IMG/VR virus record: IMGVR_UViG_3300044765_000108
Span: 1 to 20,114 of that record
Length of the DNA stretch: 20,114 nucleotides
Source: a virus
Strand: one strand, 5' to 3'
In this document: positions 1 to 20,114 of the stretch, piece by piece
How the letters are laid out: the number at the start of each line of letters is the position of its first letter
How positions within the stretch are numbered: position 1 is the first letter of the stretch
The notes under the pieces: model-generated
Told to the model about the DNA's origin: nothing
Databases searched by the model: none
What the model saw: the letters and a program-made list of their open reading frames with translations, nothing else
Made by a program: the position numbers and the translations under genes

Positions 1-747
1 GGGGAGATCGTCAAAACGGAATTCCTTGCCCGACAGGGCGATGTGATCCTTTCGCGGATGCTTGCCGCCGCCGGTGTGGATCCACACGAAGGTATCGGCC
101 CCGATCTTCTGGAGCCTCGCCGCATTGACGTTGCTATACGCCTTCCTCGTCTGATCCAGCGCCACCATGCGGGCGTGCTTGAGGCGCCCGTCGTAGAGTC
201 GATTCAGCGTCGGCACCAGGTCTTTCAGGCCGCGGCCGGTACTGATCGAACGCATCACAGCGCCCTGAACATCGTCCAAGTACTGCTGCGGGATCAGCTT
301 GATCAGGTTCGCCGCCTCTTCCGTGCTGGCATTGATGACCTGTTTGAGCCTTGCATCGATGTAGCGCGTATTGACCTCGAAATCCTTCGAAATCTGCCGG
401 AGCGACATGCCGAGCGTGGCCGCCGAATGGCTCAGCGTCCGCTTGATCATCCTGTCGGTGATCTTCGTGGCCAGTTTTCCGAACACCGGATCCCATTTCC
501 TGATCAACGCATTCAGCCGTACGCGGACCTGATAGGAGCCATCCGCGGCGTCCTGCCCATACTTCGGACCATCGAAGCCGGAGACATGCAACGCCGCGAT
601 CATCTCGCGCTTGATCTCACTGGCCAGCTTCTCCAGCGCAAGGCGCAGCGGCTTGTACATCTCGGCTGCCGTGGCGATGCTGGGGCGCAGCTCACCGCCG
701 ACCGCGCCCTGGGCGTCAATCGGCTTCCGGGTCTTCGCCGTCATCAT
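1..747 (-). CDS. Phage head morphogenesis protein (Mu F / SPP1 gp7-like), partial
   Basis: The frame stays open from an ATG pair at 747/744 to the window edge, giving 249 visible residues; the 3' end is outside. The last ~45 visible residues contain the signature of the phage Mu F / SPP1 gp7 minor head family: HTGGGKHPRKDH followed by LSGKEF, a His/Lys/Asp-His cluster. The preceding part is helical and charged, as is usual. Members of this family sit inside the capsid near the portal and help head assembly or DNA ejection. The start overlaps the 3' end of the portal gene by about 30 bases, and GGAAGAG lies just upstream of the ATG pair, so translation is probably coupled to the portal. The gene order terminase-portal-head protein supports the call. 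Confidence 0.85.
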   Translation of the reverse strand, partial: MMTAKTRKPIDAQGAVGGELRPSIATAAEMYKPLRLALEKLASEIKREMIAALHVSGFDGPKYGQDAADGSYQVRVRLNALIRKWDPVFGKLATKITDRMIKRTLSHSAATLGMSLRQISKDFEVNTRYIDARLKQVINASTEEAANLIKLIPQQYLDDVQGAVMRSISTGRGLKDLVPTLNRLYDGRLKHARMVALDQTRKAYSNVNAARLQKIGADTFVWIHTGGGKHPRKDHIALSGKEFRFDDLP

Positions 748-2188
748 CAATCTCTTCCAGGCCAAGGGCGTGGTAGCCACTTTCCTTGTCCGTGGCGATG
801 CGCTTGCGTTCATCAGCCGGCTGCAACGCGCCTGACTGCACCAGGGCGGCGCCTGTCTGGGCTTTCGTGAGGTTCGTGTCCGCCAGTTCCTTGGCTGTCG
901 GCGTATCCAGCGGGTTCCAGAACACGGTGGTGCATACGTCGGTGTTCAACTTCGGGCCAATGAAGGAGCGCCAAACCAGGGCATGGTGACGCTCCAGGAA
1001 AGGCGTCAGCGCATCGTCCTGGATCGACTCCAGCGTCTCGTGGTAACTCGATTCCTCATACTCGCCCGAGGCGCCGAACCCCTTCGGGCTTGTGCCCAGC
1101 AGTTTGGTGGCCGGCATGCAGGCGATCGCTGCCACCAACTGGTATTGGCTCATGATCAGCGCGTCGAAGTCCGCGAGCGTGGTGTCGAACTGCTCGAACT
1201 GATCGCCCTCCTTGTCGCCCATCTTGACGCCATAGTTATTGCGGAAGCGCACCCACTCCTGAAGGCGCTGCATCGCCTCCTGGCTGTTGGCCATGACCTT
1301 TTCCATGTCCGTCAGCCAGACATTGGTGCGCTTGGTCATGGCCAGCTCGGGGGCTTCATTCGCCGTCCGCTCGGCGGCGTAGATGCGCTCCATGATCTGC
1401 TGCGGCAGCGGCATGCCGCCGTAGAGATATTGCGGCTTCAGGACGTCTACAACCTCCTCATGGCGGTAGATGCAGAGATGCGAGCGATGCACCTTCCTTC
1501 CACTGATGATCCACCATGTCGGTTCGTAAAAGTGCAGGCTGTCCGGCTGTGCCGCCGCTGCCCCATCCAGCATGGGCGCTGTCCAATACGGGTCGACCTG
1601 GACGATGCCTTTGTAGCTGCCCTTCGTGACACCATCGAGGTTGAATGGTTTCTCGTAGTACAGCGGGTCCGTGCTTTCGACTTTGAACATTGCAATGCGG
1701 ATGCCGAAGATGCGCCCCTTGCGCGCAAAGTCGACCAGATGCCGCTTGATGCGGAACTGACGGTCGTAGCGCTTGAACAGCTTGACGGCCTCAGTATCGA
1801 GGTCATCGCCGTCTTCCGTGACGATGTTGTAGCCCTTCCTGACCGCATCCCTGGCTGGCACGGAACAGGCCTTATTGACCAGCCAATGCTGCGCCACGAT
1901 GCCGGCGAGCTGATGACTGATGAACGATTGCGCGGCGTACCAGCCGACGATCTGATCCGACATCAGTGACGGCATGTCCGCCCATGCCTTCAGATCATCG
2001 GCACCGCCATAGTCATCCATCGCATGCTTGGCGCCTTCGACTTTTGGCCGGGGAAGCGCACGCAGATAACCAACCACGTCGAAGGTCGGTTGCTCGATGC
2101 CGTCGGCAGCATGCGTGCTGAACCAACTGGATGCGCGCCGCGGCGGCTTCACCGGCTCGGCTTGTGGCTTACGCCAGAAGAAGGGCAT
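716..2188 (-). CDS. Phage portal protein, DUF1073 (Phage_portal_3) type
   Basis: This 490-residue protein follows the large terminase by three bases, the standard position for a portal. The C-terminal third carries the pattern typical of the DUF1073 portal family: ATKLLGTSPKGFGASGEYEE, then YHETLESIQDDALTPFLERH. Portals form the dodecameric ring at one capsid vertex through which the terminase pumps DNA. The N-terminus (MPFFWRKP) is a short basic leader and the C-terminus is acidic (DDDGEDPEAD). Family assignment is by recalled motif, not by a search. Length fits a complete protein. Confidence 0.85.
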   Translation of the reverse strand: MPFFWRKPQAEPVKPPRRASSWFSTHAADGIEQPTFDVVGYLRALPRPKVEGAKHAMDDYGGADDLKAWADMPSLMSDQIVGWYAAQSFISHQLAGIVAQHWLVNKACSVPARDAVRKGYNIVTEDGDDLDTEAVKLFKRYDRQFRIKRHLVDFARKGRIFGIRIAMFKVESTDPLYYEKPFNLDGVTKGSYKGIVQVDPYWTAPMLDGAAAAQPDSLHFYEPTWWIISGRKVHRSHLCIYRHEEVVDVLKPQYLYGGMPLPQQIMERIYAAERTANEAPELAMTKRTNVWLTDMEKVMANSQEAMQRLQEWVRFRNNYGVKMGDKEGDQFEQFDTTLADFDALIMSQYQLVAAIACMPATKLLGTSPKGFGASGEYEESSYHETLESIQDDALTPFLERHHALVWRSFIGPKLNTDVCTTVFWNPLDTPTAKELADTNLTKAQTGAALVQSGALQPADERKRIATDKESGYHALGLEEIDDDGEDPEAD

Positions 2189-2191
2189 ATG

Positions 2192-3661
2192 TCATCCAAA
2201 CCAGCTGCGGCGAGGCACCATGACTTCGGCGAAAGCGCGGCTCAGCGCATCAACCTGATCGTCATGCTTGCCATTCGGGAACATGCGTAGCTCGTTGATA
2301 AGGGCTTGATTCCACGGACCGCGCAGCATCAGTACGTTCCCGGCATTCACCTGGGCTGCCAATGGTTCTGCGCGCGTCACCTTGTCACCTGTTTCAGGGG
2401 TTGCGTTGACGTTGAAGCCCGCCAGGGCTCGCGTCAGATAAGTCACCTGCGTCTTGCCGGCCTGGCCGGGGTCCTGCGGAATGCTCACTTTCACCGGCCG
2501 GCCATCCAGCTGTGCCGTGTTCACGATCGCAGCGTCGCGCTCATCAGGGCCGCGCTGGAAGCGCGCCATGTCCCCAATAACGAAGCGCCCATCAGCGAGC
2601 CGCCCGAGCTTGCCGCCCGCCGTCCAGTCACCATCGTTGACCACGCTGGCCAAGTCCCAGCCGCGGCACCACTTGATGTCCTCGGCCGGCAAGGCGTCGA
2701 CGATCTTGATCTGATCCGGATGGAACAGATCACCATCCAGCGGCGATGGCAGCTGCTGAAACAGCGCAGCCCAGGTGCGTGGATTCGCCTCGAACTGCGC
2801 CCAGTGCTTCCGGTCGAACCATTCCGGCCAGAGGTATTCGCCGCGCCGGCGGCCGAGCGGGTCGTTGTCGACCTCGCATCGCGCCTGCAGGCATAACACC
2901 TCCCATTCGTAGCCATCCTTGCAGAGGAACGTCCCGCTTTGCCCGGCCCAGCCATCGGGCAGAATGCGGCCGGCCAAGTCGTCCTCATGCCAGCGCGTCT
3001 GGATCAGCACAATCCAGCCGCCCGGAATCAAGCGCGTCTTGAGGTCATCCTCGTACGCGTCGAACGTCTTCTGGCGGATCAACTCGCTGTTCGCCTGCTC
3101 ACGCCCCTTAATGGGGTCGTCGATGATCAGCCCGTGCGCGCGGTTGCCAGTGACGCCCGAGAGAATCCCGCAGCTCATGTATTCGCTGCCGTTCGTGAGG
3201 CTGAACTCCTGCGCCGCCTGCGACTCGTTCGTCAGCTCTGCCTTGCAAATGCCCTGAAACCTGGGCTGCTTGATGATGCTCCGCGTCCTGCGTCCCATCT
3301 TGCGGGCGAGATCATCGCCATAGCTCGACAGAATCAGCCGCCGGTCTGACTGCAGACCCAGGTAGCGACTCGGGAACACAACTGACGCGTACGTCGACTT
3401 CGCGCTGCCTGGCGGCATGAACACCATCAGGCGCCCATGCGGCCTATGGCTCACCTCGTCCAATTTGCTAAGAAGTAGCCGGTGGTGAAGGGCCAGCGTG
3501 GTCTCGATCGGTTCGAAGAACTCCGAGTCCGGATCCTCACCCGCCGGCTTTCCAGGCACTTGCACCGCATTGGCATAGTCCAGGATGCCGGCACGCGCAC
3601 GTCGCCTAATCAACAGTTCCTGTGCGGCCTGCTGCGGCGATAGCGGCGAGTTCGTCATCAC
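2192..3661 (-). CDS. terL: Terminase large subunit
   Basis: This is the ATP-driven DNA packaging motor and headful/site nuclease. Visible motifs in order: a Walker A-like P-loop PPGSAKST (residues ~83-90), a Walker B LIIDDP (~178-183), and a coupling-type motif LIQTRWHEDDLAG. The C-terminal RNase H-like nuclease has WDLASVVNDGDWTAGG and the terminal HDDQVDALSRAF acidic cluster. The length of 489 aa is normal for a complete TerL. Start is GTG at 3661 or the ATG next to it at 3658; no strong ribosome binding site is visible. The start lies inside the 3' end of the putative small subunit gene (56-base overlap), so translational coupling is likely. Confidence 0.95.
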   Translation of the reverse strand: MMTNSPLSPQQAAQELLIRRRARAGILDYANAVQVPGKPAGEDPDSEFFEPIETTLALHHRLLLSKLDEVSHRPHGRLMVFMPPGSAKSTYASVVFPSRYLGLQSDRRLILSSYGDDLARKMGRRTRSIIKQPRFQGICKAELTNESQAAQEFSLTNGSEYMSCGILSGVTGNRAHGLIIDDPIKGREQANSELIRQKTFDAYEDDLKTRLIPGGWIVLIQTRWHEDDLAGRILPDGWAGQSGTFLCKDGYEWEVLCLQARCEVDNDPLGRRRGEYLWPEWFDRKHWAQFEANPRTWAALFQQLPSPLDGDLFHPDQIKIVDALPAEDIKWCRGWDLASVVNDGDWTAGGKLGRLADGRFVIGDMARFQRGPDERDAAIVNTAQLDGRPVKVSIPQDPGQAGKTQVTYLTRALAGFNVNATPETGDKVTRAEPLAAQVNAGNVLMLRGPWNQALINELRMFPNGKHDDQVDALSRAFAEVMVPRRSWFG

Positions 3662-3920
3662 TTAGTTCATGTGGCGATCGGGTTAAGGCCAATGCACCCG
3701 TAAGCGCAACGCCCTGCAGGGACTTGCCATAGCCTCGATCCAGCAATTCCTTGGCGGCAGCAACGCGTGCTGCCGGTGGCTGCTCTTTCGATTCCATTAT
3801 TTCTGTCAGCACCGCAATGGCAGAGGGACCGTATTCCTGCGCCACCGCTTTAATATCAGCCGTTGATTTGTTCGGCTTTCCCTTGCGAGAACCGCCGCCT
3901 GTCTTTGCACCCTTAGCCAT
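3606..3920 (-). CDS. Putative terminase small subunit
   Basis: This 104-aa basic protein starts MAKGAKTGGGSRKGKPNK. Its middle segment, IAVLTEIMESKEQPPAARVAAAKELLDRGYGK, resembles the helical DNA-recognition region of many short phage small terminases (the 'R.aAAkeLLDRgyGk' pattern). It lies immediately upstream of, and overlaps, terL. Small terminases bind the packaging site and load TerL. The protein is shorter than classical TerS, and the call rests on motif style and position. The leader just before its ATG consists of repeated ATCGCACTT units (plus-strand reading), described separately. Confidence 0.65.
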   Translation of the reverse strand: MAKGAKTGGGSRKGKPNKSTADIKAVAQEYGPSAIAVLTEIMESKEQPPAARVAAAKELLDRGYGKSLQGVALTGALALTRSPHELSDDELAAIAAAGRTGTVD

Positions 3921-3952
3921 CGCACTTATCGCACTTCATCGCACTTTGCGAT
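3919..3952. repeat. Three ATCGCACTT repeats and a small palindrome before the small terminase
   Basis: Plus strand 3919-3927, 3928-3936 and 3938-3946 are three exact copies of ATCGCACTT. The last copy is part of a perfect inverted repeat, ATCGCA-CTT-TGCGAT (3938-3952). The array lies in the 31-base gap between the 57-aa gene and the putative small terminase gene and overlaps both ends. Direct repeats next to terS are often the terminase binding (cos/pac) site, but here that is only a possibility. Confidence 0.6.
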
Positions 3953-4125
3953 CAGAGAGCCGCGCGAACTTTTTCGAACGCCGCATGCAAGCGGTTCCAG
4001 GTGTCCGCCGGGATGTGTTCGAGCTGGGCGAGTTCAGCTTCAATGAAAGCGAGGGCCTTCAGTGCATCAGCGCTGCGATCCTCGCCACGGCTGTCCTGAT
4101 CCAGGACTGCATCATCATCTTTCAC
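3952..4125 (-). CDS. 57-aa acidic helical protein upstream of terminase
   Basis: Hand translation gives a 57-residue frame beginning GTG AAA GAT GAT and ending KVRAAL. Its GTG overlaps the stop of the preceding gene as GTGA, and GGGGG lies about 8 bases upstream as a ribosome binding site. The product is acidic at the N-terminus (KDDDAVLDQDSRGED), followed by a predicted amphipathic helix (ALKALAFIEAELAQLEH). Function is not recognised. Tight coupling to its neighbours argues that it is expressed with the packaging genes. Confidence 0.65.
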   Translation of the reverse strand: MKDDDAVLDQDSRGEDRSADALKALAFIEAELAQLEHIPADTWNRLHAAFEKVRAAL

Positions 4126-4436
4126 GGCGTCACCCCCGGGTCTTGCTCGAGCGCCTCATAAGCCGGGCCCACGATGGCGATTGCGTGCGCTTTGGCGATC
4201 TGCTTCTTGATCAAGGCGATCTCTTCGGCCGATACCTCCTGAGCGCCGCCCTGGCTGATGCGCTCGGCCAGCTTGTAGCGGCGCAGCTTCTCTTCGCCCG
4301 CGAGGCTCGCTTCATCCTGGAAGTTGGCCAGAAGAGCACCCACGGCGACGGCGCCAAGGGTCGGGTAATTGCCGTCCTGGTCGGGCGAGATAGAGCCCGG
4401 AATGCCCTGAAGCTGCTTGGAGAAATCGCGTTTCAT
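4122..4436 (-). CDS. Hypothetical phage protein, 104 aa (MKRDFSKQLQGIPG)
   Basis: The frame extends back to 4481, but the best start is the ATG at 4436, because AAGGG sits about 9 bases upstream and the 15 extra residues are low-complexity Gly-rich. The product begins MKRDFSKQLQGIPG and contains a small-residue stretch (TLGAVAVGALLANF). It ends in a charged helical region, with SAEEIALIKKQIAKAH as the clearest helix. No enzyme motif is visible and it is not recognised. It lies between the lysis block and the terminase genes. Confidence 0.75.
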   Translation of the reverse strand: MKRDFSKQLQGIPGSISPDQDGNYPTLGAVAVGALLANFQDEASLAGEEKLRRYKLAERISQGGAQEVSAEEIALIKKQIAKAHAIAIVGPAYEALEQDPGVTP

Positions 4437-4455
4437 TGGTTTGAACCCTTTTTGA

Positions 4456-4557
4456 TTAACCCTTCCACCGCCGCCATTCAATCCAGCCGACGAAGAACAC
4501 GGCGGCCACCACCGCGATCCAGGCGATCACCCACAGCGCGGTAAGCACGGCGTCCAT
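4456..4557 (-). CDS. Very small single-span membrane protein (about 30-33 aa)
   Basis: Hand translation from ATG 4557 gives 33 residues: a hydrophobic segment (LTALWVIAWIAVVAAVFFVG) followed by WIEWRRWKG. That is one transmembrane helix with a positively charged tail, suggesting N-out/C-in. GAGGG touches the ATG, leaving no spacing, whereas the GTG at 4548 has GAGGG 9-10 bases upstream. The true start may therefore be the GTG (30 aa). It directly follows the lipase stop and is within the lysis region. It may be a lysis accessory, antiholin or spanin-like peptide; this is inference. Confidence 0.55.
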   Translation of the reverse strand: MDAVLTALWVIAWIAVVAAVFFVGWIEWRRWKG

Positions 4558-4560
4558 CCC

Positions 4561-5130
4561 TCATGCGGCCAGCGCATGGATGACGCGGTCGATGCTGTGG
4601 TCGGTCGCGTTGTCGAACGGCACCACGGCCGTACCGATGCGCGTCAGCTCGCCCGGCAGCGTCATATCCGGCGGAACCTGCGTGACGACATCGCAGCCGT
4701 TGCGGCAGGCGTACCACGGCACCTGTTTGGCCTTCAGCAGCGAATGGAGCCCGTCATCGGCAGCGACGCGCGGCGGCTCGAAGGCGTACACCGGCACGAC
4801 GCAGTCCTGTTGCGCCAGGACGGCCGCGTAGAGGATTGCTAGTGCCGCGCCCAGGCTGTGCCCCGCAATCGCCTTCGGCCGCGGCAGTGCCAAGCACGCC
4901 GGCAGGATCGCCGCCAGCGCGCCGTAGAACCCGGCATGTACCTTGCCGATGCCCCACACCTCGACGGTCGAGACGTTGAGGTCGGCGAGCCAGGCCGAGA
5001 CATCGTCGCTGCCGCGAAACACATGCACGTCACCATAGACGTGCATCCGCGAGGCGCTGTCCGCCCTCCCGACCGTGGGCGCATCCGTATAGGCGCGCTT
5101 GGCCAGGAGGGCGTAGTCAACGGGCCTCAT
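4561..5130 (-). CDS. Class 3-type lipase/esterase (alpha/beta hydrolase)
   Basis: This 189-aa protein has a complete class 3 lipase layout. The nucleophile elbow is GHSLG (residues 90-94, Ser92) after a hydrophobic strand. Asp147 sits in CRNGCDVVTQVPP and His178 in ATDHSIDR, so the Ser-Asp-His triad is in the expected order. A FRGSDD segment (~38-43) matches the oxyanion-side 'fRGt' motif of lipase_3 proteins. No signal peptide is visible. It lies between the lysis genes and the packaging genes on the same strand, so it is probably expressed late. Possible roles are attacking membrane phospholipids at lysis or acting as a virion-associated enzyme; the sequence does not decide. Confidence 0.85.
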   Translation of the reverse strand: MRPVDYALLAKRAYTDAPTVGRADSASRMHVYGDVHVFRGSDDVSAWLADLNVSTVEVWGIGKVHAGFYGALAAILPACLALPRPKAIAGHSLGAALAILYAAVLAQQDCVVPVYAFEPPRVAADDGLHSLLKAKQVPWYACRNGCDVVTQVPPDMTLPGELTRIGTAVVPFDNATDHSIDRVIHALAA

Positions 5131-5178
5131 GAAATCAGCCGCCCATCGTATCGTTGTCGATGCAATCCTGGGAGCCTT

Positions 5179-5682
5179 TCATTTCGAGCCACTCGCACTA
5201 GATGCGGACGCTGGCGCTGCATGCGCCGCAGCCACCTGAGCCTCAACCACACCCACAACACCGGCAGCGGTCTCGGCTAGTACCAATGCTGCCTGTACCT
5301 GCGCCTGTTGCGCAGGTGGAAGCGGTAGTGATCCAGCCAAATATGCGAGCGCCGGCAGTCCAGTCTGTACCAATGCTTGAACGCTAGACGCATCCACCAA
5401 TGGGGCTGCCGAAGCACCGTTACATACCTTCGTCACAATGGCATGGACGACCGCCAGTTGTGCGGAAGCCTTCTGGCCAACCGCCGCAGTAGCTGGGTCA
5501 GCCTCCAGCGCGGCATTGAACGCGGTCAACTGCGTATGCACGAGATCGAGCTGCGGGCACGCGATGGTGGCGATCTGCTGTGGCGTGAGCGGCTGAGGCT
5601 TGACACCGCAACCGGACACGAACAACGCGCACAGCATCACCGTCGCGATGGTCAGCATCGCGAAGAAATGGCGGATTTTCAT
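5179..5682 (-). CDS. Phage lipoprotein, 167 aa
   Basis: The N-terminus MKIRHFFAMLTIATVMLCALFVSGC is a clear type II signal peptide: basic start, hydrophobic core and a lipobox VSGC with the acylated Cys at ~25. The mature part begins GVKPQPLTPQQIA, followed by an Ala/Val/Gln-rich helical region with two further Cys residues and a small-residue tail. It is likely anchored in a membrane facing the periplasm. Its position next to holin and lysozyme suggests a role as an outer-membrane disruptor (o-spanin-like). It is much longer than Rz1, and no Rz-type partner is embedded in or next to it, so this role is uncertain. Confidence 0.8.
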   Translation of the reverse strand: MKIRHFFAMLTIATVMLCALFVSGCGVKPQPLTPQQIATIACPQLDLVHTQLTAFNAALEADPATAAVGQKASAQLAVVHAIVTKVCNGASAAPLVDASSVQALVQTGLPALAYLAGSLPLPPAQQAQVQAALVLAETAAGVVGVVEAQVAAAHAAPASASSASGSK

Positions 5683-5686
5683 GGGA

Positions 5687-5959
5687 TTACCCTTGGTCGG
5701 AGGAAGGCTTGTCTTGCGGCACGGACACCGGCGGCAAGGATTTCTGCCCGGTCAGCCAGGCCTGGATCTGCGTATCGCTCAGCAGGAAAAGCGCGATGCC
5801 AGCGGTGGCAACGATGACGGCCGTCAGCTTCGCTACGTCAGGACCGAGCTGCGGCAGGACGGCAGCGAGCACCGCCAGATAGCCAGCAACCGAGGATTTC
5901 TCGGTCAGCTTCGCGGCGACACGCTGCAGAAACGCCAGCGTCTGCGGGCTGATCTTCAC
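5687..5959 (-). CDS. Small membrane protein of the lysis cassette (holin/antiholin-like)
   Basis: The 90-aa product has a charged N-terminus, a moderately hydrophobic stretch (SVAGYLAVLAAVLPQL) and a stronger transmembrane segment (LTAVIVATAGIALFLL). A Pro-rich hydrophilic tail ending PSSDQG follows. The gene starts three bases after the upstream holin gene and stops four bases before the lipoprotein. A two-span class II holin or an antiholin fits best, but no specific family was recognised. Confidence 0.7.
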   Translation of the reverse strand: MKISPQTLAFLQRVAAKLTEKSSVAGYLAVLAAVLPQLGPDVAKLTAVIVATAGIALFLLSDTQIQAWLTGQKSLPPVSVPQDKPSSDQG

Positions 5960-5961
5960 GG

Positions 5962-6153
5962 CTATGCCTTCCGATCAGCGCGGTATTCGCGCACCCACTT
6001 CCACGCGAGGTATAGCGCCTGCATCGCGACATACACCGCGGTCAGGGCATACATCCAGTCCTGAGGACCCCATCCAGCCATGCTGGCCCAGATCACGGCC
6101 GCCGGTGGCGATATCTTCACTGCGGCGGCACTGATCTCACTGGTAAGGCTCAT
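5962..6153 (-). CDS. Phage holin, HP1-like class II
   Basis: This 63-aa protein resembles the HP1-type small holins: a polar N-terminus (MSLTSEISAAAVKISPPAAV), a first hydrophobic segment with SMAGWGPQDWMY, a second segment (YALTAVYVAMQALYLAW) and a basic tail (KWVREYRADRKA). Holins form the timed inner-membrane lesion that releases the cytoplasmic endolysin. The start overlaps the lysozyme stop as ATGA, so the two are coupled. Confidence 0.75.
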   Translation of the reverse strand: MSLTSEISAAAVKISPPAAVIWASMAGWGPQDWMYALTAVYVAMQALYLAWKWVREYRADRKA

Positions 6154-6596
6154 GCCGCATCCCCTGTGATGGGCGAAAGGAACAGCGTGCGTTCTGCCGC
6201 GCGCCGGTGAACAAGCCCATCCAGCACGATGCCGCCCGCCTCATTCCACCGCGCAAATTCCTGGGCCGCGCCGTCGTAATCGCCCATGTTCAGCTTCACC
6301 AGCAACGTGGATCCGGCGAACCTGACGATGCCGACGTTGTAGGTGAAGCTCACCAGGGCGTCGAACTGGTTTTGATTCACCGGCACGGTGATGTATTTCT
6401 CCACCAGCGTCGCGGTGTTCTGCACATCGGTCTGCAGGAACGCGTCAGCCTGGGACTCGGTGATCACCAGGCCGGGATACACGCCGAAGGTGTGCCCATA
6501 GCCGATCGTCCACTTGCCCGCCGCATCCTGATAGGCGCGCAGCCGGCATCCCTCGAAGTTCTGAATCAAGCCCATGCATTTCTGGCTTGGCTGCAT
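6150..6596 (-). CDS. Endolysin, GH24 (T4/P22-type) lysozyme
   Basis: The 148-aa product shows the catalytic arrangement E-x8-D-x5-T of phage GH24 lysozymes. Glu15 is in NFEG, Asp24 in AYQDAAG, and Thr30 in KWTIGYGHT. The downstream NQFDALVSFTYNVG motif and the RRAAER segment are also typical. It cleaves the MurNAc-GlcNAc bond of peptidoglycan. No signal peptide or SAR segment is visible, so it should need the neighbouring holin for release. It is the first gene after the putative late terminator at 6619-6641. Confidence 0.93.
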   Translation of the reverse strand: MQPSQKCMGLIQNFEGCRLRAYQDAAGKWTIGYGHTFGVYPGLVITESQADAFLQTDVQNTATLVEKYITVPVNQNQFDALVSFTYNVGIVRFAGSTLLVKLNMGDYDGAAQEFARWNEAGGIVLDGLVHRRAAERTLFLSPITGDAA

Positions 6597-6611
6597 GGTC
6601 GGGCTCCGGAC

Positions 6612-6641
6612 AAGAAAAAGCCCGCGGGGGAGGCGCGGGCT
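6612..6641 (-). terminator. Rho-independent terminator between the Q-like gene and lysozyme
   Basis: Plus-strand AGCCCGCG (6619-6626) and CGCGGGCT (6634-6641) are perfect 8-bp arms with a 7-base loop. Read on the minus strand, the stem is followed by TTTTTC, a good U-tract. It lies after the Q-like antiterminator gene and before the lysis genes, the place of lambda tR'. Read-through by an antiterminator would switch on all late genes to its left. Confidence 0.85.
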
Positions 6642-6684
6642 GGATGATGCTGGTCATGCGACGGTGCCAGAATGAGACCGATTT

Positions 6685-6705
6685 TGCGGACTTGGCAAGT
6701 CCGCA
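6685..6705. promoter_or_regulatory. Perfect 9-bp inverted repeat directly after the Q-like gene; possible late-promoter control site
   Basis: TGCGGACTT-GGC-AAGTCCGCA is a perfect palindrome with 9-bp arms, starting one base after the stop codon of the Q-like gene. It may be a weak terminator, because the minus-strand reading has only AAAATCGG after it and no T-run. It could equally be a protein-binding site at the late promoter. A candidate -35 (TTGCCA) overlaps it, but no convincing -10 follows. The role is inferred from position only. Confidence 0.5.
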
Positions 6706-7359
6706 CTATGAGACAGCGGACCTCATCTCCCGATCGGCCTCCTGCATGGCATCCAGGCAGAGGTCCATGGTCCATTCGAAAACCTTCTGCCATTTCCGGC
6801 GATAAGCGGACTCATCGATGTCCATCAAGGCGGCCCTGGTCCGATTGCTGACGGTCTGGCGTCCTGTCCCATCGCAGACCGGGCAATCCTTGATCACCGT
6901 CCCTACTTGCAGCGAGCCATGACCTCCGCATTTCCCACACTTGTTCGGCGCTTTGAGCTCGGCGAGCACAATCAGCCGTAGCCGTTCATAGCCTTCGGAA
7001 TGCGTACCAAGCTCGGCGCTATCGACCCAGTGCGGCCACCGCGCAGCATGCGCATCCGCATACAGCCGCTGAGCGCGGCGCAATGAGTCACCCCCGGTGT
7101 GGGAGGCAACTGCGAGCATGGCATCAAGCATCTGCTGCTCATACTTCCACCATTCACCACGCTGCTCGTTTTCGAGCATCGCGTTGAGCTGACGAAAGGT
7201 GACGGCCATGCTATCTGGCCACCAGACCATGCAGATCAATTCGCGTCCGAGTCGATTGCGCACGAAGGCCAGTGCGGCAGCGATGTCCTGCGGAGAAAGC
7301 TCGCCTTTCCCGCCACTACCGCCATCCACTCGTGCGACTTTTGGTCCAAGCCGAGCCAT
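6706..7359 (-). CDS. Putative Q-like late antitermination protein
   Basis: The frame opens at 7377, but ATG 7359 is preferred: AGGAAA lies about 6 bases upstream and the upstream ATG lies inside the previous gene. The 217-aa product has a zinc-finger pair of DnaJ type: CGKCGGHG (Cys141, Cys144) and CPVCDGTG (Cys159, Cys162). This CxxCxGxG arrangement is known from phage 82-type Q antiterminators. The region before it is helical with many Trp residues, and the C-terminus is highly charged. The gene is the last before a terminator and the lysis cassette, as Q is in lambda. Antiterminators load on RNA polymerase at the late promoter. Confidence rests on zinc motif plus synteny. Confidence 0.72.
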   Translation of the reverse strand: MARLGPKVARVDGGSGGKGELSPQDIAAALAFVRNRLGRELICMVWWPDSMAVTFRQLNAMLENEQRGEWWKYEQQMLDAMLAVASHTGGDSLRRAQRLYADAHAARWPHWVDSAELGTHSEGYERLRLIVLAELKAPNKCGKCGGHGSLQVGTVIKDCPVCDGTGRQTVSNRTRAALMDIDESAYRRKWQKVFEWTMDLCLDAMQEADREMRSAVS

Positions 7360-7367
7360 GGTTTTTC

Positions 7368-7577
7368 CTATGTGCATGGTTTGTCCCCCTTCAGTTTCAA
7401 CAATGCTTCGCGAATCTTCGGATCGTCGCCCCAGCGCATCGATTTCTCGCGATAGACGAGCTGCGGCGGCGGCACGAATCCCTTCGGCAACTTCTCCGCG
7501 GCGCGCTCCGTTGGCGTCAGCACATCAGCGCTGTGACACGCCGCATCAGCGCGAAGAACGTTGTGGGCTTTCAGCAC
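7368..7577 (-). CDS. Small hypothetical phage protein, 69 aa
   Basis: The start is GTG 7577 with GAGGAG seven bases upstream, so it begins inside the preceding Cys/His-rich gene. The product is MLKAHNVLRADAACHSADVL, then a Pro-rich middle (KGFVPPPQLVYREK), then a charged helix (DDPKIREALLKLKGDK). No family is recognised. It ends just before the Q-like gene and belongs to the same leftward transcript. Confidence 0.65.
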   Translation of the reverse strand: MLKAHNVLRADAACHSADVLTPTERAAEKLPKGFVPPPQLVYREKSMRWGDDPKIREALLKLKGDKPCT

Positions 7578-7722
7578 GCTCGCGCTCCTCGTGGTCGTTG
7601 CAGACGTGCTTCTCGGTCGGATACCAGTAGCCGTGTCGCGCTTCGTGCATGCAGCGGCCCATGCCGGCGGGTGGGTTGATGGCGTCGGGTTGGAAGTGGC
7701 GGCAGTGGATGCAGGTGATCAT
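7546..7722 (-). CDS. Cys/His-rich small protein, 58 aa, probable zinc binder
   Basis: Hand translation from ATG 7722 gives 58 residues: MITCIHCRHFQPD, then GMGRCMHEARHGYWYP, then HVCNDHEERERAESPQ. The CxxCxxF ... C ... C/H spacing is a compact metal-binding pattern often seen in small phage proteins. The ATG overlaps the preceding stop as ATGA. The 3' end overlaps the next gene by 32 bases in another frame. The function is unknown. Confidence 0.75.
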   Translation of the reverse strand: MITCIHCRHFQPDAINPPAGMGRCMHEARHGYWYPTEKHVCNDHEERERAESPQRSSR

Positions 7723-7898
7723 GTCGCGTCATCCTCAAACCACGGCCGCACCTGGGCGTAAATGGCTTTGAGCTGTTCGAAGTTAATGCAGATATCAACC
7801 TCGCCAAGCCGGACAGTGAACATGTCACCGCCGGGCGCGTCTTCTGCCATTTCCAGCACCATGTCAACAGCCTTGTCGGAAATGTCGATGGTGATCAC
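7719..7898 (-). CDS. Small hypothetical protein, 59 aa
   Basis: The longer open frame to 7973 is an overlap with the RuvC-like gene. The likely start is GTG 7898, which overlaps that gene's stop as GTGA and has AAGGGGG four bases upstream. The product begins (V)ITIDISDKAVDMVLEMAED, contains a FTVRLGEVDICINFEQL segment and ends WFEDDAT. It is acidic, probably a small alpha/beta fold, and not recognised. Confidence 0.7.
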   Translation of the reverse strand: MITIDISDKAVDMVLEMAEDAPGGDMFTVRLGEVDICINFEQLKAIYAQVRPWFEDDAT

Positions 7899-8473
7899 GC
7901 CGCCCCCTTGAACAAGTCCGGCGCAACACGCGTTCCAGCAATCGGCCCGAAGTTCTCCGTATCCCATGCCCACCGCGCTATCAGCAGCGCATCGGCGCGA
8001 CCGTTATCCTTCTTGCGCTGCAAGCAAGTCGCAACATCCACGAAGCGCTCAACGCAATATTGCCGTGCCACATCCTTCTCAGTGCCGATGAGTCCGAAGT
8101 GCTTCTTCCACACCTGTGGCCTGACTTCGCACCAGCGAATATTCAGCGAACCCAGTACGCCCTTCACGATGCCATAGCCTTCACCAGCACGCTGATCAAG
8201 TCCACGCGCATTCGTCGGCCTGGTGGCGATCAGCTCCAAGCATGCCGAGAAGAACGCTCCGCGATGCTTCTGCATGACGCCGCGCAACTGCGCAGCGAGT
8301 GCGAAGGGATCGACCTCGTTGCCGCCGCCAGTTCGATCGTAAATCGGCATGTCCACGAACTCGCAAGGCTCACCATCGGCGAGCACTACGATGGCTCCCG
8401 AGATGCCAGGATCTACGCCGAAGGTGATGCGGAACGCCTCAGTTTGTGCGCGCGCGATGTGGGCGGGATTCAT
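7895..8473 (-). CDS. RuvC/RNase H-fold nuclease (Holliday junction resolvase-like)
   Basis: The 192-aa protein begins with the RuvC-type first strand FGVDPGISGAIVVL (Asp21). It has a second acidic strand, ACLELIATRP, and a C-terminal helix, KKDNGRADALLIARWAWD, carrying the last acidic residues. This three-part acidic pattern defines RuvC-like resolvases, which resolve branched DNA before packaging. In many phages they stand near the Q gene, as here (lambda Rap and RusA play this part). The start overlaps the previous gene as ATGA. Confidence 0.88.
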   Translation of the reverse strand: MNPAHIARAQTEAFRITFGVDPGISGAIVVLADGEPCEFVDMPIYDRTGGGNEVDPFALAAQLRGVMQKHRGAFFSACLELIATRPTNARGLDQRAGEGYGIVKGVLGSLNIRWCEVRPQVWKKHFGLIGTEKDVARQYCVERFVDVATCLQRKKDNGRADALLIARWAWDTENFGPIAGTRVAPDLFKGAA

Positions 8474-8970
8474 GCTTCCTCCTGCTTCGGATTGCGCCTG
8501 TGATACTTGCTCTGAGATTCATCGCAATTCGTCGGCTTGATGCCGTGCTGGTCAGTGCAGCGTGAGCATCTCCATGTAGGGTCATGCAAGGTAGGCGTGC
8601 CGTCGTAGTCGTAACTCCAGTCCTGGGACCACGAAACGCCAGGGCCATTCTCGCAAACGAAGCAACCACACTTGTCGCAGCGAGCTTGCCAAACCGCCCG
8701 CCATCCACGCGGAGGCTTACTGTCGTCAGTGGCTACATCGTTCATCCAGTCCTCGAAGGACTGACATTCCACAAGCTCGAACAGCTGCTTCGGATACCTT
8801 CCGCTGCTCATCCCGTTCTGCCTCACCTCGCCGCGATCGCACAGGATGCTCAGCGAATTGCGGATGACGTTCTCGTCGCTGCCGACGGTATCGGCGAGTT
8901 CGCGTACGGTCATGGCGCGACGCTTCAGGCAGCGGGTGAGGATGGATTGAAGCGGGTGACTGCGGTTCAT
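8470..8970 (-). CDS. Winged-helix plus zinc-ribbon hypothetical protein, 166 aa
   Basis: Residues ~1-65 look like a winged helix: LTRCLKRRAMTVRELADTVG, then VIRNSLSILCDRGEVRQNG, then a GRYPKQLFEL wing. The C-terminal half has two Cys pairs, CDKCGCFVC and CSRC, around a Trp/Asp-rich loop (SWSQDWSYDYDGT), which could hold a zinc ion. This suggests a nucleic-acid-binding regulator. No named family is recognised. It is coupled to both neighbours by ATGA overlaps. Confidence 0.75.
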   Translation of the reverse strand: MNRSHPLQSILTRCLKRRAMTVRELADTVGSDENVIRNSLSILCDRGEVRQNGMSSGRYPKQLFELVECQSFEDWMNDVATDDSKPPRGWRAVWQARCDKCGCFVCENGPGVSWSQDWSYDYDGTPTLHDPTWRCSRCTDQHGIKPTNCDESQSKYHRRNPKQEEA

Positions 8971-9242
8971 GCCGCTCTCCTCTGCATCATTCGCGCGGAG
9001 CTCGCGTCACCAACACACTGAAGCGTGCGCTGACGACGAATCTCGTCGTGGTCGTAGGGGATGCACAGAACATCGATCGCCTTGCGCACCAACCGGTAGG
9101 CCGTCGCCCTGCTCAAGCCGAACTGTTCCATCGCGTTTGCGGCGGCGTCGCGGATGATGAAGTGCGGATCGCTTCGTTGTGCCCGCTGGACAAGCAGCAG
9201 CACGCGCATGGCCAGTTCGCCGCCGTTGAAGTCACGCTCCAT
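8967..9242 (-). CDS. Small HTH-like protein, 91 aa
   Basis: The start is ATG 9242, because GGAGG stands five bases upstream; the open frame extends four codons further. The segment IIRDAAANAMEQFGLSRATA followed by YRLVRKAIDVLCIP reads like a helix-turn-helix with a recognition helix at SRATAYRLV. The C-terminus is basic. The gene overlaps the 3' end of the upstream gene and the start of the next, within the leftward early operon. A DNA-binding regulatory role is inferred. Confidence 0.7.
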   Translation of the reverse strand: MERDFNGGELAMRVLLLVQRAQRSDPHFIIRDAAANAMEQFGLSRATAYRLVRKAIDVLCIPYDHDEIRRQRTLQCVGDASSARMMQRRAA

Positions 9243-9630
9243 GTTCGCCTCCATGCCCTGCTTCGTCTTCCGACTCCTCGCGATCCCAGCCCATGCGCTG
9301 CTTGAAGCTGTCGAGCATGCCGAGCACGCGCTCGCGCTGGTCGTCGTTTGTGAGCAACGGCGGCTGCCGTTCCGGTTGCGGTGCTGGCAGGCAATCCAGA
9401 AATTGCCGCGGTGTTGGCCATTGCGTGCATTCGCCCATCAGCGTTGCGAAGGCGTCGCGGAATCGCGGTTGATCCTGCGCTTGGTTGAACACGCGGTTGT
9501 GCGTGATGACCTCGTGCCAGGTGCCTGCGGTGAGCTGGAGCAATTCACCCGCCGGCTGTCGATCCAAGCCGAGGCAGACCAGCTTCTGCAGGCCCGTCAA
9601 GATTTCGTCCATCACCCAATCGGTTTTCAC
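9232..9630 (-). CDS. Hypothetical phage protein next to the replication gene, 132 aa
   Basis: The start is GTG 9630 with GGAGG about nine bases upstream. The gene overlaps the 3' end of the DUF1376 gene by 86 bases. The product is mostly helical: WVMDEILTGLQKLVCLGLDR near the start, then WHEVITHNRVFNQAQ, and TPRQFLDCLP in the centre. The tail is acidic and His/Gly-rich. Its position after a replication initiator-like gene would suit a helicase loader or accessory protein (lambda P position), but no ATPase or loader motif is visible, so no function is assigned. Confidence 0.75.
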   Translation of the reverse strand: MKTDWVMDEILTGLQKLVCLGLDRQPAGELLQLTAGTWHEVITHNRVFNQAQDQPRFRDAFATLMGECTQWPTPRQFLDCLPAPQPERQPPLLTNDDQRERVLGMLDSFKQRMGWDREESEDEAGHGGEHGA

Positions 9631-10420
9631 TTTTCATCGCCTCCAACGCCTGAACTGCCATGCCGGTTTTGCTGATCTGCATCGCTCGAGCTGGTGGTGG
9701 TCCGGTGCTGACCGTCTTCGCACCCTCGGCATGCCGGCTCCGTGCTGTCGCGATGGCATAGGCGAACGGGTTGGCCTTGCCTGGAGCTTCGGCGTAGGTG
9801 TCGCGGATCGCTTCCGGTGTCACACCCTCAGCGAGCGCTGCGAGGAGGTCCGGATGGCTTGCGTTGACCCTTGCGCAACCGGCCTGCCGGAGGAGCAAGC
9901 ACGCGCGCCCTGCGTCGGTCCCGGCCTGGGTAGGGATCTCTGTGCGTGCCTCAAGCTGTTGCTCTTGATGGTGTATGGCGTGTGGCGTGTGGAGAGCTTC
10001 ACCAGACTGGGTAGCCCGCTGGGTTTCTTCTGGGTTACCCCCCAGATAACCCACTGGGTTACCGGATGGGTTACCCGGTGGGTTACCGGCTGGGTTCGGT
10101 TTGCGGCCACCTTTCGAGCCGTTTTGCTGGGCGATCTGGATGCGCCGCTGAGCCTTGGCGATCTCCGCATCTACCCGATTTTTATGGCGAAATCCGTCGT
10201 CAGCGATCGGGAAGAACTCCTCGGCAACCTTGCGTGTTGCCGCTTTGTCGGCCGCTGAAATCGCGCTCGTAATCACGTACAGCTTTTTGAGGTCTGCGGG
10301 CAGCGGCTTTTCTTCGCTGTAATACGCGATTAAAAGCTTCAAATATGCCCCGTGTTCCGTGAGGTTTAGCGACGTCGTATCACGCAGGTAGTCGCCCGGA
10401 TAGAACTCGAAGTAGTTCAT
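9545..10420 (-). CDS. DUF1376 (YdaU-like) replication-associated protein
   Basis: The N-terminal ~90 residues are a typical DUF1376 domain: MNYFEFYPGDYLRDTTSLNL, then HGAYLKLLIAYYSEEKPLP, then a later FRHKNRVDAEI. DUF1376 proteins are common in phage replication blocks and combine a winged-helix-like N-terminus with variable C-termini. Residues ~105-140 are a tetrapeptide repeat of the type GNPxGNPx, encoded by a 12-bp DNA array. The C-terminal half contains a helical domain (HPDLLAALAEGVTPEAIRDT, then GKANPFAYAIATAR) seen in replication initiator-like proteins. It is 291 aa and coupled by ATGA to the PP-loop gene before it. It probably acts at the phage origin, in the place of lambda O. Confidence 0.82.
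   Translation of the reverse strand: MNYFEFYPGDYLRDTTSLNLTEHGAYLKLLIAYYSEEKPLPADLKKLYVITSAISAADKAATRKVAEEFFPIADDGFRHKNRVDAEIAKAQRRIQIAQQNGSKGGRKPNPAGNPPGNPSGNPVGYLGGNPEETQRATQSGEALHTPHAIHHQEQQLEARTEIPTQAGTDAGRACLLLRQAGCARVNASHPDLLAALAEGVTPEAIRDTYAEAPGKANPFAYAIATARSRHAEGAKTVSTGPPPARAMQISKTGMAVQALEAMKSENRLGDGRNLDGPAEAGLPRLGSTAGG
10008..10099. repeat. 12-bp period TGGGTTACC array inside the DUF1376 gene; candidate replication origin
   Basis: On the plus strand exact TGGGTTACC copies start at 10031, 10055, 10067 and 10079. Degenerate copies start at 10008 (TGGGTAGCC), 10020 (TGGGTTTCT) and 10091 (TGGGTTCGG), mostly 12 bases apart. An inverted GATAACCCA copy lies at 10045-10053. The array encodes the GNPx repeat of the protein. 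Iterons inside the initiator gene are the arrangement of the lambda origin in gene O, which makes this a candidate origin. It may equally be only a coding repeat. Confidence 0.6.
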
Positions 10421-11358
10421 GCGGCACGCTCACACAAGCCTAGATCGGACGTGCAACCACCGCCGGCCTGCTGGTCGAAAAACATGGCGTATTGCCGACC
10501 ACCACGAACGGTCTTGCTCCACTCGACCAGGGTGCGGATGCGTGAGTACGTATCCGGCCGGTCCACGTCTGTGGGGTCGGTGACTGCCGGAAAGAACGTG
10601 GCCGACCGCCACTTATTGCTAGCCGACACGATGGCCTCCCAGCGCTCAATACGGTCGATGTGATCTGGGAACTGCGCCGCAATCATTCGAAGCTCGCTCT
10701 TGCGGCAGTTGATGCAAGGCATACACCCAACCCTACCCATGCCCATGGTGTACAGCGGATTGCGCTCGATCCTGTGCCGCTTGTGGATCTCCCAGACTTG
10801 ATCAATCGACCAGCGGAAGATCGGGCGCCATACCATCGAGCCACTCTCGTGGTGGTTGTATCGAGGCTGCCGTGCCCGATTGCGGCTTTCTGCAGCGCGA
10901 ATGCCAAGCCATTGCAGGACAGGCCCCTCGCGAAGCATTGGGCCGACCACCTGTGTTGTGATGGGAATTTCTTTCAACTCCCCGGTACAGAACTGGGCCA
11001 TGCGCGACGGGAATCGGCCCTTGCTTATGCATAGGTCCAGGTACGGGTTCCCGGTGGGTTCGTGGAGCGCAGCCGCTTCCTGCACGATGGCGTCAGGGAT
11101 GCCCTGCTTAGGCCATTCGCGCAAAACGTATTCGCGATGCCTGACGAGGTCTGCAGTGAAGTCTGCGCGTACGACTTCGACCCTGGGGCCACCTGTCCGT
11201 TCATGGAGCCGTGCGACGTACTCGTATGTCAGCTCGTGCTCGTTACCCGTGTCGGCAAACACTGCGCGGAACGGTCGGCCGGACTCCAGCGCGAGCAAAT
11301 ATGTCGCTGTGGAGTCTTTACCGCCGCTTACACTGACAAGATGTTGAATTGGTCTCAT
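10417..11358 (-). CDS. PP-loop ATPase of the PAPS reductase/DndC type
   Basis: The start is ATG 11358 (ATGA overlap with the gene before); the open frame runs eight codons further back. The 313-aa product has the PP-loop SGGKDST (residues 11-17) and FADTGNEHELTYEYV, the second strand typical of PAPS reductase and DndC-like enzymes. Cys-rich motifs follow: FCTGELKEIP, GCMPCINCRKSEL, and a C-terminal CTSDLGLC. The three Cys groups could hold an iron-sulfur cluster. Family members activate a substrate by adenylation, for example in sulfur transfer to DNA or tRNA. It is directly coupled to the Mom-like gene, which suggests a joint role in DNA or nucleotide modification; that part is inference. 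Confidence 0.85.
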   Translation of the reverse strand: MRPIQHLVSVSGGKDSTATYLLALESGRPFRAVFADTGNEHELTYEYVARLHERTGGPRVEVVRADFTADLVRHREYVLREWPKQGIPDAIVQEAAALHEPTGNPYLDLCISKGRFPSRMAQFCTGELKEIPITTQVVGPMLREGPVLQWLGIRAAESRNRARQPRYNHHESGSMVWRPIFRWSIDQVWEIHKRHRIERNPLYTMGMGRVGCMPCINCRKSELRMIAAQFPDHIDRIERWEAIVSASNKWRSATFFPAVTDPTDVDRPDTYSRIRTLVEWSKTVRGGRQYAMFFDQQAGGGCTSDLGLCERAA

Positions 11359-11837
11359 GCCGCCACCGCCGATGATGGCCATACCCAGATGTAGCGATTG
11401 CGCCCTTGCCGGCTGGTGCGCCGGTCAAATGTCCCGCGCGCATATGCCGCGCGCTTCCAGCCGTCGAAGCGGTAGGTATTGCCGGTGTGGATATCCGCGT
11501 CCTGGTAGCTGATAGCCGTCGCCATGCCAGTCCCGGGCAACACTAGTTCGCGCCATAGGCGCAGCACCACGCGGCATGCCCATGGCTCGGCGGCACAAAG
11601 CCGGCTTAGTTCCACGGTGTTCTCACGCGTCAGATGCGACAACCCACCACCAACATGCGGAGCGATAAGCGAAGACGTTGTTGCCACCCCCACGGGCTTT
11701 CCGTGCACGAATAGCGCATGGCATTGCAGCGCGCCGCTGTTGCCGCGAAGCAATGGCCCCATCTTGTGGCCCCAAGCAGCGAGCAGTTCGTTAGCCGTCG
11801 CGAGGTCGATGTTGTCGAAGCTGGCCAGCGGGAACAT
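11355..11837 (-). CDS. Mom-like GNAT-fold DNA modification protein
   Basis: The start is ATG 11837, sharing one base with the preceding stop (TGATG); the longer frame to 11903 is overlap. The 160-aa product carries the features of the Mom group of GNAT proteins: ELSRLCAAEPWACRVVLRLW (from residue 76) and ISYQDADIHTGNTYRFDGW (109-127), where Mom proteins have a 'sYaD...ghxGxiYqa.nw' pattern. Phage Mu Mom converts adenine in phage DNA to N6-carbamoylmethyladenine, shielding it from restriction. The family match is by recalled pattern. The C-terminal end is basic and aromatic (RRTSRQGRNRYIWVWP). Confidence 0.72.
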   Translation of the reverse strand: MFPLASFDNIDLATANELLAAWGHKMGPLLRGNSGALQCHALFVHGKPVGVATTSSLIAPHVGGGLSHLTRENTVELSRLCAAEPWACRVVLRLWRELVLPGTGMATAISYQDADIHTGNTYRFDGWKRAAYARGTFDRRTSRQGRNRYIWVWPSSAVAA

Positions 11838-12190
11838 CACGCCACCAACCTCTCCGCTTGCACCGGCCAAAGGGTTTGCATCTGGCTTCCCAGCACGCGG
11901 CATTGCCGAATGGGCCCGAACACCACCCTCCCGCTCATGCGCATGTCACCGGTACGGCGATCGATCTGCACATGCGTCAGCCCGGTGTATTGCGTCAGCT
12001 CGCCGGCGGTGCAGCCGGGATGCGCATAGATCGCGGCGATGATTCGCTCGAGCTGCGTCTGACGCTTGCCGGTGCTGGTGATCTGCTCGGCGGCCAGGTG
12101 CGACGACACCGGATCGTTTGCTCGAGCAGCCGGCGTTTCGATGCGGCGCACTGGCGGCACTCGCCCGAAGTTGAAAGCTTCCTGGTTCAT
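11837..12190 (-). CDS. Small winged-helix protein, 117 aa
   Basis: ATG 12190 is chosen because it overlaps the stop of the 47-aa gene (TGATG) and GAGG precedes it; the frame extends to 12277 without support. The N-terminal third is a disordered Pro/Arg linker (VPPVRRIETPAARANDPVSS). The rest reads as a winged helix: TQLERIIAAIYAHPGCTAGE, LTQYTGLTHVQIDRRTGDM, then a strand VVFGPIRQC. DivIVA-free, enzyme-free proteins of this layout are common in phage early operons as DNA-binding factors. No exact family is recognised. Confidence 0.75.
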   Translation of the reverse strand: MNQEAFNFGRVPPVRRIETPAARANDPVSSHLAAEQITSTGKRQTQLERIIAAIYAHPGCTAGELTQYTGLTHVQIDRRTGDMRMSGRVVFGPIRQCRVLGSQMQTLWPVQAERLVA

Positions 12191-12333
12191 CAGTGAGCCT
12201 CGACAAGTTTTAGTAGACGTCCGCCGTGTTCGCGGCGGTATGCCCTCGCCTCTTTCCGCCCATGAAAAGCTTTCCACTGCCGCGGCCCGACACGCACGAC
12301 CCAGCAGTACACAGCGCCCTCAGTCGGCTTCAT
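12190..12333 (-). CDS. 47-aa basic protein
   Basis: Hand translation from ATG 12333 gives MKPTEGAVYCWVVRVGPRQW, then KAFHGRKEARAYRREHGGR and a short tail. GAGAGG stands seven bases upstream. The start overlaps the end of the previous 41-aa gene and the stop shares a base with the next start. It is strongly basic with aromatic residues, compatible with nucleic-acid binding. The function is not known. Confidence 0.7.
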   Translation of the reverse strand: MKPTEGAVYCWVVRVGPRQWKAFHGRKEARAYRREHGGRLLKLVEAH

Positions 12334-12445
12334 GGCTGAACCTCTCAAGTTCCTGGACGATGGCCGCCCACAGCTCGCGCTCGGTGATATCGAAGCCGGG
12401 ATTGACTTCTTCCTGCAGGGCGAAGGCGGAATAGATGCGGGTCAT
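12320..12445 (-). CDS. 41-aa acidic protein
   Basis: Hand translation from ATG 12445 gives MTRIYSAFALQEEVNPGFDI, then TERELWAAIVQELERFSHEAD. GGAGG lies eight bases upstream, and the ATG overlaps the preceding stop as ATGA. It is an acidic helical micro-protein with no recognised family. Confidence 0.7.
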   Translation of the reverse strand: MTRIYSAFALQEEVNPGFDITERELWAAIVQELERFSHEAD

Positions 12446-12636
12446 GCGGCGAGCCTCCGGCGCGCGCGTGCCGCGGTAGCCGTGCGCTCATATCCATCCT
12501 TCACTGCTCGGCCGACGCTCCAGCCTTTCATCCATGCTTCGCGCAGCTGGCCTATCTGGTGCGGGCACGCGCGTTGTTGCTTCCCTGCCTTGGCGGCTAC
12601 ATTTCCTTCGGACCAGGCGAGCAGGAGATATTTCAT
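12442..12636 (-). CDS. 64-aa basic protein
   Basis: The product starts MKYLLLAWSEGNVAAKAGKQ and continues with the helical segment QIGQLREAWMKGWSVGRAVK and an Arg/Ala-rich tail. Both ends overlap neighbours by ATGA. It is basic and may bind nucleic acid. No family is recognised. Confidence 0.7.
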   Translation of the reverse strand: MKYLLLAWSEGNVAAKAGKQQRACPHQIGQLREAWMKGWSVGRAVKDGYERTATAARARRRLAA

Positions 12637-13070
12637 GCGACCTTCCCGTGCAGCGCTTCGATGAGGACACGGTTCTTCACGCGCTCTGCTTCGAGCGCTT
12701 CGTTCGCAACACGCAGCGCGCGTTCGGTTTCGGTTTCGAGCTTGCGCAGGCTCGCCGGGTCGTAGCCGCGGGAATGCGCGAGCCAGATCAGCGGCGCTTC
12801 GTTGCCGCAGAGATCCATCAGCGCTGGCAGCTTGTCGACGGGGAAATGCGCTTCGCCGCGGTGAATGCGCGTCCAGTGGCTGGCATCAATGCCCAGCGCG
12901 CTATAGACCTGCTTGTCACCCTCGAAACCACCGAGCGAGATGCACAGCTTGATCGCGGCCAGGAGCGTCGGTTGCGCGATCACAAGCGATGCATCAAGGG
13001 CCTGCGGAGCCCGCGCCAACTTGAGCGGTATCTGAGGTGCGTCCACCGAATGCAAAAGATTGGACTTCAT
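12633..13070 (-). CDS. DNA-binding protein in the cII position
   Basis: The 145-aa product contains a probable helix-turn-helix: GDKQVYSALGIDASHWTRIHRGEAHFP, where ASHWTRIHRG looks like the recognition helix. It is followed by VDKLPALMDLCGNEAPLIWL and a C-terminal coiled-coil-like helix with ETETERALRVANEALEAERV. This layout is frequent in temperate phages of Burkholderia and Xanthomonas relatives, next to cro. By position it corresponds to lambda CII, but whether it activates lysogeny is unknown. It overlaps the next gene by ATGA. Confidence 0.75.
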   Translation of the reverse strand: MKSNLLHSVDAPQIPLKLARAPQALDASLVIAQPTLLAAIKLCISLGGFEGDKQVYSALGIDASHWTRIHRGEAHFPVDKLPALMDLCGNEAPLIWLAHSRGYDPASLRKLETETERALRVANEALEAERVKNRVLIEALHGKVA

Positions 13071-13184
13071 TGGACGGTCCTCCGTGACGTAAAAAAATAT
13101 CCATGGCGATCAAGCGAAAAGGCGGATTCCTCCCGGTGGTAGGCTGGCGTTGCGACACGACCAACCACCACACAGGAGGAATCC
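13071..13184. promoter_or_regulatory. Divergent intergenic region with a hairpin that can cover a ribosome binding site
   Basis: Plus-strand GGATTCCTCC (13124-13133) and GGAGGAATCC (13175-13184) are perfect 10-bp arms. A second pair, GGTGGT (13135-13140) and ACCACC (13164-13169), continues the stem. The right arm is exactly the Shine-Dalgarno sequence of the gene starting at 13185, so the folded RNA would block its translation. TTGGAC occurs twice (13060-13065, 13070-13075) with an A/T-rich block at 13090-13100 as weak candidate promoter elements for rightward transcription. Confidence 0.7.
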
Positions 13185-13460
13185 ATGGAACAAGAGGAGC
13201 TGGCGAGCGTCCTATCGAAGGCGCTTGCATGGATCAGCGCGACGCAGCCGCTCATCGAGGCGCTGGTCATGAGTCACCCCGATCCGACACGACTGCGCGA
13301 CGCATGGCATGCGCAATTGCCGCAGCAAGTCGAAGACGAAATGGGTACACCGCCGTTCGAGGTGAACGAGTACTGCGAGCGCTATATCGAATCCCTTTCA
13401 GGGATTTCGAATCTGATCGACGCCGCGGCGCGTCGCCATACCGGCGGGGGTTCCAAGTAG
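13185..13460 (+). CDS. 91-aa hypothetical protein, antisense inside the early operon
   Basis: ATG 13185 has an almost ideal ribosome binding site (AGGAGGAATCC). The 91-aa acidic product starts MEQEELASVLSKALAWISAT, has the central segments LVMSHPDPTRLRDAWHAQL and PPFEVNEYCERYIESLSG, and ends RRHTGGGSK. It is helical with no membrane span. It is encoded against the direction of the cro-like and cII-position genes and lies between them. It may act in lysogeny or as a moron. No function is recognised. Its ribosome binding site is part of a long hairpin. Confidence 0.8.
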   Translation: MEQEELASVLSKALAWISATQPLIEALVMSHPDPTRLRDAWHAQLPQQVEDEMGTPPFEVNEYCERYIESLSGISNLIDAAARRHTGGGSK

Positions 13461-13486
13461 CGAGTGCGGACAGGCGGCCGGTCATC

Positions 13487-13708
13487 TCACGCAGCCTCCC
13501 TTTTTGCCGAGGCCAGCAAGTCGACGATCGTCACTTCGCCGAGAGTTACGCCGACGATCGCTTCCCAGTGCTCGGGGTCGATGCGTCGAGCGCCACTGAT
13601 CCAGTGACGAACGGCCGGCGCCTGAACACCGCAGGCCTTGGCGATCTTGCCAATAGCTTTGCCGCGTTCCCCAAGGGGATGTTTAGAAACCCATTCGCGT
13701 ATGTTCAT
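13487..13708 (-). CDS. Cro-like transcription regulator
   Basis: ATG 13708 gives a 73-aa protein, MNIREWVSKHPLGERGKAIG, with a Cro-type helix-turn-helix: AIGKIAKACGVQAPAVRHWISG, then RRIDPEHWEAIVGV. The size and divergent position to the repressor gene fit Cro. There is no strong ribosome binding site. A promoter candidate on the minus strand (-35 TTGTAT 13744-13739, 17 bases, -10 TATCCT 13721-13716) would start transcription almost at the ATG, so the mRNA could be leaderless. Operator sites at 13718-13779 overlap this promoter. Confidence 0.82.
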   Translation of the reverse strand: MNIREWVSKHPLGERGKAIGKIAKACGVQAPAVRHWISGARRIDPEHWEAIVGVTLGEVTIVDLLASAKREAA

Positions 13709-13715
13709 GGGCGCG

Positions 13716-13779
13716 AGGATACATGATGTATCCTCAAGATACAATACGTGTCGTTGCAGCATGTGATACAGCACGTACC
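13716..13779. promoter_or_regulatory. Operator cluster (oR-like) with three GATACA-N3-TGTATC sites and the divergent promoters
   Basis: Site 1 is GATACATGATGTATC (13718-13732), perfect and symmetric. Site 2 is GATACAATACGTGTC (13738-13752) and site 3 is GATACAGCACGTACC (13765-13779); both keep the left half-site and are degenerate on the right. Site 1 covers the -10 of the leftward (cro-side) promoter candidate. TACAAT (13740-13745) is a possible -10 for rightward repressor transcription. The arrangement matches the tripartite operator between cI and cro in lambdoid phages. Confidence 0.75.
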
Positions 13780-13788
13780 ATCGAGCCC

Positions 13789-14349
13789 ATGGGATGGGTA
13801 CAGCGCGCCGTAGGGCGCATGCGCGACCTTGGGTTGCGACAAGAAGACCTAAAAGCGACGCTCGGAGTAAAAACCCGCGGCGCAGTTGGCCATTACTTTC
13901 GTGAACGCCGGCAGCTTTCCGCGCAACAGGCTGCGGCACTGGCGGCAAAGCTTGGCATGTCGATCGATGAGTTATTCAGCGACGACCCCGGCGCGGAAGC
14001 CTCTATCGGGAGCGCAGGAATAGTAGATTCAATCTCACAGTCCAATGCGACGAGACTCGACCCTGAAATGATCGCCGAGAGTTACGCAGCACTGAGCGAG
14101 ATATATCTCGAGGAGCGCGGGGTCCCGTTTGACCTCACGCAGGAGCCGGAACGCTTTGTGCTTGTGTATGAGGCTAGGTCACGCATGACGAAGAATCCGA
14201 GCGCTTCCGACGAGCGCAGATTCGGTGCCAGGGTGGCCGAAATCGTGCGACTGACGGGGGCGGATTTACATGGATCGCGAGATGGTGTGCCGGTTGAAGG
14301 CGATGATAAGGGCCCAATGGCCCGAGGAGTTCAACGTAAAAAGGGCTGA
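13789..14349 (+). CDS. Prophage repressor (CI position) with XRE-type HTH but no peptidase domain
   Basis: The frame is open from 13723, but the operators lie in that part, so ATG 13789 (MGWVQRAVGRMRDLGL) is the likely start; the ribosome binding site is weak (GAGCCC). The 186-aa product has an XRE helix-turn-helix at residues ~15-60: LRQEDLKATLGVKTRGAVGH, YFRERRQLSAQQAAALAAKL, then DELFSDD. The rest (DPEMIAESYAALSEIYLEER, then a FVLVYEARSRM segment) shows no S24 signal: no Ala/Cys-Gly cleavage site and no Ser-Lys dyad region. It is divergent from the cro-like gene and shares the operators, which supports a repressor role. Confidence 0.82.
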   Translation: MGWVQRAVGRMRDLGLRQEDLKATLGVKTRGAVGHYFRERRQLSAQQAAALAAKLGMSIDELFSDDPGAEASIGSAGIVDSISQSNATRLDPEMIAESYAALSEIYLEERGVPFDLTQEPERFVLVYEARSRMTKNPSASDERRFGARVAEIVRLTGADLHGSRDGVPVEGDDKGPMARGVQRKKG

Positions 14350-14470
14350 TCTTCGTGTCGTGCAGCCTGTCGAAATTCCGCCGCAGCCCGTCAAGCTTTG
14401 GGCGGCGACCCGGCCACCGCCTGGCTACAAGCGCCCTGCCCGCGTGCTGCCGGACAAGAAGACTGGATAG
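14270..14470 (+). CDS. 66-aa hypothetical protein overlapping the repressor gene end
   Basis: ATG 14270 is preceded by GGGGG about nine bases upstream. The frame overlaps the last 80 bases of the repressor gene and ends just before the terminator. The product reads MDREMVCRLKAMIRAQWPEE, then a Pro/Val-rich segment (VVQPVEIPPQPVKLWAATR) and a basic tail. It looks like a normal small phage protein co-transcribed with the repressor, but the overlap makes the exact start uncertain. Confidence 0.6.
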   Translation: MDREMVCRLKAMIRAQWPEEFNVKRADLRVVQPVEIPPQPVKLWAATRPPPGYKRPARVLPDKKTG

Positions 14471-14475
14471 GCCAT

Positions 14476-14502
14476 AAAAAACCCCGCCTGAGCGGGGTTT
14501 TT
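14476..14502. terminator. Bidirectional Rho-independent terminator
   Basis: CCCCGC (14482-14487) and GCGGGG (14492-14497) form a stem around CTGA. A-run 14476-14481 and T-run 14498-14502 extend it and give a U-tract in both directions. It separates the rightward repressor unit from the leftward toxin-antitoxin unit, which converge on it. Confidence 0.92.
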
Positions 14503-14524
14503 CGATCTAAATCATGGCGACACA

Positions 14525-14872
14525 TCAAGCCGTGCGGCGCATGAAATCGCCAACAGGAACTGTTGGTTCTCCAGCTTCGCTCTCTCTTTTTTCTGCGTCT
14601 TCCAGCAGCTTTTGATAGATCTGCTTGCTTTCCGAGATGGCGAAGCGGTGCAGCAGATCGCGCACCATGGGCTGATAGCCAATCCCATGGTGTCGAGCGA
14701 TCACCTTCAGTGCAGTGATCAGCTCTCTTTCTAGTCGGATGGAGATTGGCTGCAAACCTGCAGCCCTTTCGATCGCCGCTGTCTCATCGGGGCTAGCTTC
14801 CTTCGCATGGGCTGCATCCATCCCGAGCACGCCCTTTTCCCAGTTTTCGATCGACCCCTCGATCTTACTCAT
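14525..14872 (-). CDS. Antitoxin, BrnA/CopG-like ribbon-helix-helix
   Basis: ATG 14872 is chosen: GAGGAG, inside the last toxin codons, lies about nine bases upstream, and the start is two bases after the toxin stop. The 115-aa product has an RHH-type core, QPISIRLERELITALKVIAR followed by HHGIGYQPMVRDLLHRF, matching the BrnA-type pattern 'isiRl...eli..lk..A...gigYq.lir..l'. A disordered acidic C-terminal tail probably wraps the toxin. It is the second gene of the pair, an order known for BrnT/BrnA. Confidence 0.78.
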   Translation of the reverse strand: MSKIEGSIENWEKGVLGMDAAHAKEASPDETAAIERAAGLQPISIRLERELITALKVIARHHGIGYQPMVRDLLHRFAISESKQIYQKLLEDAEKRESEAGEPTVPVGDFMRRTA

Positions 14873-14874
14873 TT

Positions 14875-15192
14875 TCAGCACTCCTCGTTGGGCCAGCTCG
14901 CTGGCAACCCGGCGAGCCGTATATACAAATTGAGCGGACGGTCATCGTCCGGCTCAAAAGCCGTTTTGATCTCAATGTCGTCATCGACTCGAATAAAGCA
15001 AATCTTGAGCAATCGGCCGTGATTCGTCGGGGCAACGAACCAGAAAGTTGGCGGATCCGTACGGTTTGCCTCGCGGGGATCTTCATAGTATTTCGCCTCG
15101 CCATTGGCAAAACACTCGAACACTTCTTTCATAGAGACGCCATGCCGCTCCAAAAGCTTGGCGCCTGTTTTTCCGGACATCTTGAACGCCAT
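14875..15192 (-). CDS. Toxin of a BrnT-like toxin-antitoxin pair
   Basis: ATG 15192 gives 105 aa, beginning MAFKMSGKTGAKLLERHGVS. Its sequence contains MKEVFECFANGEAKYYEDPR, NRTDPPTFWFVAPTNHGRLL, then KICFIRVDDDIEIKTAFEPD. Proteins with this pattern are often annotated as ADP-ribosyl-(dinitrogen reductase) hydrolase-like or BrnT-like toxins (RelE-type fold). The frame remains open far upstream through the repeat region, but the ATG after the promoter palindrome is the logical start. A weak AGGGA ribosome binding site precedes it. The substrate cannot be read from sequence; RNA cleavage would be expected for BrnT. Confidence 0.75.
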   Translation of the reverse strand: MAFKMSGKTGAKLLERHGVSMKEVFECFANGEAKYYEDPREANRTDPPTFWFVAPTNHGRLLKICFIRVDDDIEIKTAFEPDDDRPLNLYIRLAGLPASWPNEEC

Positions 15193-15226
15193 GGTATCTG
15201 CGTCCCTGCAATTTGGTGTGTGTGGA

Positions 15227-15255
15227 TTGTATATACAAGTGATCGGCTTCAGCAA
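15227..15255 (-). promoter_or_regulatory. Toxin-antitoxin promoter with TTGTATATACAA palindrome
   Basis: The 12-bp perfect palindrome TTGTATATACAA (15227-15238) overlaps a minus-strand -10 candidate, TATACA (15233-15228). This is placed 16 bases from a -35 candidate, TTGCTG (15255-15250). An RHH antitoxin binding such a site would give autoregulation. The inverted repeat GTGACCCAAGTCAC (15257-15270) lies just upstream. Confidence 0.65.
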
Positions 15256-15486
15256 TGTGACCCAAGTCACCTTTTCATATTTGACAGGAGCGGATTCGGT
15301 TGCGGCGCGCCGCCCTTTTCGACCTACCAGGACGCCTGACGGCGGCCCAACCAGCTGCACCGCGTATTTATGAACCAAAAATAAATGTGTAGCTACCCGT
15401 TGTATCCTTGAGATACATTTTGTATTGCACGGAAAGGATACATTATGTATCGTTCTCCCAACGCCACCCCGGCAGGGAGAACAAGC
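15239..15486. other. Non-coding control region between the TA pair and the rightward early operon
   Basis: About 250 bases without a supported gene. It holds the GTGAC-N4-GTCAC repeat (15257-15270), a GC-rich stretch with GCGGCGCGCCGC, and an A/T-rich block (15365-15390). The operator and promoter cluster follows, then the ribosome binding site of the hexapeptide-repeat gene. No convincing RNA gene is seen. Confidence 0.6.
15392..15451 (+). promoter_or_regulatory. Operator cluster (oL-like) and rightward early promoter
   Basis: Three sites of the same type as at 13718-13779: GCTACCCGTTGTATC (15392-15406, half-degenerate), GATACATTTTGTATT (15412-15426) and GATACATTATGTATC (15437-15451, perfect). 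A promoter candidate, -35 TTGTAT (15400-15405), 17 bases, -10 TATTGC (15423-15428), has the same element spacing as the cro-side promoter, and the two regions align over about 29 bases on opposite strands. Confidence 0.75.
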
Positions 15487-16227
15487 ATGGCCCGCAAGAA
15501 ATTCGAACTCGTCGCAGACCAGTCCATTGAAGTCTTCGGCATCAAGCTGTTCCGCATCCGCGCTCTGATTTCGTTCGGCTCGGTGAGCAAGGGTGAGCTG
15601 GGCGGCTATGTCGCTAAAGAGGAAAACCTCAGCCAGGAAGGCAACGCGTGGGTCTACGACAACGCGCGGGTCTACGACAACGCGCGGGTCTACCACAACG
15701 CGCGGGTCTACGACAACGCGCGGGTCTACGACAACGCGCGGGTCTCCGGCAACGCGCGGGTCTACGACAACGCGCGGGTCTACGACAACGCGCGGGTCTC
15801 CGGCAACGCGCGGGTCTACGACAACGCGCGGGTCTACGACAACGCGTGGGTCTACGGCAACGCGTGGGTCTCCGGCAACGCGTGGGTCTACGACAACGCG
15901 CGGGTCTACGACAACGCGTGGGTCTACGGCAACGCGTGGGTCTCCGGCGACGCGCGGGTCTCCGGCGACGCGTCCATTTTTTGGGCATCCCGCGTCGGCA
16001 GTGAAAACGGCACCCTCACGGTCTTCCGCGCAAAGGTCGGTCTCTATGTCACCCGCGGCTGCTTTGCTGGCACGGATGACGAATTCCTCAAGCGCGTGGA
16101 TGAAGTGCATGGCGCCGAATCGAAGGTTGGTCGCGAATACCACCTTCTGATTGAGGTTGCGCGTTCGCGCATCGATGTCACTACGCCACTGCCGGAACAG
16201 GCGGAATCCGATAGGGAGGCCGCATGA
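15487..16227 (+). CDS. Hexapeptide-repeat (predicted left-handed beta-helix) protein, first gene of the rightward operon
   Basis: ATG 15487 with GGGAG nine bases upstream is preferred to the frame start at 15445, which lies within the operator. The 246-aa product has three parts. The N-terminal domain, residues ~1-52, includes FGIKLFRIRALISFGSVSKG and ELGGYVAKEENLS. Then come 18 tandem hexapeptides of the type NARVYD/NAWVYG/NARVSG. The C-terminal domain includes NGTLTVFRAKVGLYVTRGCF, then AGTDDEFLKRVDEVHG and a helix. Regular small-Ala-Val-small hexads predict a left-handed beta-helix of about six turns. Related phage proteins are often labelled 'transferase hexapeptide' or 'polymer-forming', without proven function. 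Control by the repressor-type operators makes it an immediate-early product. Confidence 0.85.
   Translation: MARKKFELVADQSIEVFGIKLFRIRALISFGSVSKGELGGYVAKEENLSQEGNAWVYDNARVYDNARVYHNARVYDNARVYDNARVSGNARVYDNARVYDNARVSGNARVYDNARVYDNAWVYGNAWVSGNAWVYDNARVYDNAWVYGNAWVSGDARVSGDASIFWASRVGSENGTLTVFRAKVGLYVTRGCFAGTDDEFLKRVDEVHGAESKVGREYHLLIEVARSRIDVTTPLPEQAESDREAA
15643..15966 (+). repeat. Tandem array of 18 units of 18 bp
   Basis: The unit AACGCGCGGGTCTACGAC and close variants (CGTGGG for CGCGGG, TCCGGC or TACGGC for TACGAC) repeats 18 times without interruption, encoding the hexapeptides. No unit contains a stop in any reading frame, so all six frames are open here; only the plus frame starting at 15487 makes sense. 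Confidence 0.95.
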
Positions 16228-16433
16228 ACACTCCGATATGGCAGTCCGACACGATCGATGTCGATGAAAAGACCGAGGCTGATGTCCAGGCTAGCGAACT
16301 GAGCGTTGCTCTCCGCTTCCACGACGGCCGCTGGATCTTCGAGATGCACCTCGACGACGAACGCGCTCTTGCGCTCGCCGCGCAGATAAACGAGGGCGTC
16401 ATTCAGCACCGTTCGATGAGGGCCCGGCCATGA
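16224..16433 (+). CDS. 69-aa acidic protein
   Basis: It starts by an ATGA overlap with the repeat protein gene. The product, MNTPIWQSDTIDVDEKTEAD at the start and LSVALRFHDGRWIFEMHLDD in the middle, then a helix, looks like a small alpha/beta protein. It is not recognised. It overlaps the next gene by ATGA. Confidence 0.75.
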   Translation: MNTPIWQSDTIDVDEKTEADVQASELSVALRFHDGRWIFEMHLDDERALALAAQINEGVIQHRSMRARP

Positions 16434-16660
16434 ACGACCTGGACATCGAGCGCTTCTACGCCAACAACGCGCACACGGAGGTCGACCTCCTGCGCGCCCG
16501 ACTCGGCATTCCGGAGCCCGTGCCGTTCAAGCCCAAGGCGCAGACGCCGGCGGCAACAGCACCGGCCCGCATCGCACTGATCGAGCGCCCCGCCTTCATC
16601 GTCGGCATGTATGTCGTGGTGATCGTCGTGATGGCTTTCAGTGCATGGAGCAACGCATGA
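16430..16660 (+). CDS. 76-aa protein with a C-terminal membrane anchor
   Basis: The N-terminus is polar (MNDLDIERFYANNAHTEVDL), followed by a Pro/Ala linker and one transmembrane segment near the C-terminus (FIVGMYVVVIVVMAFSAW, residues ~56-73). This makes a tail-anchored topology likely. Small membrane proteins in phage early operons may be exclusion or host-takeover factors, but nothing specific is seen. Confidence 0.75.
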   Translation: MNDLDIERFYANNAHTEVDLLRARLGIPEPVPFKPKAQTPAATAPARIALIERPAFIVGMYVVVIVVMAFSAWSNA

Positions 16661-17043
16661 ACGCCATTCCCTGCGCCGTTTCCCGCGATCTGGTCAGCCA
16701 CCAGCGGCAGATCGATCGCGAGGCCGATTATCAGGCCCGCATCGAGGCCAGGGCTGTCCAGCTCCGAACCGAGTACCGCCAGGACACCGATGTGCTGTGG
16801 GAATCCCTGGGCAACGTCACGGCGCGTAAAGCCGCCGGACAGGTGCCGGCCATCGTCAAGGTTCTGCGTGACGGCGGAACGCTGCACGAGCTGGCGGCTG
16901 CGATGCATGGCCTACGCGAGCTGGTCCTGGCCGAGTGCGACGACACGGCCGAGATTCGCGCAGAAGGCGAGGTGCAGAAGGAAGACGAGCGCGCGGAGCG
17001 GCAGAGCGCGTTGCGTGCCTATCACCAGGGGGACGAGTTGTGA
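16657..17043 (+). CDS. 128-aa helical hypothetical protein
   Basis: ATG 16657 overlaps the previous stop as ATGA and has GGAG six bases upstream; the longer frame from 16645 is not needed. The product is nearly all helix: RQIDREADYQARIEARAVQL near the start, then ARKAAGQVPAIVKVLRDGG and LHELAAAMHGLRELVLAECD, then an acidic tail. No family is recognised. Confidence 0.75.
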   Translation: MNAIPCAVSRDLVSHQRQIDREADYQARIEARAVQLRTEYRQDTDVLWESLGNVTARKAAGQVPAIVKVLRDGGTLHELAAAMHGLRELVLAECDDTAEIRAEGEVQKEDERAERQSALRAYHQGDEL

Positions 17044-17219
17044 ACAGCAAAGTGGAGTTATGCGTCTACAAAGTCGGCCGGTCTTTTGTTGTCACTCTCG
17101 GCGAACGTCGGATTGCAGGTCCGAAGCCGATTTATTACGGCAAGCCAGTGTATGCGGTGAAGGTGGATATTGCCGACATCCAAGAGGCCCTGGAGAGCGT
17201 CAAGGAGATCGCGTTATGA
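17040..17219 (+). CDS. 59-aa protein
   Basis: GTG 17040 overlaps the preceding stop as GTGA, with AGGGGG upstream. The product begins VNSKVELCVYKVGRSFVVTL and continues with a Gly/Pro-Tyr segment (AGPKPIYYGKPVYAVKVD) and a helix. It is predicted to be mainly beta at the start. No family is recognised. Confidence 0.7.
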   Translation: MNSKVELCVYKVGRSFVVTLGERRIAGPKPIYYGKPVYAVKVDIADIQEALESVKEIAL

Positions 17220-17461
17220 CGCTCGCCCACGAACACCCCAATCCCCTCGCCGTCCTGGATGCCGTCATCGCTGACCTGCGCGCGAGCGGCGATACCGGGC
17301 ACGTCGAGAACCTGTTGCAGGCAGGGGAAGGCCTCATTGAGCTGATTGGATTGGCTCGCATGGTTATTCGTTCGGATGCTGCGCATCAATGGGGCGGCTC
17401 ACGCAGATCGATTGTGGAATATGCGCAGCTCTGCCTTGATCACACCGGGAGCGCGCCATGA
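17216..17461 (+). CDS. 81-aa helical protein
   Basis: ATG 17216 has AAGGAGA seven bases upstream and overlaps the previous stop. The product reads MTLAHEHPNPLAVLDAVIAD, then ENLLQAGEGLIELIGLARMV and a tail with RRSIVEYAQLCLDHTG. It is a small helical bundle, not recognised. Confidence 0.75.
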   Translation: MTLAHEHPNPLAVLDAVIADLRASGDTGHVENLLQAGEGLIELIGLARMVIRSDAAHQWGGSRRSIVEYAQLCLDHTGSAP

Positions 17462-17760
17462 CCAAGGATATGGCGATCGTCAATGTTCCGCTGAGCAAGC
17501 GCGGCAATATCGATGCGCAGCTCGATGCCTATAAGCGGGACATGCGCAAAGAGGAACGCAAAGTCTGCGCGCTGCTCGCAACGGAACGCCGTCAGCTGAG
17601 AGAAACAGCGAAGCATCTTGTTGAATCACTTCCTGACGACCGGTTGCTGTCCTTCGCTAGCAAGGCTGGCCTCTCAAAAGCCCGCGCGCTCAAGAAGCTT
17701 CGCTCTGAGGCGCACTGGAATCCCAATGCAGTTATTCGCGTGTTTGGAGAAGCACCATGA
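17458..17760 (+). CDS. 100-aa basic helical protein
   Basis: It starts by ATGA overlap. The product has MTKDMAIVNVPLSKRGNIDA, then a long charged helix (YKRDMRKEERKVCALLATER), then SLPDDRLLSFASKAGLSKA and a basic segment (RALKKLRSEAHW). The last part may bind nucleic acid (HTH-like). This is a suggestion only. Confidence 0.75.
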   Translation: MTKDMAIVNVPLSKRGNIDAQLDAYKRDMRKEERKVCALLATERRQLRETAKHLVESLPDDRLLSFASKAGLSKARALKKLRSEAHWNPNAVIRVFGEAP

Positions 17761-17900
17761 CCCGCATCTTCCGCTGCAAGCTCCAGCGCGCGGATGGTAT
17801 GCGCGTGGAGTACATCGGCCCATTCGGTCAGTGGTCGCAGGAATGGCACATCGTGCTGCGCATGGTCACTTGGAATCGCTGGAGGCTACGCCATGGCTGA
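17757..17900 (+). CDS. 47-aa basic, aromatic protein
   Basis: Hand translation from ATG 17757 (ATGA overlap) gives MTRIFRCKLQRADGMRVEYI, then GPFGQWSQEWHIVLRMVTWN and a short basic tail. It is rich in Arg and Trp. Its 3' end overlaps the next start by eight bases. The function is unknown. Confidence 0.65.
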   Translation: MTRIFRCKLQRADGMRVEYIGPFGQWSQEWHIVLRMVTWNRWRLRHG

Positions 17901-18153
17901 GCAGATCAAAGATGGTGGTATGGCGTTTCCTGGAAGTGCCCTATACGACCCATCCCGTGAACAGGTGAATGTGGCGCAAGCCTATGGCGCTGATCCTGGT
18001 ATGTCGCTGCGCGATTACTTCGCGGCGAAAGCGCTTCCCATCGTGGCCGGCATTGCTGACCTGGATAACGTTGGGTGTCTGGATGTCGCGCTGGCTGCTT
18101 ATGAATGGGCAGACGCAATGCTTCAGGCACGGGAGACGCCACCGTGTGTTTAG
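17893..18153 (+). CDS. 86-aa phage protein with MSLRDYFAAKALP motif
   Basis: ATG 17893 gives MAEQIKDGGMAFPGSALYDP, followed by GADPGMSLRDYFAAKALP and a C-terminal helical part, CLDVALAAYEWADAMLQARE. The 'GM[ST]LRDYFAAKA' and 'AYxxADAMLxAR' motifs are widespread in small phage early proteins of enterobacterial and pseudomonad phages. The family is well recognisable but of unknown function. GGAGG stands upstream of the ATG. Confidence 0.85.
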   Translation: MAEQIKDGGMAFPGSALYDPSREQVNVAQAYGADPGMSLRDYFAAKALPIVAGIADLDNVGCLDVALAAYEWADAMLQARETPPCV

Positions 18154-18353
18154 CCGATCTCTACGACTACGACCCGAAGCGCCGCGAAAAGCTTGCATGC
18201 CTCGAATCCGTTATTCGCATGCGCGATGCCGTGCGCGAAACGAATGCCATCAACCGTTCTATGCCAGTCGCCGCAGCACCCACCCCGACGCGTGACCCCT
18301 ACACGCGCAATGCAGCTGCGGCGGCTGGCACCCATAAGGACCTAGCGGCATGA
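18144..18353 (+). CDS. 69-aa protein
   Basis: GTG 18144 is preceded by GGAG at about eight bases and overlaps the previous gene. The product begins VCLADLYDYDPKRREKLACL, continues as a helix (IRMRDAVRETNAINRSMP), then an Ala/Thr/Pro-rich tail. No family is recognised. Confidence 0.7.
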   Translation: MCLADLYDYDPKRREKLACLESVIRMRDAVRETNAINRSMPVAAAPTPTRDPYTRNAAAAAGTHKDLAA

Positions 18354-18616
18354 GCGATATCGGAGAAATGTTCGATGGTTGGCGGGAGCTGCGGCGAGAG
18401 AAAAAACGCAGCAATCAATCCAATTCGACCGAATTGCTTCGTGAGCGCGGGGTCGAGTTCGAGTCAAAGAACAGCGGCGTCCACCTGATCGTGAAAGGCA
18501 ATGGCCGAGTCGTGGATTTCTGGCCAAGCACTGGCAAGTACATCGTGCGTGGCGGAAAGACCGGCCGGGGAGTCTTCAAACTTCTGCGCATTGTGCAACC
18601 CAAGGAGCCTGCATGA
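18350..18616 (+). CDS. 88-aa phage protein
   Basis: It starts by ATGA overlap. The product has a charged helix, MFDGWRELRREKKRSNQSNS, then LLRERGVEFESKNSGVHLIV, then a FWPSTGKYIVRGGKTGRGVF segment. The 'G..hLiv......vDFWPsTGkw' arrangement is familiar from small phage proteins thought to bind DNA or RNA. The function is not proven. Confidence 0.82.
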   Translation: MSDIGEMFDGWRELRREKKRSNQSNSTELLRERGVEFESKNSGVHLIVKGNGRVVDFWPSTGKYIVRGGKTGRGVFKLLRIVQPKEPA

Positions 18617-18792
18617 ACGCTCTGCGCCATCTCATCACCCGCGTTGACCGCCGCGCCGAAAGCTGCCGCGCACTCGATAACAACGAGCGCCGCGCGATTT
18701 GGGCGGCACGCTTCTACGGCGCCGGCCATCACCAGAAGCAACAGAAACCGCGCATTCGCGTCACCGTTCCTCAGCCGAAAGCTGACCACTAA
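18613..18792 (+). CDS. 59-aa basic protein
   Basis: Hand translation from ATG 18613 (ATGA overlap) gives MNALRHLITRVDRRAESCRA, then LDNNERRAIWAARFYGAGHH and a tail rich in Lys, Gln and Pro. It is strongly basic and may bind nucleic acid. No family is recognised. Confidence 0.7.
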   Translation: MNALRHLITRVDRRAESCRALDNNERRAIWAARFYGAGHHQKQQKPRIRVTVPQPKADH

Positions 18793-18830
18793 CATTCAAA
18801 CGCCCGCACCAGCGGGCAAAGGAATCTGAC
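18793..18830 (+). promoter_or_regulatory. Leader with short hairpin before the 141-aa gene
   Basis: GCCCGC (18803-18808) and GCGGGC (18813-18818) form a 6-bp stem around ACCA, followed at once by AAAGGAATCTGAC and the ATG. No T-run follows, so it is not a standard terminator. A similar layout appears before 19296. Confidence 0.55.
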
Positions 18831-19256
18831 ATGTACGCACTGATCGAAACCAAGAACGCCACACACATTGCGATCCACATTCCTGCTGAACGAGCGAACG
18901 AATCGCTGCCGGCGATAGCTCGCATGCTGGAAACGAACGCCGTGTTCATCAAGAAGTCCTGGCGCGAAATGGAAACCGTGAAGGCATCAATGACCATCGT
19001 GCTCGGCGATACCTACGACGTGGACGACAACGAAGGCGAGGCGCTGAAGATCATCAGTAGCAACGACGTCATTGGCGACGAGTTCGTGGCTGAAAGTCCC
19101 GAAGTGTTTCGTAGCAATAAGGCGTATCGCGACAAGAAGGAAGCTGAGCTGAAGGAAAAGTGTCGCGAGATCGACTCGCTGAAATTGCAGGTCGAGAAGC
19201 TCCAAGCATCTCTCCAGGTCGCCTTGCATCCCGAACTTGTCGAAGAACCCATCTAA
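18831..19256 (+). CDS. 141-aa hypothetical protein with C-terminal coiled coil
   Basis: AAAGGA precedes ATG 18831. The N-terminal part is MYALIETKNATHIAIHIPAE, then a helix containing a KKSWREMETVKASMTIVLGD stretch. The second half is an acidic segment and a coiled coil (YRDKKEAELKEKCREIDSLK, then LQVEKLQASLQ). It may bridge proteins or bind DNA ends in the recombination module. No family is recognised. Confidence 0.78.
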   Translation: MYALIETKNATHIAIHIPAERANESLPAIARMLETNAVFIKKSWREMETVKASMTIVLGDTYDVDDNEGEALKIISSNDVIGDEFVAESPEVFRSNKAYRDKKEAELKEKCREIDSLKLQVEKLQASLQVALHPELVEEPI

Positions 19257-19268
19257 CACCAACACCGT

Positions 19269-19295
19269 GCTCGCCGGTAGCGGGCAGAGGATCAC
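19269..19295 (+). promoter_or_regulatory. Leader with a hairpin before the 28-aa gene
   Basis: GCTCGC (19269-19274) and GCGGGC (19279-19284) can pair with one G-T wobble. They are followed by AGAGGATCAC and the ATG, repeating the layout of the leader at 18793-18830: the same GCGGGCA joined to an AGGA-type ribosome binding site. Confidence 0.45.
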
Positions 19296-19382
19296 ATGGG
19301 CGACGAACTGACACCTGGCGAGCTGTATGCAAGTGAACAGACGGCGCCTGATGCTGACGAAGACATGAGCGATTTTGGCTAG
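19296..19382 (+). CDS. 28-aa acidic micro-protein
   Basis: Hand translation gives MGDELTPGELYASEQTAPDA, then DEDMSDFG and TAG. AGAGGA lies five bases before the ATG. The product is strongly acidic (charge about -9) and could be disordered. It lies 17 bases before the Sak4-like gene. The function is unknown. Confidence 0.6.
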   Translation: MGDELTPGELYASEQTAPDADEDMSDFG

Positions 19383-19399
19383 GCAAACGAGGCAAACCT

Positions 19400-20068
19400 A
19401 TGAGCACCCCTGTTTTGATCATTGGCGCATCCGGTACGGGGAAATCCACCAGCCTGCGCAATCTCGATCCCGCAAAAACCCTGTTAATCCAGGTGATTCA
19501 AAAGCGGCTCCCCTTCAAGTCGAAGGAATGGAAGTACTTTCACCGCGAGACCTGCCGCGAGGGAAACATCTTCGTGACGGATAACGCGGCAGAAATCATC
19601 ACCCTCTGCCGGAAGACCTCCCGCAAGATGATCGTGATTGACGACTTCCAGTACATGCTGTCGAACGAGTTCATGCGCCGGTCGGATGAGCGTGGCTTTG
19701 ACAAGTTCACCGACATCGGCAAGCACGCATGGGAGGTCATTACGGAGCTTTCCAAGCTCGCGCCGGATGTATGCGTGTACATCCTCACGCATTCCGAAGA
19801 AACCGAAAGCGGCATGACGAAGATGAAAACGATTGGCAAGCTTCTGGACGACAAGATCGCCCCGGAAGGCATGTTCACCATCGTCATGCGAACGCATACC
19901 GAGGACGGCAAGTACTTTTTCACCACGCGCAATAGCGGCAGCGACATCGTTAAGACCCCCATCGGTTTGTTCGACGACGCCCGCGTGGACAACGATCTTG
20001 CCGCCGTGGATCTGGCAATCCGCGAGTACTACGACATTTCGACAACCCAAGACAAAGAGGCGGCATAA
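19400..20068 (+). CDS. Sak4-like RecA-fold ATPase
   Basis: GAGG lies seven bases before ATG 19400. The 222-aa protein has a P-loop GASGTGKST (residues 9-17), a Walker B MIVIDD (77-82), and an arginine/histidine region around YILTHSEETESG. The C-terminal part has MFTIVMRTHTEDGKYFFTTR, then a PIGLFDD segment. This layout is typical of the phage Sak4-type single-strand annealing/RecA-like ATPases, usually placed next to an SSB or annealing protein. It probably handles single-stranded DNA during recombination-dependent replication. Confidence 0.85.
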   Translation: MSTPVLIIGASGTGKSTSLRNLDPAKTLLIQVIQKRLPFKSKEWKYFHRETCREGNIFVTDNAAEIITLCRKTSRKMIVIDDFQYMLSNEFMRRSDERGFDKFTDIGKHAWEVITELSKLAPDVCVYILTHSEETESGMTKMKTIGKLLDDKIAPEGMFTIVMRTHTEDGKYFFTTRNSGSDIVKTPIGLFDDARVDNDLAAVDLAIREYYDISTTQDKEAA

Positions 20069-20070
20069 CC

Positions 20071-20114
20071 ATGGCACGCGATTTCACACTCGATCAGCAG
20101 GCGGCAAAGGAATC
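20071..20114 (+). CDS. Start of a further gene of the recombination module, partial
   Basis: ATG 20071 follows the Sak4-like stop by two bases, with GAGG about ten bases upstream. The visible residues are MARDFTLDQQAAKE, then the window ends. This is too little to identify. An SSB- or annealing-type gene would be expected here by analogy. Confidence 0.6.
   Translation, partial: MARDFTLDQQAAKE

Follow-up and report, generated by a model that had tools for sequence, protein, structure and literature searches.

In phage lambda, OR2 is centred approximately 42 bp upstream of the cI start, the rexAB genes are located between cI and oL, and the two operator clusters are situated approximately 2.4 kb apart. 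For phage N15, PMC4488713 describes binding of CB to three operators located between the cB and cro genes as well as to two OL sites elsewhere, and it reports that the cI and cro mRNAs of phage PY54 are leaderless by RACE. In the case of the Gifsy prophages, PMC3121763 describes repressors that are uncleaved on induction, with two heteroimmune phages of different operators responding to the same antirepressors.

The window analysed here is the whole of a 20,114-nucleotide stretch of viral DNA (positions 1 to 20,114 of IMG/VR record IMGVR_UViG_3300044765_000108). It possesses two clusters of three 15-bp sites which, with a probability of about 0.9, represent the oR and oL operators of a CI/Cro switch in a temperate phage, with lambda-like anatomy and with CI and Cro as the predicted binding proteins. 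Position, statistics and comparison all give this core reading good support. An oR/oL pair had been proposed in the first-pass annotation of this DNA and is upheld as a CI/Cro pair, while three accompanying points, namely the alignment of the promoters, the unfamiliarity of the site and DNA looping by the repressor, which is possible, proved weaker.

As in lambda, three sites lie between divergent cI and cro genes and three at the opposite early promoter, the hexamers of the putative pR fall within O2 and O1 with O3 over the putative pRM, the centre of O2 is 44 bp from the cI start (near lambda's approximately 42 bp), a putative CII-like gene follows cro, and other genes are present between cI and oL. 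Unlike lambda, the locus has its own site sequence (15 bp, spaced 20/27 and 20/25), a CI without a detected Peptidase_S24 domain, a cro that is probably leaderless, a candidate toxin-antitoxin pair oriented against cI, and a distance of approximately 1.6 kb rather than 2.4 kb between clusters. N15 resembles the window in its three cro-side operators and separate OL, and PY54 in its leaderless mRNAs, which are probable for the window; in these phages, however, OL lies over the predicted promoter of repA, a replication gene, and the Cro of PY54 binds one site (PMC4488713). The Gifsy repressors GfoR/GtgR may resemble that of the window in not being cleaved, whereas antirepressors such as those of Gifsy (PMC3121763) were not found in the window. 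The prophage-like locus L172/L179, from the family of Dyella mobilis, shares with the window its CI helix-turn-helix (HTH), Cro, site class, oR spacing and pR hexamers, but differs in having a CI with Peptidase_S24, no CopG-/BrnT-like tblastn match and an oL spacing of 25/23. The switch follows a known design, of which this phage group, its site and its repressor architecture are new examples.

Gene organisation of the region

The two ORFs put forward at first pass were confirmed. The CI-like repressor (186 aa; 13789-14349, plus strand) has an N-terminal HTH_3 domain and a C-terminal helical domain, and its start codon has a counterpart in L172, likewise 9 nt from O3. The Cro-like protein (73 aa; 13487-13708, minus strand) is YdaS/HTH_3-like, both under the Pfam cut-off, and matches PHROG 35 (transcriptional repressor). 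An alternative cI start at 13723 (208 aa), located inside cluster A, is allowed by the mechanical ORF list. Directly after cro comes the gene of a putative CII-like regulator (145 aa; 12633-13070, minus strand) with a weak match to PHROG 101 (CII-like activator, E 2e-4). This protein matches 1 of 50,697 phage records, and the only relative in a named phage bears the annotation 'putative repressor protein cI'.

A 66-aa ORF (14270-14470, plus strand) overlaps the end of cI and has partial homologues in loci L127, L180 and L182. It is followed by a hairpin with A- and T-run flanks (14477-14502; -17.1 kcal/mol, z -3.7), which is absent from the output of the terminator scan and probably acts as a bidirectional terminator separating cI from the antitoxin-like gene. 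Two candidate toxin-antitoxin genes are present on the minus strand: that of a CopG-like antitoxin (115 aa; 14525-14872; CopG_antitoxin 24.7 bits, below the Pfam cut-off of 28) and that of a BrnT-like toxin (105 aa; 14875-15192), the latter not reaching the curated Pfam cut-off for BrnT (22.4 vs 34.5 bits). The opposite operon opens with the gene of a YdcK-type beta-solenoid protein (246 aa; 15487-16227, plus strand), downstream of which a Sak4-like annealing protein is encoded on the same strand.

Probable operator sites

The six sites start at 13718, 13738 and 13765 (cluster A) and at 15392, 15412 and 15437 (cluster B), with start-to-start spacing of 20 and 27 bp and of 20 and 25 bp, respectively, all as previously claimed. 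Cluster A (oR, 13718-13779) fills the gap between the Cro-like gene on the minus strand and the repressor gene on the plus strand. Cluster B (oL, 15392-15451) is composed of the same class of site and lies ahead of the opposite early operon. O1 of oR (13718-13732, GATACATGATGTATC) matches GATACA-N3-TGTATC perfectly, lies over the -10 of the putative pR and has a weaker counterpart in L172; O2 (13738-13752, two mismatches) lies over the -35 of this promoter, and O3 (13765-13779, two mismatches) lies over the -10 of the putative pRM, leaving 9 nt to the start codon of cI. At oL, the outer site (15392-15406) has two mismatches, the middle site (15412-15426) has one, with its right-end GTATT entering the -35 of the putative pL, and the gene-proximal site (15437-15451) is perfect and lies over the -10. 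The two perfect sites are unlike each other at a single central base, in keeping with the earlier description.

It had also been expected that the consensus would occur at these places alone, and a search at up to two mismatches identified no GATACA-N3-TGTATC outside the six sites of the 20,114-base record, which is itself a fragment. For this motif, which was derived from the six sites themselves, dinucleotide shuffling gave a mean of 0.26 and a maximum of three matches in 400 shuffles against the six observed. At up to three mismatches, one extra match is found in the record, at 8732; the shuffle mean rises to 3.27 and seven or more matches occur in 5 of 100 shuffles, so the site count alone is weak at this level. 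A motif-blind scan seeded with perfect palindromes ranked the site class first with a score of 6.0, the best of 400 shuffles reaching 2.5. When one-mismatch palindromes were used as seeds, an 18-bp coding repeat in the solenoid gene (approximately 15646-15952) scored above the site class.

Promoters, start codons and proposed mechanism

The putative pR (13716-13744, minus strand) is made up of a -35 of TTGTAT (13744-13739), 17 nt and a -10 of TATCCT (13721-13716), with 7 nt to the cro ATG. Its hexamer score is weak (7/12), and an identical TTGTAT-17-TATCCT is found in L172. The other two promoters were identified by eye: a putative pRM (13754-13781, plus strand) of TTGCAG, 16 nt and TACCAT, with 7 nt to the cI ATG (TTGCTC-16-TAACAT-7 nt-ATG in L172), and a putative pL (15425-15453, plus strand) of TTGCAC, 17 nt and TATCGT (TTGCGC-17-TATCGT in L172). 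The pL hexamers, like those of pR, are weak, and a generic promoter scan found no promoter in the window. The early promoter candidates on opposite strands had been claimed to align with each other; the pR candidate is retained in L172, but the aligning hexamers at oL, taken as TTGTAT-17-TATTGC, are not kept. Conserved instead, by eye, is TTGC[A/G]C-17-TATCGT at the next pair of sites, 25 bp apart.

Start codons were compared across 27 loci, comprising the window, L138 and the mapped two-cluster loci described below. In 22 of these, 4-14 nt separate the end of O1 from the cro start that was chosen, where starts were searched only from -6 to +60 nt around the O1 end, a range which favours short distances. 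In 15 of the 27 loci a sigma70-like match of at least 8/12 ends immediately ahead of cro, compared with 1.4% of 1080 control ATGs, which implies that the cro mRNA would be leaderless, or nearly so, across these loci. In the window, both cro and cI are probably leaderless. The centre of O2 is 41-44 bp from a candidate cI start in 9 of 21 loci (44 bp in the window, L172, L133, L134, L173 and L176, 43 bp in L144 and L175, and 41 bp in L126) and the remaining loci differ; starts are ambiguous in several loci, and the fitting codon was chosen where several were possible. By this position, O2 appears to be placed to activate pRM.

In a lysogen, CI dimers would be expected on O1 and O2 of oR, covering the -35 and -10 of pR, and on the gene-proximal pair of oL sites, covering those of pL. 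Transcription from pR would run into cro and then the CII-like gene; that from pL would run into the solenoid gene and, further on, that of Sak4. Bound at O2, whose centre lies 44 bp before the cI start, CI is predicted to stimulate its own promoter pRM, while Cro or excess CI at O3 would shut off cI, as O3 covers the pRM -10. The sequence itself shows the sites, where they lie, how enriched they are and that some relatives have the same plan; from this we infer CI and Cro binding, use of these promoters, the order of occupancy, leaderless cro and cI transcripts and autoactivation.

A related locus with the same HTH and site class

A CI search of 233 genomes from the family of the Dyella genome gave a match in five genomes. 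L172 is the only locus found with both a window-like CI HTH and a window-like Cro. Only the HTH part of its CI matches that of the window (51% over 86 aa, with 12 of 12 positions identical in LGVKTRGAVGHY), its C-terminus being a Peptidase_S24 domain unlike that of the window CI, and the Cro of L172/L179 shares 51% identity with the window Cro over 51 residues. The same site class is present at both oR and oL of L172, with oR spacing of 27/20 as in the window and oL spacing of 25/23 vs 25/20. Two close pairs of sites at up to three mismatches occurred in none of 1000 shuffles of L172 and in none of 54 other related loci, a set that overlaps in part (L168-L171 repeat L160, L161, L163 and L166). 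Four or more matches at this level were seen in 3 of the 1000 shuffles. The third site in each L172 cluster has four mismatches, a level that gives three more matches elsewhere in the locus. One of the 54 comparison loci, L156, has one close pair.

Four further loci (L173, L174, L176 and L127) align to the C-terminal part of the window CI and not to its HTH. L173, L174 and L176 each possess two clusters, of other palindromes, and the CI copy of L173 has an in-frame stop within the matched part; the 5 kb of upstream DNA of L127 gave no two-cluster match. L175, whose CI match was not repeated by tblastn at E 0.001, likewise has two clusters, formed by a palindrome other than that of the window. 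Such a pattern would be expected were the site sequence determined by the HTH, L172 being the single positive case. A more tentative proposal, which on balance we would doubt, is that within this phage group the HTH of the repressor, Cro and the full set of operator sites form an exchangeable specificity cassette, and that the C-terminal part of CI (S24 or a small helical domain) is exchanged separately, the helical domain taking over cooperativity, looping and the response to the inducer. If this were true, heteroimmune phages sharing the helical domain could be induced together by one antirepressor.

The two-cluster plan among cII-linked relatives

A search with the CII-like protein yielded 36 viral loci, of which 34 had at least 800 b of upstream DNA and could be tested (L125 and L147 were left out). 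In 17 of the 34, counting the near-duplicates L158 and L159 as two, a single palindrome was found to form two clusters upstream of cII, separated by 400 b or more; 16 of the 34 gave no two-cluster match, some of them having little upstream DNA. The threshold of 2.8 was the highest score of 420 shuffles, the window itself scoring 5.3, and with real downstream regions as control, 2 of 37 exceeded 2.8 and one equalled it. L138, with a score of 2.3, is under the threshold and not among the 17, yet it is within the 27 promoter loci. Loci failing the scan may have sites that are invisible to it, or none. Of two more cII relatives, L177 shows a pair of clusters and L178 does not.

Of eight bacterial-genome loci, three have two clusters, namely Dyella mobilis (3+3 sites), a Burkholderiales MAG (2+3) and a Polaromonas MAG (2+2), and five gave no such match. 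Seventeen relatives were mapped (16 of the 17 two-cluster loci plus L138). In all 17 the oR-like cluster has a rightward ORF beside it and a leftward ORF on the far side, placed as cI and cro would be and judged by the position of the ORFs, and in 16 a leftward ORF follows oL, L152 stopping at the contig edge. A Pfam HTH or S24 match was obtained for 8 of 10 scanned repressors of these relatives. At least 12 different site sequences occur among the two-cluster loci, a few being alike (for example, those of L156 and L158).

The lambda twin-operator plan is thereby extended, with predicted sites, to a group that is nearly missing among named phages, and it is also present in the loci of Dyella mobilis, the Burkholderiales MAG and the Polaromonas MAG. 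Together these loci form a naturally varied set of switches, with one layout, at least 12 site sequences, and repressors with and without S24. With this natural data set one can ask what in the lambda design (spacing, position of O2, two clusters, looping) persists as specificity and induction change, and this wider set of related switches is the more interesting product.

Repressor architecture, induction and possible looping

The lambda-CI-type cleavable family has a C-terminal Peptidase_S24 domain, for which the 186-aa CI gave no match at E 0.01. Its C-terminal part is common to L127, L180, L181 and L183. The AlphaFold model of CI is of low confidence overall (mean pLDDT 68, pTM 0.40), with a helical C-terminal core that is well predicted (residues 91-150, block means 85-90). 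No PDB match was obtained at E 0.001, the best hits being the HTH repressors DdrO (0.037) and P22 c2 (0.056). Because no S24 domain was found, induction by RecA-stimulated self-cleavage is unlikely and this route is probably not used. By analogy with Gifsy, antirepressor-driven induction would be a reasonable guess. The LexA box CTGT-N8-ACAG has no exact match in the window and three matches with one mismatch, which is below chance.

Since the repressor is without the lambda-type C-terminal domain, the two clusters could both be operators that act separately, with CI repressing pR and pL locally and forming no loop; we put this at slightly under even odds. Such an arrangement is consistent with the lack of an S24 match, with a C-terminal domain that the low-confidence model predicts as a small helical bundle, and with a separation of clusters that ranges from approximately 0.7 to 2.5 kb across the 27 loci. 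Against it stands the retention of the two-cluster plan whether or not the repressor has an S24 match, though repression of two operons alone would explain this too. Under the oR/oL reading of lambda-like anatomy, any looping in the window would span approximately 1.6 kb.

An unlikely alternative: another regulator as the binding protein

The candidate toxin-antitoxin genes sit between the clusters, and the sites might accordingly be bound by another regulator, such as a CopG-like antitoxin/BrnT-like complex. This is very improbable, as 200 bp separate cluster B from the start of the toxin-like gene downstream of it and cluster A lies past cI, while L172 has the site class, the HTH and Cro but no CopG-/BrnT-like tblastn match (E 0.001). 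The idea of an antitoxin operator was dropped since a different perfect palindrome, TTGTATATACAA (15227-15238), is present upstream of the toxin-like gene. That the sites arose by chance, or as a local repeat without regulatory function, is scarcely credible: the count at up to three mismatches is only mildly unusual, being reached in 5 of 100 shuffles, but none of 400 shuffles approached the clustered score, some relatives show the plan with other sequences, and L172 repeats the site class along with the HTH.

Occurrence of the site and of related switch genes elsewhere

Single-sequence searches with CI and Cro identified no relatives in viral contigs or phage records, nor did a CI search of genome contigs. 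HTH and Cro alignment scans of viral contigs added no further relatives. Among 398 genomes of the order, the HTH alignment gave no match, in a search run without a positive control, and the Cro alignment matched five, whose loci carry other motifs; none of these five has the window motif in a cluster. Megablast of the whole window against the phage collection gave no match, and the phage group was not found in open-licence literature by titles and abstract openings. Distant blastn of 12600-16300 returned three records covering 5-9% of the query, all from 15535 onward; these matches are irrelevant to the switch because they are confined to the solenoid gene.

The first-pass annotation had not recognised the site sequence from a known phage; the site is, however, not unique to this one. 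A site of GATACA-N3-TGTATC form serves the PBSX repressor Xre. Clusters of the same 15-bp consensus are found beside HTH genes in low-GC phages, in five of seven mapped loci (L009, L027, L031, L046 and L117), where the HTH genes adjoin the cluster and the recognition helix is different by eye; the two other site-bearing loci, L074 and L078, are not of this kind. One 15-base variant of the site is contained in PMC4243335. An exact-site scan of viral contigs, in itself of little informative value, identified at least 119 stretches; a second site (up to two mismatches) is located within 60 bases in 21 of the 119 listed, and the seven mapped loci come from these.

Operator region and neighbouring genes

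The distance from the end of O1, the oR site nearest cro, to the chosen cro start is 4-14 nt in 22 of the 27 loci (the window, L138 and the mapped two-cluster relatives), and this short spacing in the sequences suggests that the cro mRNA is leaderless throughout the group.

Among the matches listed, clusters with the window's 15-bp consensus are also present in low-GC phages L009, L027, L031, L046 and L117, where the cluster is adjoined by HTH genes whose recognition helix, compared by eye, differs from that of the window. The consensus shared between the window and the low-GC phages is apparently convergent. Five further low-GC members of this list (L044, L049, L086, L087 and L107) carry the same clustered consensus and were assigned by site only.

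Gene content between cI and oL varies among L126, L137, L144 and L150, related loci with a cII-like gene. Any match was obtained for four of ten ORFs scanned from cI-oL intervals: tRNA_anti-like, zinc-ribbon, DUF4236 and Rap1a-like, with the zinc-ribbon and Rap1a-like matches scoring below cut-off. Genes at this position are possibly cargo expressed in the lysogen.

A perfect palindrome, TTGTATATACAA (15227-15238), lies upstream of the BrnT-like toxin candidate. The motif occurs nowhere else within the window, allowing up to one mismatch, and may be the operator of the toxin-antitoxin pair.

Other repeats include 18-bp units in tandem in the YdcK-type solenoid gene (about 15646-15970) and a cluster of four TAACCC-N3-GGGTTA-like sites (10012-10085), which falls within a minus-strand ORF carrying GNP repeats.

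Follow-up and report, generated by a model that had tools for sequence, protein, structure and literature searches.

The locus raises the question of what a phage protein built around a long run of near-identical hexapeptides might do. In the window (the entire stretch of 20,114 nucleotides that was analysed) the gene in question (15487..16227, + strand) was translated into a 246-residue protein, predicted to be a capped hexapeptide beta-solenoid. It consists of an N-terminal cap domain (residues 1-52; 15487..15642, +), which is YdcK-like in alignments and, for a close relative, in the match of its model to 2f9c_A; 18 tandem hexapeptides (residues 53-160; 15643..15966, +), identified by translation and with Tandem Repeats Finder; and a C-terminal domain (15967..16224, +) of predicted beta strands followed by two helices, designated GCF after its conserved GCFxGTxxEF motif. 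An earlier examination of the DNA made without database searches (the sequence-only reading) had described 18 near-identical hexapeptides flanked by two conserved-looking domains; translation gave exactly 18 contiguous repeats, and residues 1-52 and about 161-240 could be aligned across phages with very different hosts.

The array has a period of 18 nt, with 18.4 copies, 92% matches and a score of 515 (Tandem Repeats Finder), and no other array in the window scored near it. All 18 of the contiguous copies follow the consensus (N/D)-A-(R/W)-V-(Y/S)-(D/G/H), encoded by the codons AAC/GAC-GCG-CGG/TGG-GTC-TAC/TCC-GAC/GGC/CAC. A codon-by-codon listing revealed no silent variants among the 18 repeats of the window, the variation being N/D, R/W, Y/S and D/G/H; the C/T variation of CGG/TGG is a poor fit to the adenine-specific mutagenesis of diversity-generating retroelement targets. 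The fixed register of Arg/Trp and Asp previously proposed was retained for position 3, which is Arg or Trp, but not for position 6, which is Asp, Gly or His, so that Asp is absent from some repeats. An ORF on the opposite strand (14875-16143) was regarded as a side effect of the repeat. Translation is probably initiated at 15487: a probable ribosome binding site, AGGGAG (15474..15479, +), lies 7 nt upstream of this start, and the same start and context are kept in an 81% identical relative (designated L001), for which reasons this start is supported over the longer ORF from the in-frame ATG at 15445, which sits within an operator.

The protein sequence was compared with family models and with the PDB. 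A full-length match was obtained to PHROG 7964 (E 3.3e-88; residues 15-244 of the protein against 23-265 of the 269 profile positions), and the match to PHROG 5070 (E 2e-66) also included both caps and the array, with no essential difference from either group. The Pfam YdcK beta-solenoid repeat (PF18836) scored 94.7 bits against a cut-off of 30, while the model for the YdcK family proper (NF040481) scored 101 bits, below its equivalog cut-off of 350; a PDB sequence search likewise returned YdcK (E 1e-20). Judged by these matches, the hexapeptide protein belongs to a known, uncharacterised phage family and not to a new one, and the regular beta-helix anticipated by the sequence-only reading is borne out as a beta-solenoid related to YdcK of Salmonella (PDB 2f9c/2pig). 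The N-terminal cap and the solenoid repeat are common to YdcK and the phage protein, whereas the near-identical repeats and the GCF domain are features of the phage protein.

Relatives were found in 71 phage records by tblastn and at 78 IMG/VR loci by a pattern-based scan, in temperate and lytic phages whose host genera include Streptococcus, Bacillus, Vibrio, Xanthomonas, Mannheimia, Mycobacterium, Bacteroides and others. Most of them retain an intact ORF and the same caps, unlike the scattered degenerate copies that had been envisaged as a possible outcome. Paralogues adjoin family genes upstream (10/78) and downstream (14/97), and the other neighbours include genes for exonucleases, RecT, Gam, SSB, methyltransferases, a helicase and MazG. 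A family model search returned no defence-family match for the hexapeptide protein. Judged by title and abstract, none of the papers listed in literature searches treats the function of this hexapeptide family.

The surroundings of the gene were examined for evidence of when it may be expressed. A recurrence search identified two operator palindromes upstream, TGTATCCTTGAGATACA (15401..15417, +) and GGATACATTATGTATCG (15436..15452, +), and the same two palindromes make up a left operator cluster (13717..13743, +) between divergent cro-like and repressor-like genes; GGATACATnATGTATCC is present at 13717 and 15436 (0.03 expected) and TGTATCCTnnAGATACA at 13727 and 15401 (0 expected). Both palindromes flank, on each side, a block holding an HTH_3 repressor-like gene (13723..14349, +; PHROG 8/4, PF01381; start more likely ATG 13789) and, between the two operator clusters, a CopG antitoxin-like and BrnT toxin-like pair (14525-15192, -; both below the Pfam cut-offs). 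A Cro/YdaS-like regulator gene (13490..13708, -; PHROG 35; PF15943, E 1.7e-6) was also identified. The hexapeptide gene is the first on the right-hand side of the second cluster, immediately beyond the immunity region, and by eye it is followed by a second operon gene (16224..16433, +) and by a third (16430..16660, +) whose product has a hydrophobic C-terminal segment; similar genes were seen in L001. The recurrence of the palindromes beside repressor-like and cro-like genes confirmed the rightward operator cluster that had been described, and the position at the head of a rightward operon was also upheld. In L001 the hexapeptide gene is again the first to the right, with an immunity region that differs from that of the window and a palindrome of its own, CCCACnnnTTGTGGG, at 5454 and 5977 on either side of a regulator-like ORF; in SFi18, a Streptococcus phage, the cro-like gp69 is followed by the orthologue, gp229, as the second gene downstream. 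A consensus scan found no sigma-70 promoter upstream of the hexapeptide gene, and it is therefore from position in the genome that we infer early ('immediate-early') expression. Two other genes of the window encode a Mom-like DNA modification protein (11358-11903, -; PHROG 1384, E 4e-8), with a possible anti-restriction function, and a PAPS-reductase-like protein (10420-11382, -) which matches SspD, BrxP and DndC models.

Comparison of closely related phages revealed that the array is hypervariable and the end caps are fixed. Among the near-identical Streptococcus phages Sfi19, SFi18 and CHPC919, arrays of constant length are 95.6-96.8% identical (10-14 of 315 nt differ), compared with 100% for the N-terminal domain (0 differences), 99.1-100% for the C-terminal domain (0-2 of 222) and 99.8-99.9% for the 2.5 kb downstream (3-4 differences). 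Almost every changed codon of the array is a replacement at an exposed position, and the changes are grouped in blocks, the pattern that conversion between repeats would produce; as such blocks are not independent, the Fisher values for these replacements (6e-8 to 7e-11) overstate the significance. In Vibrio phages 1.034.O/.X and 1.139.A, array lengths differ between near-identical caps, with the caveat that repeats were assembled from short reads. In the 1569 repeats of 85 arrays, Ala occupies position 2 in 94% and Val position 4 in 88%, while positions 1, 3, 5 and 6 vary within restricted alphabets; pN exceeded pS at exposed positions in 61 of the 85. Within arrays, replacement variants reached a higher mean frequency (0.21) than silent variants (0.16; p 1e-6). 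When distinct single-step variants were counted, a silent fraction of 0.265 was obtained, equal to the 0.246 expected under neutrality, so no excess of distinct replacement variants was found and the bias is one of variant frequency. The selection signal is modest: neither the repeats of one array nor the blocks produced by conversion are independent, and pS can be lowered by codon bias. Selection may be the cause of the replacement bias.

A rod surface that changes unusually fast between fixed end caps points to a quickly adjustable binding protein as the most likely function. The reading preferred here, to which a probability of about 40% is assigned, is that of a non-catalytic capped solenoid, made early, in which recombination would tune a rapidly adjustable protein-binding surface. 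The conserved N-terminal cap would nucleate the rod, the array would provide a long surface, its Ala and Val residues facing inwards and its Arg/Trp, Tyr/Ser and Asp/Gly residues stacked in ladders on the outer faces, and the GCF domain, also conserved, would act as a separate constant module. Recombination among near-identical repeats would shuffle and resize the array, selection would keep the core and favour changed exposed residues, and the solenoid would bind, early in infection, a host factor (a defence or takeover target) or a competing phage. The exposed positions of the 85 arrays are rich in Tyr, Trp, Arg and Ser, residues characteristic of paratopes and of hot spots for protein binding, which fits with such a role.

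The main rival, somewhat doubtful on balance, is that function resides in the caps and that the array is a spacer, prone to slippage and under weak constraint, which varies by repeat recombination with its exposed positions free. The array may indeed be dispensable, since both caps are intact in relatives with about 2 repeats (L120) or 4 repeats (L154); lengths among the arrays counted range from 8 to 45 repeats, and the neutral silent fraction among distinct variants and the occurrence of the GCF domain on unrelated solenoids also agree with a spacer. Against it stand the higher frequency of replacement variants, the restricted alphabets of the exposed positions, the long arrays of most members and the spacing in whole hexapeptides within each N-cap type (18/18 for the main type), from which it follows that the solenoid itself is kept. 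A register of whole coils, with length fixed modulo 18, was not found, lengths being fixed only modulo 6 within each N-cap type, and lag-3 periodicity along the arrays was weak (z 3.2 for position 3). It is rather unlikely that the protein is a self-assembling, bactofilin-like or polymer-forming scaffold organising a phage or host structure. The AlphaFold2 model was fairly confident for both terminal domains (pLDDT about 74-82 for the N-terminal cap) and placed one short strand in each hexapeptide of the array, where pLDDT was only 41-62. Its best structural match was YdcK (Z 11.7 over 152 residues, but rmsd 9.8), and bactofilin BacA, whose regular beta-solenoid fold is alike, came second with a strong match to the array (Z 11.4, 103 residues, rmsd 2.5); several family members are annotated 'polymer-forming cytoskeletal protein', and some relatives match the bactofilin family PF04519 weakly, one of them above the cut-off. 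However, such likeness is common to any regular beta-solenoid, the array model is of low confidence, the N-terminal domain and array match YdcK by sequence, the window protein had no match to PF04519 at E values up to 1, and hypervariable outer faces fit homopolymer contacts poorly. In the model of the L001 protein, YdcK 2f9c_A was again matched (Z 6.2, 55 residues, rmsd 2.2), and the likeness of the C-terminal part to PURA (Z 5.7, 67 residues, rmsd 3.2) was too weak for use.

The sequence-only reading had also proposed two regulatory roles, a lambda N-like antiterminator and DNA mimicry, and an early transcription regulator of either kind is now improbable. The position at the head of an operator-controlled operon in the window and L001, and soon after a cro-like gene in SFi18, favours such a role; position in the genome is all that is shared with lambda N. 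Paralogues are frequent, and the family also occurs in lytic phages, among them Xanthomonas phage phiXacJX1, where the gene comes after the phage's own putative RNA polymerase gene; methyltransferase and recombination genes are among the neighbours, and in Mannheimia phage 587AP2 the family copy follows recombinase/exonuclease genes. Searches of Pfam, PHROG and NCBIfam gave no nucleic-acid-binding family match. As for DNA mimicry, the array of the window has a net charge of +1 and the family median is -0.17 per hexapeptide; an MfpA/Qnr-like solenoid was rejected, the surface not being strongly acidic. An LpxA-type hexapeptide acyltransferase, suggested by phage annotations such as 'putative acyltransferase' and by a weak Hexapep match, is very improbable and was rejected: the Hexapep score (25 bits) is below the cut-off of 27, NCBIfam acyltransferase models scored far below their cut-offs, and family alignments contained no His among the invariant or near-invariant columns, as would be needed for a conserved catalytic His.

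The constant part of the proposed binding protein was followed outside the family. The GCF domain was found behind pentapeptide repeats in gp131 of Listeria phage List-36 and gp3 of EBPR siphovirus 1 (hhalign 97 and 98%), and, with E 3e-3 for the domain, in TH1_197 of Shewanella phage Thanatos-1, where it lies behind a different, CxFG-rich solenoid which matches Hexapep; the TH1_197 gene sits between baseplate genes. Its fusion to a pentapeptide solenoid and to a second kind of hexapeptide solenoid makes the GCF domain a module; against PDB sequences it gave nothing significant. A wider and more tentative suggestion is that these early phage proteins may form a modular class, each combining a conserved GCF domain with one of several interchangeable beta-solenoids, the hexapeptide version being a recombination-driven, paratope-like array whose binary-like exposed alphabets (Tyr/Ser, Arg/Trp, Asp/Gly) would track a changing host or competitor target. 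Two points are worth following, the hypervariable array and the swapping of solenoids on a single C-terminal domain; judged by title and abstract, no paper on either came up in the literature searches. Should the array prove to be a tunable binding surface, phages would contain a repeat scaffold that evolves naturally, and a search for its partner could start from the conserved GCF domain; the near-identical Streptococcus phages provide a direct test case for the effects of array changes.

The family is common in phages, and the names under which it is deposited are misleading: 'acyltransferase', 'glycerol kinase', 'polymer-forming cytoskeletal protein' and even CRISPR spacers. Five members from Streptococcus Javan prophages (H9, H14, H15, H16 and H24) are annotated 'glycerol kinase', apparently a misannotation. 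In Vibrio phages 1.139, 1.034 and 1.209 (loci L086, L089, L090, L091 and L092) the arrays are annotated as CRISPR spacers, and these 'spacers' within hexapeptide genes have the appearance of miscalled tandem repeats; the array of L086 contains two adjacent in-frame stops, and L092 has a frameshift. Related repeat genes were also seen at L104-L110, L112 and L114, which are mostly from Bartonella, several Bartonella genomes carrying them and some at more than one locus; L106 is from a planctomycete MAG. Near the right end of the L001 contig (8460-8705) a different repeat protein is encoded, with units of about 8 residues (SSRAVLRE / SSRAELWG).
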